Part shown: positions 1 through 57,781 of the stretch, piece by piece
Position numbering within the stretch: position 1 is the first letter of the stretch
Layout: the number at the start of each line of letters is the position of its first letter
Assembly (NCBI GenBank): GCA_945865605.1
Contig: CAMBEL010000010.1
Location: 1 to 57,781 of the forward strand
Source: Bifidobacterium breve
GTDB taxonomy: Bacteria > Actinomycetota > Acidimicrobiia > IMCC26256 > JAENVU01
Direction: 5' to 3'
DNA: 57,781 nucleotides
Made by a program: the position numbers and the translations under genes
The notes under the pieces: model-generated
The model's database searches: none
Told to the model about the DNA's origin: nothing
What the model saw: only the letters and a program-made list of their open reading frames with translations

Positions 1-10
1 CAATGGGACC

Positions 11-1222
11 ATGAACGGATCTGATCACTACACGATTATCTCCGCGGACTGCCACGCCGGTGGAAGTCACGCGATGTACCGCGACTATTTGGAGGAACGG
101 TACGTCGAAGACTTCGACGCTTGGCGCGAGAAGTACAAGAACCCGTTCCGTGATTTGCAAGATGGCGGACGTGTACGCAACTGGGATGATGACAAGCGGA
201 ACGGCGACCTTGAAGCCGATGGGATTGTTGGCGAAGTAGTTTTTCCTAATACCGTTCCGCCGTTCTTCCCAAGTTTTGTTCTGTTCGCGCGTCCGCCGAA
301 GCCTGACGAATACGAGCATCGTCTCGCGGGGATCCGAGCACACAACCGTTGGATGGCCGACTTCTGCGCGCGCTTCCCAAACCGTCGCGCAGGAATCGGT
401 CAAGTGTTCCTTGACAACATCGATGACGCAATTGCCGATGCGCGTTGGATCAAGGACAATGGCTTGCGCGGCGGCGTACTCATTTCTGCAGTCCCACCCG
501 ATGTGGATTACCTGGCGCCGCTTTATGACCCGCGATACGACCCATTTTGGCGCGTGTGTGAAGAGCTGGAACTTCCGGTGAACAGTCACGGCGGTACAGG
601 TCTTCCTGATTACGGCAGGTATCCCGCGTCCGCGTTGTTGTTTATTAGTGAAGTGCAGTTCTACTCGCAGCGCCCTTTCGTACAACTTCTTCTTTCCGGT
701 GTGTTCGAACGCTTTCCGAAACTCAAGTTCGTGATGACTGAGATGGGTTGCGCGTGGCTGCCGCCGATGTTGGAACAGATGGATGGAGTGCTAGAGCAGA
801 TTCGAAAGACTGGACGCACAGGGGAGATGCGTTACTCGGAAGAAAACATCTTGGAGCGCTCTGCTACGGAGTACTTCCGACAGAATTGTTGGATAGGCGT
901 GAGCATGCCCGGCCCCGCAGATGCCGAAGCCCGCCATGTGCTCGGCATTGATCGATGGATGTGGGGGAGCGACTACCCACATGATGAAGGAACGGCTCCC
1001 TTCACTCGCGAGCATCTGAGACAACTGTTCTGCGAAGCCGACCCGAAGGAGATGGCTGACCTGCTCGCCGGAAATGCTTCGCGTCTTTATGGATTTGATC
1101 TAGATGGACTCGCGCCTCTGGCTTCGCGTTTCGGCCCAACCGTCGATGAGATCGCGCAGCCGTTGCTCACGTTGCCCGATGATCCGAACGAGGCGTTGCT
1201 TAAGGCAGTGACCAGCAAGTGA
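11..1222 (+). CDS. Amidohydrolase family 2 protein (COG2159-like)
   Basis: A 403-residue metal-dependent hydrolase of the amidohydrolase-2 (TIM-barrel) superfamily, cytoplasmic. The N-terminal metal motif SADCHAG, a central NSHGGTG motif and a C-terminal WGSDYPHDEG motif with the usual metal-binding Asp are all present, and the length is normal for the actinobacterial subfamily. Substrates in this family are decarboxylated or hydrolysed small acids or rings; the sequence does not say which. The ATG lies only 10 bases into the window and the frame stays open to the edge, so a slightly longer protein is not excluded, but family members usually begin about ten residues before SADCHAG, as here. 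The next gene overlaps its stop by 4 bases (GTGA), so the two are probably cotranscribed. Confidence 0.85.
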   Translation: MNGSDHYTIISADCHAGGSHAMYRDYLEERYVEDFDAWREKYKNPFRDLQDGGRVRNWDDDKRNGDLEADGIVGEVVFPNTVPPFFPSFVLFARPPKPDEYEHRLAGIRAHNRWMADFCARFPNRRAGIGQVFLDNIDDAIADARWIKDNGLRGGVLISAVPPDVDYLAPLYDPRYDPFWRVCEELELPVNSHGGTGLPDYGRYPASALLFISEVQFYSQRPFVQLLLSGVFERFPKLKFVMTEMGCAWLPPMLEQMDGVLEQIRKTGRTGEMRYSEENILERSATEYFRQNCWIGVSMPGPADAEARHVLGIDRWMWGSDYPHDEGTAPFTREHLRQLFCEADPKEMADLLAGNASRLYGFDLDGLAPLASRFGPTVDEIAQPLLTLPDDPNEALLKAVTSK

Positions 1223-2133
1223 GCGATGGTTCTAACAATCGATTCGCCCCAGCATGGCATCGAGTGGCTTCATGGGCAGCGGCGATTGTAAGAGATCCGG
1301 TGCGACTGTTGATAGCGACCTTGAGTGTGTTGCTCGTTGTGTTGGCGGTGCCATTGATCGTCACGGGCGCGCGTCGCGTTGAGAGGGCGTTCAATGACTG
1401 GCGTTACGAGACCAGCGTGCGCGAAGACTGGATATCCACCGAAGCGAATGTGGTGGCGATTAGAGGTGTCGACGGGCTCGCTTTGCGACTCGTATTTCTT
1501 GACGATACGCACGAGTTCCGCGAAGCAGAGGTCCATCTAGGCGAGACGGGATGGATCGACCAGCGTGTACCCATTCGGTATGACCCGAGTCACCCAAGGC
1601 GGGTGGTGCTGGTCGGCATCGATCGCCGACCTCCGCTCGGCAGCGCGCTTAGTGGTGGTGCCGCGATCGGCGCAGGCATGGCGTCGTTGGTGCTTGGGGC
1701 ATCGCTATGGCGTCGCCGGAAACAGTTAGCGAAGTCTCGAAGGCCTATTAGTGCGATGAGCGGCCCCCTGGCGGTTTCGGCGACTTTGCTGGCTATGGGC
1801 ATCGCATCGTGGGTTGTTGGGACCGTGATGTTGCAGGGTTGGTCCGCGGTCGGGACCAGTATTGGGAACGGTTTTTCGGCCCTATTTGGTGATCTGATCG
1901 GAATCGTGATCCCCTTGCTGGCTTTCGCGGCGGGTTGCATCGCAACTGCCTGGTTGGCCCGACACCGCCATCATCAAGAGCACGTCGGATTGCTTTCAGA
2001 CGCACATCGGATGATTGATCGCGCTGCCGGTTATGCCCCGTCCCCCGAGGAGATTAAGTACGGGGCGCGTAATGCCGACAAGGTAGGAGAGGCGAGCCAA
2101 GGAACTTCTGGCGGAGACGAACCACCGCGATAG
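1219..2133 (+). CDS. Multi-pass membrane protein with DUF3592-like domain
   Basis: A 304-residue membrane protein of unknown function. It has one hydrophobic helix near residues 30-50, then a soluble beta-rich stretch of about 90 residues that reads like DUF3592 (a test of 'EAxV' type start, then VPIRYDPSHPRRVVLVG near residues 117-133, the common 'V.YdP.nP..a.l' ending), then three further hydrophobic helices near 140-160, 180-205 and 220-245, and a charged C-terminal tail. It starts with GTG inside the stop codon of the amidohydrolase gene (GTGA overlap), indicating translational coupling. Function is not inferable; the DUF assignment is by pattern only. Confidence 0.7.
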   Translation: MSDGSNNRFAPAWHRVASWAAAIVRDPVRLLIATLSVLLVVLAVPLIVTGARRVERAFNDWRYETSVREDWISTEANVVAIRGVDGLALRLVFLDDTHEFREAEVHLGETGWIDQRVPIRYDPSHPRRVVLVGIDRRPPLGSALSGGAAIGAGMASLVLGASLWRRRKQLAKSRRPISAMSGPLAVSATLLAMGIASWVVGTVMLQGWSAVGTSIGNGFSALFGDLIGIVIPLLAFAAGCIATAWLARHRHHQEHVGLLSDAHRMIDRAAGYAPSPEEIKYGARNADKVGEASQGTSGGDEPPR

Positions 2134-2227
2134 GCCAATAGCGCGCTTTGAACTCCGGGGAACACCGACCATCGCTAGATCACCAATTGTTGGGGATGGC
2201 GCGAATGGGGGGTCACGGTGTGGGAAA

Positions 2228-3199
2228 ATGTCCAATTCGTCTGTCTTTGAGTTGGGAGTAACACCAACGATGCGACCGCCCACTGGTTCTGAGGTAATGC
2301 GGCGATTCACGGGAGATCTCGTGCCTCGCGCAACCCGAGGACCTGACGGCAGGTATGGCCCGCCGATACCGGTTGGTCGGCGCGTAGAACTCCCAGGGCG
2401 GGGAACCACATTCGTGCGCGAGATAGAGGGTCCCCCGGGTGCGCCGACCGTCCTGTTGTTGCATGGATGGATGGCCAGCGCTGGACTGAACTGGTATCGA
2501 ACCTTTGAAGCCTTGGGACGAGAATTTCATGTTGTCGCGCCGGACCTGCGTGGTCATGGGCGCGGCCTGCGATCGAGACGTCATGTGCGATTGGCGGACA
2601 GTGCCGACGACATCGGCGTGCTGTTGGACGTCCTTGGCACGGGCCCGGTTATTACTGCGGGTTACTCGATGGGTGGGCCCATAGCTCAGTTGCTCTGGCA
2701 CCGTCACCCCGAACAGGTATCGGGTCTTGTGTTCTGTGCGACTTCGACGCAATTTCGACGTGGAGTTGCAAGGGACTGGTTCTCGGATGCATGGCTCGGA
2801 GGGTTGGCGGGTATGGCGCGCGTCACGGAGCCGCTTGCCTTTCTTCCCGCCGCTGGGGCGCGGTTGTTGAGAAGCGCGCGAGCGCATCGGCCGGCAGGCT
2901 TTCTTGAATGGGCGACAGAAGAGGTACGTCGCCATGATCTGCGCATGTTGATGGAATCGGCACGGGCAATCATGCGTTACGACGCATCGAGCTGGATCCG
3001 CGAAGTTGATGTGCCGAGTTCGGTCGTTATAACGAACCGCGACTTGGTTGTTTCGCCGACCGCTCAGTCGGAACTAGCTGCGGCGATCCCCGGGGCGTCG
3101 ATCATCGAACACGCTGGGGGTCACACGGCATGTTCGATGCCTACGTTCGCGATGCCCATGGTTGACGCGTGTCGCGATGTTGCTTGGCGCGCTGCCTGA
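2228..3199 (+). CDS. Alpha/beta-fold hydrolase
   Basis: A 323-residue alpha/beta hydrolase. It shows the oxyanion-hole motif LLLHGWMAS (about residues 75-83), the DLRGHGRG strand-helix motif, the nucleophile elbow GYSMGG (Ser about residue 146) and a C-terminal HAGGHTA segment that supplies the catalytic His. It carries no signal peptide and is probably cytosolic. It most resembles esterases or epoxide-hydrolase-like lipases of Actinobacteria; substrate unknown. It stands alone: 94 bases from the preceding gene and convergent with the SDR gene, whose stop is 18 bases away. Confidence 0.85.
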   Translation: MSNSSVFELGVTPTMRPPTGSEVMRRFTGDLVPRATRGPDGRYGPPIPVGRRVELPGRGTTFVREIEGPPGAPTVLLLHGWMASAGLNWYRTFEALGREFHVVAPDLRGHGRGLRSRRHVRLADSADDIGVLLDVLGTGPVITAGYSMGGPIAQLLWHRHPEQVSGLVFCATSTQFRRGVARDWFSDAWLGGLAGMARVTEPLAFLPAAGARLLRSARAHRPAGFLEWATEEVRRHDLRMLMESARAIMRYDASSWIREVDVPSSVVITNRDLVVSPTAQSELAAAIPGASIIEHAGGHTACSMPTFAMPMVDACRDVAWRAA

Positions 3200-3216
3200 C
3201 ATTGGCAGGGTAAGCG

Positions 3217-4002
3217 TTAGAGGTCTGGGAGTCCGAGGGCGAGGTTCGCTTCTTCTAGGCCGCCGTCTACTTCATAGATTTTGCCTGTCACATAACTAGA
3301 TGCTGATGACGCGAGATAGAGCGCACAGAGGGCGACGTCGTCGGCTTCTCCGAGGCGCTTGAGGGGCGTTCCTTCGATCATCTGATTGCGGATATCTTCG
3401 TTGTCCAACACCATGTCGAGCGCGCTTGTTGCGACAGACCCGACAGCGATTGCGTTCACGCGGATCTTGGGCGCGAGGTCTGCGGCCATGAGGCGGGTCA
3501 TGTGGCTGAGAGCGGCCTTCGCTGTGCCGTAGGCGATCATTCCGCGATCGCGCAGCCTCCCGATCGTGGAGGAGATGTTGACGATTGAACCGCTACCTTG
3601 CTCGAGCATCGTTGGTACCGCGGCCTTCGAGAGAACAAAGGCTGTCGTGGTATTGAAGTGGAACGCGCGTTCGAGGTAGCCGGGGCTGGTGTCGAGGAAT
3701 GGCCTTGGCATTGACCCACCCGCGTTGTTAATCACGATGTCGATGCGACCGAACTCGGCAACACATTGTGCGGCTAGATCGGTGACGGCATCGTTGTCTG
3801 TCACGTCGGTGGGAACGACGATTGCGCGAACGCCTAAAGAGCGTGCTTGTTCTGCCACCAATTCGAGTTGGTCTTGTGTGCGGGCGGCAAGCAAAACGTT
3901 GGACCCTGCCTCCGCTAGAACAAGTGCGCAGGCGGCACCGATTCCGCGGCCAGCTCCGGTGATAATTGCGGCATTGCCGTCACAGCGAAAGCGTTCAAGC
4001 AC
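3217..4002 (-). CDS. Short-chain dehydrogenase/reductase (SDR, classical)
   Basis: A classical SDR of about 261 residues, an NAD(P)-dependent oxidoreductase. Visible signatures: TGAGRGIGAA nucleotide-binding motif, NNAGG, catalytic Ser in NISSTIG, catalytic Tyr-Lys in YGTAK, and a C-terminal YVTGKIYEVDGG, all typical of the FabG-like group. The frame can be read back to 4074, but those extra codons run through the 4035-4095 palindrome and have no family equivalent. GTG at 4002 gives MLERFRCDGNAAIITG, matching usual SDR starts; TTG at 4011 is an alternative, with GGAAGG about 11 bases upstream. It lies downstream of an alcohol dehydrogenase on the same strand with the palindrome between them, so the two may act on the same alcohol/ketone. 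Confidence 0.88.
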   Translation of the reverse strand: MLERFRCDGNAAIITGAGRGIGAACALVLAEAGSNVLLAARTQDQLELVAEQARSLGVRAIVVPTDVTDNDAVTDLAAQCVAEFGRIDIVINNAGGSMPRPFLDTSPGYLERAFHFNTTTAFVLSKAAVPTMLEQGSGSIVNISSTIGRLRDRGMIAYGTAKAALSHMTRLMAADLAPKIRVNAIAVGSVATSALDMVLDNEDIRNQMIEGTPLKRLGEADDVALCALYLASSASSYVTGKIYEVDGGLEEANLALGLPDL

Positions 4003-4034
4003 ATCGGGCAACGTACACCACGCCTTCCAATACT

Positions 4035-4095
4035 CCTTCAACCGTTTGTCGGGTAGTGCACCGTTGCAGTGCATTATCCGACAAACGGTTGAAGG
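4035..4095. repeat. Long palindromic element, copy 1 (shared with 54842-54880)
   Basis: A perfect 18-bp inverted repeat: CCTTCAACCGTTTGTCGG at 4035-4052 and its exact complement at 4078-4095, with an inner dyad TGCAC/GTGCA (4057-4061 and 4069-4073). On the minus strand it starts 28 bases after the adh stop and could form a long 3'-UTR hairpin. There is no T-run, so it is not a standard intrinsic terminator. Its core matches a second element near 54.8 kb except for six extra bases at the centre. Confidence 0.9.
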
Positions 4096-4122
4096 GTTGG
4101 GCTGGCGTGTTGTGGTGTGGCA

Positions 4123-5160
4123 TTAGGGGACCACTACCGCTCTGCCTCTTACGCGCCCGGCTGCGAGGTCGTCGTATGCCTTGGCTGCGTCGGCTAACTC
4201 GTATCTCACTACTTCGGCGCGCACCTTCCCCGCTTCGGCGAGCGCAAGTACCTCTACGAGTTCTGGAAGTGAACCCCAATAGGTGGTGGCGAGAGAAACG
4301 CCGTATGGCGCCGTGAAGAAACCGAACGGGAATGAACCGCCACCGATACCGACGAGGGTGAGATGTCCGAGCGGACGGATGACTGCAGCTGCAAACGCGA
4401 GAGTGTCGTTCACGCCAACAATGTCGAGAACGAGTTCGGCGCCAACCCCGCGGGTCAACGAACGTATTTCCATTATTGCTTCGGGTCCCGGTGCGAATGC
4501 ATGCGCGGCACCTGCATCTAGCGCGTAACGGAGTGCATCAGGATTTGAATCGACGGCAATGATTCTTGTGGTAGTTAGGGCGTCAAGTAATTGAATTGCC
4601 ATGTGACCTAGACCGCCTGCGCCAATTACGACCGCCGTCGAGCCAGGGACGAGCAATGAGAGTGATCGTTTGATTGATGAGTAGGGAGTGAGGCCTGCGT
4701 CGGTCAGTGGTGCTGCGTCCACCGGGTTTAGATCGCTAAGGGGAACAAGTAGTCGGGCGCTAGGTACAAGTAGTAGCGGCGCCATACCGCCGTCCCTGCC
4801 AAGACCGCCTCCCGCATATGGGAGTTGCGCCTGGTTGGTGCAGTAGTTCTCTCGACCCTCGAGGCAGAGCTTGCAGGTGCCGCATCCCCATGGCCCGTAT
4901 ACGGCCACCGGCTGCCCTACCTCTAACCCGGTAACCCCTGCACCGAGCTCCTCGACCCAACCCGCATTCTCGTGACCAAGTGTGAACGGCAGTTTGAATG
5001 GCACTAGCGATTCGTCAAAGTCATGGATCAGGTGGAGGTCGGAGTGGCAGGCACCAGCGCCGCCGATTCGTATTAGTACCTCGCCGGGGGCCGGGGTGGG
5101 GTCATCGACCTCACGAAGGTCTGGTGGGTGTTTGAACTTCGTGAGTTGGAGTGCCTGCAT
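4123..5160 (-). CDS. Zinc-dependent alcohol dehydrogenase (MDR family)
   Basis: A 345-residue medium-chain NAD(P)-dependent dehydrogenase. GACHSDLHLI supplies the first catalytic zinc Cys, LGHENAGWVEELG the second ligand, and a structural-zinc lobe of the C-x2-C-x2-C-x7-C type is seen in WGCGTCKLCLEGRENYC. The Rossmann motif is VIGAGGLGHMAIQL. Length is exactly that of the family. The frame is open to 5376, but MQALQL at 5160 is the family start and the extra N-terminal residues are not conserved. It diverges from the SbcD-like gene across 129 bases and is followed on its own strand by an SDR gene. Likely substrate is a primary or secondary alcohol; not resolvable from sequence. Confidence 0.9.
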   Translation of the reverse strand: MQALQLTKFKHPPDLREVDDPTPAPGEVLIRIGGAGACHSDLHLIHDFDESLVPFKLPFTLGHENAGWVEELGAGVTGLEVGQPVAVYGPWGCGTCKLCLEGRENYCTNQAQLPYAGGGLGRDGGMAPLLLVPSARLLVPLSDLNPVDAAPLTDAGLTPYSSIKRSLSLLVPGSTAVVIGAGGLGHMAIQLLDALTTTRIIAVDSNPDALRYALDAGAAHAFAPGPEAIMEIRSLTRGVGAELVLDIVGVNDTLAFAAAVIRPLGHLTLVGIGGGSFPFGFFTAPYGVSLATTYWGSLPELVEVLALAEAGKVRAEVVRYELADAAKAYDDLAAGRVRGRAVVVP

Positions 5161-5289
5161 GGTAATTGTCCTGGTGGAGTGTTTGGTGGGGCTTACCTTG
5201 GCCCATCCGGACAGATCTCGCCAGCCGAGAACTATCCGTGCAGTGTTCATCCGCGTGATTGTCACACCCTCCCGGTACGGTCGGAGGCC

Positions 5290-6423
5290 ATGACCAGATT
5301 CATCCATACCGCCGACTGGCAACTCGGCATGACTCGGCACTTCCTTGATGGGGAGGCACAAGCCAGGTTCAGTCAAGCCCGCATCGACGTGATTGTCACG
5401 ATTGGGGCGCTAGCAGTTTCAGAGGGCTGTGCGTTTGTTGTCGTTTGCGGAGACGTGTTCGAGACCAATCAGGTAAATAGGCAGACCATTCTGCGCGCGC
5501 TGGAGGCGATGAAGAAGACGCCCGAAGTTACGTTCTATTTGTTGCCCGGTAATCACGACCCTCTAGACCCGTCGTCGGTTTTTCGTTCCCGTACTTTTAC
5601 TGACAACTGTCCCGCCCATGTTGTCGTGCTTGACACGCCTGGAACATTGCCGATCGCTGATGGTGTCGAACTAGTAGCTGCGCCATGGTTCAGCAAACGT
5701 CCCCTTACGGATCTAGTTGCAGAAGTAGTCCGAGAGTTGCCTGCAGATGGAACCGTGCGAATCGCTGTCGGACATGGTTGTGTAGACACGCTTTCGCCAG
5801 ACAAGGCGATCCCGGTTCTCGTTTCACTCGCGGTAGCGGAAGCAGCGATCGCTGAAGGCAGGGTGCATTACATCGCGCTCGGAGATCGGCATTCTCGGAC
5901 CGATGTGGGCAACACCGGGCGGATTTGGTACTCCGGTGCTCCTGAACCTACGGCCTATGTCGAGGATGACCCTGGCTTCGTTTTAGTCGTCGACGTCGAT
6001 GCTGATCACGTCGAAGTTGCCCAACGATCGACAGCGACGTGGAAGTTCGAAGAAGTTCAAGCCGACCTCGCATCACGCGCCGATATTGACGAACTGTTCA
6101 GACATCTAGATGACTTAGATGGGAAAGATCGCTCCATTGTCAAACTCGCGTTGGTGGGTCAACTGTCTCTTGCGGACAAGGCGTATTTCGACAACCTCCG
6201 AGGCGATAAGAAGCAGTTGTTCGCTGTGTTGGATGACTGGGAACGCCGTACCGACCTTGTAGTGGTACCAGACGAAGCCGACGTCGAATCACTTGGGTTA
6301 TCTGGGTTCGCCCGCGAGGCGTTCGAAGAGCTTGGCGAGATCGCCAAGAGCGATGGAGACGAGGTAGTGGTCGCAAGGGACGCGCTAGCCCTCTGCTACC
6401 GGCTCGCGGGCGGTGGGTCATGA
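5290..6423 (+). CDS. SbcD/Mre11-like metallophosphoesterase (DNA repair exonuclease)
   Basis: A 377-residue calcineurin-type phosphoesterase of the SbcD/Mre11/YhaO group. Metal motifs in order: HTADWQLG (D-x-H-like; here the residue after D is W-Q), CGDVFE, LPGNHD, GHGCVD and ALGDRHSR. These predict a two-metal nuclease acting with the partner ATPase on DNA ends or hairpins. The first motif reads DWQ rather than the usual DxH, a feature also seen in YhaO-like enzymes. The frame opens at 5128, but ATG 5290 directly before TRFIHTADWQLG is the family start and has GGAGG just upstream. Its stop overlaps the start of the SbcC-like gene by 4 bases (ATGA), so the two are cotranslated. Confidence 0.85.
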   Translation: MTRFIHTADWQLGMTRHFLDGEAQARFSQARIDVIVTIGALAVSEGCAFVVVCGDVFETNQVNRQTILRALEAMKKTPEVTFYLLPGNHDPLDPSSVFRSRTFTDNCPAHVVVLDTPGTLPIADGVELVAAPWFSKRPLTDLVAEVVRELPADGTVRIAVGHGCVDTLSPDKAIPVLVSLAVAEAAIAEGRVHYIALGDRHSRTDVGNTGRIWYSGAPEPTAYVEDDPGFVLVVDVDADHVEVAQRSTATWKFEEVQADLASRADIDELFRHLDDLDGKDRSIVKLALVGQLSLADKAYFDNLRGDKKQLFAVLDDWERRTDLVVVPDEADVESLGLSGFAREAFEELGEIAKSDGDEVVVARDALALCYRLAGGGS

Positions 6424-9056
6424 GGATTCATCGACTGACGATGCGCAACTTCCGTGGTGTCGTCGACGAAACGATCAAGTTCGCCGACACGGGCGTAACG
6501 ATCATCGAAGGCGATAACGAGATTGGGAAGAGCTCAATCGCGGCGGCAATTGATCTTGTTCTCAACGAACTCGACAGCAGCACCAAGAAAGAGGTCAAGT
6601 ACACCAAGCCCGTGAACCGGGATGTGGCGACCGAGGTAGAGATCGAGCTTTCGACCGGGGCATACCGGTTCACGTTGCTAAAGCGTTGGCACCAGAACAA
6701 GGCGACAGAGCTCTCAGTTCATGCACCGACGCCTGAGCAGCTCACCGGTCGCGAGGCTCACGCTCGGATGCGTACGATCCTCGAGGAGACGCTCGATGAA
6801 GATCTATGGGATGCGCTGTGGGTAGCGCAGGGCGAAGAACTTGGGCAGGCGCGCCTCGATGGTACGCCCTCGCTCGGCCGCGCACTAGACCGAGCGGCCG
6901 GGGGTGACGTCGCCGATGATACGGATGACGATTTGTGGGATCGGATCGTCGATGAACGAGCTAAGTATTGGACGAAAACCGGCAAAGCCAGCATCGATCG
7001 AGGCAAGCTCGAAGACCAATTGCAAGAAGCGCGTGATCGCCAGGAGCGCGCAAAGAATGAACTTCGCGATCTGGAAGCTGACGTCGATCTGTTGGTTCGG
7101 TATGAATCCGAAACTGAGGGGTACTCGGACATGCTCGATAGCGCGCTGGCGGCCGCATCAGACTTAGTCGAGGCAGAGCAGGTATTGGAGAAACAGAAGC
7201 TTGTGGTTGAAACGCTGCAGAATGGCCTCAAGGTCACGGAGTCACTCCTTTTGGCTTCCGAGATAAAACGGACACGCCGCGGCGAACTTGTAACAGCCGA
7301 GAAAACACGCGCTAACGATTTGGTAGACCGGCAGTCGGAGTTCGAGCGACTGGTCCCGGAGGTGGCTGAATACGAAACAACCCGCGATGAAGCGAGGACG
7401 AAGCGAGATGCGCTAGAGCTTGAATGGCGAACTTCTGTTGATTTCTGTGAAGCTGCGAAGCTTGATCTGGACCATAGGAAGAATGAGCTTGAGCTAGAAC
7501 AACTTCAGGAGCGCCACGGTCGAGTTATCGGTGCAGAGGTGAAGATCGCCGAAGCCGACGCGGTTCTTGAAAGAACCTTCATCGACCAAACACAGGTCAC
7601 GAATATTCAAGGAGCTCACGACACAGTTGTGGCGGCACGGGCAGCAGCGCGAGTTGGGGCCGCGAAGCTCGAAGTCAATGCACTCGATGCAGTGACACTT
7701 GAACTAAGCGGCGAGGTCGAGAATCTTCCCGCCGGGGGGTCGTTTACAAGAGAAATCACGGGGACTCTCGAACTCAGACTTCCTGGCACTTTGGAGATCA
7801 GCGTGACCGGGGGTGTGGACACACAACGCCTGGCCTCAGAGAGGGAAGAAGCCGAAAATGAACTCTCCCACTTATGTGTCGCTGCTGGAGTTAAGGATCT
7901 GCAAGAAGCGCGATCGGCAGTGCGCGAACGTGAGAACGCGTCGATTGACCGCGAGAATGCCGTTCAAGTTCTTAAAGATGCGAAGCGCGACCTTGAACCG
8001 AACGAAATCATCGGGAAGATTAAACGGCTCGAAATACGGATCGAGGAATATGCGTCTACGCGTGGCGCAGAACCGCCACTGCCTGTCGATCTTGACGTCG
8101 CGCAACACGGGTATGACACCGCGGTGGAGGTCGTAACGAAATTCGTGACCGCATTGGAAACCGCGAAGTCTTCCCTTAAGACAGCAGAGGACAATCTCAA
8201 CACGAGGAAGTTCGAGTGCGCTACCACGATACAGAAGCGCGACTCCGCAAAAGAAGAACATGACTCGGCAGACACCGAGCTCACACTGGCGCGGGCGGGT
8301 GCTTCCGATGAGCTTCTCGATGTGGAGGAAGTTCGAGCTCGCGCAAGCGTTGAGGAGGATCGAGCGTTATTGAACGCAGCGATTGCAGATCTCAACTCGA
8401 GTGACCCCACAAGTCTTGAAGATAAATCTCAAAACGCTAAGGATCATGTCAAGCGAGCGCGTGTAGAGATCGATGACCACCAACAGAGGATCGCGAAACT
8501 ACGGGGCTCTCTTGATACGCGCGGTGAACAGGGATTGGCTGACCGACTCGACTCGGCTGGATCGGACGTAGAGCACTTGGGCAAGAGTTACTCCCGGCTT
8601 GAAGCGCGAGCTAGCGCTGCGCTGCTTTTGCACGCCACGTTCTCTGACTGCCGTTCTGCTGCTCACCAGCGGTACGTCGCCCCTTTCCGCGAACGCGTAA
8701 AGGGGCTCGGGCGCATCGTGTTCGGGGCAGACTTTGATGTCGAGTTGGCGGACGACCTCAGCATTGCAACGCGGACAACCCGCGGCGTTACGCTCGAGTT
8801 CGACAGGCTAAGCACTGGTGCCCAAGAGCAACTAGGCATCATTGGACGCCTGGCATGTGCTTCGATTGTTTCGACCGACGAAGGCGCCCCTGTGATTCTT
8901 GACGATGCTCTTGGTTGGACAGACCCCGGACGTCTCGCGACCATGGGAGCGGTGTTGAATTCGGCAGCGCGCGATTGTCAGGTCATTGTTCTCACGTGCA
9001 CACCTGGCCGCTACTCATCAGTTGGGGGAGCGAAGGTCGTCAGGCTTGGTTCCTAA
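6420..9056 (+). CDS. SbcC/Rad50-like coiled-coil AAA ATPase with beta-rich hinge
   Basis: An 878-residue ABC-type ATPase predicted to partner the upstream phosphoesterase in DNA end processing. Walker A GDNEIGKSS is at about residues 31-39, a Q-loop at WVAQGEE (about 134), the ABC signature in LSTGAQEQLG near 798-807 and Walker B VILDDALGWTDP near 824-835. Between them lie two long charged coiled-coil arms. The tip between the arms (about residues 416-468) is not a CxxC zinc hook: no CxxC occurs in the protein, and the segment is instead rich in beta-forming, Gly/Thr/Val residues. It is shorter than E. coli SbcC. The gene converges with a GNAT gene whose stop is only 5 bases away. Confidence 0.85.
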   Translation: MRIHRLTMRNFRGVVDETIKFADTGVTIIEGDNEIGKSSIAAAIDLVLNELDSSTKKEVKYTKPVNRDVATEVEIELSTGAYRFTLLKRWHQNKATELSVHAPTPEQLTGREAHARMRTILEETLDEDLWDALWVAQGEELGQARLDGTPSLGRALDRAAGGDVADDTDDDLWDRIVDERAKYWTKTGKASIDRGKLEDQLQEARDRQERAKNELRDLEADVDLLVRYESETEGYSDMLDSALAAASDLVEAEQVLEKQKLVVETLQNGLKVTESLLLASEIKRTRRGELVTAEKTRANDLVDRQSEFERLVPEVAEYETTRDEARTKRDALELEWRTSVDFCEAAKLDLDHRKNELELEQLQERHGRVIGAEVKIAEADAVLERTFIDQTQVTNIQGAHDTVVAARAAARVGAAKLEVNALDAVTLELSGEVENLPAGGSFTREITGTLELRLPGTLEISVTGGVDTQRLASEREEAENELSHLCVAAGVKDLQEARSAVRERENASIDRENAVQVLKDAKRDLEPNEIIGKIKRLEIRIEEYASTRGAEPPLPVDLDVAQHGYDTAVEVVTKFVTALETAKSSLKTAEDNLNTRKFECATTIQKRDSAKEEHDSADTELTLARAGASDELLDVEEVRARASVEEDRALLNAAIADLNSSDPTSLEDKSQNAKDHVKRARVEIDDHQQRIAKLRGSLDTRGEQGLADRLDSAGSDVEHLGKSYSRLEARASAALLLHATFSDCRSAAHQRYVAPFRERVKGLGRIVFGADFDVELADDLSIATRTTRGVTLEFDRLSTGAQEQLGIIGRLACASIVSTDEGAPVILDDALGWTDPGRLATMGAVLNSAARDCQVIVLTCTPGRYSSVGGAKVVRLGS

Positions 9057-9080
9057 ATTTTTTACGTGAACCGTTTTTTC
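9048..9080. terminator. Weak terminator-like hairpin between convergent genes
   Basis: GGTTC at 9048-9052 pairs with GAACC at 9068-9072, followed by a run of six T at 9074-9079. The stem is only 5 bp with a long loop that contains another T-run, so this is a weak candidate for a shared terminator of the two convergent genes ending at 9056 and 9062. Confidence 0.3.
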
Positions 9081-9928
9081 TGTACTGAGAAGATGCGATC
9101 GACCATTGCTCCGACTTGCACATAGGGTCGGATCGGTCCCACCCAGGCGATCTCAGCTCGGTCCAATCCCGCGTCGCGCATTTCCTGCAGCGCGCGAACG
9201 AGCACCGCTTGCCCAGCACCGCTCCCCATTAGGTCTGGACGCACAGCGACCGGCCCAAGAAACCGTTCACGAGATGCTCCGTACGCACACGCAGCAGTTA
9301 TCCCCTCGTCGTCGTGACTGACCACAAGTGTTCCACGATCTAGGGCTCGCAACATCTCGGGTGCCCAGTGCGCCCAGTGCTTCGCGGTCCAATCCTGGAC
9401 AGCCACCCGATCGGCGGCCACTGCAACCCGCGCGCCTTCGCCATCCCTGGTGAGGTCTCCGTCGAAAGTCGCCAGATCCACGCCCATGTTCCACGCGCTG
9501 TCGACGCGGTCGTACTTGGCTTGGTCGAGCAAGCACAAAAGCCCAAGCTCGGTCGTGTCTATGCCGGGCCATAAGTACCAAGGCGCTTCGGACCCGACGT
9601 GCAACCAGGGCGCACCGGCATTACGCGCCGCCGACTCTGCCCATGCCAACAACTCTTTTCCATATCCGCGCCGTCGATGTTCCCCATCAACTACAAGCAG
9701 TCGCAGAAATGCGCCTGCGGGATGTACCGCTACTGCCGCGACACCAACCTCGGGGTCGCCCCAGACTTGAGCAACAGGTTCCACTTCAAACAACATGAAC
9801 TGCAACTCTTCGCGCGTCGGCGAATCAACCAACGACCGCGAACACAGGGAAGCAACTGCATCAAGATGCTCCGCGTCGACTATTCGACCAGCCAGTTGAG
9901 CCATCAGCGCAGCGCTCAGACCGTCCAT
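9062..9928 (-). CDS. Tandem-domain GNAT N-acetyltransferase
   Basis: A 288-residue protein with two GNAT folds. The first half carries the acetyl-CoA motif A LLVVDGEHRRRGYGKELL (about residues 73-90), with the RRRGYG pyrophosphate loop; the second half carries GPVAVRPDLMGSGAGQAVL near 223-241, also with a G-S-G-A-G loop. Tandem GNATs of this size acylate small metabolites or antibiotics in Actinobacteria; no substrate can be assigned. Its start overlaps the CoA-transferase gene by 13 bases, making it the last gene of a five-gene minus-strand operon starting at 14410. Confidence 0.8.
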   Translation of the reverse strand: MDGLSAALMAQLAGRIVDAEHLDAVASLCSRSLVDSPTREELQFMLFEVEPVAQVWGDPEVGVAAVAVHPAGAFLRLLVVDGEHRRRGYGKELLAWAESAARNAGAPWLHVGSEAPWYLWPGIDTTELGLLCLLDQAKYDRVDSAWNMGVDLATFDGDLTRDGEGARVAVAADRVAVQDWTAKHWAHWAPEMLRALDRGTLVVSHDDEGITAACAYGASRERFLGPVAVRPDLMGSGAGQAVLVRALQEMRDAGLDRAEIAWVGPIRPYVQVGAMVDRIFSVQKKRFT

Positions 9929-11121
9929 GCGTAGTCGGCACGCGGCCAGTAGATCACGCCGTCACTTGAAAGCTTCTCGATGCGATCATCTGTGTACCCG
10001 AGCCATTCCAAGATCTCGCGCGTGTTCTCACCTACCCGTGGTGGAGGTCCGCCGATGTTCCCTGGCGTGTCGGAGAATCCGATCAGTTCACCGAACTGGC
10101 GCATCTTCCCCATCGTCGGGTGCTCGTATTCAGCGACAAGACCCAGCGCGACATTGTCTGAGTCGAAGAGAACTTGTTGACCGCCGTTCGTGTCATTAGG
10201 TATCTCGTTTGGAACGCCGCCTTCATCTAGTGCTCGCGTCCAAAACATGCTCGTCTTGTTCAAAAACAACGGTTCAAGAAGTGCTTCGAGTTCCGAGCGG
10301 TTGTCTGCGCGCAAATCCACCACAGCAAAACGTGCATCATCTGCGAGTTCCGGCACACCTAATAGCGCGCATAGCGAAGCCCATTCGACTTCCTTAACCG
10401 CCGCTATCTGTATCCAACCGTCTTGCGTCGCATATAGGCGGTAACAAGCACTTACGCCATGTAACCCCTTGTCGAGTCGCGGTCGTGCCAGCGCTTCGCC
10501 GTCAACTAGCAAGGCGTCCGACGCGAACAATGCTCCACCGTCGAACAACGATGTCCATAAATCCTGTCCTTCACCAGTACGACGCTGGTGGTAAAGCGCG
10601 GCGAGACAACCCACTACTGACAACATTGCATTTGCGGCGTCGCACATGCCGAAGCGGTAGTAAAGCGGCGCGTTACCAGTGTGCGCAGCGCCTGCTTCGT
10701 ACTCGAGCCCCGCCGATGCTTGGTAGAGCGGATCGAGTCCACCAAAGTGGGCAAGGGGCCCTTCTAGTCCGTAAGCCCATGTATTGCAATACACAACATC
10801 TGGATTCACGCGCTTCGCATCCTCGAAGCCAATCCCGAGTCTGCTGGCAACACCAGCAGTCATGTTGTGGTGCACAATGTCTGCACGCTCAATAAGTTCG
10901 AGTGCGATCGCTAAACCGTCCGGCGTCTTCAGGTCTACAGCGATGTCGCGCTTTCCGCGTTGGCACCCGAAGAACGGTTTACCCGCTAGCCGCATGCCGT
11001 CGCCGGTGACAGGCTCAACTTTGATTACATCCGCTCCAAGGTCTCCGAGCACCATGGGACCAAACGGGCCGGCGAGATATTGACCGAAGTCAACAACCAG
11101 AACTCCATCTAGCGCTGGCAT
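9916..11121 (-). CDS. Class III CoA-transferase (CaiB/BaiF family)
   Basis: A 401-residue family III CoA-transferase, which moves CoA between carboxylic acids through a covalent Asp intermediate. Family marks include VVDFGQYLAGPFGPMVLGDLGADVIKVE-type start (residues about 9-36), KRDIAVDLK, and DIVHHNMTAGVASRLGIGFE, followed by the YCNTWAYG and GLEYEAGA region. Length is standard. The ATG shares one base with the stop of the next CoA-transferase upstream (TGATG), so the two are coupled and may form a heteromeric enzyme or act in sequence. The expected catalytic Asp region lies near FGMCDAANAML (about residue 160). Confidence 0.88.
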   Translation of the reverse strand: MPALDGVLVVDFGQYLAGPFGPMVLGDLGADVIKVEPVTGDGMRLAGKPFFGCQRGKRDIAVDLKTPDGLAIALELIERADIVHHNMTAGVASRLGIGFEDAKRVNPDVVYCNTWAYGLEGPLAHFGGLDPLYQASAGLEYEAGAAHTGNAPLYYRFGMCDAANAMLSVVGCLAALYHQRRTGEGQDLWTSLFDGGALFASDALLVDGEALARPRLDKGLHGVSACYRLYATQDGWIQIAAVKEVEWASLCALLGVPELADDARFAVVDLRADNRSELEALLEPLFLNKTSMFWTRALDEGGVPNEIPNDTNGGQQVLFDSDNVALGLVAEYEHPTMGKMRQFGELIGFSDTPGNIGGPPPRVGENTREILEWLGYTDDRIEKLSSDGVIYWPRADYAWTV

Positions 11122-12296
11122 CAGGCTCTCACCGCGCTGAATTTCGCGATATCGGATTCCGAATAACCCAACTGGCCGAAGATCTCAGCGTTGTGTTGCC
11201 CCGGCATCGGTTGGGGTCCCTGAATCGCGCCAGGTGTTCCTTGCAGGTTTATCGGAACGCCGATTTGTGTGGTAGTTCCCAGTTCTGGATCCTCCACGGT
11301 CGCCACCATGTTGTTCGCGAGGAGTTGCGGGTGCGGCGTTGCGCCCGCACCTAAGGCTTCTTCCATTGTTATCACCGCTTCTATGGCGTGATTGTGCGCT
11401 TGGAAGTTACTCACCAGCACATCGCGATCGTGTCCCTTGTAGGCGACTCTTCGCTTCATGGTGAACTGTTCGCGTTCCTCTGGTGCCATCGCCATGAATG
11501 CGAAGGGATCCGGCGCATCCTCCAACCCGAGTAGTTCGTCTTGGCTTTTAGTCGGGATTAGACCACTCATCACCGATGCGTGAACCCATTTTTCATCTGC
11601 GACTTCGAAGAGCATCTGCTGGTGGATACCTGGGGGATAGCTCTTTCCCATCAGATCGTGGAACGCGGCCGGCGCCTTCTCAACGTACTGCCAAATCTGT
11701 GTCGTGAATAACAACGCGCCTTGGAACAGCGAAGTAGTTACGTGTTGACCGGAACCTGTTTCTTCCCGCGCAACTAGTGCAGCGAGTATTCCCGTCGGAA
11801 CAAGAAACATCGCCCCCATGCTCGGCATTGGCATGTGCAGAAATATCGGCCCCATTCGCCACCCAGGCTGCTCCCATTGCTGACCGCTGCTCGCCTGCAC
11901 AAGAGCGTCGTAGCCGGGGCGATCCGCAAGACGGTGACCTTCGGGATATGCGGGACATGAGCTGTAGATAAGACGCGAATTGCGTTCGTGTAAAGCGTCG
12001 TAGCCAATCCCGAGACGATCCATAACTCCTGGTCGGAATGCTTCGACGACCACATCTGCTTCGTCAATAAGGCGCATAAATGCAGCTTGGCCTTCAGGGT
12101 TCTTTAGGTCGACCGTCACCGAACGGCGTGAGCGGTTCCACACCGCGTAACCGCTGTACGAACGGAAGGGATCGCCGCCCGGAGGCTCCACTTTGATGAC
12201 GTCAGCGCCTTGTTCGGCAAGCAGCAAGACCCCCAAAGGGCCAGCGATTCCCCATGAGAGATCGAGAACCTTGACCCCATCGAGCGCACCAGCCAT
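11121..12296 (-). CDS. Class III CoA-transferase (CaiB/BaiF family)
   Basis: A second family III CoA-transferase, about 391 residues from ATG 12296 (MAGALDGVKVLDLSWGIAGP); an open frame back to a TTG at 12344 has no family support, while GAGG sits about 8 bases before 12296. It shows GADVIKVEPPGGDPFR, RRSVTVDLKNPEG and VVVEAFRPGVMDRLGIGYD, the standard N-terminal block. It is only distantly similar to its neighbour, so this is not a recent tandem duplication. It sits 50 or so bases downstream of a secreted alpha/beta hydrolase gene and immediately upstream of the other CoA-transferase. Substrate acids are unknown. Confidence 0.87.
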   Translation of the reverse strand: MAGALDGVKVLDLSWGIAGPLGVLLLAEQGADVIKVEPPGGDPFRSYSGYAVWNRSRRSVTVDLKNPEGQAAFMRLIDEADVVVEAFRPGVMDRLGIGYDALHERNSRLIYSSCPAYPEGHRLADRPGYDALVQASSGQQWEQPGWRMGPIFLHMPMPSMGAMFLVPTGILAALVAREETGSGQHVTTSLFQGALLFTTQIWQYVEKAPAAFHDLMGKSYPPGIHQQMLFEVADEKWVHASVMSGLIPTKSQDELLGLEDAPDPFAFMAMAPEEREQFTMKRRVAYKGHDRDVLVSNFQAHNHAIEAVITMEEALGAGATPHPQLLANNMVATVEDPELGTTTQIGVPINLQGTPGAIQGPQPMPGQHNAEIFGQLGYSESDIAKFSAVRA

Positions 12297-12350
12297 GTGG
12301 GCAGCCTCGCGCATTCCTGACGCCCGTGTCATGTCCACGCGCAATAGGAC

Positions 12351-13313
12351 TTATGGGCGCGCAGATTCGAGCTTCGCTACGCCTTCGACGTTGGCATCTT
12401 TCTTCAGTTGCAACAGGCTTGCTCGGCGCCCCTCTAAGTATCTGTCGAAGAAGTCGACCGTTGTTTCGGAGACCACTTTTTGCCATGCTCCAAAAAAGGG
12501 TGAGTGTGGAGCGCTAAGCAACGTAAGCAGGAACTTGTCCCCGGTTGCTTCGGAGTAAATAGCACTGCTTCCGGCATACGGCACCCGCGTGTCTTTGTCG
12601 CCGTGGATCAGCATGATCGGAATGTCTGGCCATGCCCAGGCTCCATCACCAAAGGGAAGTTGCATCCCAGCGATTGCAGCAACCGCGTCTATGCGTTTAT
12701 CTCTGCAACAGGCGCTGTACGCAGCACCAAGGGTCGTTATCGCGCCGAGGGAGTGACCGGCTGCACCAATTTGTGACTGGTCGATCATGCCTTGCAGGGC
12801 CTTGTTACTGCGGTTCAACTTGATCATCTTGTCGATGACCAGGCTCAGGTCTTCGGTTTGGTTCTGGTAGTCGGAAATAACTGCTCCTCCGGGCGCACCC
12901 TTGCTCGACAGGGGAAATGTCGGTGCAGCCACTACATAACCAGCCGCCGCGATTTCGCTAAGGAGGTTCATCTTGTACACCTGCCCATCCGAAGTATGTC
13001 CATGAGAAAAAATTATGAGTGGGTATGGCGCCTCTTTGCGTGCGGGGGTCGCGCCGATAACTGGTACTCCACCGGGTATTCCCTTTGCGGGGTACAGCAC
13101 CAGTACCGAGATCTCACGGCTAGATGAACCCGGGAACGTGCCGTTGGCATCCGTTGGCCTGGTCTTGTCGACGTACGTCTTTGTCACCTCTCCTACGGCA
13201 TAACGGTGTGTACCCCGTACCGAATCGGAAGCCGCGCTAGCCGCGACTGGAGCAAAAGATGAACAGATGATCATCGTCACAACCACTGAGCATGTGAGAT
13301 GCCGTTTGGTCAT
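12351..13313 (-). CDS. Secreted alpha/beta hydrolase (dienelactone/PAF-acetylhydrolase-like)
   Basis: A 320-residue hydrolase with a Sec signal peptide (MTKRH, hydrophobic core to about residue 20, cleavage likely after VAASAAS near residue 28). The mature part has the oxyanion segment IIFSHGHTSD, the nucleophile elbow GHSLGA (Ser about residue 167), a late acid in MLIHGDKDTRVP and the catalytic His in SAPHSPFFG. This order fits the chlorophyllase/PAF-acetylhydrolase/dienelactone hydrolase-like group. It would act outside the membrane. It overlaps the upstream serine hydrolase gene by 4 bases and so belongs to the same operon. Confidence 0.82.
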   Translation of the reverse strand: MTKRHLTCSVVVTMIICSSFAPVAASAASDSVRGTHRYAVGEVTKTYVDKTRPTDANGTFPGSSSREISVLVLYPAKGIPGGVPVIGATPARKEAPYPLIIFSHGHTSDGQVYKMNLLSEIAAAGYVVAAPTFPLSSKGAPGGAVISDYQNQTEDLSLVIDKMIKLNRSNKALQGMIDQSQIGAAGHSLGAITTLGAAYSACCRDKRIDAVAAIAGMQLPFGDGAWAWPDIPIMLIHGDKDTRVPYAGSSAIYSEATGDKFLLTLLSAPHSPFFGAWQKVVSETTVDFFDRYLEGRRASLLQLKKDANVEGVAKLESARP

Positions 13314-14410
13314 GCGAGCGCTGCAATGCTCGAGAGTGCAATACCGCGTCGCGCTTGGCGAAGCACGTGTTCGTCGAGTCCGTTGGTCGTGTACGCGAAA
13401 GATATTCCTGACTCAGGATCAGCCCATGCGATCTGACCCCCGGATCCGTTGTGACCGAAGGTGCGCGCGGAACCCGTCTTTCCGAATCCGCGCATGAAGC
13501 CGAGGCCGTCATCACCTGCGATAACAACACCAAGTCCGCGGTTTGCGCTTACCCCCGTCCACTTGTCGGGAAGTTTATTGCGCACTCGACTAGTCGCGTC
13601 ACGCAACACCTCTGGGTCCCAGATTCCATCGAGATTGTGCAATATGGCCTGGTAAAAGAGTGCGAGGTCCGCCGCCCTCATCACGCCACCACCTCCCGGT
13701 ATTCCAACGGTACGCATTTCTGGACTGTTAAAAGCGATCAATGCTGCGGGCGTCACTTCAGTTACCGGGAGTTCACGTACGCCAAGTGCAACTTCCAGTT
13801 CATCGGGAGTTGCGGGTTCTCCGACATTGACCAACTTGGCAATGTCTTCTTGGTCCGCGGCATCAAGACCGAGGACGCGGCGCTCAACCCCTGCCGGACG
13901 CGTAATGCGCTCCTCGACCAGGTCTCGATAGTCGCCACCGGTAACGCGGTCGATGATCTCAGCCAGCACCCAGTGAGCCGAAGTCGCGTGATACTCAGAA
14001 CTCGTGCCAGGCTCCCAGTTCAATTTCCATTTGCCGAATCGGTTGACCCGTCCTTCGCGCGTATTCCAATCGGGCGGTGAGAGTGGCGCGTGTGGGAACC
14101 CCGATGTATGCAACATTACCTGCTCGACAGTTATGCCGTCCTTGCCATTGGTCCCAAACTCTGGCACGTAATCAGTGACGAGATGGTCCGGCGACAACTG
14201 ATTCTCGCCAATCAAGATCCAAGCCAAAGAGGCAACGAATGCCTTCGTCGCAGAGAAGACCGCGTAGCGAGTGTCGACAGTGGCTTCGCCGAAGGCCTCG
14301 AAGTGCTCGATGTGGCCGGCCCTCGCAATGGCTATCTGGCAACTAGGGAGTAGGCCTGAGTCGATCTCTCGTTGTGCTCGTGTTCTTAGGGTCTCAATGG
14401 GGTAGGTCAT
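13310..14410 (-). CDS. Serine hydrolase, class C beta-lactamase family (esterase-like)
   Basis: A 366-residue member of the beta-lactamase/transpeptidase-like superfamily. The S-x-x-K motif is SATK (Ser about residue 53), the tyrosine motif is YHATSAHW (a Y-x-T rather than Y-x-N form), and the third motif is FGHNGSGG, that is HNG in place of KTG. This combination is usual for EstB-type esterases and related hydrolases rather than true beta-lactamases. No signal peptide is seen, so it is predicted cytosolic. It is the first gene of a tightly packed minus-strand operon (overlap of 4 bases with the secreted hydrolase) and diverges from the sulfatase gene across 49 bases. Confidence 0.85.
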   Translation of the reverse strand: MTYPIETLRTRAQREIDSGLLPSCQIAIARAGHIEHFEAFGEATVDTRYAVFSATKAFVASLAWILIGENQLSPDHLVTDYVPEFGTNGKDGITVEQVMLHTSGFPHAPLSPPDWNTREGRVNRFGKWKLNWEPGTSSEYHATSAHWVLAEIIDRVTGGDYRDLVEERITRPAGVERRVLGLDAADQEDIAKLVNVGEPATPDELEVALGVRELPVTEVTPAALIAFNSPEMRTVGIPGGGGVMRAADLALFYQAILHNLDGIWDPEVLRDATSRVRNKLPDKWTGVSANRGLGVVIAGDDGLGFMRGFGKTGSARTFGHNGSGGQIAWADPESGISFAYTTNGLDEHVLRQARRGIALSSIAALA

Positions 14411-14459
14411 AGAGCGTCACGATAGGCGTTCGCATTGGAGGTGTCCCGCCGGTGATGAT

Positions 14460-15974
14460 GTGGCGGTGAACATGCCTCGGAACGTCGTCGTCGTCCTGCT
14501 TGACAGTCTCAATCGCCACATGCTCGGCGCCTATGGAGGTACGGAGTTCGCAACCCCGAACCTCGATCGCTTCGCCAACCGCGCGGTCCGGTTCGATCGG
14601 CATTACACGGGATCGCTTCCATGCATGCCCGCGCGACACGACCTGCTCTGTGGGGCCCTCGACTTTCTCTGGAAGCCTTGGGGTTCGATTGAGATTTGGG
14701 AAGAACCGCTCACGGTGCCGCTACGCCGTGCCGGAGTTGTGACGAAATTAGTTTCCGATCACCCGCACCTCTTTGAGACCGGCGGCGAGAACTACCACGT
14801 TGACTTCACGGCATGGGACTACCAGCGCGGCCATGAAAGTGACATGTGGCGAACGCGACCCGACCCATCATGGCAAGGCGCGCCAAGTTTTGGACGCGGT
14901 CATAGTCCCTATGACAATTCGCGTGGATGGTTCCAAGGCGAAGAAGATTTTCCAGGACCGCGCACGATGAAAGCCGCGGCGCGTTGGTTAGCCGAAGAAG
15001 CCCCTGAGGCGCCCGATCGCTTCTTCTTATTGGTAGACGAGTTTGATCCACACGAGCCGTTCGACACACCGGAGCCTTACGCGTCTATGTATGACGATGG
15101 ATGGGAAGGCCCACATCTCGTCTGGCCTCCGTACACAGTTGGCGCTGTAGCCAAAGGTGTTATTTCCGAGAGAGAAGGACATCAGATACGCGCGCAATAC
15201 GGCGCGAAGTTGACGATGATCGATCACTGGTTCGGTCGGATAGTTGAACAGCTCGACAAGCGCGCCCTTTGGGAAGATACGGCTGTTGTGCTCTGCACAG
15301 ACCACGGCCACTATCTAGGCGAGAAGGACATGTGGGGAAAGCCCGGTGTCCCACCGTACGAAACTCTTGGGCATACACCGCTCATGGTGTCGTGGCCAGG
15401 AATCGGTGCGGGTTCGCGAGATGCGCTCACGACAAACGTTGATCTGCATGCGACGATTGCTGATGTATTCGGCGTGGCCGTCGAACAGCGCACACACGGC
15501 TCCTCACTTGTTCCACTCATGGTGGATGAGCACGTTTCAATTCGCGACTACGCACTTGGTGGAGTCTGGGCACACGAAGTTCAGATAGTGACCTCGGACG
15601 GACACAAATATGCACGCGCTCCCGTCGGGGAGAATGCACCGCTCTCAATGTGGTCCAACCGATGGTCGACGATGCCAGTGCACGCCTTCCCGGACTTGCG
15701 CCTACCACGTCCGGATGGCCGCGCCTTCCTCGACCGCATGCCAGGTTCCGATGTCCCGGTTATTCGCCAGCCATTTTTGCCCGATGATCCACTTCCGTTC
15801 TGGGCATATGCCAACTTCGACGGGAACCGCGCTTATTCAATTGGTGAAGACCCCAACGAGGAGAACAATCTCGCGGGGTCCGTAGTCGAAGACGAACTAT
15901 CGTCGCTGCTTCGAGAGGCACTCAAAACAATGTCGGCGCCCGACGATCAGTTTGAACGACTCGGTTTGGAATAG
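14460..15974 (+). CDS. Sulfatase (type I, formylglycine-dependent)
   Basis: A 504-residue sulfatase of the alkaline phosphatase superfamily. The N-terminal metal site is VVLLDSLNRHMLGAYGG, and the formylglycine signature C-x-P-x-R appears as CMPAR (Cys about residue 55), followed by CGALDFLWKPWG. Further metal and active-site motifs are DEFDPHEPFDTPEPY and CTDHGHYLGEKDMWGKPG. No signal peptide is visible, so it appears cytosolic. GTG 14460 is the longest start; GTG 14466 and ATG 14472 (MPRNVVVV) are equally possible and a GGAGG lies at 14436-14440. It is followed at 49 bases by xylA, so release of sulfate from a sugar or aryl ester could feed pentose use, but that link is inference. Confidence 0.87.
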   Translation: MAVNMPRNVVVVLLDSLNRHMLGAYGGTEFATPNLDRFANRAVRFDRHYTGSLPCMPARHDLLCGALDFLWKPWGSIEIWEEPLTVPLRRAGVVTKLVSDHPHLFETGGENYHVDFTAWDYQRGHESDMWRTRPDPSWQGAPSFGRGHSPYDNSRGWFQGEEDFPGPRTMKAAARWLAEEAPEAPDRFFLLVDEFDPHEPFDTPEPYASMYDDGWEGPHLVWPPYTVGAVAKGVISEREGHQIRAQYGAKLTMIDHWFGRIVEQLDKRALWEDTAVVLCTDHGHYLGEKDMWGKPGVPPYETLGHTPLMVSWPGIGAGSRDALTTNVDLHATIADVFGVAVEQRTHGSSLVPLMVDEHVSIRDYALGGVWAHEVQIVTSDGHKYARAPVGENAPLSMWSNRWSTMPVHAFPDLRLPRPDGRAFLDRMPGSDVPVIRQPFLPDDPLPFWAYANFDGNRAYSIGEDPNEENNLAGSVVEDELSSLLREALKTMSAPDDQFERLGLE

Positions 15975-16023
15975 GTCAAGTACCAAACTTGTTGGTAGTA
16001 ATTGCCTCGGAGGGATACTAGAA

Positions 16024-17190
16024 ATGACTGACGACTTTTCACCGGTGCCTGAGGACCGGTTCACCTTTGGGCTTTGGACGATTGGAAATCGTGGGCGCGA
16101 TCCTTTTGGCAATGAAACGCGTCCGCTACTCGACCCAGTTGATGCAGTACGTGGCCTAGCTCGAATCGGTGCCTACGGCGTCAACTTCCACGACGACGAC
16201 CTCATTCCCCCAGGGTCTACCGCTCCAGAACGCGATGGAACCTTGAAGCGCTTCCGAGAAGTTCTGGAGGAAACGGGAATCAAAGTCCCAATGGTCACGA
16301 CAAATCTTTTCTCGCAGCCGATCTTCAAGAGCGGCGCATTTACTGCGAATGATCCGGTCGTGCGACGCCATGCTCTCCGCAAAACATTGAATGCGATCGA
16401 CCTAGGCGCCGAGTTTGGTGCTGGCATATTTGTGATGTGGGGCGGCAGAGAGGGAGCGGAGTGTGATGCAGCAACAGACGTTCCAGCTGCTCTTGACTGC
16501 TACGCGGAGGCGATCAATGCGTGCTGCGCATACATCAAAGAGAGCGGTTATCAAATGGAGATCGCGCTTGAACCCAAACCGAACGAACCGCGAGGGAACC
16601 TCTTTTTGCCGACAGTAGGACATGCTCTCGCGTTTATTCACGAGCTCGACTTCCCTGACATGGTGGGACTTAACCCTGAGTTTGCCCACGAGACGATGAG
16701 TGGCCTCTCGTTCCATCACGCGGTTGGGCAAGCGTTGTGGGCAGACAAGTTGTTCCACATCGATCTCAACGCACAGGTGCCAGGAAAGTTCGATCAAGAT
16801 CTTCGCTTCGGCTCAGAAGGCATCCGAGATGCGTTCTATCTAGTGAAGCTGCTTGATGATGCTGAGTGGGATGGCATGAGACATTTCGATGCTCACGCGT
16901 ATCGCACCGAAGATATTGATGGAGTGTGGGAGTTCGCTGTCGGTTGCATGCGCACATATCTAGTGCTTCGCGACAAAGCACGGCGCTTTGCACAAGATCC
17001 TGAGATCCAAGAAGCTCTTGAGGTCACAAAGGTGAAGAGCTTGGGGATTCCAACGATGCCAGAGACGGGCGCCGATAGGTTCGAACGATTGCGCAAAGAA
17101 ACAATTGATGTTGATGCTGTAGCGGCAGTCGGATATGGACATGAACGCCTCGACCAACTCGTGACTGAGTTACTCATGGGAATCCGGTAG
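16024..17190 (+). CDS. xylA: Xylose isomerase
   Basis: A 388-residue D-xylose isomerase converting xylose to xylulose in the cytosol. Diagnostic segments are GLWTIGNRGRDPFG at the start, GVNFHDDDLIPPG with the catalytic His, FVMWGGREGAE, the metal/substrate motif ALEPKPNEPRG, GLNPEFAHETMSGLSFHHAVGQAL, and HIDLNAQVPGKFDQDLRFG. These are the actinobacterial class I pattern. The frame opens at 15952 inside the sulfatase gene, but ATG 16024 has a strong GGAGGG 9-14 bases before it and matches the family start. It is in one run with the sulfatase upstream and xylB 58 bases downstream. Confidence 0.95.
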   Translation: MTDDFSPVPEDRFTFGLWTIGNRGRDPFGNETRPLLDPVDAVRGLARIGAYGVNFHDDDLIPPGSTAPERDGTLKRFREVLEETGIKVPMVTTNLFSQPIFKSGAFTANDPVVRRHALRKTLNAIDLGAEFGAGIFVMWGGREGAECDAATDVPAALDCYAEAINACCAYIKESGYQMEIALEPKPNEPRGNLFLPTVGHALAFIHELDFPDMVGLNPEFAHETMSGLSFHHAVGQALWADKLFHIDLNAQVPGKFDQDLRFGSEGIRDAFYLVKLLDDAEWDGMRHFDAHAYRTEDIDGVWEFAVGCMRTYLVLRDKARRFAQDPEIQEALEVTKVKSLGIPTMPETGADRFERLRKETIDVDAVAAVGYGHERLDQLVTELLMGIR

Positions 17191-17248
17191 ATGGTCGGAA
17201 TGGGTATCAGCCGCGCAAGAGCACTTGTGCGAACTGTGCTGATTTGAA

Positions 17249-18652
17249 ATGTCGCTGATTGCAGGAGTCGACTCGTCGACGCAAGCAACAAAAGTAGAAC
17301 TCCGCGATGCCCAGACGGGTGCATTGGTCGCGCGGGGGAGGGCGCCTCACCCTCCGACTTCGTCACCGCGTTCTGAACAAGATCCTGAATCTTGGTGGGC
17401 TGCGCTCGAGGTTGCGCGCGATGAAGCAGGCCATCGCTCAGAGGTTGCAGCGATCTCAGTAGCGGCCCAACAACACGGAATGGTTGTTGTCGATGCAGAT
17501 GATCGCGTGATTCGCGCTGCCAAGCTTTGGAACGATACGGAATCCGCTCCTGACTCCGACTGGCTGTTGGGGCAACTGGATGGCGGCAGTAAGGACTGGG
17601 CTGACGCTTGTGGTTCTGTGCCATTGGCGGCGTTCACGATCACGAAACTTTCGTGGCTTCACAGAAGTGAGCCCGACGCCTGGTCGCGCGTGGACAAAGT
17701 AATGCTCCCGCATGACTGGCTGGCATGGCGACTGACGGGAGAGTTTGCGACTGACAGGGGTGACGCATCAGGAACTGGGTATTGGTCACCGATAACCGAC
17801 GATTACCGGTACGACCTTCTGCGCGTCATCGACGCCGAAAAAGATTGGCAACGCGCGCTCCCACCTGTACAAGTACCGAACAATGCTCACGGAACCGGTG
17901 ACAACATGGCGGCAGCTCTTGGGATCGGATTGCGGCCGGGTGATGTAGCGATCTCATTGGGGACCTCTGGAACGGTCTTTGCTGTAAGTGGCGTACCCAC
18001 GTGCGATGCGACGGGATTAGTTGCTGGTTTCGCAGATGCGACCGGTCATTTTTTACCACTCGTTTGCACTCTTAACGCCATGAAGGCGACAGACGCAATT
18101 GGGCGCCTGTTGGGCGTCGATCACGAGACATTCGATGCGCTGGCTTTGTCAGCTGTTCCAGGAGCCGGCGGAGTCACCTTGCTCCCATATATGGATGGCG
18201 AACGAACTCCTAACCTCCCAAACTCGACTGGCGTGTTGTCTGGTCTTCGTTCGGACGTAAGCCGCGAGCAGATAGCACGCGCGGCGGTTGAGGGAGTGAT
18301 CTGTGGATTGCTAGAAGGGTTGGACGCGTTACGCGCGGCGGGCGTCGAGTGTGATGACGGACGGCTGTTCCTCGTTGGTGGTGGCAAGAAAAGCACGGCC
18401 TTCAGGCGCGTGTTAGCTGACCTGTCCGGACGGGAAGTAACCGTGCCACTCGACGATGAACTTGTAGCAATCGGCGCGTGCGTACAAGCAGCAGCACGCA
18501 ACAGTGGTGAGACCGTTCGTTCGGTGCAAGACGCCTGGGGTCTTGGCGACGGCGAAGTCATCGCACCCGATATTTCCGTTGACGCCGAAGCGGTGCGAAC
18601 CGCCTACGCATCAGTTGCTAGTGGCGCTGCCCGGAAAGTGCCGGGTTCTTGA
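17249..18652 (+). CDS. xylB: Xylulokinase (FGGY carbohydrate kinase)
   Basis: A 467-residue FGGY kinase that phosphorylates D-xylulose to xylulose 5-phosphate. The N-terminal phosphate loop is GVDSSTQATKVEL, the substrate region includes ISVAAQQHGMVVVD and LPHDWLAWRLTGE, the second phosphate loop is SLGTSGTVFAV, and the adenosine site is LFLVGGGKKSTAFRRVLADL. Its position directly after xylA makes the assignment strong. The last 35 bases overlap the 3' end of sdhB on the opposite strand, so the two transcripts would be antisense to one another there. Confidence 0.93.
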   Translation: MSLIAGVDSSTQATKVELRDAQTGALVARGRAPHPPTSSPRSEQDPESWWAALEVARDEAGHRSEVAAISVAAQQHGMVVVDADDRVIRAAKLWNDTESAPDSDWLLGQLDGGSKDWADACGSVPLAAFTITKLSWLHRSEPDAWSRVDKVMLPHDWLAWRLTGEFATDRGDASGTGYWSPITDDYRYDLLRVIDAEKDWQRALPPVQVPNNAHGTGDNMAAALGIGLRPGDVAISLGTSGTVFAVSGVPTCDATGLVAGFADATGHFLPLVCTLNAMKATDAIGRLLGVDHETFDALALSAVPGAGGVTLLPYMDGERTPNLPNSTGVLSGLRSDVSREQIARAAVEGVICGLLEGLDALRAAGVECDDGRLFLVGGGKKSTAFRRVLADLSGREVTVPLDDELVAIGACVQAAARNSGETVRSVQDAWGLGDGEVIAPDISVDAEAVRTAYASVASGAARKVPGS

Positions 18653-19388
18653 ACTGCGCCTTTACGTAGTCACGGTTCAACATCGCGATGAAGTTGACCG
18701 AGATTTCTTTAGGGCAAGCCGCTTCGCACTCGCCGTGGTTTGTGCATGATCCGAACCAGCGTTCCATTTCCTCGACCATCGAGACGACGCGCGTGAAGCG
18801 TTCGGGCTGTCCTTGCGGTAGCAGCGAGAGGTGTGAATATTTTGCCGCAGTAAATAGTTGTCCTGCTCCATTGGGGCAAGCCGCTACGCACGCTCCACAT
18901 CCGATGCATGCTGCCGCGTCCATGGCAGCGTCGGAGGCTTGTTTGGGGACCAAGATTTCGTTGGCGTCACGCGCTGCACCCGTCGGAGCCGTGATGTAAC
19001 CGCCTGCTTCAACGATTCTGTCGAACGCCGAACGGTCGACGGCTAGGTCCTTGATTATTGGGAAGCCAGCCGCGCGCCATGGCTCGACCGTGATCGTTTC
19101 GCGATCGGTGAGTTTACGCAGGTGCAACTGACAGGTAGCGGTACCTCTTTCGGGCCCATGAGCGCGGCCATCGATCATCATTGCGCAAGATCCGCAAATC
19201 CCCTCGCGGCAGTCATGGTCGAATGCCACTGGTTCTTCGCCGCGCGTCTCGAGTTGCTCATTTAATACGTCGAACAACTCGAGAAAACTCATGTCTTCGC
19301 TCACATCGTGCATTGGGTAAATCTCGAAGCGACCAGTTGCGTCTGGTCCTGCTTGCCGCCACACCTTGAGGTTGAGGTCCATCGTCAT
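18618..19388 (-). CDS. sdhB: Succinate dehydrogenase/fumarate reductase iron-sulfur subunit
   Basis: A 256-residue iron-sulfur subunit that carries electrons from the flavoprotein to quinone. The 2Fe-2S site is CREGICGSCAMM with a later TCQLHL Cys; the 4Fe-4S/3Fe-4S region is CIGCGACVAACPNGAGQ and CTNHGECEAACPKEISVNFIAMLNRDY. It matches the short SdhB that works with a single five-helix SdhC (mycobacterial Sdh1 type). It lies 9 bases after sdhA in a sdhC-sdhA-sdhB order on the minus strand. The 3' end overlaps xylB by 35 bases. Confidence 0.95.
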   Translation of the reverse strand: MTMDLNLKVWRQAGPDATGRFEIYPMHDVSEDMSFLELFDVLNEQLETRGEEPVAFDHDCREGICGSCAMMIDGRAHGPERGTATCQLHLRKLTDRETITVEPWRAAGFPIIKDLAVDRSAFDRIVEAGGYITAPTGAARDANEILVPKQASDAAMDAAACIGCGACVAACPNGAGQLFTAAKYSHLSLLPQGQPERFTRVVSMVEEMERWFGSCTNHGECEAACPKEISVNFIAMLNRDYVKAQFKNPALSGQRH

Positions 19389-19397
19389 CGCCTCCCG

Positions 19398-21320
19398 CTA
19401 CTTGTAACTGCGCTGTGCAAGCGCCACGTTGTCGAAGGTAAGCGATTCTTTGTGCAGCTCGGGCGTGTTTCCTTCGCCGGTCCATTCCCAAGCCCCGACA
19501 TATGCAAAGTCGTCGTCGTTGCGCAATGCCTCGCCCTCTTCGGTCTGGTGTTCGACTCGGAAGTGTCCACCGCAACTTTCTTCGCGATGCCGCGCATCGC
19601 GTACGAGCAGTTCACCGAACTCAAGGAAGTCGGCCACGCGCCCGGCACGCTCGAGGCTCTGATTGAAGGATTCATTCTCTCCGAGCACGCGAACGTCACT
19701 CCAGAACTCATCGCGAAGTGCGGGGATAGACGTGAGCGCCTCGTCAAGGCTCTCAGCGCTCCTTGCCATACCGCAGTGGTCCCACATGATCTTTCCAAGT
19801 TCGCGGTGAAAATGATCGACGGTTTTCGTTCCCTTTACCGAAAGGAGTCGATGTACTTGAGCATCGACATTCGCTTCGGCATCGCGGAACACCGGATCAT
19901 CGGTCGGTACGGGCTCTGTACCAAGAAGTGGGGCGAGATGCGCACCGATAGTCGCTGGCAAAACGAAATAGCCGTCGGCGAGTCCTTGCATCAGTGCACT
20001 CGCGCCTAGGCGGTTCGCTCCGTGATCCGAGAAGTTCGCCTCGCCGAGCACGTAGAGCCCTGGTACGTTGCTCATTAGGTTGTAGTCAACCCAGAGCCCC
20101 CCCATTGTGTAGTGAACGGCTGGGTAAATGCGCATGGGCTTCTTGTATGGGTCTTCACCCGTTATGCGCTCGTACATCTGAAAGAGGTTTCCGTACCTCT
20201 CTTCGATGACTTCGCGGCCGAGTCGATCAACTGCGGACTCAAAGTCGAGGTACACGCCGTTCTGTATCGGACCTACGCCATGACCGGAATCGACCTCTCG
20301 CTTGGCGGCGCGCGATGCCACGTCGCGCGGGACGAGATTCCCGAACGCCGGGTAACGCCTCTCCAAGTAGTAGTCCCGGTCGCTTTCCGGTATTTGGTCC
20401 GGAGAGCGAACGTCATTCGGCGTAGCTGGAACCCAAATGCGTCCATCGTTTCGCAATGACTCGCTCATCAAGGTGAGCTTGGACTGGAAGTCATCGCTCG
20501 CGGGAATGCACGTAGGGTGGATCTGGGTGTAACACGGATTAGCCATTAGAGCGCCGCGCTTGTGTGCGCGCCAGGCTGCAGTGACGTTGCTCGCCTTTGC
20601 GTTCGTGGATAGGAAAAATACGTTTCCGTACCCTCCAGTTGCTAGGACTACTGCATGACCGGAGAACGAACGCACCGCACCAGTCACTAGATGCCGCGCA
20701 ACGACACCGCACGCGACGCCGTCTTTCACAACGAGATCGAGCATTTCAGTCCGGTTATTTAACTCGACATTTCCTAGTCGCACTTGTCGTGCGAGTGCTT
20801 GGTATGCACCGAGCAGCAGCTGTTGTCCTGTCTGTCCCCGCGCATAGAACGTGCGGCTTACTTGCGCGCCGCCGAATGAGCGGTTGTCGAGTAGGCCACC
20901 GTATTCACGAGCAAACGGAACGCCCTGCGCCACGCACTGGTCGATGATGTTTACGCTGACCTGTGCGAGCCGATAGACGTTCGCCTCGCGAGAGCGGTAA
21001 TCGCCGCCCTTGACCGTGTCGTAGAACAGACGCTGCACACTGTCGCCATCGTTTTGGTAGTTCTTGGCTGCGTTGATTCCGCCTTGCGCGGCGATGCTGT
21101 GTGCTCTCCGTGGAGAGTCGTGGAAGGTCAGCATCGTGACTCGATAGCCCAGTTCGGCGAGCGTTGCCGCGGCCGACGCACCGGCGAGTCCGCTGCCTAC
21201 CACGATTACGTTGAACTTGCGCTTGTTCGCTGGGTTTACGAGTTTGACCGAGAACTTGTAGTCATCCCACTTTCGTTCGATCGATCCACTTGGTATTCCG
21301 CCGTCAAGTGAGATTGCCAT
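19398..21320 (-). CDS. sdhA: Succinate dehydrogenase/fumarate reductase flavoprotein subunit
   Basis: A 640-residue flavoprotein that oxidises succinate. It has the FAD loop [19 protein letters not shown] (about residues 40-58), the covalent-FAD His in [45 protein letters not shown], and [12 protein letters not shown] with catalytic residues. The N-terminal extension of about 35 residues and the overall length match the Sdh1-type/fumarate-reductase-like flavoproteins of Actinobacteria rather than the shorter proteobacterial SdhA. It is the middle gene of sdhCAB, 61 bases after sdhC and 9 before sdhB. Confidence 0.95.
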
Positions 21321-21381
21321 CAGCAGCCAACTCCGACCATGTCCAAAGGTTCGTCAATTGATTGATGGGGCCGTAGTTCGT

Positions 21382-22131
21382 TCACTTGCCAACTACTCCC
21401 GTCACAACCAACAAGGGTATTGAGATATTGCCAACTGCAATCACCGCAGCGAAGGTGACGGCGAAGTAACGACGAATTGGGTTCCACCGCGGGTTGTTCC
21501 ATCCGAGACTCTGGAACATGCTCCATGAGCCGTGGAAGATATGGATCGCCAGCGCGATGTTGGCGAGGATGTACAGGATCGCTACAGGAACGCGCTCGAA
21601 ACTTGCAATCACGTTGTCGTACGTATCGCCGCGCACAAAGTCTGGATTAGTGGTTCCCCATGTGAGGTCGGCAAGGTGGAAAAGAAGGAATAGAGCGATT
21701 ATCACACCCGTCCAACGCATGGTCCGTGACGCAAAATTCGCAGCCACGTAGTCACGTCGTGACTGATACCGAACCGGTCGCGCCTTGTGGTTCATTCGCG
21801 TCAACTGGGCCGCTGCGACGATGTGAAGACCGAATGCAGCGATCAACCCGAGGCGCATTCCCCAGAGCACAACGGTTCGCGGTAGTGCCGGTTCACCGAG
21901 CGTACGTAGCCACTCGGCATACTCGTCGAGATGTACGGCACCGAGAAAAATCTTGAGGTTGCCGACCATGTGAACGAAGACGAAGCCGAGCAGTGCTAGG
22001 CCGCTGACGGCCATGACCCATTTCTTTCCAACGGCACTAGACCAAAAGCGGCGTATCGGATTCGTAGGGCGGCGCGTGCTGCCCTTGGCATTATCGTCGC
22101 TCGTTTTAGTCGAGTCCTGCAGCGTCTTCAT
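21382..22131 (-). CDS. sdhC: Succinate dehydrogenase cytochrome b subunit (single-subunit membrane anchor)
   Basis: A 249-residue integral membrane protein with five hydrophobic helices, the type B (TIGR02046-like) anchor that binds heme b and quinone. The conserved His residues sit in FVHMVGNLKIFLG, GLHIVAAAQLTRMNH, LFHLADLTWGTTNPDFV and HIFHGSWSMFQSLGWNNPRW. No separate sdhD is present, as expected for this class. It is the first gene of sdhCAB. A Ser/Thr/Arg-rich N-terminal tail of about 30 residues precedes the first helix. Confidence 0.93.
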   Translation of the reverse strand: MKTLQDSTKTSDDNAKGSTRRPTNPIRRFWSSAVGKKWVMAVSGLALLGFVFVHMVGNLKIFLGAVHLDEYAEWLRTLGEPALPRTVVLWGMRLGLIAAFGLHIVAAAQLTRMNHKARPVRYQSRRDYVAANFASRTMRWTGVIIALFLLFHLADLTWGTTNPDFVRGDTYDNVIASFERVPVAILYILANIALAIHIFHGSWSMFQSLGWNNPRWNPIRRYFAVTFAAVIAVGNISIPLLVVTGVVGK

Positions 22132-22184
22132 CTACTCCCGATTCGCCTTTCCAGTCGGGCGGAGTTCGGCTGGAAACCTAGCCT

Positions 22185-24326
22185 TCAGGATTCGCCGCTA
22201 TCGATCCGGAGCCATTCGATCACGCTGTCGTAGTCGTTCGTGACCACGCCTAATGTGGGATGACTCAATGACACTCTCACTCTGGTAGTTCGCCGATCTA
22301 GATGCACATTCCCTATTAGTGCTATTCCGTTGGCGGGAACATCGCCGGTGAATCGTCGTATTTCACCGTCAAGGTCGGTAGTAATGGTTGCGTCCAAGAG
22401 CGGACCGCGAAGTTCGCTGACCACATGCACCGCACCGCCGCGCGGTTCGAGCATCGGCAGCACGCTCCGGCACGCATTCGTCAAAGCTTCGTAGCCACTC
22501 TTTGCAACCCGTTGATGGTCCAAGACCGACCAAGTGACGGAGGGGTGGCCATCAGCAAAACAGAAATGACAGAAACCTCCTGTCGGGTCGCCTTTTAGCC
22601 GTCGTAGATCTTCGATCTGCAGTTGAATGAGAGCGGACTGGTAACTCTGGGTTGCGGAGCGCCATGCATCGAAACTATCGAACAGGTCTGGTGGAACATG
22701 CCGGTCAAAGTAGAGCTTCTGACATGCATGCCGTTCTAAGAGATGGTCCCAATCAAGATTGGGCCACGTCGACGGCTCCATAAAGGATGCGGTTTCGGGC
22801 ACTGCCTGTGCACCGAACTCACTCACAAACCGAGCGAGCCGAGGGACGCCCCGCAGTGCTGGCGCGAGACCGCCGATATGGCCGTGGTACCAACCGAAGT
22901 AGAGATGACTGTCGGTTCCCATGGATCCGAGTCCTGGGAGCACTCCTGAGTGGCGATCTACCAGTCGCGTCGGATCGGCTTTGTGAATAGCACGCGCAAC
23001 CGAGCGGTCTAAAACGTCTTTGTTCCAAGAAGGCAAGAACATCGAAGCGCTGGCGCGCAATACATCGCGCTGACTGGGCTGAACGCCAGGGCGGATGTCC
23101 ATCGCTAGCGGTTCGTTATGAACACACCACAACGCGATACTCGGGTGGTGGCCGAGCAGATCGACCATCTCGCGTGCTTGACGCACGGCCTGCCGACGAG
23201 TTCCGCGCGCGTAGCCCCATTGCAGTGGAAAGTCTTGCCATAACAGCAGTCCCGCTTTGTCTGCTGCTTCGTACATTTCCGGACGCGAGACGTGGGCATG
23301 AATGCGAAGCAGGTCGAGGTTCGCGGCGATAGCGAGGTCGACATCACGCGCAAACTCCCGAGCAGTCGCTGCAGCTAGGTCCATCCTCGTAGGACCCTGG
23401 TTAGATCCCATTACGAACAGGTTCTCGCCATTGACGGATAGTTGCCAGTCCTTCATGCGCACTTCGCGGAAAGCAGTAGACAGCCGTCGTGAGTCGCTCG
23501 TTTGTCCGTCGATATCCACCCGGACGTCGACTGTCACCATCGGTTGATCACCTAGGCGCCACGGCCACCAACGTGGCGGTCGGTCCACGTCGAGGGTCCA
23601 AGAAATCCTGTTGTCTCCTTCGGCGAGCGTTAGGTCGCGGTCGACTTCGAGCAAAGTCTCGCCACTAGGTCCGGTCACGACTGCGACTAGGCATGCTTCC
23701 AACGGCGAAGGCGCTGGATCGTCAGCACGATCGAGAGTGATGTCGAGTAGCAAGCGACCGCGAGCATCGGTCGCCTCGTTGCAAAGGACGCGCAGCCACT
23801 TGACGCGCACCGATCCAGTGTCATGCACGCGTGCTGCGCGCCAGATGCCCCCGGGGTTCCACTTTGGATCAAGGTTGTCCCAGTGTGAAAAGACGCCTGT
23901 GATAGTGCGCTTCGCCCGTTGCTCGATCTGTCGAGGGCTGGCTACTTCGATCGCAAGTGTGTGAGCGTTGCCCTGGTTACTTCGTGTTTGTTCGGTGATC
24001 TCGAAGGTGTGAGGGAAGAAGTAGCCCTCCGTTGCGCCCGAGTAAGCGCCGTCGAACCAGATATCCCCGTAGTAAAAGATTCCATCGAGCGTCAGGAACC
24101 GGCGGCTTCCCGATGGTAGAGGGACCGGTTCGACGATCCTGCGGTAAAGCAGTGGTCCGTCGAAGTCTTCAAAGTTCTGTGCTGACTGCCAGTGACCAGG
24201 AACTGCAATTTCGGGCCAGTCATTGTCGTCAAAAAGCGGATCAGTGAATCGCTTCGCGAGGTCGCCCTCGTCTCCGTGACAGCGCCATGAACCAGAGAGA
24301 TCCATTGCGAAATGTGAGTCGGCCAT
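22185..24326 (-). CDS. Glycoside hydrolase family 2 (beta-mannosidase-like)
   Basis: A protein of about 713 residues from ATG 24326 (MADSHFAMDLSGSWRC); the frame runs back to 24470 but those codons overlap the divergent AAA+ gene and look unlike the family. Domain order is sugar-binding jelly roll (PGHWQS, LLYRRIVEPV, FLTLDGIFYYGDIWFDG), immunoglobulin-like domain, then a TIM barrel with the acid/base in LWCVHNEP (about 23107-23130) and the nucleophile Glu in FVSEFGAQAVPE (about 22812-22830). This is the clan GH-A pattern of beta-mannosidases and exo-beta-glucosaminidases. No signal peptide, so it would act on imported oligosaccharides. It lies 53 bases upstream of sdhC on the same strand. 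Confidence 0.85.
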   Translation of the reverse strand: MADSHFAMDLSGSWRCHGDEGDLAKRFTDPLFDDNDWPEIAVPGHWQSAQNFEDFDGPLLYRRIVEPVPLPSGSRRFLTLDGIFYYGDIWFDGAYSGATEGYFFPHTFEITEQTRSNQGNAHTLAIEVASPRQIEQRAKRTITGVFSHWDNLDPKWNPGGIWRAARVHDTGSVRVKWLRVLCNEATDARGRLLLDITLDRADDPAPSPLEACLVAVVTGPSGETLLEVDRDLTLAEGDNRISWTLDVDRPPRWWPWRLGDQPMVTVDVRVDIDGQTSDSRRLSTAFREVRMKDWQLSVNGENLFVMGSNQGPTRMDLAAATAREFARDVDLAIAANLDLLRIHAHVSRPEMYEAADKAGLLLWQDFPLQWGYARGTRRQAVRQAREMVDLLGHHPSIALWCVHNEPLAMDIRPGVQPSQRDVLRASASMFLPSWNKDVLDRSVARAIHKADPTRLVDRHSGVLPGLGSMGTDSHLYFGWYHGHIGGLAPALRGVPRLARFVSEFGAQAVPETASFMEPSTWPNLDWDHLLERHACQKLYFDRHVPPDLFDSFDAWRSATQSYQSALIQLQIEDLRRLKGDPTGGFCHFCFADGHPSVTWSVLDHQRVAKSGYEALTNACRSVLPMLEPRGGAVHVVSELRGPLLDATITTDLDGEIRRFTGDVPANGIALIGNVHLDRRTTRVRVSLSHPTLGVVTNDYDSVIEWLRIDSGES

Positions 24327-24384
24327 CACGCCCGAGGTTACCGACACTGGGTGATGGCGTGGAGGTAGCGGTAAGGTCCAACCT

Positions 24385-25785
24385 ATGAGCCGTCCAGCAA
24401 CCCTTGGTGACCTCCGAGCAAGTGGATGGGAGTCGCGTCCCGTCAAAGAAGAAGTTAGGGCGAATGCCATCGCGAATATTGCGGCCGGCCTGCCGCTTGT
24501 AGATGGTGTATTCGGCTACGACGAGACGGTGTTTCCGCAGCTGGAGAACGCGTTGATCGCTGGCCACGATGTCATCTTCCTAGGCGAGCGAGGTCAAGCA
24601 AAAACACGAATCATCCGCTCGCTCACAAACCTGCTCGACGAATGGATGCCAATAGTCGCAGGTTCCGAAATCAACGACGACCCGTACAATCCCGTGTCGC
24701 ACCACGCTCGCGTGTTGATTGCCGAACGGGGCGATGACACGCCGATTGACTGGGTTCATCGCGATCGTCGCTTCGGCGAAAAGCTAGCAACTCCCGATAC
24801 GTCGATTGCAGATCTCATCGGTGAGGTGGATCCGATCAAGGTCGCTGAAGGCCGGTATCTGTCTGACGAGTTAACGATTCACTATGGCCTTGTACCGCGC
24901 ACCAACCGCGGAATATTTGCGATCAACGAGTTGCCCGACCTCGCGGAGCGCATCCAAGTTGGCCTCCTCAACGTTCTTGAAGAACGCGATGTGCAGATTC
25001 GCGGTTACAAGATTCGGTTACCACTAGACGTGATGCTCGTGGCGTCTGCCAACCCAGAGGACTACACCAACCGGGGGCGCATCATCACGCCGCTCAAGGA
25101 TCGTTTCGGCAGTCAGATTCGTACTCATTATCCGCTCGATATCGAAACCGAAATCGACGTGATTGAACAAGAAGCAAGACCACTTGGCATCGAGGGGATG
25201 ACAGTGGCCGTTCCTAGTTACATGACCGAGATAGTCGCCGAAATCAGCCAGCAAGCCCGCTGTTCACCGCATGTGAATCAGCGTTCAGGGGTTTCTGTGC
25301 GCCTGTCGGTTGCGAACTACGAAACCCTCGTAGCCAACGCGATGCGACGCGCGCTCAAGAGCGGCGAAACGGAAGTTGTTCCTCGTGTGAGTGACCTAGA
25401 GGCGATCGCAGCATCAACCTCTGGGAAAATCGAGATCGAAACAGTTGATGACGGCCGCGAAGGTCTGGTGCTTGATCGAATTGTCAAGACGAGTGTGCTC
25501 GAGGTATTTCGTTCGCGTGTAAGACCGGAACATCTCGGCGCTCTAGTGCATGCCTTCGACGACGGCAAGGTTGTTCATACAGGAGAAGAGTTGCCCGCCG
25601 CGCAATACGCTGAATTATTAGGGTCGGTCGATGGACTTCCCGACGCGTTATCGGACCTCGCGACGAGTGAGAGCCCGGGCGCCGTGGCATCGGCAATCGA
25701 ATTCATCTTGGAAGGGCTGCATCTTTCTAAGCGCCTCAACAAGGACTCTGTCGGAGGAAAGGCGACGTACCGCTCGCGGTCCTAG
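24385..25785 (+). CDS. MoxR/ChlI-type AAA+ ATPase
   Basis: A 466-residue AAA+ ATPase of the helix-2-insert clade (MoxR, magnesium chelatase ChlI). Walker A is a variant, GERGQAKT (about residues 66-73, Ala in place of the usual Gly), Walker B is GIFAINELPDL with Asn-Glu, sensor 1 is VASANPEDYTNRGR, and an arginine-rich segment follows at LKDRFGSQIRTHYPL. Such ATPases act as chaperones together with a VWA protein to insert cofactors or remodel complexes; a VWA protein gene lies at 26254 on the same strand. ATG 24385 is 58 bases from the divergent glycosidase start. Its stop TAG overlaps the stop of the opposite lipoprotein gene. Confidence 0.88.
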   Translation: MSRPATLGDLRASGWESRPVKEEVRANAIANIAAGLPLVDGVFGYDETVFPQLENALIAGHDVIFLGERGQAKTRIIRSLTNLLDEWMPIVAGSEINDDPYNPVSHHARVLIAERGDDTPIDWVHRDRRFGEKLATPDTSIADLIGEVDPIKVAEGRYLSDELTIHYGLVPRTNRGIFAINELPDLAERIQVGLLNVLEERDVQIRGYKIRLPLDVMLVASANPEDYTNRGRIITPLKDRFGSQIRTHYPLDIETEIDVIEQEARPLGIEGMTVAVPSYMTEIVAEISQQARCSPHVNQRSGVSVRLSVANYETLVANAMRRALKSGETEVVPRVSDLEAIAASTSGKIEIETVDDGREGLVLDRIVKTSVLEVFRSRVRPEHLGALVHAFDDGKVVHTGEELPAAQYAELLGSVDGLPDALSDLATSESPGAVASAIEFILEGLHLSKRLNKDSVGGKATYRSRS

Positions 25786-26150
25786 AGCCCTTTTCGTTCG
25801 TACCAACCGCAATCTTGGCCAGCTCTCCGGTTTACATCTTCGACCGCTCGCTGGATCGCTGGTTGATCTACGACGGACTTATCGCCCTTCGCTCTGCGTT
25901 TGATTGCATCGAGGAAAACCGCTGCCTGATCCGCGATGTCTTTGGGGGCGTTGTCAGCGATGGCCGTTACGAATTCGACATGTTCGTCGAGTGAGAGGTC
26001 TCCTACCTGGACTTTCTCGTCGTAACGCGCCGCGGCTACGCAGAACTCCTTCGTGGGCCGTGGCAACTGCGAGGTCGCACTCTCGCTGCTCTTGCAGGCG
26101 GTAACCGTCACGAGAACGATGGCTAACGCAATCGTCAATTCTTTTCGCAC
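25782..26150 (-). CDS. Small putative lipoprotein, unknown function
   Basis: A 122-residue protein starting at GTG 26150. The N-terminus is MRKELTIALAIVLVTVTAC: two basic residues, a hydrophobic stretch and a Cys at about residue 19 in a VTAC context, a near-consensus lipobox. The mature part is charged with two further Cys (EFCVAAARYD and AGQDCGWYERKGL) that could pair. I do not recognise a family. It lies between the MoxR and VWA genes but on the opposite strand; its TAG stop and that of the MoxR gene share the palindromic CTAG at 25782-25785. Confidence 0.6.
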   Translation of the reverse strand: MRKELTIALAIVLVTVTACKSSESATSQLPRPTKEFCVAAARYDEKVQVGDLSLDEHVEFVTAIADNAPKDIADQAAVFLDAIKRRAKGDKSVVDQPAIQRAVEDVNRRAGQDCGWYERKGL

Positions 26151-26253
26151 GAAGGCATTGTTGCCGCGATCGTGGCTGTGGTTCGATCCGGGCGTTGGGT
26201 AGGAGGACCCTCACGAGGTACACCAATATGGTGGCAGCCGGTACCCTGCGGGA

Positions 26254-28251
26254 ATGGCACGTCAATCTTTTGGCTATTCCCGTTGGGACGGCTCGCAGAC
26301 CGGGTTCGATTTGGATGCCGACTCGCTCCTTTCGGAGATGGCTGACGACCTGCTGTACCACGGCGACTTAAACGCCGCGATGAGGAGATTGCTCCAGCAG
26401 GGGATGCGCGATCGCAATGGCGACGAACTCATGGGCATGAAAGAGATGCTTGAGCGTTTACGCGAACGACGCAGGGAAGAACTCGAGCGTCGAGATCTCG
26501 GCGGCGTTTACGACGACATCGCAGAACAACTGAGCGCGATTCTTGACCAGGAGCGCGAAGGCATCCAGCGTCGGGTTTCAGAAGCCCGCGACTCGGAGGA
26601 CGTACGGCGCCGGGAGATAGTCGAGGATCTTGCACAGCAGCGTGGGTTGGAACTCGACATGATGCCGCCCGATCTCGCAGGCAAGGTGCAAGCGATGCAG
26701 CAATACGACTTTATGGACGACGACGCGCGTCATCGATTCGAAGAACTGATGGACGAACTTCGTCAACAACTTCTCCAAAGCCACTTCAATCAGATGTCCG
26801 AAGGCATGAGTGATGTTTCTCCGGAGCAGATGGCCCGCATGAAGGACATGTTGGCGGAACTGAACACGATGCTCGAGCAGAGAGAGAGCGGAGAAGAACC
26901 AGACTTCGCTGGTTTCATGGAACGTTTTGGTGACTTTTTCCCTGGCAATCCGAAAAATCTGGACGAGTTGCTTGAGCAGATGGCTAGGTCTATGGCTGCG
27001 ATGCAACAAATGCTCAACTCCATGACTCCCGAACAGCGCGCGCAACTTCAACAACTCTCGGGCGCGTTGCTCGATGACCTTGACCTCCGCTGGCAAGTTG
27101 ATGAACTCAGCCGTAATTTGCAGCGTGCCTTTCCAGACATGCCGTGGGATAAGAGCATGCAGTTCAGCGGCGACGAGCCGCTTCAGTTCTCACAGATGGC
27201 AGGGTTACTCGACATGCTCGGCGATCTTGACCAACTGGAGAACATGTTGCGTAACACCACGCAACCTGGCCAGCTCGCCGAGGTGGATATCGATCAAGCG
27301 CGGGACCTTTTGGGCGAAGACGCGGCTCGATCACTAGACCAACTAAAAGAACTAGCCCGGCTCCTGGAGGAAGCTGGGCTCGTCGACCAACAGGAAGGCC
27401 GTTACGAACTGACGCCGCGCGGAGTTCGCGCGCTTGGTCAAAAAGCGCTAGGTGACCTATACCGTAAAATGTTGCAAGACAAGGCCGGACGCCACGAAGT
27501 AGAGCGCATCGGCACCGGTCACGAGCGCGCGCATGAACACAAACCGTACGAGTTCGGAGATCCGTTCCACCTCAATGTGGAACAGACGGTCCGTAACGCG
27601 ATTTGGAGGCAAGGGAGCGGCACTCCTGTGCATCTATCGCCCGAGGATTTCGAAGTCGAGAGGACTGAACTGCTTACGCGATCCGCGACGGTCCTGTTGC
27701 TCGATGTCTCTCTCTCGATGCCGATGCGTGACAACTTCCTACCGGCGAAAAAGGTTGCGATGGCCTTGCACGCGCTGATTACGAGCCAGTTTCCACGTGA
27801 CTACTTTGGCCTGGTTGCTTTCGGTCGGGTTGCGCGCGAAGTGAAGCCCGAGAAACTTCCAGAACTCAGTTGGGATTTCGAGTGGGGGACGAACATGCAA
27901 CATGCGATGTTGTTGGCGCGTACTCAACTCGAACGCCAATCGGGCACACGACAGATCATCATGGTCACCGACGGTGAGCCGACCGCCCACATTGAGCGCG
28001 GCGAAGCGATATTCAGTTACCCACCATCGGCGATGACCATTGAACAAACGCTTCGCGAAGTGAAGCGCTGTACGAAGGCTGGTATCCGTATTAATACCTT
28101 CATGCTTGACGAGAGTCCCTACTTGCAAGACTTTGTTCAGCGCATGATGCAAATGAACAGAGGGAGGGCGTTCTTTACTAGCCCGGAGAATCTTGGTGAC
28201 TACGTACTTGTTGACTTTCTTGAACACCGCCGATTGCGAAGGACGGGTTGA
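26254..28251 (+). CDS. VWA domain protein, partner of MoxR ATPase
   Basis: A 665-residue protein with a C-terminal von Willebrand factor A domain. The MIDAS residues are seen in LLDVSLSMPM (D-x-S-x-S, about residues 484-488), GTNMQ (Thr about 547) and VTDGEPT (Asp about 571). The first 450 residues are strongly helical and very rich in Glu, Gln, Met and Leu, with repeated LDEL/MxQM patterns, suggesting long helical bundles or coiled coils. No signal peptide or membrane helix. VWA-MoxR pairs act as metal- or complex-assembly chaperones; the client here is unknown. It follows the MoxR gene after 468 bases occupied by the convergent lipoprotein gene. Confidence 0.85.
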   Translation: MARQSFGYSRWDGSQTGFDLDADSLLSEMADDLLYHGDLNAAMRRLLQQGMRDRNGDELMGMKEMLERLRERRREELERRDLGGVYDDIAEQLSAILDQEREGIQRRVSEARDSEDVRRREIVEDLAQQRGLELDMMPPDLAGKVQAMQQYDFMDDDARHRFEELMDELRQQLLQSHFNQMSEGMSDVSPEQMARMKDMLAELNTMLEQRESGEEPDFAGFMERFGDFFPGNPKNLDELLEQMARSMAAMQQMLNSMTPEQRAQLQQLSGALLDDLDLRWQVDELSRNLQRAFPDMPWDKSMQFSGDEPLQFSQMAGLLDMLGDLDQLENMLRNTTQPGQLAEVDIDQARDLLGEDAARSLDQLKELARLLEEAGLVDQQEGRYELTPRGVRALGQKALGDLYRKMLQDKAGRHEVERIGTGHERAHEHKPYEFGDPFHLNVEQTVRNAIWRQGSGTPVHLSPEDFEVERTELLTRSATVLLLDVSLSMPMRDNFLPAKKVAMALHALITSQFPRDYFGLVAFGRVAREVKPEKLPELSWDFEWGTNMQHAMLLARTQLERQSGTRQIIMVTDGEPTAHIERGEAIFSYPPSAMTIEQTLREVKRCTKAGIRINTFMLDESPYLQDFVQRMMQMNRGRAFFTSPENLGDYVLVDFLEHRRLRRTG

Positions 28252-28585
28252 ACGTGGCGCATTCAACGGGGATTGACATGGTGCTTTGGGTGGTAGGACA
28301 GGTTTATGGGATAAATCACGCCATGGTGACCCAGTATGCGATGCAATCGATCTAGCACCCCCGTACGGGGCATTTACCTGACTACTCCAAAGGGTCCTGG
28401 TTAAACGTGGGTTGCGAGTGCCTGCACGGGGGCTTTGGCACCCGGTGGCGCTATGGTAAAGCGGTATTTGATGCACGATGATCAGGCGCGATTTTGCGCA
28501 GCAATTGACGGCCTCTACCTAAAGAGCGCCGCATCGGCAGCCGATGCAACCATGGAAGCGGGGAGCTAGAAGCGGCCCGCCAGAG
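28252..28585. other. 334-base non-coding stretch
   Basis: No reading frame with coding character lies here. It holds a perfect TTGACA at 28273-28278 without a matching -10, a 12-bp palindrome CCCCGTACGGGG at 28359-28370, and a hairpin GCATCG/CGATGC at 28531-28547 close to the kinase start. It should contain the promoter of the kinase-receiver pair; whether it also encodes an RNA cannot be told from sequence alone. Confidence 0.5.
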
Positions 28586-30151
28586 ATGTCAGAAGTTAGG
28601 CGGATGGACCAACTACCAGTCGGGATCAACGAGCGCATCCGGCATGAGGCCAAGGTTGCTGGCCTCCGCTCTAAGCGCAAGCCGTCGATTGAGATGGTCG
28701 AACGTCGCCGCATGCAACTTTGGCTTGTTGTGTTGGTTGTCATGCTCGGCCTGGGAGCGGCAGCGGTCGCGGTATCGATGGCATCCGGTACCGCTTTCTG
28801 GATTACCGGACAACCATGGATCCTCGCTGCAGCAGCGGCTGCCCTCGCGATCGGCTTCTGCCTCTACGCAGTCGAAAAAGAGGTACATCTTCATCGCCTG
28901 AGTCGGTTGCTAGTCGATGAACGGGTTCTCAACGGCGCGATGGCTAAAAGACTTGAGATGAATTCAGCGTTGTTTAATGCAGGTAAGGCCTTGAACTCGG
29001 TACTCGACCTAGATGAGGTGCTCGACGCGATCCTCGCCAACGCTCTCGTCCTTTTGGGAGGTTCCTCTGGGTCTGTGATGCTGCTCGAAGATGAGGAGTA
29101 CTTGCGGGTTGTGGCCATTCGAGGCTCCGAGATCGGTCGTGATACTCGCGTGCATGTTGGCGAGTCGATCGCAGGCCGCGTTGTTCAAGCGCGTGAACCG
29201 CTGTTGGTGACCCAAGAAGTGATCGATCGAGAACTTTCAGGGCACGCGGATCGCGTATCTGCGCCTGTCAGCTCGATGTGTGTTCCACTAGAAAACAGGG
29301 GACAGGTATTGGGCGTTATAAACATAAATTGCTCAGACAACCAAGAGTTCGACACCATTGATTTGCAGGTGCTGAGCCTCTTCGCCGAACCCGTTGCGGC
29401 TGCCATCGCAAAAGCTGGCCTATACGAAGCAGAACGTGCGCACGTGGCTCAGTTGCTCGATTCCGAAAGGATGAAAACGCAATTCGTCGCGTCCGTAGGT
29501 CATGAGTTGCGGACGCCGATTACGTCGATCCGTGGCGCTGTAGCTGCTTCCAGGCGAGATATTGGTGCAGAGCAACGTATCGAGTTGCTGGAGATGATCG
29601 AGCGTCAATCGGGTCGTCTTCAAACGATGGTCGAAGAGATACTGGCCAGCGCGCGCGTCGATGAGGACGCCGGGAAACCGGTATTGCGCCGCGTCGATCT
29701 CTCCGCGCTTGTGCGCCTAGCCGCCCTCGACTCCAGCGTCGCGGGGCGCCCCGTTGAGGTGATCGTGCCAACGTCTTGCGAAGTGAGGGCAGATCCCGAA
29801 GCGATGCGACGGATACTTGGGAACCTCATCGAGAATGCCCATAAGTATGGGGCGGAGCCGGTACGCGTAACGGTGCAACAGGCCGACACGCATGTTGTGA
29901 TGTCTGTGGTCGATCAAGGCCGCGGTGTGGCACCAGACGATCGCGAGCGAATCTTCGAACGATTTTACCGGACTGATCCGAATGGCATTAAGCCGGGTAT
30001 GGGTCTAGGGCTTGCAATTGTCCGGGGACTAGTCGAGTCTTGTGGCGGCACCGTTTGGGTGGAGGACGCGCCTGGCGGCGGAGCAGCATTCCGTGTTTCC
30101 TTGCGTGTCCGTTCGAACGATGAACTAAAGGAGGAAGCAAGTGCCCAGTAA
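28586..30151 (+). CDS. Sensor histidine kinase with two TM helices and GAF domain
   Basis: A kinase of about 521 residues from ATG 28586; ATG 28544 and 28604 are alternatives. After a basic N-terminus come two hydrophobic helices (LWLVVLVVMLGLG and ILAAAAAALAIGF), a GAF domain (FNAGKALNSVLDLDEVLDAI through LFAEPVAAAIAKAGL), a HisKA dimerisation helix with the phospho-acceptor in VGHELRTP, and a HATPase_c domain with LGNLIENAHKYG (N box), VVDQGRGVAPDD (G1), FERFYR and GMGLGLAIV (G2). The signal is unknown; the very short loop between the helices and the GAF domain point to sensing in the membrane or cytosol. The receiver gene overlaps its 3' end by 11 bases. Confidence 0.88.
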   Translation: MSEVRRMDQLPVGINERIRHEAKVAGLRSKRKPSIEMVERRRMQLWLVVLVVMLGLGAAAVAVSMASGTAFWITGQPWILAAAAAALAIGFCLYAVEKEVHLHRLSRLLVDERVLNGAMAKRLEMNSALFNAGKALNSVLDLDEVLDAILANALVLLGGSSGSVMLLEDEEYLRVVAIRGSEIGRDTRVHVGESIAGRVVQAREPLLVTQEVIDRELSGHADRVSAPVSSMCVPLENRGQVLGVININCSDNQEFDTIDLQVLSLFAEPVAAAIAKAGLYEAERAHVAQLLDSERMKTQFVASVGHELRTPITSIRGAVAASRRDIGAEQRIELLEMIERQSGRLQTMVEEILASARVDEDAGKPVLRRVDLSALVRLAALDSSVAGRPVEVIVPTSCEVRADPEAMRRILGNLIENAHKYGAEPVRVTVQQADTHVVMSVVDQGRGVAPDDRERIFERFYRTDPNGIKPGMGLGLAIVRGLVESCGGTVWVEDAPGGGAAFRVSLRVRSNDELKEEASAQ

Positions 30152-30530
30152 ACCGCGTGTTCTGGTCGTGGACGATGAACCTGATGTTCTCCTCACGATG
30201 CGATTGATTCTTGAAGCCGAAGGCTTCACTGCGTCGCTTGCAGCCGACGGAGAGACGGCGTTGCGGCGGATCGCCGACGAACATCCGGATGTGGTCCTCC
30301 TTGACCTCATGATGCCGGTTCTTGACGGGTGGTTCGTTCTAGCCGAACTCTCTCAGCGGGTGAGGCGTCCGTACGTGGTTGTCTGTTCTGCAAAGACAGG
30401 TGATGCCGACCGCACCCGTGCCCAAGACTTGGGTGCCGACGAGTACGTGACCAAGCCATTTGATCCAGAGGATCTCGTGGCTCTAATCAACACTCTTCTC
30501 GCTAGCGCGCGGCGCCCGGCGCGTATTTAG
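30141..30530 (+). CDS. Stand-alone response regulator receiver
   Basis: A 129-residue CheY-like receiver with no output domain. Acidic pocket DDE is in VLVVDDEPD, the phosphorylated Asp in VVLLDLMMPVLDG (about residue 53), the switch Ser/Thr in VVVCSAKTGD and the Lys in YVTKPFDPEDL. It starts with GTG, preceded by AAAGGAGGAAGCAA-like purine-rich sequence, 11 bases inside the kinase gene, so the pair is cotranslated. Without a DNA-binding domain the output must be protein contact or a phosphorelay. Confidence 0.9.
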   Translation: MPSKPRVLVVDDEPDVLLTMRLILEAEGFTASLAADGETALRRIADEHPDVVLLDLMMPVLDGWFVLAELSQRVRRPYVVVCSAKTGDADRTRAQDLGADEYVTKPFDPEDLVALINTLLASARRPARI

Positions 30531-30703
30531 GGCCTCATAGAGGGGGCATCGAGGGCCCGATCGGCGATTTCTGACCCCAGAGGCTGATCTTTTCGCGCGA
30601 TCTCCAAATTTCCGCTTGCTTATCTGGATTCTTGGTGTAAGAGTCACACGCGTGTAGTTTCACGGGCGTGGTTCATGGCCCAGCGTTATCGCGGGTTATG
30701 AGT

Positions 30704-30731
30704 TTGACCGGCTTCGGATCCTCCGTATTTG
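30704..30731 (+). promoter_or_regulatory. Possible promoter for the WhiB gene
   Basis: TTGACC at 30704-30709 is separated by 16 bases from TATTTG at 30726-30731, within the 267-base gap before the WhiB gene. The -10 match is poor, so this is tentative. Confidence 0.3.
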
Positions 30732-30797
30732 ATCGAGTCGTGTTCATACCATCGCCAAGACAATGTTCCAAATTTCGACAATAAAGGGGGCAAATAG

Positions 30798-31088
30798 ATG
30801 CGAGACATGATCGTGGCTCATATCCACTCAGGTGAAGAAGGGGATAAGAGGTGGCAAGAGAATGCCAACTGCCTAGGGGTAGACCCAGACCTTTTCTTCC
30901 CAGAGCGAGGAGCTTCCACAAAGGAAGCAAAATCTGTATGCGGGAGTTGTGAAGTCCGTCCAGAATGTCTTGAGTACGCGCTGGCGAACGGCGAGAAGTT
31001 CGGAATTTGGGGTGGCCTCTCAGAGCGTGAGAGGCGACGTCTTCGCCGTCAACGGGCACTCGCGCGTCGGGCTGCTCAGGCTTCCTGA
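30798..31088 (+). CDS. WhiB-family iron-sulfur transcription regulator (WhiB2/WhmD-like)
   Basis: A 96-residue Wbl protein. The four cluster Cys are in ANCLG, VCGSCEV and PECLEYAL (C...C-x2-C...C), followed by the GIWGG turn and a basic tail ERERRRLRRQRALARR. The wording FFPERGASTKEAKSVCGSCEVRPECLEYAL...GIWGGLSERERR follows the WhiB2/WhmD group, which controls septation in mycobacteria and streptomycetes; that role here is by homology. AAAGGGGG at 30783-30789 is a good ribosome site 8 bases before ATG. It has a long leader of its own and stands alone. Confidence 0.92.
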   Translation: MRDMIVAHIHSGEEGDKRWQENANCLGVDPDLFFPERGASTKEAKSVCGSCEVRPECLEYALANGEKFGIWGGLSERERRRLRRQRALARRAAQAS

Positions 31089-31144
31089 AAGCGGCTTAGC
31101 ACTGCTGGGACAATTCGTATCAGCAGCTGACCATTAGTCGTGCT

Positions 31145-32002
31145 TTAGGTTGCCGTGCCGCTCTGTGCGCGTGCTTCGACAGAATCTTGTGGGTTTAGGT
31201 CTGCCCACGCGAGGAAGGTCTCGCTGCATCTGGCGAGTTCGGAAGCAGGAGCCAAACCGACGAGTTCAACACGGTGGACTTGCACCCCGCGCATTGCGAG
31301 GCGGTCTCGCACCTCAAGGCAGGCTCGTTCGAGACCTGTCGCGGAGAGATCGACGAGGTTCATACTCACTTGAGCGCGTCCGGTACTTCGAAGAGCGAAG
31401 GCGAGTGACCGCACTCCAAGAAGGCCGCCGTCACGTTCCCGCACCTCGCGAGCGACCAGAGTTGCTAACTCCAGATCGTTGCTATCGAGTTCTAGGTTGA
31501 CGGCGATGAGCGGCGGCCGAGCGCCAACCGCGGTCGCACCGAGAATAGGGTGCGGTTCAGATGGACCGAAGTCCGGTTCCCGCGATTTGAACGCTTGTTT
31601 TCGCGTCGTCGGCAAGGAACGATCGTCGCTGTCCGCTTTGCCGTAGAGAAAAACAGGAACCTTCCACGTAGTTGAGAACCAGAGGGCGAATGCTCTGGCC
31701 GCGGCGACAGCTACCTCGTTTGCTGTACCGGTTAGTGCGACGAACGGCACGACATCGACCACGCCTAACCGTGGATGCACTCCGTCATGATTAGTGAGGT
31801 TCAGATCTTGAGCGGCCACACCGACCAAGCGGCGCGTCGCGGCTTCGGTGCCTCCCGGTTTGGTCGAAGCGACCGTGAAAACCGACCGATGGTGGTCGGG
31901 ATCGTCGTGCCGGTCTAGCAAGGCTGCACCAGCCGAAGCCGACAGAGCGTTGAGAACACGGAAGTCGCGCCCTTCGGAGATGTTGATCACGGCTTCAAGC
32001 AC
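31145..32002 (-). CDS. Glutamate formiminotransferase-like protein (FTCD N-terminal domain)
   Basis: A 285-residue protein matching the formiminotransferase domain: NISEGRD near the start, DHHRSVFTVAS, HDGVHPRLGVVDVVPFVAL, FLYGKAD and RSLAFALRSTGRAQVSMNLVD. The enzyme transfers a formimino or formyl group between glutamate and tetrahydrofolate in histidine degradation. No cyclodeaminase domain is attached and no hut genes are nearby, so the physiological substrate is uncertain. Start is GTG 32002, immediately before LEAVINISEGRD. It diverges from the LLM gene across 53 bases. Confidence 0.83.
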   Translation of the reverse strand: MLEAVINISEGRDFRVLNALSASAGAALLDRHDDPDHHRSVFTVASTKPGGTEAATRRLVGVAAQDLNLTNHDGVHPRLGVVDVVPFVALTGTANEVAVAAARAFALWFSTTWKVPVFLYGKADSDDRSLPTTRKQAFKSREPDFGPSEPHPILGATAVGARPPLIAVNLELDSNDLELATLVAREVRERDGGLLGVRSLAFALRSTGRAQVSMNLVDLSATGLERACLEVRDRLAMRGVQVHRVELVGLAPASELARCSETFLAWADLNPQDSVEARAQSGTAT

Positions 32003-32055
32003 TCCACCAGGCTACGGCCGATAAACACGCGGTTCCACCGGTAGCCTGCTGGGCC

Positions 32056-33075
32056 GTGCGGCTTGGCTTGGCTCTTCCACAGTTCGACTTCTCGGTCCCC
32101 GGAGAGTCGCCCCTCAAATACGACACCATTGTCGATGTCGCAACCCGCGCAGAGGGCGCCGGATTCGACTCCGTCTGGCTTGCGGACCATCTCTTCTTTG
32201 ACATTGGCAAGTACGGCGGAAGTTCAGAATTTGTCGGCGCCTTTGAGCCGCTGGTAACACTCGCCGCTTTGGCGCGAGATGTGCCGCGTGTACGCCTTGG
32301 AACGCTTGTCTTGTGCGAGGCACTCAGGCCCGCAACCGTTCTTGCCAAAGCACTCGCTACTCTCGACCGGGTTAGTGGCGGTCGTCTCGACGTGGGCTTG
32401 GGTGCTGGTTGGTACGAGCCAGACTACGAAGCAATCGGAATGGAGTTCCCGCGACCAGGTATCCGACTTGAGCGTCTTGCGGAAGCGCTATCGATTGTGA
32501 CGGCAATGCTCGAGCACGATGCAAACACCGTGACCGTTGACGGCAAACACCATCGCGCTATAGCAGCGGTTAATTTGCCTGCTTCACTTCAAAAGCCAAG
32601 GCCCCCGGTATTCGTCGGGGGCAAGGGCGATCGATTATTGAAGATCGTCGCGGAACAAGCTGATGGTTGGAACACGTGTTGGACGTGGACTCCAGATACG
32701 TATCGCGATCGTTGCGGCGTGCTCGAGCGTGAGTGCGACCGGATCGGACGTGACCCACGTACGGTTTGGAGGTCGCTCGGCCTTTATGCGCTCGTCGGTG
32801 AGAGCGAAGCCGACTTGGTCAAAAGGTTCGATGCGATGCGCGAGTCGGCGCCGCCAGGCGTACTTGACAATACGGATCTTGACTCATGGCGCGAGGGGCG
32901 CCTCGTCGGCACGGTAGATCAGGTAGCCGAACAGATCGGGCAATGGCGGGATCTAGGTGTTGAGACGCTCATCGTTGGTCCAGGTGTTGTGCCATTCCAT
33001 ATTGGAGATATCGAACAGATTGAGCTCGCTTCGGCCGCTTTCGGATTGGCAGTAGCGGACTCGGCCGCGAGATAG
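32056..33075 (+). CDS. LLM-class flavin/F420-dependent oxidoreductase
   Basis: A 339-residue luciferase-like TIM-barrel oxidoreductase. Marks include MRLGLALPQFDFSVP, GFDSVWLADHLFFD, VRLGTLVLCEALRPATVLAKALATLDRVSGGRLDVGLGAGWYEPDYEAIG, and PPVFVGGKGDRLLKIVAEQADGWN. The actinobacterial subfamily with this pattern usually uses coenzyme F420; the DUF2342-type zincin at 52-54 kb, often annotated beside F420 genes, agrees but is not proof. Start is GTG 32056. Substrate unknown. tatA follows 36 bases later. Confidence 0.87.
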   Translation: MRLGLALPQFDFSVPGESPLKYDTIVDVATRAEGAGFDSVWLADHLFFDIGKYGGSSEFVGAFEPLVTLAALARDVPRVRLGTLVLCEALRPATVLAKALATLDRVSGGRLDVGLGAGWYEPDYEAIGMEFPRPGIRLERLAEALSIVTAMLEHDANTVTVDGKHHRAIAAVNLPASLQKPRPPVFVGGKGDRLLKIVAEQADGWNTCWTWTPDTYRDRCGVLERECDRIGRDPRTVWRSLGLYALVGESEADLVKRFDAMRESAPPGVLDNTDLDSWREGRLVGTVDQVAEQIGQWRDLGVETLIVGPGVVPFHIGDIEQIELASAAFGLAVADSAAR

Positions 33076-33111
33076 GCTGTTCGGGCACCTATCGGAAGGG
33101 TAGTTCGACGT

Positions 33112-33330
33112 ATGTTCGGTCTTGGAGCTCCTGAGCTAGTCATCATCCTGATTGTGGTCCTTGTCATTTTTGGCGGGACCCAGATTCCGAAGTTGGCGCG
33201 CTCCATGGGACAGGCCCAAAAGGAATTTAAGAAGGGCCTTGACGAGGGTGCGGCCGACGATGAGCCAGAGTCCAAGGAGCCAGAGCCACCGGTCGCGAAG
33301 CCGCCTTCAAATGGCACCGCTGGGCAATAA
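33112..33330 (+). CDS. tatA: Twin-arginine translocase subunit TatA
   Basis: A 72-residue Tat component. It has a single N-terminal membrane helix (MFGLGAPELVIILIVVLVIF), the invariant FGG hinge in IFGGTQIPKLARSMG, an amphipathic helix with KEFKKGL, and an acidic/Pro-rich tail. It is shorter than TatB. GGAAGGG precedes the ATG. It lies 63 bases upstream of the ECF sigma gene; in mycobacteria a tatB gene sits in the sigE-htrA locus, so this linkage of Tat with the envelope-stress genes appears conserved in another order. Confidence 0.92.
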   Translation: MFGLGAPELVIILIVVLVIFGGTQIPKLARSMGQAQKEFKKGLDEGAADDEPESKEPEPPVAKPPSNGTAGQ

Positions 33331-33393
33331 CCACGCCTGTTTGTACGGTTCGCTGGCATTGTGGGAACTCTCCACCACTGACCGTCGTTACCT

Positions 33394-33912
33394 ATGACCG
33401 AAGACGGAACTCCAACATGGGAGGACGTTGCTCGCGATCACGGGTGCTTTCTCTACAACGTGGCGTTCCGGTTGACCGGTAACGATGAAGATGCGAAGGA
33501 TCTCGTACAGGAATCGCTGTTGCGGATCCGACGTGGCCTTGAGAACTACGAGCCAGGCTCCCTTGAAGGATGGTTAGCGAGAATTGTGACCAATGTTTTT
33601 CTCGATGATGTGCGGCGTAAACGTCGGCGACCGACGCAGGCATTGCCTGATAATCCGGATCTAGTGGTGCCTCCGAGCATGGGCGCTGAAGAGGCTTCGG
33701 CAGCTGCGCGGTTTTCTGATGAAGTGCAGGATGCCTTGGCCTCACTACCGGACGACTTTCGTGTCCCGGTGGTGCTTTGCGACGTCGCTGACCGTTCGTA
33801 CGAGGAAATTTCTGAGACGCTCGGGTTACCGATAGGTACCGTTCGGTCGCGGTTGCATCGCGGGCGTCGAATGTTGCGCGTTGCGCTAGCTGAGCGAGGG
33901 GTAACCCGATGA
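33394..33912 (+). CDS. ECF RNA polymerase sigma factor (SigE-like)
   Basis: A 172-residue ECF sigma factor. Region 2 is seen in FLYNVAFRLTGNDEDAKDLVQESLLRIRRGL and WLARIVTNVFLDDVRRKRRRP; region 4 in LASLPDDFRVPVVLCDVADRSYEEISETLGLPIGTVRSRLHRGRRML. The order sigma, membrane anti-sigma, RseB-like protein, htrA is that of mycobacterial sigE, so envelope stress is the likely cue. Its stop overlaps the anti-sigma start by 4 bases (ATGA), the standard coupling that keeps sigma and anti-sigma balanced. Confidence 0.92.
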   Translation: MTEDGTPTWEDVARDHGCFLYNVAFRLTGNDEDAKDLVQESLLRIRRGLENYEPGSLEGWLARIVTNVFLDDVRRKRRRPTQALPDNPDLVVPPSMGAEEASAAARFSDEVQDALASLPDDFRVPVVLCDVADRSYEEISETLGLPIGTVRSRLHRGRRMLRVALAERGVTR

Positions 33913-34349
33913 ACGGACCCGACCTAGACATGTTGTCTGCCTATCTAGATGGAGAGTTAACAGAAGACGAGCGCACGATTGTGGACGCTCGACTTCTGGA
34001 GTCAGAGGAGTGGCGTGTTGAACTCGCCGATACGGCATCGGTCCGTTCGTTGGTGCGCGGCCTTCCTGAAAAAGATATTCCCGCGGGGTTCCTCGAATCG
34101 CTGACGGCGCCAGATCTTGCTGAGGTAACGACAATCGATTCGAGACGTCGTCCGATGCGAGCAATGCGGTGGCTTACGGGTGCAGCGGCCGCTGCAGTCA
34201 TTGCGGGGGTATTCCTCATTCCTAGTCAAGAAACAAATACGCCGACGGTCGCCGCTGACCTCGACCAACATCATGCTGTTCAGTCAACGCAAAGCGACCC
34301 TGTTATGGACCTAGCGTCGATCGGTGTGTCGTTGGGAACGGGCAAGTGA
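33909..34349 (+). CDS. Membrane anti-sigma factor (RseA-like, no zinc motif)
   Basis: A 146-residue protein with an N-terminal anti-sigma-like helical domain (LDMLSAYLDGELTEDERTIVDARL, the usual opening of ZAS proteins), a helix at about residues 85-105 (WLTGAAAAAVIAGVFLI) and a short outer tail. The H-x3-C-x2-C zinc motif that many such proteins have is missing: the protein contains no Cys. The tail lacks a large folded domain and is probably contacted by the RseB-like protein encoded next. It overlaps the sigma gene upstream and the RseB-like gene downstream by 4 bases each. Confidence 0.85.
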   Translation: MNGPDLDMLSAYLDGELTEDERTIVDARLLESEEWRVELADTASVRSLVRGLPEKDIPAGFLESLTAPDLAEVTTIDSRRRPMRAMRWLTGAAAAAVIAGVFLIPSQETNTPTVAADLDQHHAVQSTQSDPVMDLASIGVSLGTGK

Positions 34350-35494
34350 ATAAACGTGATTGCAAAGCGCCCATTACGAAACAGTCGCTGACCCGCAGAC
34401 CTAACTGCCGCGCGTCTCGAATGGCGATTGCCTCAGTGACAATCGCACTTTGTGCGTCGTTGACTGTGTCTATGGCTGTTGAGAACGCATTGGCTGGCGA
34501 CGCCGATTACATCGAGACTCTCGCAACTAGAGCGCTCGATCGTGCTCGGGTGGCTTCGCTCAACTACGACTTCACCGGCAATGTAACGACAACTTGGACC
34601 GACAAGCGTCGCACTCGCACGCGCCGTGTCGCCGTAGAAGCCATCGACGGAGTCTTGAGTTTCGGCGATGGGGCAGTAATGGGCGACGCGAACGAACGAG
34701 TACGTCGCGACGGTGGTTCTTGGCTCTCGCTATGGGATGGTGCTTCGGCCGCTTTGGCTCCCGACGCGCGTAAAAAGTATGTGCTCCGCGTCGTCGAGGA
34801 TGAGAATGCCGTCGGTTCGAATGCCGTCGGTTCGAATGCCGGGAGCACGACAGAGCCTTCAGAGGACCAGGACCCCAACAAGTTGGTTATTACCGCAGCG
34901 GCAGGTCCAAAGAACGCGCGGCGAGTTCACTACCGCCTGGTGTTCGACACGGCTACCGGCTTGTTGCTATCCAAGACCTACTTCGACGAAGGGGGTAAAC
35001 CGTGGCGAGAAATGCATTTGGACCTCACGAGCGAACCAACTCCCCGCACCGCCGCGCCCGCCGTCGACCTCCCTGGTAATTCACGGGTAGATAAGTACCC
35101 GGTCCGAGTTCCCCCGGCCAAGCTTGTAGCTCGTCGCGAGGTCGGGAATGGGTTCGTGTTGACGAGTGCCTATCAGCGCAAGGGAGGTGGACTACACCTG
35201 CATTACAGCGATGGACTAGTCGGGATGTCTATATTCCAATCCCCTGGAGAAATCGAGTGGAGCGACCTGCAAAAGGGTGGCGAAGCAGTTGAACTAGAAG
35301 GTGCCGATGCGCTCTGGTACTCGACAGCGGCAGGCACCGCTGTCATATGGGAGAGCAACGGCTCTTCGTATTCCGCCGTCAGTGAAGCTCCATTAGGACA
35401 GATCGTCGAAGTCATTAACCATCTCCTCCCTCAGCGGAGAGGAATGGCAGAAACGGTTATCGACTTTCTCACGGCACCATTCATGTGGAACTAA
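34346..35494 (+). CDS. MucB/RseB-like periplasmic sigma-regulatory protein
   Basis: A 382-residue exported protein. A signal sequence runs to about ALAGDA near residue 50 (long basic N-region, hydrophobic IASVTIALCASLTVSMA). The mature protein opens with a MucB/RseB N-domain (LATRALDRARVASLNYDFTGNV, then LSFGDGAVMGDANERVRRDG, KYVLRVVED, VFDTATGLLLSKTYFDEGGKPW) and ends with the C-domain GNGFVLTSAYQRKGGGLHLHYSDGLVGMSIFQSPG. It would hold the anti-sigma factor inactive or protected until envelope damage. GTG start overlaps the anti-sigma stop. It contains a small tandem repeat at 34804-34840. Confidence 0.82.
   Translation: MNKRDCKAPITKQSLTRRPNCRASRMAIASVTIALCASLTVSMAVENALAGDADYIETLATRALDRARVASLNYDFTGNVTTTWTDKRRTRTRRVAVEAIDGVLSFGDGAVMGDANERVRRDGGSWLSLWDGASAALAPDARKKYVLRVVEDENAVGSNAVGSNAGSTTEPSEDQDPNKLVITAAAGPKNARRVHYRLVFDTATGLLLSKTYFDEGGKPWREMHLDLTSEPTPRTAAPAVDLPGNSRVDKYPVRVPPAKLVARREVGNGFVLTSAYQRKGGGLHLHYSDGLVGMSIFQSPGEIEWSDLQKGGEAVELEGADALWYSTAAGTAVIWESNGSSYSAVSEAPLGQIVEVINHLLPQRRGMAETVIDFLTAPFMWN
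34804..34840 (+). repeat. Tandem 15-bp repeat inside the RseB-like gene
   Basis: The 15-base unit AATGCCGTCGGTTCG occurs twice in a row, followed by a partial third unit, encoding NAVGS NAVGS NAGS. It lies in a linker between two beta-rich parts of the protein, so length variation would be tolerated. Confidence 0.85.
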
Positions 35495-35518
35495 ACCCTG
35501 TAAGCCGGGCCTGCGCGG

Positions 35519-35815
35519 TTAGAAGGCGGCGTCTACAGGGAACGCGGGAGCGGCAACTGCTCCGACCTTGCGCGATGCGAGGATGCGCCGACGTTGGCGT
35601 TCTGATGCACCTCCCCAGACCCCATGTTCAATCCTGTACGACAGCGCGTACTCAAGACAGTCAGTCTGTACGGGACATGTGGCGCATACCTTGCGAGCAA
35701 TCTCTACTCCGACGCCATCGGATGGGAAGAAGAATGACGGCTCGCGGTCTCGGCACACCCCCGAGAGCATCCATGTGTGTTCGGCGTCGTACTCTGGAAG
35801 TGGGTAATCGTCCAT
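35519..35815 (-). CDS. WhiB-family iron-sulfur transcription regulator
   Basis: A 98-residue Wbl protein from ATG 35815 (MDDYPLPEYD); the frame continues to 35875 without family support. Cluster Cys are in SGVCRD, KVCATCPVQ and DCLEYAL, followed by HGVWGGASERQRRRIL and a short tail. It resembles the WhiB group with FFPSDGVGVEIARKVCATC wording, distinct from the WhiB2-like protein at 30798. It is set between the RseB-like gene and htrA on the opposite strand and diverges from htrA across 112 bases, where both promoters must lie. Confidence 0.9.
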   Translation of the reverse strand: MDDYPLPEYDAEHTWMLSGVCRDREPSFFFPSDGVGVEIARKVCATCPVQTDCLEYALSYRIEHGVWGGASERQRRRILASRKVGAVAAPAFPVDAAF

Positions 35816-35880
35816 ATAGAAGAAACAACGGCTGGATGCCTCGGACGGTTCCCATTTGCACAAGAGTTCTGCCAAGAGAT

Positions 35881-35902
35881 TCTCAGGTGAGTCTCAGGTG
35901 GG
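35881..35902. promoter_or_regulatory. Tandem TCTCAGG direct repeat upstream of htrA
   Basis: TCTCAGGTGAG at 35881-35891 is followed at once by TCTCAGGTGGG at 35892-35902, in phase with the DNA helix, about 26 bases before the htrA GTG. Phased repeats of this size are typical of OmpR-family response regulator sites; MprA, which acts at sigE and htrA-like genes of mycobacteria, binds a direct-repeat box. The identity of the binder here is inference. Confidence 0.5.
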
Positions 35903-35927
35903 CATGTAACGCTAGAGGGGAGTACAA

Positions 35928-37151
35928 GTGACCGCTGATACCCCTGACTCCACGGAGCCCACATTGACGGACGCCCCTGCACTGACGGAATCATTCGTGA
36001 ACGATGCCCCTTGGACTTCTGTTCCTGGGCAAGGTTTCAACGCTCCTCCGTCTCAGCCTGTACAAAAGCCTGGCGGTCTAAAACTGTTTGTCGTCGGAGC
36101 CCTTATTGGAGCGCTGGTTGGCGCTGCTAGCGCTACTGGCGTCTATCTGTATGCCGACGGGCGTGACCTCGTGACCGAGACAATCGCTATCGGGAGGGGA
36201 GAAAATTCTGGCGTCACCGATGGTCGCAACACGTCTACCATCGCGCGGCCGCGTGACATTCAGGGGATCTTGGCCAAAGTTGTACCAGCGGTCGTCGCGA
36301 TTCAAACCGGCGGGGGTGGTGCAGGTACAGGTTTCGTGATCTCATCCAATGGAGTAGTCGTGACGAACAGCCACGTCATTGAAGGAGCGGGCGGTCAGAT
36401 AGAGGTTTCATTCTCCGACGGCACGAGCCTGAGCGCCGAAGTACTAGGGCGCTCGGTCGACAATGATCTTGCAGTTCTCAAGATCAAGGGTGAAAACCTT
36501 CCTGCGGTAGCGTTGGGAAGTTCGGATTCCCTCAAGGTCGGCGACGAGGTAGTCGCGATCGGCAATGCGTTGGCCCTCGACGGCGGTCTCAGCGTGACTC
36601 GAGGCATCATCAGCGGGATGGGCCGCACGGTCCCGGAGGCCGAGACAGGAGCGACACTCTTCAACGTCCTTCAAACCGATGCCGCAATTAACCCTGGTAA
36701 CTCCGGTGGGCCACTCGTGAATTCCGACGGCGAGGTAGTCGGCATAAATACCGCGTTGGCCGGCGGGAGCCAGAACGTTGGTTTCGCGATCAGCATCGAT
36801 TCAGCCAAGCAGGTGATTGAAGACTTGACCAGCGGCAAACAGGTTCGCACGGCGTTTCTCGGAGTAGAAACACGAGCAGTCACGCCGGCTCTCGCTAAGG
36901 AACTCGGCCTCGAAACGAAACAGGGGGCATTGATCCGGAGGATCACTCGGGGCTCCGCCGCACAGAGGGGCGGTCTGTCGGTTGACGACGTAATCGTGGC
37001 CGTGGGGGGCCAGGAAGTCAGTCGCCCCGACGATGTCGCCGCAGCGATCCGCCGTTTCCACCCAGGCGATTCAGCGCAAATCACCGTTGAACGCGATGGG
37101 AAGCAAGAGACATTCAAAGTGGAACTCGGAGTCAGGCCAGACGAGGGGTAG
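35928..37151 (+). CDS. HtrA/DegP-like membrane-anchored serine protease with PDZ domain
   Basis: A 407-residue S1C protease. A 50-residue disordered Pro/Thr-rich cytosolic start is followed by one membrane helix (LFVVGALIGALVGAASATGVYLYA), then the protease domain with the triad His in TNSHVIEG, Asp in DNDLAVLK and Ser in GNSGGPL, and one PDZ domain (FLGVETRAVTPALAKELG through VELGVRPDEG). It should degrade or refold proteins on the outer side of the membrane. GTG 35928 has GAGGGGAG about 8 bases before it. It completes the sigma/anti-sigma/RseB-like cluster. Confidence 0.93.
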   Translation: MTADTPDSTEPTLTDAPALTESFVNDAPWTSVPGQGFNAPPSQPVQKPGGLKLFVVGALIGALVGAASATGVYLYADGRDLVTETIAIGRGENSGVTDGRNTSTIARPRDIQGILAKVVPAVVAIQTGGGGAGTGFVISSNGVVVTNSHVIEGAGGQIEVSFSDGTSLSAEVLGRSVDNDLAVLKIKGENLPAVALGSSDSLKVGDEVVAIGNALALDGGLSVTRGIISGMGRTVPEAETGATLFNVLQTDAAINPGNSGGPLVNSDGEVVGINTALAGGSQNVGFAISIDSAKQVIEDLTSGKQVRTAFLGVETRAVTPALAKELGLETKQGALIRRITRGSAAQRGGLSVDDVIVAVGGQEVSRPDDVAAAIRRFHPGDSAQITVERDGKQETFKVELGVRPDEG

Positions 37152-37196
37152 GACAGTACGATGTGCTCCTACCTAAATCGTTTCTAGGAGTATGTA

Positions 37197-37472
37197 ATGG
37201 CCATAGAACCCCAAGCCCTCGAGCAGTTGCCCCCCGTAGGCCATGTACGTGTGGTTTATCTGGGACCAGTATCTCCGCATTGGGAAGTGCACGGGGTCTT
37301 CGGAGAGCGCCAGACGGTTGATGAGTTTCGCCAGCGTGCGATCGCGCGGCTCCAGTTGCTCCCTCCCCATGATCCGCAGTTCAGGCGCAACCGTGAGCGC
37401 GTCGTACGCGATGCGGAGCGCGAGAACCTCATCCTCGATTGGGACCTCGGATACACCGAGGGTGACGAGTAG
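37197..37472 (+). CDS. Conserved-looking small protein, unknown function
   Basis: A 91-residue hydrophilic protein I do not recognise. It opens MAIEPQALEQLPPVGHVRVVYLGPVSPHWEVHG and has an Arg/Glu-rich C-terminal helix ending LDWDLGYTEGDE; a beta-strand pair followed by helices is likely. TAGGAG sits about 8 bases upstream of the ATG, and codon use resembles its neighbours, so it is taken as real. It is 45 bases after htrA on the same strand and converges with phoU; a weak AGACC/GGTCT hairpin lies in the gap before phoU. Confidence 0.65.
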   Translation: MAIEPQALEQLPPVGHVRVVYLGPVSPHWEVHGVFGERQTVDEFRQRAIARLQLLPPHDPQFRRNRERVVRDAERENLILDWDLGYTEGDE

Positions 37473-37508
37473 ATCGTTCTTAAGGCAGTTCAGACCGATC
37501 CGTTTGGT

Positions 37509-38189
37509 CTAGGCGTCGTCTTCGCCGCCGGGGTGCATGCCAGTCACCATCCATTGAACGCGCTCAGCGATTGTCACGGCGTGGTCCGCAATACGTTCGT
37601 AGTGACGCGCTACTAGCGCGACCTGAACGGCTTGCAGCACCGTCCCTTCATCGGATGCGCCCCACGACAGAATGTGGCGGAACAGACTCTTCGTTAGATC
37701 GTCCATCGAGTCATCCATGTCTTGCAGCGCGGCAGCCCAGTTGGGGTCCGAATCCGCGAATGCGTCGATCGCAACCCGCGTTTGGTTGGACGCTTGTATT
37801 CCCATGCGGTCGATGGTTCCTCGCACGCGCGGATCAAGCTCTAGGGGATAGATGCGTCGAGTTGTCTTCGCAACATTGACCATGAGATCGGCATCACGCT
37901 CAAGTTCGTGATTAATGCGCAACATCGTTACGACAGCACGGAGATCGACGGCGACCGGCGACTGTGTCGCCAGCAAGGTTAGGAGCCTGTTCTCGATGTG
38001 GTGGTAGAGCTCGTCCACCCTGTCATCACCTTCGACAACTGATTCGGCCATCCTGAGGTCCCCGTTCAGAAAGGCTTGCGTACCAGCGGCGATGGCCTCG
38101 GTAGTCAATGCCGCCAACCTAATAATATCGCCGCGGATGTCAGCCAACTCATCCTCGAGTGGGCGGCGTGCGGCCGGTGTTTCTTCCAT
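37509..38189 (-). CDS. phoU: Phosphate signalling complex protein PhoU
   Basis: A 226-residue PhoU with two three-helix halves. The repeated metal-binding signatures appear as VVEGDDRVDELYHHIEN and MLRINHELERDADLMVNVAK in the first half and as MDDSMDDLTKSLFRHIL and ALVARHYERIADHAVTIAERV in the second. It restrains the phosphate two-component system through the Pst transporter. Start is ATG 38189 (MEETPAARRPLEDELADI); the frame open to 38270 runs into the PHO box. It diverges from pstS across about 250 bases that contain the PHO box. Confidence 0.95.
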   Translation of the reverse strand: MEETPAARRPLEDELADIRGDIIRLAALTTEAIAAGTQAFLNGDLRMAESVVEGDDRVDELYHHIENRLLTLLATQSPVAVDLRAVVTMLRINHELERDADLMVNVAKTTRRIYPLELDPRVRGTIDRMGIQASNQTRVAIDAFADSDPNWAAALQDMDDSMDDLTKSLFRHILSWGASDEGTVLQAVQVALVARHYERIADHAVTIAERVQWMVTGMHPGGEDDA

Positions 38190-38262
38190 TAGGTCCTCGG
38201 TCCAGTTAGTGATGCGTGCTGGTTCAGTTTCGCGCTTCCGTGTGCCGAGTTGTGGGCTCTGA

Positions 38263-38291
38263 GGTAACACCTAGGTAAACGACTGGTGAAC
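38263..38291. promoter_or_regulatory. PHO box of three 11-bp direct repeats between phoU and pstS
   Basis: GGTAACA (38263-38269), GGTAAAC (38274-38280) and GGTGAAC (38285-38291) recur every 11 bases. On the minus strand they read GTTCACC, GTTTACC and TGTTACC, matching the actinobacterial PhoP consensus of 11-base units with GTTCACC cores. The site is 74 bases from the phoU start and 148 from pstS, so it can serve either or both. A single further GTTCACC lies at 38355-38361 on the plus strand. Confidence 0.8.
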
Positions 38292-38438
38292 AGGTCGGTG
38301 CGTACCGGACCAACCTGTTGGATCGCGGTAAAGATCGCTTCGTGTACTTGTCGGGTTCACCGCGGCGCAATCAGTTGTTTAGATGTCTCCCATAGGTTGA
38401 ATGCCGACATGAGAATCCTAAACGGAGGTAATAACGAA

Positions 38439-39422
38439 ATGGCTAGAACAACAATGTTGCGTCGCTACGCAACTGGCATCTTCGCACTCGGGCTGTTATT
38501 GGCGGCCTGCGGCGAAGACGTCACTTCTACCGGAGGCGACTCCTCGAATCTATCTGGTTCAATTTCGGTCGATGGATCTTCTACCGTCGGCCCTCTCACC
38601 GCCGCTGCGGCGGAGTTGTTTCAAGTAGACAACCCAGAGGTGAAGATCACCGTTGGTGTCTCGGGCACAGGCGGTGGATTCGTAAAGTTATGTTTGGGTG
38701 AGATCGACATGGAAGACGCATCGCGACCGATTAAGGAAGATGATGAAACAGAGGCGCCCGCTTGCAAAGCCAACGGAATCGCCTATGAAGAAATCCGGAT
38801 CGCGAATGATGGCATAGCACTTGTTACGAGTAAGGACAACAAGTGGGCTAAGTGCCTCACTACTGCTCAACTCAACAAGATTTGGGCTGCGGATTCCAAG
38901 GTCACGAACTGGAAACAGGTGGATTCCGCGTTCCCGGACGAGAAGCTCACTTTGTTCGGCGCTGGCACATCCTCTGGAACGTTCGACTTCTTCACGAAGG
39001 CCGTGAACGGCGAAGAAGGGTCGAGTCGCTCGGACTACAACGCGACCGAGGACGACAACGTAACGGTGCAAGGCGTATCTGGCGATAAAGGTGCGCTCGG
39101 ATACTTCGGGCTGTCCTACTACGAGGCGAACAAGGACAAGTTGAATGTCCTCGCAGTTAACGGCGGGGATGGGTGCGTGTCTCCGAGTACCACGACTGTT
39201 CAGAACGGCGACTACTCGCCGTTGTCGCGTCCGCTGTTTGTTTATCCGAGCGACGCGCTCTTAAACAGGCCAGAGGGCCTTGCCTTTGTCAAGTTTTACG
39301 TTAAGAACTCGGAAAACATCGCGTTGGAGACGCTTTTCGTGCCATTGACCGAGGCTCAATTGCAAACATCGCTAGCCGCAGTGCAGACGCTCGCAGCTAG
39401 CGGGACCACGACGAAGAGTTAG
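38439..39422 (+). CDS. pstS: Phosphate ABC transporter substrate-binding lipoprotein PstS
   Basis: A 327-residue phosphate-binding protein. The lipobox is LLLAACGED (Cys about residue 23). The mature protein has the phosphate-binding SVDGSSTVGPLTAAAAELF, VGVSGTGGGFVKLCLGEIDMEDASRPI and FGAGTSSGTFDFFTKAV motifs. The frame opens at 38286, but ATG 38439 has GGAGGT about 8 bases before it and precedes a normal lipoprotein signal. It is the first gene of pstSCAB-kinase-regulator, downstream of the PHO box. A strong hairpin lies just after it. Confidence 0.95.
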   Translation: MARTTMLRRYATGIFALGLLLAACGEDVTSTGGDSSNLSGSISVDGSSTVGPLTAAAAELFQVDNPEVKITVGVSGTGGGFVKLCLGEIDMEDASRPIKEDDETEAPACKANGIAYEEIRIANDGIALVTSKDNKWAKCLTTAQLNKIWAADSKVTNWKQVDSAFPDEKLTLFGAGTSSGTFDFFTKAVNGEEGSSRSDYNATEDDNVTVQGVSGDKGALGYFGLSYYEANKDKLNVLAVNGGDGCVSPSTTTVQNGDYSPLSRPLFVYPSDALLNRPEGLAFVKFYVKNSENIALETLFVPLTEAQLQTSLAAVQTLAASGTTTKS

Positions 39423-39450
39423 TGCTTAGTTGACGGCTGGCTCTCCGCCC

Positions 39451-40389
39451 ATGCTCAGGATCCCCGGGTCATCCCCCAATGACCCGGGGATCCTGCGCGC
39501 ACGACGGCGTTATGGCGAGCGGGTAGTGATCGGTATTCTGTTCTGCTGTGCTGCGCTTTCTGTGGCCGTCACGGTCGGAATCGTTCTGTCATTGATTCCT
39601 CCCACTCTCGAGTTCTTCAGAGAGGTGGACATATTCGCGTTCTTGACAGGGACCGATTGGGCACCGCTATTTGTTCCGGCGAAGTTCGGAGTGTTGCCGA
39701 TAGTTATGGGCACGATCGTCGTTACGATCTGCGCGATTTCAGTGGCTGTGCCATTCGGTCTCGGTACGGCGATTTACTTGAGTGAGTATGCGCGTCCCCG
39801 TGTACGCAAGTTGCTCAAGCCGTTAATAGAATTATTGGCTGGTATCCCAACTGTTATCTATGGCTACTTCGCGCTGAAGTTCATCAGCCCGTTCGTCCAA
39901 AATCTATGGCCGGTCGGGGACTCGCCTGGTGTGTTCAATGCATTGTCTGCAGGTCTCGTTATGGGAATCATGATATTGCCGATGGTCGCGTCGCTGTCTG
40001 AGGACGCCTTGTCGGCGGTGCCCCATGGGCTACGTGAGGGCGCGTATGCACTCGGAAGTTCGAAGTTTGAAGTGTCGACTCGCGTAAGTGTGCCTGCTGC
40101 ACTATCGGGAATCGTCGCGGCTTTCGTACTTGCCGTCTCGCGTGCTGTCGGTGAAACCATGATCGTTCTGATCGCGGCGGGAGGCACACCGAACATGAGC
40201 TTGAACCCCGGCGAGGCGATGCAAACCATGACCGCGTTCATCGCGGCCGCGGGAACAGGAGACTTACCTCAGGGCAGCACCGGCTACAAAACCATCTTTG
40301 CTGTCGGGTCCCTTTTGTTTGTCGCCACGTTCATGATGAACGTGTTCAGCAATCGCATTGTGCTTAAGTACCGTGAGGTTTACGAGTGA
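39451..40389 (+). CDS. pstC: Phosphate ABC transporter permease PstC
   Basis: A permease of about 312 residues with six membrane helices. The binding-protein-dependent permease motif is EDALSAVPHGLREGAYALGSSKFEVSTRVSVPAALSGI (give or take the EAA loop), with LLAGIPTVIYGYFAL and SRAVGETMIVLIAAGG typical of PstC. The start is unclear: TTG 39430 is the longest, ATG 39451 is used here, and neither has a clear ribosome site. Whichever is used, the first codons run through the perfect inverted repeat at 39457-39494. The pstA start overlaps its stop by 4 bases. Confidence 0.92.
   Translation: MLRIPGSSPNDPGILRARRRYGERVVIGILFCCAALSVAVTVGIVLSLIPPTLEFFREVDIFAFLTGTDWAPLFVPAKFGVLPIVMGTIVVTICAISVAVPFGLGTAIYLSEYARPRVRKLLKPLIELLAGIPTVIYGYFALKFISPFVQNLWPVGDSPGVFNALSAGLVMGIMILPMVASLSEDALSAVPHGLREGAYALGSSKFEVSTRVSVPAALSGIVAAFVLAVSRAVGETMIVLIAAGGTPNMSLNPGEAMQTMTAFIAAAGTGDLPQGSTGYKTIFAVGSLLFVATFMMNVFSNRIVLKYREVYE
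39457..39494. repeat. Perfect 16-bp inverted repeat at the pstS/pstC junction
   Basis: AGGATCCCCGGGTCAT at 39457-39472 and its exact complement at 39479-39494 flank a six-base loop CCCCCA. The stem is G+C rich and begins 35 bases after the pstS stop. No T-run follows, so it is less likely a full terminator than an RNA-stability or attenuation hairpin that lets pstS be made in excess over pstCAB. Confidence 0.9.
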
Positions 40390-41285
40390 GCCTTTTGGCG
40401 CCAGACGTCGATTCGGTCGTTCGATTGCCGCAGCAATCTGTTAGGCGTCGCGTTTCTGATCGTGCGTTTCTGATCGTGCTTGTAATTAGCTTCGGCTTAG
40501 CTCTAGCTGGACTCGTCGCTTTGCTCTGGTATGTATTCGACACAGGTCTGCCCGCGTTCGGGCCCCGATTGTGGCGCCGGTTCCCTTCGTTGAATCCCGC
40601 GATCTCTGGTGCACGCTCTGCTGTGTTCGGCACCTTGTGGGTGCTGGCGGTAACTGCGTCGCTAGCGGTGCCTATCGGGATAGGGGCTGCCGTCTATTTA
40701 GAAGAATTTGCTCCGGCAGACAAGTGGTACACGCGTTGGATAGCACTGAACATTCAAAATCTTGCTGGCGTTCCATCGATTGTCTATGGAATTTTTGGGC
40801 TCGCGTTCATTGCTCGAGGGCCTATTGATCTTGGGCCGGTGGTGCTTACGGGTGGGATTATTCTCGCTTTGCTCGTGCTCCCGATTGTGATCATTGCTTC
40901 GCGTGAAGCGATCCGAGCGGTTCCGGAATCGATTCGTCACGGTTCGTTCGCGCTCGGCGCCACGCGGCTACAGACAGTTAGACGCCAGGTGTTGCCAGCT
41001 GCCGTGCCGGGTATCGCGACCGGTGTGATCTTGGCACTATCACGTGCAATCGGCGAGGCCGCGCCTTTGATAATGATTGGCGCGTTTACCTACGTACCCT
41101 TTAATCCAACAGGGCTCGATAGCAAGTTCACGGTTCTTCCAATCCAGATCTTCGACTGGATCGGGAGACCCCAGGAAGGCTTCACGCAATTGGCTGCAGC
41201 GGCGTGCATTCTCCTACTGGCGATTTTGCTGGCGATGAACGCCATTGCGATCTGGCTGAGAAATAGGTATCAGCAGCGATGGTGA
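40386..41285 (+). CDS. pstA: Phosphate ABC transporter permease PstA
   Basis: A 299-residue permease with six predicted helices, the partner of PstC. Typical segments are [42 protein letters not shown] (in parts), the EAA loop [38 protein letters not shown], and [19 protein letters not shown] 40386 lies within the pstC stop (GTGA) and pstB begins 7 bases before its own stop, so the genes are translationally coupled. Confidence 0.95.
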
Positions 41286-42181
41286 ATCGAGAAACACCTG
41301 ATCTCATGGAGGCCGATGCGACGCGTTCGCTTCGTACGCCGGTAATAGTGTTGACTCGCGGCGTGGAAACCGAAGCCCTGTCTAACGTCGGCGAAGCAGA
41401 CGATCCTCAAACAGTGTTCTCTGTTAGAGGGTTAGACGTTCACTACGGTCCTACAATTGCGGTTGCGGGCATTGACTTGGACATCCCTGCACGACAAATA
41501 ACCGCGTTAATCGGACCGTCGGGTTGTGGCAAGAGCACTTTCTTGAGGTGCTTCAACCGCACGAACGATCTCATTCCGGGAGCCAAGGTCTCAGGTTCCG
41601 TCTTGTATCACGGACTCGATCTATACGGACCTCAAATTGATCCAGTTGAGGTGCGTCGCCGAATCGGCATGGTGTTTCAGAAGCCGAACCCATTCCCTAA
41701 GTCGATCTACGACAACGTCGCCTTTGGGCCGCGGGTAAACGGACAACGCAAGGGCCTGGATGAAGTTGTAGAGCACGCACTGACGAGGGCCGCGCTTTGG
41801 GACGAGGTAAAGGACAAACTCAAGAAGAGTGGTCTCGCTCTTTCCGGTGGCCAACAGCAGAGGTTGTGTATCGCGAGAGCACTGGCCGTCAATCCAGACG
41901 TGGTACTTATGGACGAGCCGTGTTCGGCTCTTGACCCGATAGCCACATCTCGTATCGAAGATCTTATGGTCGAACTAAAGCGCGACTACACGATCGTCAT
42001 CGTCACGCACAACATGCAACAAGCCGCGCGTGTCTCAGACGGAACAGCATTTTTTACAGCCGAGGTAAGAGATTCTGGAGATCGGGTAGGGGTACTCGTC
42101 GAGTACGACCAAACCGAAACGATTTTTACCGCTCCTTCGGATTCGCGTACCGAGGGATACATCACCGGTCGTTTCGGATGA
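41279..42181 (+). CDS. pstB: Phosphate ABC transporter ATP-binding protein PstB
   Basis: A 300-residue ATPase. Walker A is [17 protein letters not shown], the Q-loop is [18 protein letters not shown], the signature [19 protein letters not shown], Walker [15 protein letters not shown] and the switch His in [24 protein letters not shown] and PKSIYDNVA are PstB-specific. An N-terminal extension of about 45 residues precedes the usual PstB start and is of unknown role; an internal start is possible. The kinase gene overlaps the stop by 4 bases. Confidence 0.95.
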
Positions 42182-43275
42182 GTCCTGCCAAGCGACTCAT
42201 CCAATCAGAAGGTGTCGATGATCCTGATCTAATGAATATGAGACTTAATCTTCTCGAACAGGCGCTCGAAACCGTTACTGACGCCGTTGTAGTCGTCGAT
42301 GCAGGCGGTGACGAAGTACTTCGAAACGAGTCCGCCATGCGATTTGCTGATGGACGTCATGGAGATGCCTTGATAGCGGAAGCGATTGGCATAGCGCTAG
42401 AGCAGGCACGCGGGGGAGTCACGGGCGATCGTGATCTTGAACTGTTTGGTCCGCCACAAGAAGTCCTGAACGTGCGCGCGCAAACCCTTTCTTCTGACGG
42501 GAAGGTGGATGGGGCGGTCGCGTTTGTTCGCGATATCACCGAAGCCCGCCGTGTCGAAGCGGTGCGCCGCGACTTTGTCGCGAATGTGAGTCATGAGCTC
42601 AAGACTCCTATTGGTGCGCTCGCACTTCTGGCAGACACGATGGCATCGGGCGGGGACGAGGAGATGTTGCGGGAGATGGCGGAGCGAATAGCTCACGAAG
42701 CGGAACGCCTTGGCAACATCGTTGACGACCTGCTTGCTTTAAGTCTTCTCGATGCCGAAGAGAGTCCTGCAAGGTATTCGGTTGCGGTCGGTTCATTGAT
42801 TGCCGAAGCTATTGGTCGTATCGCGTCCGTCGCAGCAGCAGCGGAAGTTTCTGTGTCGAAAGGCGCAGTGGATGGAGAATTAGTCGTTGACTGTGATCCG
42901 GGGCAGATAGTGAGCGCGTTGACGAACCTCTTGGATAACGCCGTGAAGTACTCAGATCCGGGGGATACCGTCGAGATAGCTGCATCTTGCGAGCAAGGGC
43001 TCATCACGATCGAAGTTGTAGACCACGGCATTGGTATCCCATCGCGAGATCGCGAGAGGGTATTCGAACGTTTTTATCGAGTCGACCGAGCTCGCAGTCG
43101 TGCCACTGGCGGAACGGGACTTGGCTTAGCAATCGTGCGCAATGTCGCCCAGGTCCATGGTGGCGACGTGATGCTGGAGTCCCGCGAGGGCGAGGGTTCG
43201 GTTTTTCGTTTGAGACTTCCTGCGGGCTGTGAAGAATCGAGTGAAGGAGAACGCGGACCTCGCGTGGACAAGTGA
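42178..43275 (+). CDS. SenX3/PhoR-like histidine kinase, apparently without membrane helices
   Basis: A 365-residue kinase. After about 15 residues comes a PAS-like domain ([29 protein letters not shown] through [18 protein letters not shown]), the HisKA helix with phospho-acceptor in [26 protein letters not shown], and the HATPase_c domain with [37 protein letters not shown] and [19 protein letters not shown]. The wording around the His and G boxes is that of SenX3. Unlike SenX3 it shows no N-terminal hydrophobic helices, so it seems cytosolic and may receive its signal through PhoU and PstB. ATGA overlap with pstB, 4-base overlap with the regulator. Confidence 0.92.
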
Positions 43276-43988
43276 TGCCAGATCCGCCGCGCCTTCTGAT
43301 TGTCGACGACGAGCAGTCTTATCGAGACACGTTGTCGGTTGCATTTCAACGCGAGGGATTCGTTGTGGAAACTGCAGCCGATGGGGCAGAAGCGATCGAG
43401 CGATTTGATGCAACCCGCCCGTCACTGATTTTGTTAGACGTCATGTTGCCGAAGATTTCTGGCATCGATGTTTGTCGGCAGATCCGATCGCGGTCGCGCG
43501 TTCCGATCATCATGGTCTCCGCGCGCAGTTCCGAGATAGATGCAGTAGTTGGACTTGAAGTCGGCGCTGACGACTATGTATCGAAGCCGTTTAGGTTGCG
43601 TGAATTGATTGCGCGGGTGCGGTCAGCTTTGCGCCGAGTCCCGTTGGATGATGATTTAGATGAAATTCGCGATGAAGTATTGGAAATCGGTGACGTATGC
43701 CTCGATGCTGGTCGTCACGACGTTTCGGTGCGGGGAGAATTGGTGCAGCTACCTCTCAAGGAGTTTGAGTTGCTTGAACTCTTCATGGTTAATGCCGGAC
43801 GTGTTCTCAGCCGCGAGGTACTGATCGATCGAATATGGGGACCCAACTATTTTGGCGACACGAAGACACTCGATGTACATGTAAAGCGTCTCCGAACCAA
43901 GATTGAAGACGAGCCTTCACTACCAACGCGATTGGTGACAGTCCGTGGAGTCGGGTATCGCTATGAGAAGCACCGCAATGATGGTTGA
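43272..43988 (+). CDS. OmpR-family response regulator (RegX3/PhoP-like)
   Basis: A 238-residue regulator: receiver with LLIVDDEQSY, phospho-Asp in LILLDVMLPKISG (about residue 55), MVSARSSEID and YVSKPFRLREL, then a winged helix (LPLKEFELLELFMVNAGRVLSREVLIDRIWGPNYFGDTKTLDVHVKRLRTKIE in parts, ending VTVRGVGYRYE). It is the likely binder of the PHO box at 38263-38291. GTG 43272 and ATG 43275 are adjacent possible starts; the first overlaps the kinase stop. It ends the pst operon. Confidence 0.93.
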   Translation: MMPDPPRLLIVDDEQSYRDTLSVAFQREGFVVETAADGAEAIERFDATRPSLILLDVMLPKISGIDVCRQIRSRSRVPIIMVSARSSEIDAVVGLEVGADDYVSKPFRLRELIARVRSALRRVPLDDDLDEIRDEVLEIGDVCLDAGRHDVSVRGELVQLPLKEFELLELFMVNAGRVLSREVLIDRIWGPNYFGDTKTLDVHVKRLRTKIEDEPSLPTRLVTVRGVGYRYEKHRNDG

Positions 43989-44011
43989 ACCGCAGAGCCA
44001 GTCCGAACGTC

Positions 44012-44476
44012 TTATGTCAGTTTCGCTAGCGCCGCTTTGTACTCTTCTCGCTCCCGTGGCGTAGCGAGATCTACCGACGCGAATGCAGCAACAATCGTTC
44101 CATCCTTATCGATGACAAAACTTCCTCTGTTGGCACATCCCAACTTTTCATTGAATACGCCGTATGCCTTCGCAACTGCCCCATGGGGCCAGAAGTCTGC
44201 AAGGACGGGGAATGTGAAGCCCTGCTGCTCTGCCCAAACTGCTTGCGCATGACGCGTGTCACAAGAGATTGCCAACACAGCGCACTCGGAACTCTCGAAC
44301 AGCGACGGATCGTCGCGGATCTCGCAAAGTTCTCCTTGGCATACTCCTGTGAATGTGAAGGGATAGAAGACCAAAACCACCGGCTGCTTACCGCGGTAGT
44401 CAGCGAGGCTTACATCGTTGCCCGCTTGGTCCTTGAGAGTAAATTCCGGTGCTAGTTGTCCAGGCTCTACGGCCAT
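44012..44476 (-). CDS. Peroxiredoxin (AhpE/BCP-like)
   Basis: A 154-residue thioredoxin-fold peroxidase. The peroxidatic Cys is in YPFTFTGVCQGELCEIRDD (Cys about residue 46, with a second Cys five residues on), followed by ISCDTRHAQAVWAEQ, FPVLADFWPHGAVAKAYGVF and GSFVIDKDGTIVA. The FTGVCxxE wording is that of AhpE-type 1-Cys enzymes of Actinobacteria. It would reduce peroxides in the cytosol. It stands 23 bases from the convergent response-regulator gene. Confidence 0.92.
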   Translation of the reverse strand: MAVEPGQLAPEFTLKDQAGNDVSLADYRGKQPVVLVFYPFTFTGVCQGELCEIRDDPSLFESSECAVLAISCDTRHAQAVWAEQQGFTFPVLADFWPHGAVAKAYGVFNEKLGCANRGSFVIDKDGTIVAAFASVDLATPREREEYKAALAKLT

Positions 44477-44550
44477 CGAGTTGATCCCCCTGTGTAGCTT
44501 TTATTGTGAGCGGCAGTGTACGAGGTTGTACGCGATCGGACTAGTTCGGT

Positions 44551-45357
44551 TCAGCTCATTCGCGTGGTTCGTGATGTCGGCAGAGCGTTTTCGACCATTT
44601 TCGCTGCCCCTTTGATTGTTCCTGCAACTATGCCTAAAAGGGGAGTCACGGTCGCCCAACCGGTCGTTACGAGAGCGGCATCACTTGCTGGATGCGGTTC
44701 ATGATCCGCACCTTTGAATTCGATTCGAACGTCTCCCTCAGAGGGATCAACCGATGCTACCCAGAACTCTCCGTAGGGAGCGAGGTCGGCTTCCTTGACC
44801 CCGTGCACTTCGTCGAGCGGGAGGTTGGGGACGTTTAGGTTGAGCACCCGTGCCTCGCCTTTATTAGCGATGCCATTGCTAGCGATAGCCCATTCGAGTG
44901 CTGGTACTGCTAGGTCGGCAGCGGTAGACCAGTAGTAGCCGTCGTTACTCCACGTGAGGCTGACCGCGATTGCTGGAAGGCCAAGTCCGGCGGCCGTTAG
45001 CGCCGCCCCGACGGTTCCAGAGTGCAACACAAGGTGTCCGGTGTTAGCGCCTGGGTTGATGCCTGAAGCGACTGCATCGGGTCGCGGTCCGAACGCGCCG
45101 AGGCATGCGAGGTACACAGCCGTTGCAGGTGGCCGTTCTATGGCGATAACTTCGATGTCCGGGAGTGATTGCCACGTGCGTTTTGATAGTGGGATCGATT
45201 CGGAACTATGCAGCGGACCGATCGAAGCTCCGGCACCACTCAAGTCCGAGGCCGGGGCCACGACGACCACTTCGTGTCCCGCTCCGTGCATCGCTGTCGC
45301 TAGGGCGAGGATCCCAGGCGAATCGACGCCATCATCGTTCGTTACAAGTACTCTCAT
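44551..45357 (-). CDS. surE: 5'/3'-nucleotidase SurE
   Basis: A 268-residue metal-dependent nucleoside monophosphatase. The N-terminal metal motif is VLVTNDDGVDSPGI, the second motif SGAGASIG, and the third VASGINPGANTGHLVLHSGTVGAALTAAGLGLPAIAVS (in parts), all characteristic. SurE also splits short-chain polyphosphate in some bacteria, which would suit the nearby polyphosphate genes; that is inference. It lies upstream of the peroxiredoxin gene on the same strand (74 bases). Confidence 0.93.
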   Translation of the reverse strand: MRVLVTNDDGVDSPGILALATAMHGAGHEVVVVAPASDLSGAGASIGPLHSSESIPLSKRTWQSLPDIEVIAIERPPATAVYLACLGAFGPRPDAVASGINPGANTGHLVLHSGTVGAALTAAGLGLPAIAVSLTWSNDGYYWSTAADLAVPALEWAIASNGIANKGEARVLNLNVPNLPLDEVHGVKEADLAPYGEFWVASVDPSEGDVRIEFKGADHEPHPASDAALVTTGWATVTPLLGIVAGTIKGAAKMVENALPTSRTTRMS

Positions 45358-45447
45358 AGCACCCTCACGGTCAAGAAGGTACCCGCGAGATGTGTCTTAG
45401 ACATTGCTGTACGGCATCGTTTGGGTTGCGCGACGGGAAATAATTGG

Positions 45448-45903
45448 TCAGGCGGGAGGGCTGGAGTACTCACCGGCAACCACTTGCCCGTCTTCGACGC
45501 GTAGTGCCCAGACGGATCCCTTCTCTATGCGGTTGTCGTCTAGCGGAACACCGCGTCGCTCCAACGTGATCATGAGGTCGCCAATCACGTCGCCATGACT
45601 GCAAATAACAGTCGGTCCGGCAGCAGCCTCTGCAAGTTCGAGCGCGTATTCCCATGCGCAGGCTTCTTCGAGTTGGCTGTCGGCAACGACTTGTACGCCC
45701 AGCCGTGCACTCAGGGGTTCTACTGTTTGAATGCAGCGAACGAATGGACTGGAATAGATGCGGTCGATCTCGAGCCTCCCGAGTGCATCTCCCAACGCGA
45801 TGGACTGCGCTATCCCATTCTTCGATAGCGGACGTTCGCGATCATCGGTGTCCCAACGGCTTCGACTTCCAGCCTTTGCATGGCGAACTACGTAGATGTA
45901 CAT
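45448..45903 (-). CDS. Histidine phosphatase (SixA-like)
   Basis: A 151-residue phosphoglycerate-mutase-fold phosphatase. The catalytic RHG motif appears as VVRHAKAG, with the second Arg in IYSSPFVRCIQTVEPL and the second His in TVICSHGDVIGDL. It follows the NUDIX gene by 12 bases on the same strand. In mycobacterial MutT1 a NUDIX domain and a histidine phosphatase domain are fused; here they are separate neighbouring genes. Confidence 0.88.
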   Translation of the reverse strand: MYIYVVRHAKAGSRSRWDTDDRERPLSKNGIAQSIALGDALGRLEIDRIYSSPFVRCIQTVEPLSARLGVQVVADSQLEEACAWEYALELAEAAAGPTVICSHGDVIGDLMITLERRGVPLDDNRIEKGSVWALRVEDGQVVAGEYSSPPA

Positions 45904-45915
45904 CGGAATCGCAGA

Positions 45916-46329
45916 CTAGAGGCCGTCAAAGACTCTGACTAGTTCGCGATCGTGACCGTAACTAAGAGTCTCCTCGGCTTCGCCTATTGAGCACCAACGT
46001 ATTTCGTCAACTTCGTCATTTGGTGTGAATTCAGCAGCATCGATCACCGACATTTTCCAGTAGCGCACAATTTTGTCTCGCCCGGCGCGATCTTGATAGC
46101 GGACCTCACTCAACGGGGCTTCGATTCTGGCTTTCACTCCTGTCTCTTCCTCTACCTCGCGCAATGCGCATTGCTCGTCGCCTTCGCCTGGGTCGGCTTT
46201 GCCTTTCGGCAAACTCCAGTCGTCGTAACGAGGTCTATGTACAAGGAGCACTTCAACGTGTTCATCGTGTCCAATGCTGGACCGCCATACAAGCCCACCC
46301 GCGGCACGAACTGTTTTGCGCTGGCTCAC
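45916..46329 (-). CDS. NUDIX hydrolase (MutT1-like)
   Basis: A 137-residue NUDIX enzyme, likely acting on oxidised nucleotides, dinucleotide polyphosphates or inositol pyrophosphates. The NUDIX box is GKADPGEGDEQCALREVEEETGV, matching G-x5-E-x7-R-E-x2-E-E-x-G-U (shown here in parts). The GTG at 46329 overlaps the CHAD gene stop by 4 bases (GTGA) and is chosen over an open ATG at 46380, which would overlap by 55 bases. AAGGLVWR after the start is the usual MutT1-like opening. Confidence 0.9.
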   Translation of the reverse strand: MSQRKTVRAAGGLVWRSSIGHDEHVEVLLVHRPRYDDWSLPKGKADPGEGDEQCALREVEEETGVKARIEAPLSEVRYQDRAGRDKIVRYWKMSVIDAAEFTPNDEVDEIRWCSIGEAEETLSYGHDRELVRVFDGL

Positions 46330-47816
46330 AGCCAAGTACGGAGCTTGGTGAGATTTAGCGCCTTCCACGTGCGCGGCCAACCAGCACGCGCCGAACGTTC
46401 GTCTTCCCTGACCATCTCCGCCACCATCCCCGCTAAGAACGCTTCATCACTTGTTTTGGCCTCGTCGGCGACATCGCGTAACCAATTGAGCGCAATAGCC
46501 GCATCTTGATGCTCCCCGAGAACTTCCTGTAGGTCTCCGGCTGCCTTTGCAAAATCGATTGCTGGCGCGCCAAATACTGGAGCCGCCGCCTCGCTCGCGT
46601 AACGCAGTCGCTTCGCTCTAATGCGTACTGCGTGTAGCGCGCCATCAAGAGGATCTGCCGCTAGGGCCTTGACATCCTGACGAAGGCGTTTCCATGGAAG
46701 ACGGACGAGCGGAGGAAGAACTTCAATTGCGGGAGCATCTGCGCCTGGCATCAAGGCTGGCTCTCCAGCCGCCGCAACCAGTGCATCGAGTAGTAGCGCG
46801 TATCGGTTCGTTCGAAGTGCTGCCAACAATTCGATGCGAGCGGCTTGCCAATCCGCGATCAGGTGTTGAAGGAGCGGTTCGAAGCCAACGCGTTCTTCCG
46901 GCGACAAACGTGCCGCCTTGGTTCGCAGTAGGCCAATGAGTACCTCTGCGTCGCGGACCTTCCCGAGTTCGGAACCGAGCCAACGGAGCTCGCCTCGAAG
47001 CGATTCATCCCATTGTTCGTCGAGCAACGGTCGAAAGGTACGAAGGTCCGACCGGAGGCGCCTAGTCGCGACGCGGGTTTGGTGGACCATCTCGGGGTCA
47101 TCCCCAAGACGTGCACCCGCATCGTGGGCGATCAAGCGGGCGACGGATGACGAGATTGCTGCTTGTATCGCTTCGCGTGTTGTTGAAGTTCTGCCGGGTG
47201 GCGTAGGAACAACAACATCTGGCGGTGCAGATGCGCGTGCACCAAGCGCGCGAACCACAGTGGAAACGTTTGAGGTGCTGCCAGCTCCCGCTGCACGCAA
47301 ACGGCCCACAAGAAGATCAGCCGTTATCGGTGAAAGCTCGTCGCCAAGTTCTACTCCCACCTCTCGGAACATGGTGACGATGCGCCCCGCTTCCAAAACG
47401 GTAACTTCGTCGTCGACGATCTCGGCCGCGTTTTTGCCATCTCTAGTTCTCAGAGTCACACTTCGGCGTCGGGTCTTTAGTTGAGCGACGACCTGAACTT
47501 TCGAGGTACGCACCCATGCGCGGACCAGGTCGATTGCCGCGAAGGGTGGCTCACCTGGATCTCCAACGAAGTGGACCTTGTGTCGCGCAAGAAGTCGGTA
47601 CTCGTTTGGTCCTGGGAGATTGACTGTCCAACCCTCTGGCTCGCTGAAGTGGAGGCTGGCACCGGATCGGGAGAGGCGTAGATCCGGGGTGTCCCAATAG
47701 GTAGAGAACAAATCAATAAGTTCTTCATTCGCTGCGCTCAGGCCGCTTGCAACTCCATGCAAACTCGGGAGTCGGAACCCAGGCAATGGGTGAAGTTTTA
47801 TGTCATGACCTCGCAT
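46326..47816 (-). CDS. CYTH-CHAD domain protein (polyphosphate-associated)
   Basis: A 496-residue protein. The N-terminal 190 residues look like a divergent CYTH/triphosphate tunnel domain (YWDTPDLRLSRSGASLHF, WTVNLPG, VQVVAQLKTRRRSVTL). The C-terminal 280 residues form a CHAD domain with the repeated basic helices VHQTRVATRRLRSDLRTF and LHAVRIRAKRLRYASEA. CHAD domains bind polyphosphate. The CYTH N-terminal ExExK motif is not evident, so that domain may be inactive. It overlaps the end of ppk1 by 14 bases, consistent with a role on polyphosphate made by Ppk1. Confidence 0.85.
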   Translation of the reverse strand: MRGHDIKLHPLPGFRLPSLHGVASGLSAANEELIDLFSTYWDTPDLRLSRSGASLHFSEPEGWTVNLPGPNEYRLLARHKVHFVGDPGEPPFAAIDLVRAWVRTSKVQVVAQLKTRRRSVTLRTRDGKNAAEIVDDEVTVLEAGRIVTMFREVGVELGDELSPITADLLVGRLRAAGAGSTSNVSTVVRALGARASAPPDVVVPTPPGRTSTTREAIQAAISSSVARLIAHDAGARLGDDPEMVHQTRVATRRLRSDLRTFRPLLDEQWDESLRGELRWLGSELGKVRDAEVLIGLLRTKAARLSPEERVGFEPLLQHLIADWQAARIELLAALRTNRYALLLDALVAAAGEPALMPGADAPAIEVLPPLVRLPWKRLRQDVKALAADPLDGALHAVRIRAKRLRYASEAAAPVFGAPAIDFAKAAGDLQEVLGEHQDAAIALNWLRDVADEAKTSDEAFLAGMVAEMVREDERSARAGWPRTWKALNLTKLRTWL

Positions 47817-49890
47817 CGGCGGCCCAAGCTTCTTTGACCCGTGCCGCAGCGAGCTCGCACATGCTCCTATGAGTGTCTACGCCCACGACGGTCTGCACCT
47901 TGTTCCAGACACCGTCTGCGTGGAGTTCCCACGCCAAAACATCATCGGCGAGATTGATCGTAAGTATCTCGTCGAGGCGCGCGATTAGAGGAGGCGATGT
48001 GACGGGCGCTACGGCTTCTACGCGGCGGTCCAGGTTGCGTGGCATGAGGTCGGCGGATCCGATCAGGAACTCAGCCGAAGTTGCGTCTGCTCCAAACCGA
48101 TAGATCCGCGAGTGTTCTAGGAACCGACCAATGATCGAGCGCACTCTGATGTTGGTCGACATTCCCGGGACTCCAGGTCGCAGACAACAGATCCCACGAA
48201 CGATGAGGTCTATGGAAACACCAGCGTTAGAAGCTTCGTATAGGGCTTCGATTACTTCAGGGTCCACGAGGCTGTTCATCTTGAAGACGATGCGGCCCGC
48301 TTGCCCCTTTGCAGCCTCAGCTTTGATTCGTGCGACCAGGCCTGGCCGCAGTGTTACTGGCGCCACCAGTAACTTGCGATAGTTGCCTTGCCGCGAATAA
48401 CCGGTGAGGTGGTTGAAAAGTTCAGTTAGATCTGAGCCGAGTTCCGGATCGATCGTCAGCAGACCGACATCTTCGTAGAGGTTGGCGGTGGCGGGGTTGT
48501 AGTTGCCGGTACCAATATGGCAATACCGACGGATTCCATCCGACTCTTGGCGCACCACTAGTACGAGTTTCGTGTGCGTCTTGAGCCCGACGAGCCCGTA
48601 CACCACGTGCACTCCCGCCTCTTCTAATTCGCGCGCGCGCTCAACGTTGGACTGCTCATCGAACCGAGCTTTCAATTCGACGAGAGCGACCACTTGTTTG
48701 CCTGAGTCGGCGGCACGAACGAGTGAGGCAACGATTGCACTTTCTGGGCCAGCCGTCCGGTACAGCGTTTGTTTGATTGTGAGCACATGTGGATCTCTGC
48801 TTGCTTGGTCGATAAATGCCTCAACACTTGTTACGAATGAGTCGTACGGGTGGTGTACCAAGATGTCACCACCACGCAGGATGCGGAATAGGTCTGCGGG
48901 TGGATCGGTGCGCCCGAGGTTTGGCTGAGTTTGCGGATGCCACGGCTCATCTTTGAGTTCGGGTCGATCTAGCGCGTACAACGTCCAAAGACCCGATAGG
49001 TCGAGTGGTCCGTCGACGACGACGGCGTCCTGGTGCGACAGTTCGAGTTCGCGACACAGTAGGTCGAGCACTTCTTCAGTGATGCTCGCTTCCACCTCGA
49101 GGCGCACGACGTGTCCGGACCGCTTGCGTAGGGTCAGCGCGCTCTCGATGGCTTCGATGAGATCTGCGTCTTCGTCTTCTAGTTCGAAGTCTGCATCACG
49201 AGTAACGCGGAATGGATGGTTAGCGAGTATGTCCATTCCTGGGAATAGCCGTTGAAGATGTGCGGCGATGACTTGTTCGAGGGATACGAAGCGTTCGCCG
49301 TCGGGCATCACGATGAATCGCGGCAACAATTGAGGAACTTTTACGCGCGCGAATCGCTGTTCGCCGTTTTCTGGATCGCGTACGAGCACGGCGAGGTTGA
49401 GTGAGAGGTTTGAGATGTAAGGGAACGGGTGTGCAGGGTCGACTGCGAGCGGCGTAAGCACAGGAAAGATTTGGTTATCGAAGACGTCTACCAAGTACAC
49501 GCGGTCGTCATCGTCGAGTTCGTCCCATCCTGAGAAAACAATCCCAACATCCGCGAGCGCAGGGCCGATTCCCTTCGTGAACGCACTCGCTTGACGGCTC
49601 ATCAACTCGTCGGTTCGCAAGCGGATCGCACGCAATTGGTCAAGAGGATTCATGCCGTCTGGCGTTCGTCCTCGGGCACCTGCAGTCACTTGTTCCTGTA
49701 AGCCCGAAACCCGTACCTGCACGAACTCATCGAGGTTGGTAGAGAAGATTGCAAGAAACTTTGCGCGTTCGAGAACTGGTCGTTCTTCGTCTTCGGCGAG
49801 GGCCAATACCCTCGCGTTGAACTCGAGCCAAGAGAGTTCGCGGTTGAGTAGCCGCTCGCCCGGATCTTGTGATTCATTCTGCCGTTCCAC
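47803..49890 (-). CDS. ppk1: Polyphosphate kinase 1
   Basis: A 695-residue Ppk1 that polymerises the gamma-phosphate of ATP into polyphosphate. The N-terminal domain begins LLNRELSWLEFNARVLALAEDE; the catalytic domains show VHHPYDSFVTSVEAFIDQASRDPHVLTIKQTLYR (in parts), VVYGLVGLKTHTKLVLVVR with one active His and YCHIGTGNYNPATANLYEDVGLLT with the other. Length is standard. GTG 49890 is the start. It diverges from an MFS gene across about 100 bases and heads a four-gene minus-strand run with CHAD, NUDIX and phosphatase genes. Confidence 0.96.
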   Translation of the reverse strand: MERQNESQDPGERLLNRELSWLEFNARVLALAEDEERPVLERAKFLAIFSTNLDEFVQVRVSGLQEQVTAGARGRTPDGMNPLDQLRAIRLRTDELMSRQASAFTKGIGPALADVGIVFSGWDELDDDDRVYLVDVFDNQIFPVLTPLAVDPAHPFPYISNLSLNLAVLVRDPENGEQRFARVKVPQLLPRFIVMPDGERFVSLEQVIAAHLQRLFPGMDILANHPFRVTRDADFELEDEDADLIEAIESALTLRKRSGHVVRLEVEASITEEVLDLLCRELELSHQDAVVVDGPLDLSGLWTLYALDRPELKDEPWHPQTQPNLGRTDPPADLFRILRGGDILVHHPYDSFVTSVEAFIDQASRDPHVLTIKQTLYRTAGPESAIVASLVRAADSGKQVVALVELKARFDEQSNVERARELEEAGVHVVYGLVGLKTHTKLVLVVRQESDGIRRYCHIGTGNYNPATANLYEDVGLLTIDPELGSDLTELFNHLTGYSRQGNYRKLLVAPVTLRPGLVARIKAEAAKGQAGRIVFKMNSLVDPEVIEALYEASNAGVSIDLIVRGICCLRPGVPGMSTNIRVRSIIGRFLEHSRIYRFGADATSAEFLIGSADLMPRNLDRRVEAVAPVTSPPLIARLDEILTINLADDVLAWELHADGVWNKVQTVVGVDTHRSMCELAAARVKEAWAADARS

Positions 49891-49991
49891 CGTTGCATGG
49901 TACCGGCGGACCTGCCCGAGCGTAAGGGTCGAGTCATGACCAGGCCTACGGCCAACTATTTGGTCCGGACGCCGATAATCTCGGGTCCGAG

Positions 49992-51200
49992 ATGGTCATG
50001 CGCGATCCACAAACCTTTGGCTTGAACGGATTTGGTCGGTTAGTTGCGGCCCACGCCGGGTCGGTAGTTGGCGACGCCTTCCTGACCGTCTCGTTGGCCG
50101 GGTCGATCTTTTTTAGCCAGTCAATCGGAGAGTCGCGGACCCAGGTGCTCTGGTATCTACTGCTAACGATTGCTCCGTTCGCGATCATCGGACCTGTCGT
50201 TGGACCAGTGCTTGATCGCAGCCGTGCTGGCCGTCGCACACTGCTAGCGGCCGGGTGCTTCGGGCGCGCGCTCGTCTGCTTCCTAATGATCGGGCAAATC
50301 GATAGCCCGTTGTTGTTCCCTCTGGCGTTCATTGCTCTAGTTCTCTCCAAGAGCCATTCGGTCGCGAAGTCAGCCTTGGTGCCGGCAGTTGTGCCGGATT
50401 CGGAAAAGCTGGTCGAAGCGAACTCTCGACTCACGCTCGTCTCCGTTTTTGCAAGCATCCTCGGAGGGTTACCTGCGGCCGGGCTTGTCGCGGTAGTGGA
50501 TGCAGGCGCATCGCTGTTCGTTGGTTCGATCGTGTTTATCGTCGCTGGGTTTCTTTCGATGCGCATTCCGAACGCCCAGCGTGAAGCGGTGCCAGAGACA
50601 CCTGAAGAACGCTCAGAATTAGCGGCGCCGAGCATTGTGTTCGCAGGGACCGCAATGTCGGTGATGCGAGGTTGCGTTGGTTTCTTGACGTTCCTTCTTG
50701 CATTTTTGCTCAAGAAGGGGGATCAGCCAGCGTGGGTCTTTGGGTTAGTGATTGTTGCCAGTGCAGCCGGTGGGTTTGTGGGCGTCGTTATGACGCCACC
50801 GCTCCGCCGCCGATTGAACGAGGAGACGATATTGGCGAGCGCGCTTCTCGTTTCTTCATTCGTGGCGTTGCTCTGTGCGCGCGATGGTGGACGAATTGGC
50901 GCGGTAACGATCGCGTTTACCATCGCCGTCGGGGCTTCGTCGGGGAGGATTGCATTTGATTCGCTATTGCATCGTGATGGACCGGCCCATTTGTACGGCC
51001 GCGCATTCGCGCGCTTCGAGACACGGTTCCAACTAGCGTGGGTCGCGGGAGCGCTCGTGCCTGTTGCGTTACTCGACGTTCTTACGAAACGCAGCGCCTT
51101 CTTCTTGCTTGCGCTCGTACTTGGCTTTTCAGGTTTCTCATATATCGCGGGACTTCGAGCCCGTAATGAATGGGGTTCTCACCAACATGGTTCGAGTTAG
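49992..51200 (+). CDS. Major facilitator superfamily transporter
   Basis: A 402-residue membrane protein with about 11-12 hydrophobic helices. The first loop has GPVVGPVLDRSRAGRRTLLAAGCFGRALVC, the MFS motif A region, and a second half-like repeat begins near MSVMRGCVGFLTFLLAFLL. It resembles drug-efflux MFS members of Actinobacteria; substrate unknown. ATG 49992 and ATG 49998 are both possible. Its stop is 3 bases from the start of a decayed acetyltransferase, with AGGAGG in between. Confidence 0.8.
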   Translation: MVMRDPQTFGLNGFGRLVAAHAGSVVGDAFLTVSLAGSIFFSQSIGESRTQVLWYLLLTIAPFAIIGPVVGPVLDRSRAGRRTLLAAGCFGRALVCFLMIGQIDSPLLFPLAFIALVLSKSHSVAKSALVPAVVPDSEKLVEANSRLTLVSVFASILGGLPAAGLVAVVDAGASLFVGSIVFIVAGFLSMRIPNAQREAVPETPEERSELAAPSIVFAGTAMSVMRGCVGFLTFLLAFLLKKGDQPAWVFGLVIVASAAGGFVGVVMTPPLRRRLNEETILASALLVSSFVALLCARDGGRIGAVTIAFTIAVGASSGRIAFDSLLHRDGPAHLYGRAFARFETRFQLAWVAGALVPVALLDVLTKRSAFFLLALVLGFSGFSYIAGLRARNEWGSHQHGSS

Positions 51201-51203
51201 GAG

Positions 51204-51721
51204 GTGACGATAAACCTTGAGCTGCGCGCCATAACTGATGAAGATGTAGGCGCTTTCGTGCTAGCTGACTCATACGCGTTCAGCGAAAGGCGCGAAGATC
51301 GTGAGCGACACAAGTGTTCGGTATCTGCCTGTTGTCAGCATCCATCGCGTTTCGCGATGAGCGGCCACAGGGGCGATTGCGTTTTGTCGAGGTCGTCGAA
51401 TCCGCACCAGTTCATTTCGCGATTTTCTCTGGCTGCGTCCGTTCGATGCTTGCAGATTTCTAGGCGCTCGTTCCTACGACGCTGCTGGGCAACTCGTGTT
51501 ACAGGTGAGTGACCCGATGAGGCCAGATGGAGCGGCTTCGGGTCGTTTCTTGGTTGAAGGTGGGCCAGACGGCGCCACGTGCGATCACACCGACTTACCA
51601 GCGGACATATCCCTTGACGTGGCCGACCTCGGTTCCATCGCAATTGGAACTCCGCCGCCCCAGAGACCGCGTACCAGCTGCCTTCACTTGGTTCCGACGC
51701 GGTCAGCCGGATATATAACCG
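51204..51721 (+). pseudogene. Eis-like GNAT acetyltransferase, deleted and frameshifted
   Basis: The stretch keeps both ends of an Eis-type N-acetyltransferase. It opens GTG 51204 with INLELRAITDEDVGAFVLADSYAF, the usual GNAT start, then loses frame. From about 51420 another frame reads DFLWLRPFDACRFLGARSYDAAGQLVLQVSDP and then GRFLVEGGPDGATC and LDVADLGSIAIG, which follow the C-terminal sterol-carrier-like domain of Eis proteins; a further frame shift near 51645 gives a tail RDRVPAAFTWFRRGQPDI. An intact protein would be about 400 residues, so some 700 bases of the centre, including the acetyl-CoA site, are gone. AGGAGG precedes the start. Confidence 0.65.
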
Positions 51722-51722
51722 G

Positions 51723-52466
51723 CTAACTCCAGCCGCTGCCAGCCCCTTTGACCATGCCGAAGGGTCCAGATGGCCACCGGTAGCAGTCCATCATGAGTTG
51801 GTCGATCTCATCTGCTGTTGCGATGCCTTCCTCCAAAACCTTTTGCGCCTCAGCGACCATCGCGAAATAAACGCGGTTGGCCACGAAGCCCCAAGCCATC
51901 GCCGTGTCCTTGACTACGACCGGATTCTTTCCGCATCGCGCAGCGACGGTGCGAACCGTTTCGACGGTGTCGTCGCTCGTTTCGCGCGTTCGTACGATCT
52001 CGGCGAGTTTCATGACCGGTGCTGGCGATGCCCAATGCCACCCGACTACGCGTGCGGGACGGTTTGTAGCCGCCGCGATTGCCTGTATTGGAAAGCCCGA
52101 TGTGTTGGAGGCGAGGATCGCATGCTCCGGTGCGGCATTGTCAAGGTCGCGAAAGACTCGGATTTTGAGATCGAGACGTTCGGGTACTGCCTCGACGATC
52201 AAGTCGTTATTCGCTACGACGTCGTAGTCGCCGGTAAAGGTGAGGCGAGATAAAGATGCATCGGCTTCGGCTCTAGTCAACTTGCCGCGATCAACGCCGC
52301 TTTCGAGGCCGAACCGCCCAGTCGTTGCGTGTTCTAGTCCGGCATCGAGTGCAGCGGAATCGATGTCGTAACACGCCACTTGATATCCAGCGGTCGCACA
52401 CACCTGAGCGATCCCCCCGCCCATTACTCCCGCCCCCAGCACTCCAATATGTTGAATATCAGCCAT
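51723..52466 (-). CDS. 3-hydroxyacyl-CoA dehydrogenase, short C-terminus
   Basis: A 247-residue NAD-dependent dehydrogenase from ATG 52466 (MADIQHIGVLGAGVMGGGIAQV); the frame to 52535 is not supported. It has the GAGVMGGGIA Rossmann loop, LIVEAVPERLDLKIRVFRDLD, ILASNTSGFPIQAIA, and VVGWHWASPAPVMKLAEIV with catalytic His and Glu region (HW in place of HFFNP). The protein stops at RWPSGPFGMVKGAGSGWS, some 35-40 residues before the usual C-terminal helices end, next to the acetyltransferase pseudogene. Either a natural short subfamily or a truncation. It overlaps the zincin gene by 8 bases. Confidence 0.82.
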   Translation of the reverse strand: MADIQHIGVLGAGVMGGGIAQVCATAGYQVACYDIDSAALDAGLEHATTGRFGLESGVDRGKLTRAEADASLSRLTFTGDYDVVANNDLIVEAVPERLDLKIRVFRDLDNAAPEHAILASNTSGFPIQAIAAATNRPARVVGWHWASPAPVMKLAEIVRTRETSDDTVETVRTVAARCGKNPVVVKDTAMAWGFVANRVYFAMVAEAQKVLEEGIATADEIDQLMMDCYRWPSGPFGMVKGAGSGWS

Positions 52467-53754
52467 CGGTTCCTCCCCGGTTGTCCCCAAGCTCTGGGAG
52501 ATCGATTCGCGCAAGCCAAAGTCCCGGTGCGTCAATTTCGTTCGGCGTCGGCAACATTCTTTCGGATTTCCAAAGCCGGTTCAGGCCTTCGACATCGGCG
52601 CGTTCGATGACACCGCGCGCAAATTCCTGACCGCGTTCGTAATCTTCGCGTTTGAGGTGGAGACCGAGGAGACCCTCGACGAACCGCCCAGCTTCACCGT
52701 TTTCAACGCGATGTCGCTGCATCGCTTCATGGATTTGGGCAAAGTCGACAAGCAGGCGCGTACCGATCCGCTCAAGGAGCACGTCTACAAATCCCTCGAG
52801 AACCATCGTGAAGTTGTGGAGAGTACGCAACACGACCGTCTGTCGTTCCGAGCGCATCGCGCCCAACAGTGCATCAGGGCTCGCGGCGATTCCGGCAAGT
52901 GATGATGGGTCCGTTGGATCGATTGTCCCGAACTGTGCCTCGAAAGCCGCAGGATTTACTTCAAATGCACTTACATATTTGATTGCAAGTGAAATGAGAT
53001 GCTCACTTACCCACGTGATTGAACGGACGGACGCATGCAATGTTTCGTGAAGTGCTACATAGAAGCGAAGGTCGCGACGATCGAGCGACCATGCCGTTTC
53101 GAATTCAGCGAGGTTTGTTTCGACGAAAACCAAACTGGGCGAATCATCGGTCGGCAGTGGAAGGTCGTATCTTCCGAGCGCGTGTTGACCTAGGTGACCG
53201 ACCATCGAACCCGCCTGCACGCCGAGAAGTAAAGGGGCGAGCATCGGCATAATTCCTGCAAGTGGATCGACGCCGGGGGACATTCCGAAAGGATTAACGC
53301 CGCCCATCTCGAAAGGGTTCGTCCCGCCAGCCTCGTCGGGTGATCCACTATCGAGAGCGACCTGCATCGCTGACGCTAACGTTTCAAGCACGGGATGGAG
53401 CGCGTCCAAATGTAAGGCGGCCCACGCGCGCCGCCCAATGACGGCAACTCCCATCCCTAGCGGCGTATCGAGTCCCGCTTCCGAAGCGACGTATCCCTCG
53501 GCTGCTCTCGCGAGTTCGGTGAGTTCGGCGATGACACTGTCAGCGATCGGCGGTTCGTCTTGATCGCTGCCGAGGGATACGGCTGCGGCGACTTGGTGAG
53601 CGATCTCCCAATTGATTGGACCTGGAGATGAGATCCACCGCATCACTTGGCCGAGATCGAGCTGGTTGAAGTCGAATCCTGGAATCTGGGGGAACCCAAA
53701 CGGGTCGGATGGGTCCGGGTCCTCGGGTTCTCCGGTTGGAGGAATGTCTTTCAC
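52459..53754 (-). CDS. DUF2342-type zinc-dependent metalloprotease-like protein
   Basis: A 431-residue predicted cytosolic zincin of the actinobacterial DUF2342/TIGR03624 group. The H-E-x-x-H motif is ALHETLHASV (about residue 235), preceded by VFVETNLAEFETAWSLDRRDLRFYVALHE (in parts) and by a Gly/Met/Pro-rich stretch NPFEMGGVNPFGMSPGVDPLAG. The C-terminal half has a FVEGLLGLHLKREDYERGQEFARGV segment seen in this family. Members are often annotated near F420 biosynthesis genes, but their substrate is unknown. It is followed by the hydroxyacyl-CoA dehydrogenase with an 8-base overlap and diverges from the epimerase gene with about 20 bases between starts. Confidence 0.85.
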   Translation of the reverse strand: MKDIPPTGEPEDPDPSDPFGFPQIPGFDFNQLDLGQVMRWISSPGPINWEIAHQVAAAVSLGSDQDEPPIADSVIAELTELARAAEGYVASEAGLDTPLGMGVAVIGRRAWAALHLDALHPVLETLASAMQVALDSGSPDEAGGTNPFEMGGVNPFGMSPGVDPLAGIMPMLAPLLLGVQAGSMVGHLGQHALGRYDLPLPTDDSPSLVFVETNLAEFETAWSLDRRDLRFYVALHETLHASVRSITWVSEHLISLAIKYVSAFEVNPAAFEAQFGTIDPTDPSSLAGIAASPDALLGAMRSERQTVVLRTLHNFTMVLEGFVDVLLERIGTRLLVDFAQIHEAMQRHRVENGEAGRFVEGLLGLHLKREDYERGQEFARGVIERADVEGLNRLWKSERMLPTPNEIDAPGLWLARIDLPELGDNRGGTDG

Positions 53755-53775
53755 GCGGTCAGTCTATGGATCCCC

Positions 53776-54828
53776 ATGGCAGATCTCGTCGTCGCAGTAA
53801 CAGGAGCCGCTGGTTTCGTAGGGCAGCGCTTTGTCTCAAAGCTTGCTACCCATCCCGAAATTGCGCGCGTCGTTGGACTCGATGTGCGGGAGCCAACGGT
53901 GAGAGCGGAGTCATGCGACTACCACAGGGTTGACATCGCTAGCCGAGATCTGAGGTCGCTCTTCGACGGCGTCGATGTTGTCGTGCATCTGGCGGGATTT
54001 GTAGACGCGATTACCGACGACGCGCTTATGGCCAGTGTGAATGTCGATGGCACGCGCCGGGTCTTAGATGCAGTAGCGGTAGCAGGCGTTGGGAAGTTGA
54101 TTCGCGTATCCACCACGACCGTCTATGGCGCATGGGAAACGAATTCGGTGCCACTCACCGAAGACGCGCAGCTGCGGCCAAATAGTGGGTATGCACCCGC
54201 AGTGCAGTCGGCAGAAGTCGAACGGGTCCTCCAAGAATGGCAACAGCAATACCCAGAAGTAGTGGTGACGACTTTGCGTTCCGCACCTGTACTCGGGCCG
54301 GGTGCCGAACACCTGTGGGCGCGGCTCTTGAGTTACCCCACGCGCGTTCGAGTGAGCGGAGAAGTCGCGCCTGTTCAGGTCGTTCATGTCGATGACCTTG
54401 TCAGCGCGCTCGAACTTGTAGTGGGTAAGGATGCATGGGGAGTTTTCAACGTTGCCACGGACGGTTGGCTGTCGCGAGAGGTAGTCGATGCGTTGGTTCC
54501 GATGCCGACAATGCCGCGGTTGCCCGTCGGCGTGTTGAGGCGCGCGCTGGATCGAATGTGGGGGACCGGAATGGGCGACGTCCCTCCGGATGTGGTCCCG
54601 TACCTAATTCATCCGTGGGTAGTCGCTAACGACCGAATGAGAGCGCTCGGATGGCAACCGATGCACAGTACCGAAACGACGATCCTCGACACAGTCGATG
54701 CGCGGCCACCGAGCAATGCTCCGTCGTTGCGAACGGTCATGTTCAGTTTTGGTGCCGCTTCTGTAGCGGTAGCAGTCGGCGTGATGTACCGAACTATGCG
54801 CCGTCGGCTTGCCAACCGCAACCACTAA
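53776..54828 (+). CDS. NAD-dependent epimerase/dehydratase (extended SDR) with C-terminal membrane helix
   Basis: A 350-residue extended SDR from ATG 53776 (MADLVVAVTGAAGFVGQ); the frame open at 53647 overlaps the zincin gene. The cofactor motif is TGAAGFVG, then VVHLAGFVDAI and ISTTTVYGAWE-type (RVSTTTVYGAWE) segments. The catalytic Y-x3-K appears as YAPAV, so the usual Lys is absent; activity as a standard epimerase is doubtful. The C-terminus SFGAASVAVAVGVMYRTMRRR is a single hydrophobic helix with a basic end, suggesting membrane attachment. A copy of the palindromic element starts 13 bases after the stop. Confidence 0.83.
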   Translation: MADLVVAVTGAAGFVGQRFVSKLATHPEIARVVGLDVREPTVRAESCDYHRVDIASRDLRSLFDGVDVVVHLAGFVDAITDDALMASVNVDGTRRVLDAVAVAGVGKLIRVSTTTVYGAWETNSVPLTEDAQLRPNSGYAPAVQSAEVERVLQEWQQQYPEVVVTTLRSAPVLGPGAEHLWARLLSYPTRVRVSGEVAPVQVVHVDDLVSALELVVGKDAWGVFNVATDGWLSREVVDALVPMPTMPRLPVGVLRRALDRMWGTGMGDVPPDVVPYLIHPWVVANDRMRALGWQPMHSTETTILDTVDARPPSNAPSLRTVMFSFGAASVAVAVGVMYRTMRRRLANRNH

Positions 54829-54841
54829 CCAACCACCCGAG

Positions 54842-54880
54842 CGTTTGTCGGAGAATGCACGGTGCGCTACGCGACAAACG
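54842..54880. repeat. Palindromic element, copy 2
   Basis: CGTTTGTCG at 54842-54850 and CGACAAACG at 54872-54880 flank an inner dyad GCAC/GTGC. Read on the plus strand it matches the minus strand of the 4035-4095 element base for base (CGTTTGTCGGAxAATGCAC, then GGTGCxCTACxCGACAAACG with three substitutions) apart from six bases missing at the centre. As at copy 1, it lies just downstream of a stop codon in the same orientation. Confidence 0.9.
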
Positions 54881-54887
54881 GCGATGT

Positions 54888-55967
54888 TTAGGGGGTGAGG
54901 TGTTCCTTGCTCCACTCGTCCCAGTCTGGCGAGAAGTAACGCAGTCGGACCTTCTTGTATTCCTTGATCGACCAAAGCAATGCGTAATCCGCAACGCCCG
55001 TCTCGCTACTAATCGCGTCAATCGTTGCTTCACAATCGCGTGCTGTCCGGCCGTGGACCATTGTGAAAACTGTGTACGGCCAGTCGTCGTATGTAGGGCG
55101 TCGGTAGCAATGTGAGACTGCAGCAAACGCTGCCATCTGAGGGCCAATTTCTACGAGGGCGTCCTCAGGAACTGCCCATACCCCCATCGCGTTCGCTTTG
55201 AACCCCGCGTTGCGATGGTTCATGACAGCCGCAAAACGTCGCATGAGTTTGCGATCCTTAAGGTCTCGCAATGTTTCTAGGAACTCCGCAGCCGTGCAAC
55301 CAGCTTCTGCACCTAATACGGCGAAGGGTTCTTCGACGAGTTCGAGGTCACCTTGCGCGACTCGGATCACGGTTGCATCGCGAACACTGAGATCAGGTGC
55401 CGGCATATCGGTGCGCCGCTCAGGACGTTCGTGCTCTAACACCTCGGCCTTTGCGTTGGCCGCGGTCTTGCCTGTCATGTCGAGTTTCACACCAATTTTG
55501 TACAACTGGATTGTCGGTAGCTTGCGAGTAACGAGGGCTTCTGACTCGCGATGTAATGCATCTAGATGAGCGTCGAAATCTTCACCAGGTGGGACCGCCA
55601 ACGTGTACCAGAGGTTGTAAGCATGGTTGCGTTTGTAGTTGTGGCTTACGCCAGGATGTTGGCTGACCGCAGCCGCCGCGTCGTCAACTCGGTCGGGATC
55701 GATTTTCGCCGCTATGAGCGCCGATGAATAGCCGAGAGCGCGCGTGTCGAAGATTGCAGAGAGTTGTCGAAGTACCCCTTGGTCCTTCGCGCGTTGTAGG
55801 CGTTCTCGTACGTCGGTTTCGTCTGTACCGATTCGTGTCGCTAGAACAGCGAATGGCCGTTCCTCGAGCGGGAAGTCCCATTGGATCGCATTGAGCAACT
55901 CGCGATCGGTGTCAGAGAATTCCTCTACGACGTTATTTTCTGATGCATCTTGAGTGGCCGAGTCCAT
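54888..55967 (-). CDS. Siroheme decarboxylase-like protein, AhbA/AhbB (NirDL-type) fusion
   Basis: A 359-residue protein with two Lrp/AsnC-like halves. The first (about 18-165) has DRELLNAIQWDFPLEERPFAVLA, QLSAIFDTRALGYSSALIAAKI and HPGVSHNYKRNHAYNLWYTLAVP; the second (about 195-345) has EEPFAVLGAEAGCTAAEF, MRRFAAVMNHRNAGFKANAMGVW and AVSHCYRRPTYDDWPYTVFTMVHGR. These are the signatures of AhbA/AhbB and NirDL, which decarboxylate siroheme to didecarboxysiroheme for alternative heme or heme d1 synthesis. They can be mistaken for AsnC regulators. No nir or ahb genes are nearby in this window, so the pathway context is unknown. Confidence 0.8.
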   Translation of the reverse strand: MDSATQDASENNVVEEFSDTDRELLNAIQWDFPLEERPFAVLATRIGTDETDVRERLQRAKDQGVLRQLSAIFDTRALGYSSALIAAKIDPDRVDDAAAAVSQHPGVSHNYKRNHAYNLWYTLAVPPGEDFDAHLDALHRESEALVTRKLPTIQLYKIGVKLDMTGKTAANAKAEVLEHERPERRTDMPAPDLSVRDATVIRVAQGDLELVEEPFAVLGAEAGCTAAEFLETLRDLKDRKLMRRFAAVMNHRNAGFKANAMGVWAVPEDALVEIGPQMAAFAAVSHCYRRPTYDDWPYTVFTMVHGRTARDCEATIDAISSETGVADYALLWSIKEYKKVRLRYFSPDWDEWSKEHLTP

Positions 55968-56003
55968 CTCCGGTCATTGTCGCACTAGATGGGGCACTGG
56001 CGC

Positions 56004-56606
56004 CTACCCTGGCGATTCCGATGGCAGATCGCTTGTAGCCGAACTAGATGTAACTGTTGTTTCTTCGCCTGCGGTTGCAAGCACAATTGTGACCACCCTA
56101 GAAACCCCGTCTCGAAGGATCTTTAGTTCGACTGTTTCACCAGGAAGTCGGCTACGAACTTCACGAACAAGCGCTGTCGTGCCGTCCACGGCTACGCCAT
56201 CGATCGCTGCAATTACGTCACCAGATCCGAGATCGCTCGAGGCAGATGCCCCACCCGGTTCAATCGCGACGATACGGGTACCACTTGGCTCACCTTCGTC
56301 GTCTATCTGCAGGTCTAGGGCGCCATGCACGGGTAGCGCGTGTCCCTCTTTTACGCGAACGACTGAACTCCCGTCTCCGATCGCTCCTGAAGTGAACAAG
56401 GCAGCGAGCATCGCCAAGGCGCCTATGAGCGCACCACTAACCAAGAACGCGAGCCTGTTACTGCGGGGCTTGGTATCAGTTATGACGACATGAGTAGATC
56501 GCGCGTCCGCGCGGGCGAACATCTCGGTAGGATGCATCCAGGGTCGATCGAGGGGGTGCGGAGGCGGACCGCCGAAAACCTCGTCCCTGGGTTCGTTGGC
56601 GGGCAC
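56004..56606 (-). CDS. PDZ-domain membrane protein (protease-less)
   Basis: About 200 residues from GTG 56606 (MPANEPRDEVFGGPPPHPLDRPWMHPTE); the D-R-x-W-x-HP-T/S-E opening is common in actinobacterial membrane PDZ proteins. One helix follows (LAFLVSGALIGALAMLAALF), then a PDZ domain with IVAIEPGGASASSDLGSGDVIAAIDGVAVDG and LPGETVELKILRDG. No protease domain is present, so it probably binds C-termini of other exported proteins. The frame is open to 56768; an ATG at 56717 would overlap the moaE start on the other strand. Confidence 0.75.
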   Translation of the reverse strand: MPANEPRDEVFGGPPPHPLDRPWMHPTEMFARADARSTHVVITDTKPRSNRLAFLVSGALIGALAMLAALFTSGAIGDGSSVVRVKEGHALPVHGALDLQIDDEGEPSGTRIVAIEPGGASASSDLGSGDVIAAIDGVAVDGTTALVREVRSRLPGETVELKILRDGVSRVVTIVLATAGEETTVTSSSATSDLPSESPG

Positions 56607-56715
56607 CGTGGCAACTTTACCGACCGCCTTGGCGATTTTTCTCGCGGCCCCGCCATTTACATCAGCCTCGTCCTTTGTAGGCGCTAAAGATGGAATTATG
56701 TACACGTTCGGTACC

Positions 56716-57201
56716 ATGGCGGCTGTGATCACAGCACCCGGTGGGCCCGACTGGATCGCGCTAACCACAGAACCACTTCATGTCGATGCAATTTCAACTT
56801 GGGCGACTACGCCAGAAGCTGGTGCGGTGGTCGCTTTTCTTGGTGTCGTGCGCAACAGTGGAGATGGGCGCTCTGGAGTAGTCGCGTTGACGTACGAGGC
56901 CTACGACCACGAAGCCGAGCGCGTATTAGCGGAGATAGCGGTCGATGCGCGCAGACGGTGGCCGGCGATTTGTCGAGTGGCTCTATTGCATCGAACCGGT
57001 GCTATCTCGCTCTCGGAAGCATCGGTTGCCGTCGCAGTCTCTTCTCCTCACCGCGCAGTTGCATTTGATGCCGCACGTCACTGCATTGATCTATTGAAAG
57101 AGACCGTTCCTATCTGGAAGCAAGAGCATTGGGACGGTGGTTTGGACTGGGGCCTTGGTGCCACGCCGATCAGGCAAGTCAGAACTGAAGCGGGAGCCTG
57201 A
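56716..57201 (+). CDS. moaE: Molybdopterin synthase catalytic subunit MoaE
   Basis: A 161-residue MoaE that, with MoaD, inserts sulfur into precursor Z. Key segments are GAVVAFLGVVRNSGDGRSGVVALTYEAYDHEAERVLAEIA (in parts), the RTGAISLSEASVAVAVSSPHRAVAFDAARHCIDLLKETVPIWKQEHW block, where the conserved Lys in LLKETVPIWK is catalytic. ATG 56716 and ATG 56698 are both possible; GTG codons follow. No moaD lies in the window. It diverges from the PDZ gene. Confidence 0.92.
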   Translation: MAAVITAPGGPDWIALTTEPLHVDAISTWATTPEAGAVVAFLGVVRNSGDGRSGVVALTYEAYDHEAERVLAEIAVDARRRWPAICRVALLHRTGAISLSEASVAVAVSSPHRAVAFDAARHCIDLLKETVPIWKQEHWDGGLDWGLGATPIRQVRTEAGA

Positions 57202-57204
57202 AGC

Positions 57205-57381
57205 ATGGAGTTCCTCCTACTCGCGCTCGTCTTGATCATCATCGGAGTCGGCATCGTCGGACTTCGTAATCGGAGCCGCACCGGCGTCGGCGCGGGTATC
57301 GATGATTTCGAAGCGCGACGTAGGGCACTTGCTCCGGAAGTTGATGAATCAGAACAAGGCGGTGACTCGCCACGTGGGTAA
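57205..57381 (+). CDS. Small membrane protein, unknown function
   Basis: A 58-residue ORF: MEFLLLALVLIIIGVGIVGLRNRSR gives a single N-terminal membrane helix, followed by a charged tail ending SEQGGDSPRG. GGGAG lies upstream and it starts 4 bases after the moaE stop; its 3' end overlaps the 5' end of mreB. Short proteins of this form are usual beside mreB in Actinobacteria, so it is taken as probable. Confidence 0.55.
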   Translation: MEFLLLALVLIIIGVGIVGLRNRSRTGVGAGIDDFEARRRALAPEVDESEQGGDSPRG

Positions 57382-57781
57382 AGACTTAGCGATCGACTTG
57401 GGTACGGCCAATACGCTTGTTTATTCACGCGGGCAAGGAATTATTCTCAACGAACCAACCGTGATCGCGTTGAACAGTCGTAGCCAAGACGTACTCGCGA
57501 TGGGCCACGAGGCCTGGCAGATGATTGGGCGCACGCCTGGATACATAGTTGCGGTGCGTCCACTGCGCGGTGGTGCGATCACCGACTTCGAGATCACACA
57601 ACGCATGATCCGGTTGTTGTTCCAACGTGCTGGCGTGTCGCGCTTAGCGAGAGCTCGCGTGCTTATTTGCGTACCGTCGGCGATCACTCATGTCGAACAA
57701 CGTGCCGTACTCGAAGCCGCGCGGCGCGCAGGTGCAGCAGCGACGTATCTGATCGAGCAACCCATGGCGGCGGCCATCGGA
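57374..57781 (+). CDS. mreB: Rod-shape-determining protein MreB (N-terminal part, runs off the window)
   Basis: The first 136 codons of MreB, an actin-like ATPase that guides wall synthesis. The phosphate-1 motif is DLAIDLGTANTLVYSRGQGIILNEPTVIAL (in parts), then VAVRPLRGGAITDFEITQRMI and the ARVLICVPSAITHVEQRAV and YLIEQPMAAAIG segments. GTG 57374 gives GKDLAIDLG at the start; GTG 57362 and ATG 57344 in the same frame are alternatives. Its 5' end overlaps the small membrane protein gene. The 3' end lies outside the window. Confidence 0.93.
   Translation, partial: MGKDLAIDLGTANTLVYSRGQGIILNEPTVIALNSRSQDVLAMGHEAWQMIGRTPGYIVAVRPLRGGAITDFEITQRMIRLLFQRAGVSRLARARVLICVPSAITHVEQRAVLEAARRAGAAATYLIEQPMAAAIG

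Follow-up and report, generated by a model that had tools for sequence, protein, structure and literature searches.

The window, a 57,781-nt stretch of DNA analysed over its whole length, carries two related palindromes, each located a short distance behind the stop codon of a gene. The genes and repeat features at the two sites are as follows.

3217..4074, minus strand: SDR dehydrogenase gene, downstream of copy 1 (Pfam adh_short_C2; from the list of open reading frames)
4035..4095, minus strand: copy 1 of the palindrome, with the A half first along the ADH transcript and extended perfect outer arms
4043..4087, minus strand: 45-bp core of copy 1, CGTTTGTCG-N27-CGACAAACG, an exact match to the family-wide pattern
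4096..4122, minus strand: C-rich and G-poor flank separating the core of copy 1 from the ADH stop, typical of the family in composition (25 elements)
4123..5376, minus strand: zinc-type alcohol dehydrogenase (ADH) gene, upstream of copy 1 (Pfam ADH_N, ADH_zinc_N)
53647..54828, plus strand: NAD-dependent epimerase gene, upstream of copy 2 (Pfam Epimerase)
54829..54841, plus strand: C-rich flank of copy 2, CCAACCACCCGAG, assigned from its sequence and the family flank
54842..54880, plus strand: copy 2, a shortened 39-bp core, with the A half first along the epimerase transcript
54888..55967, minus strand: gene for an AsnC-like/NirDL-like HTH protein, convergent, its stop facing copy 2 (Pfam AsnC_trans_reg2, NirdL-like_HTH)

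Both palindromes described in the original prediction are real. Copy 1 ranks first in strength among the short-range inverted repeats in the window; its 27-nt arms (4035-4061 and 4069-4095) are 93% complementary, with the outer 18 bp perfect, and copy 2 is a shorter relative of 39 bp. The prediction was also right in placing both close behind stops (27 nt from the ADH stop to copy 1 and 13 nt from the epimerase stop at 54828 to copy 2), in an identical strand sense relative to the preceding gene and with no T-run; 7 nt separate copy 2 from the end of the convergent gene. Two matches to the pattern GTTTGTCG-N10..38-CGACAAAC lie in the window, and 100 shuffles gave none. A covariance model, R1, which was built from 19 repeat copies and whose E-values are rough, matches copy 1 at G000:C10:4036-4093 (minus, E 7.7e-19) and copy 2 at G000:C10:54836-54887 (plus, E 1.4e-16), where G000 is the window's own genome. 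A 6-nt insertion had been proposed for copy 1; the family norm of 45 bp indicates that copy 2 has lost 6 nt instead. The first ATG of the SDR reading frame (4074) falls within copy 1, so translation of that gene probably begins at a codon downstream of the listed start. The scan for intrinsic terminators found none at either window copy, where neither a T-run nor a U-tract is present, and an intrinsic terminator was rejected for that reason. The product of the convergent gene at 54888-55967 is a single chain with doubled AsnC-like and NirDL-like HTH domains and is siroheme decarboxylase-like. At 39453-39498, about 30 nt past the stop of a gene ending at 39422, the window has another strong hairpin, with a 6-nt loop and 20-nt arms that are 95% complementary; its sequence is unrelated to the repeat family.

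The compared genomes are incomplete MAGs. In G000 (2.15 Mb, 115 contigs, 86% complete) a strict pattern was found at 8 places and its reversed control at none, R1 detected 27 places at E<=1e-6, and the addition of pattern matches brings the number to about 36, partial copies included. G001, a congener, has 23 places, two of which are perhaps one locus divided between contig ends. No convincing copy was seen in G002, also of this genus (best R1 E 0.5; none among the relaxed-pattern matches listed). A pattern in which only the 9-bp arms were fixed and the spacer was free from 13 to 42 bp was searched in 58 genomes of the order; the copies it found numbered 20 in G004 and 12 in G005, which represent another genus of G000's family, and one in G006, while 53 of the 58 genomes had no match. 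When two mismatches were allowed and a control pattern was counted alongside, there were at least 21 matches in G000, 22 in G001, 28 in G004 and 30 in G005. The matches listed numbered 2-3 for G003 and G006 and no more than 2 in any other genome, and in those others the control pattern gave 0-3. Among the genomes searched the repeat is confined to one Acidimicrobiia family, as the counts outside it do not exceed those of the control pattern. In a half-site scan of genome contigs, several contigs were matched only in the MAG Baikal-deep-G23 (Acidimicrobiia, Lake Baikal), and the remainder were single scattered matches. The genus-type pattern had no match in viral contigs, and a phage origin was rejected on this basis. 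Among the matches listed, G004 has element doublets exactly 72 bp apart (C363 583-699 and C181 7472-7588), which resemble small BIME clusters.

The family core is 45 bp, CGTTTG(T/G)CG-N27-CG(A/C)CAAACG, bordered by C-rich and G-rich flanks with which the unit measures about 80 bp. Each half-element, from outside to inside, consists of a C-rich stretch (approximately CCCC AA CCC YC GAG), the CGTTTG(T/G)CG arm and a genus-specific inner part; a C-rich flank is no general property of gene ends in the window. The spacer between the arms is exactly 27 bp in nearly all copies across genera, and its sequence varies between genera and copies (mean pairwise identity of 0.47 in G004 and 0.53 in G005). 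Arm identity in G004 and G005 is inflated by the search rule, which does not account for the copy counts. In the window's genus the two halves are not identical, the A half being approximately CGTTTGTCG-SAKAATGCAC and the B half approximately CGTTTGTCG-TGTAGCGCAC; their pairing involves the arms and a second stretch close to the centre, and an internal loop separates the two paired regions.

The compensating symmetry of the arms had been read as implying selection for an RNA hairpin or a dimeric protein site; as proof of an RNA hairpin it is not sustained by the copies in G000, 19 of which showed pairing no better than column shuffles; likewise, halves in the window's genus pair no better than shuffled halves. 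Pairing of the inner stem was weakly above shuffles in G004 (p about 0.04) and clearly above within-genome shuffles in G005 (105 vs 87 +/- 4.8, 0/2000, with kinship of the copies uncontrolled). A pooled signal mixes genera and was left out of the hairpin test. Selection for a hairpin is thus plausible, with support from G005 only. The RNA fold of copy 2 comprises 9 bp, a 5x5 loop, 4 bp and a 3-nt loop and is no more stable than its shuffles (z -0.9), whereas that of copy 1 is very stable (z about -11). Cores shortened to 39-40 bp were found in window copy 2, at G000:C39:16305 and at G001:C15:7991, and because their arms remain intact, a hairpin with a shrinkable terminal loop fits better than a duplex site of fixed phase. 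A known RNA family was rejected since Rfam gave no match above the curated score, the bare hairpin returning only sub-threshold miRNA matches.

The distance from stop codon to core is mostly 2-50 nt, with a median of about 25 nt. According to gene calls from a home-made and crude hexamer caller, convergent gaps account for 22 of 52 typed sites, compared with 17 of 193 other neighbouring pairs, and the share is about 15 of 40 when orthologues are merged by hand. By hand count, about 8 of 9 tandem sites close to a stop have the A half in front, and tRNA genes (Pro, Tyr, Leu) also precede copies. The family anticipated by the original prediction therefore exists, in this genome and in relatives, and its sites are not random inside genes; the dispersed copies and their preferred sense agree with the REP-like part of that proposal, whereas its other part, a non-canonical terminator, is not established, given that there is no U-tract. 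One copy (L111 2959-3016) lies in frame midway in a 614-aa membrane-protein-like reading frame, to which it adds about 20 residues, in G000 and G001 alike.

At three orthologous sites, one of two close species has the element and the other lacks it; about 80-85 bp just behind the stop codon make up the difference. There is no clear target-site duplication at these three pairs, the boundaries of which are blurred by divergence. G002, G003 and G004 have no element in the gap orthologous to that of copy 2, and almost no space is left between the convergent genes in G002. At the site of copy 1, the ADH-SDR gap of G003 has a diverged 45-bp palindrome, CGTTTGGCG...CGACGAACG. Comparison of 11 orthologous sites of G000 and G001 revealed changes in 5.1% of arm positions, 13.8% of inner positions and 13.0% of the 15-nt flanks (p about 0.001-0.003), a comparison somewhat biased by the use of the model to find the partners in G001. 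Since the arms changed less than the inner part and the flanks, we conclude from these alignments that the arms are kept after insertion. One half appears to have switched between A and B type at two sites (G000:C11:45586/G001:C58 and G000:C15:17607/G001:C19), which suggests templated conversion between arms. Sites are filled or empty in close species, and a second element has inserted into the palindrome (described below); both findings point, first of all, to a repeat that turns over.

We favour, at somewhat better than even confidence, the explanation that both palindromes represent a dispersed, non-coding repeat of REP-like type, about 80 bp long, that is spread in trans by an enzyme and probably also serves as a 3'-end hairpin. 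The reasons are the size of the family, its restriction to one taxonomic family, the stop-proximal and convergent placement, gain and loss in units of about 80 bp, the conserved arms, inner-stem pairing in G005, shortened cores with intact arms, and a location like that of published REPs (PMC3733652). Single-stranded copies would fold into a 9-bp stem, an unpaired internal loop, an inner stem and a small loop. An enzyme acting in trans would recognise this hairpin via its arms and copy or move it into the tolerated space behind genes. Once in a 3' UTR, often one common to two convergent genes, the hairpin may end transcripts or protect 3' ends, and such a role would help to keep the arms intact. 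Counted against this explanation are the missing transposase, the lack of a clear target-site duplication, the copy in frame inside a gene, covariation that is absent in the window's genus and weak in G004, and the absence of a U-tract.

REP elements, REPINs and BIMEs are likewise short, dispersed, intergenic palindromes near 3' ends and in convergent gaps, with an unpaired-middle hairpin and occasional doublets (PMC3733652, PMC2817692). Unlike the GTAG and CGTC REPs, the repeat described here has no conserved end tag outside the stem; a GTAG within the B half is peculiar to the window's genus and is missing in G005 among the matches listed. The core is longer than that of REPs (45 bp, or about 80 with flanks), the arm sequence is conserved across genera, and the copy number is about 27-36 rather than the more than 100 typical of REPs. 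In contrast to GTAG REPs, no RAYT was found: Y1_Tnp/RAYT (PF01797) was detected in none of the five genomes G000-G004, which are incomplete, and the control genomes were positive. A RAYT/Y1 transposase as the mover in G000-G004 was rejected accordingly. The family works like a REP but, because neither the end tag nor the RAYT gene was found, is not filed as a GTAG or CGTC REP. The best reading is a new tag-less, RAYT-less REP-like family. Untagged REP-like families have been recorded in other bacteria, CGTC repeats are known without a transposase, and Acidimicrobiia go unmentioned in the 2013 REP catalogue (PMC3733652). A search of the literature gave nothing on point for actinobacterial REP/RAYT, for 13E12 palindromes or for DUF222 mobility. 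With this repeat an actinobacterial class has a REP-like family that falls outside the two tagged superfamilies and lacks the transposase that explains GTAG REPs, a gap shared by the published untagged and CGTC families (PMC3733652). Its copies would also map sites relevant to the 3'-end biology of uncultured Acidimicrobiia.

One could envision a purely regulatory alternative, in which the palindromes would be bidirectional U-less terminators or RNA hairpins protecting 3' ends, maintained by selection and spread by ordinary duplication. A terminator, however, needs neither a fixed 45-bp core nor a common 9-bp arm sequence, most convergent gaps in the window are without a copy, and copies are gained and lost as units of about 80 bp. 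We think this alternative rather unlikely, even though it would account for positions 2-50 nt behind stops, in convergent gaps and behind tRNA genes, for arms conserved in place and for the diverged palindrome in the ADH-SDR gap of G003. The folds divide, that of copy 1 speaking for this explanation and that of copy 2 against it, as does the missing T-run.

Some G000 copies at contig ends adjoin a multi-copy gene encoding DUF222 plus HNH. This unit has recently multiplied in G000 (at least 96% identity), where it breaks contigs (L117 1-529, L134, L126, L115, L127, L136, L138, L277); the G001 copy of the subfamily is 90% identical. By MITE criteria the unit is the sole candidate parent element. 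At its 3' junctions a palindrome, in some cases incomplete, was present in 7 of 7 read, about 45-60 nt past the DUF222-HNH stop in the clearest cases and farther or partial in C17, C60 and C66. A palindrome also stands at the 5' junctions on C84, C53, C115 and C30 and is missing at C57 (two) and C8. The palindrome at G001:C15:7329 is intact, and its G000 flanks are found on C104 and C115, each running from palindrome into HNH unit; the one at G001:C179, between tRNA-Pro and tRNA-Gly, is intact versus G000 C17 and C30, likewise split by the unit. At these two sites, then, the unit was inserted into the palindrome and both junctions were recovered. The ends of the unit resemble B halves, so that the palindrome is re-formed at each junction.

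One interpretation of these junctions is that the palindromes are terminal parts of a mobile element encoding the DUF222-HNH nuclease, or what is left of it as solo copies, and that this nuclease moves them. We consider this quite unlikely: G004 and G005 are equally element-rich, yet their DUF222 genes are unflanked except for one in G004, on one side; the other DUF222 subfamilies of G000 are unflanked as well, three 5' junctions lack a palindrome, and G002 has 9 DUF222 matches and no element among the matches listed. Among the other DUF222 genes in seven genomes, the only such flank was one 5' palindrome, in G004:C449, and DUF222 genes as a general partner were rejected because other subfamilies and genera are unflanked. 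The unit more closely resembles a guest for which palindromes serve as landing sites, and we read its junctions in this sense. The REP13E12, or 13E12, repeat family of mycobacteria consists of DUF222-HNH genes; the unit shares with it multi-copy DUF222 and HNH genes and an SOS-like box in the promoter, in our case CGAACAAATGTTCG, which resembles the actinobacterial SOS box. To our knowledge, palindromic repeats have not been reported as landing sites of 13E12. It is highly doubtful that DUF222-HNH proteins of the 13E12 type are the repeat's mobilisers, that is, SOS-induced nucleases that would act on hairpins, place their own gene into the hairpin centre and disperse solo palindromes; were this so, they would be a non-HUH counterpart of the RAYT-REP system. 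As in RAYT/REPtron units, a nuclease gene is flanked by family palindromes in inverted order, but the gene encodes DUF222 plus HNH instead of a Y1 HUH transposase, and the flanking is limited to a single recent subfamily within one genus. REP-targeting insertion sequences, such as ISPpu9 in P. putida (PMC8450116), are similarly multi-copy gene units seated within palindromic repeats; unlike them, the HNH unit has no IS transposase, and its central insertion re-forms the palindrome on each side. Having filled and empty sites in close species and a nuclease unit in the palindrome makes the mover of tag-less palindromes directly testable.

That the palindromes are duplex DNA sites for a two-fold symmetric chromosomal protein, such as a nucleoid or domain organiser, is very unlikely, for although two half-sites with a common motif and a fixed 27-bp spacer, and the missing covariation in two of three genera, would suit such a site, cores shorter by 5-6 bp keep perfect arms where the half-sites would turn by about half a helix turn, and the pairing signal of the G005 inner stem and the gain and loss of the whole unit of about 80 bp also argue against it. 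An integron attC was rejected because the arms, GTTTGTC ... GACAAAC, have the opposite order to RYYYAAC ... GTTRRRY and the copies are dispersed singly. A DNA uptake sequence was rejected as well, CGTTTGTCGG with one mismatch occurring 10 times in the window against 7.1 expected.

Two observations concern individual elements. The element in G004:C449 (877-921; L174) lies about 140 nt upstream of the DUF222-HNH gene, and its inner sequence is unlike that of other G004 copies. On G000:C60, C73 and C12 (L139, L137, L132), truncated palindromes lead into a second shared sequence, approximately GGTGAGTTAAAGGGGTGGTCGCAACGTTTGGTGAAC.
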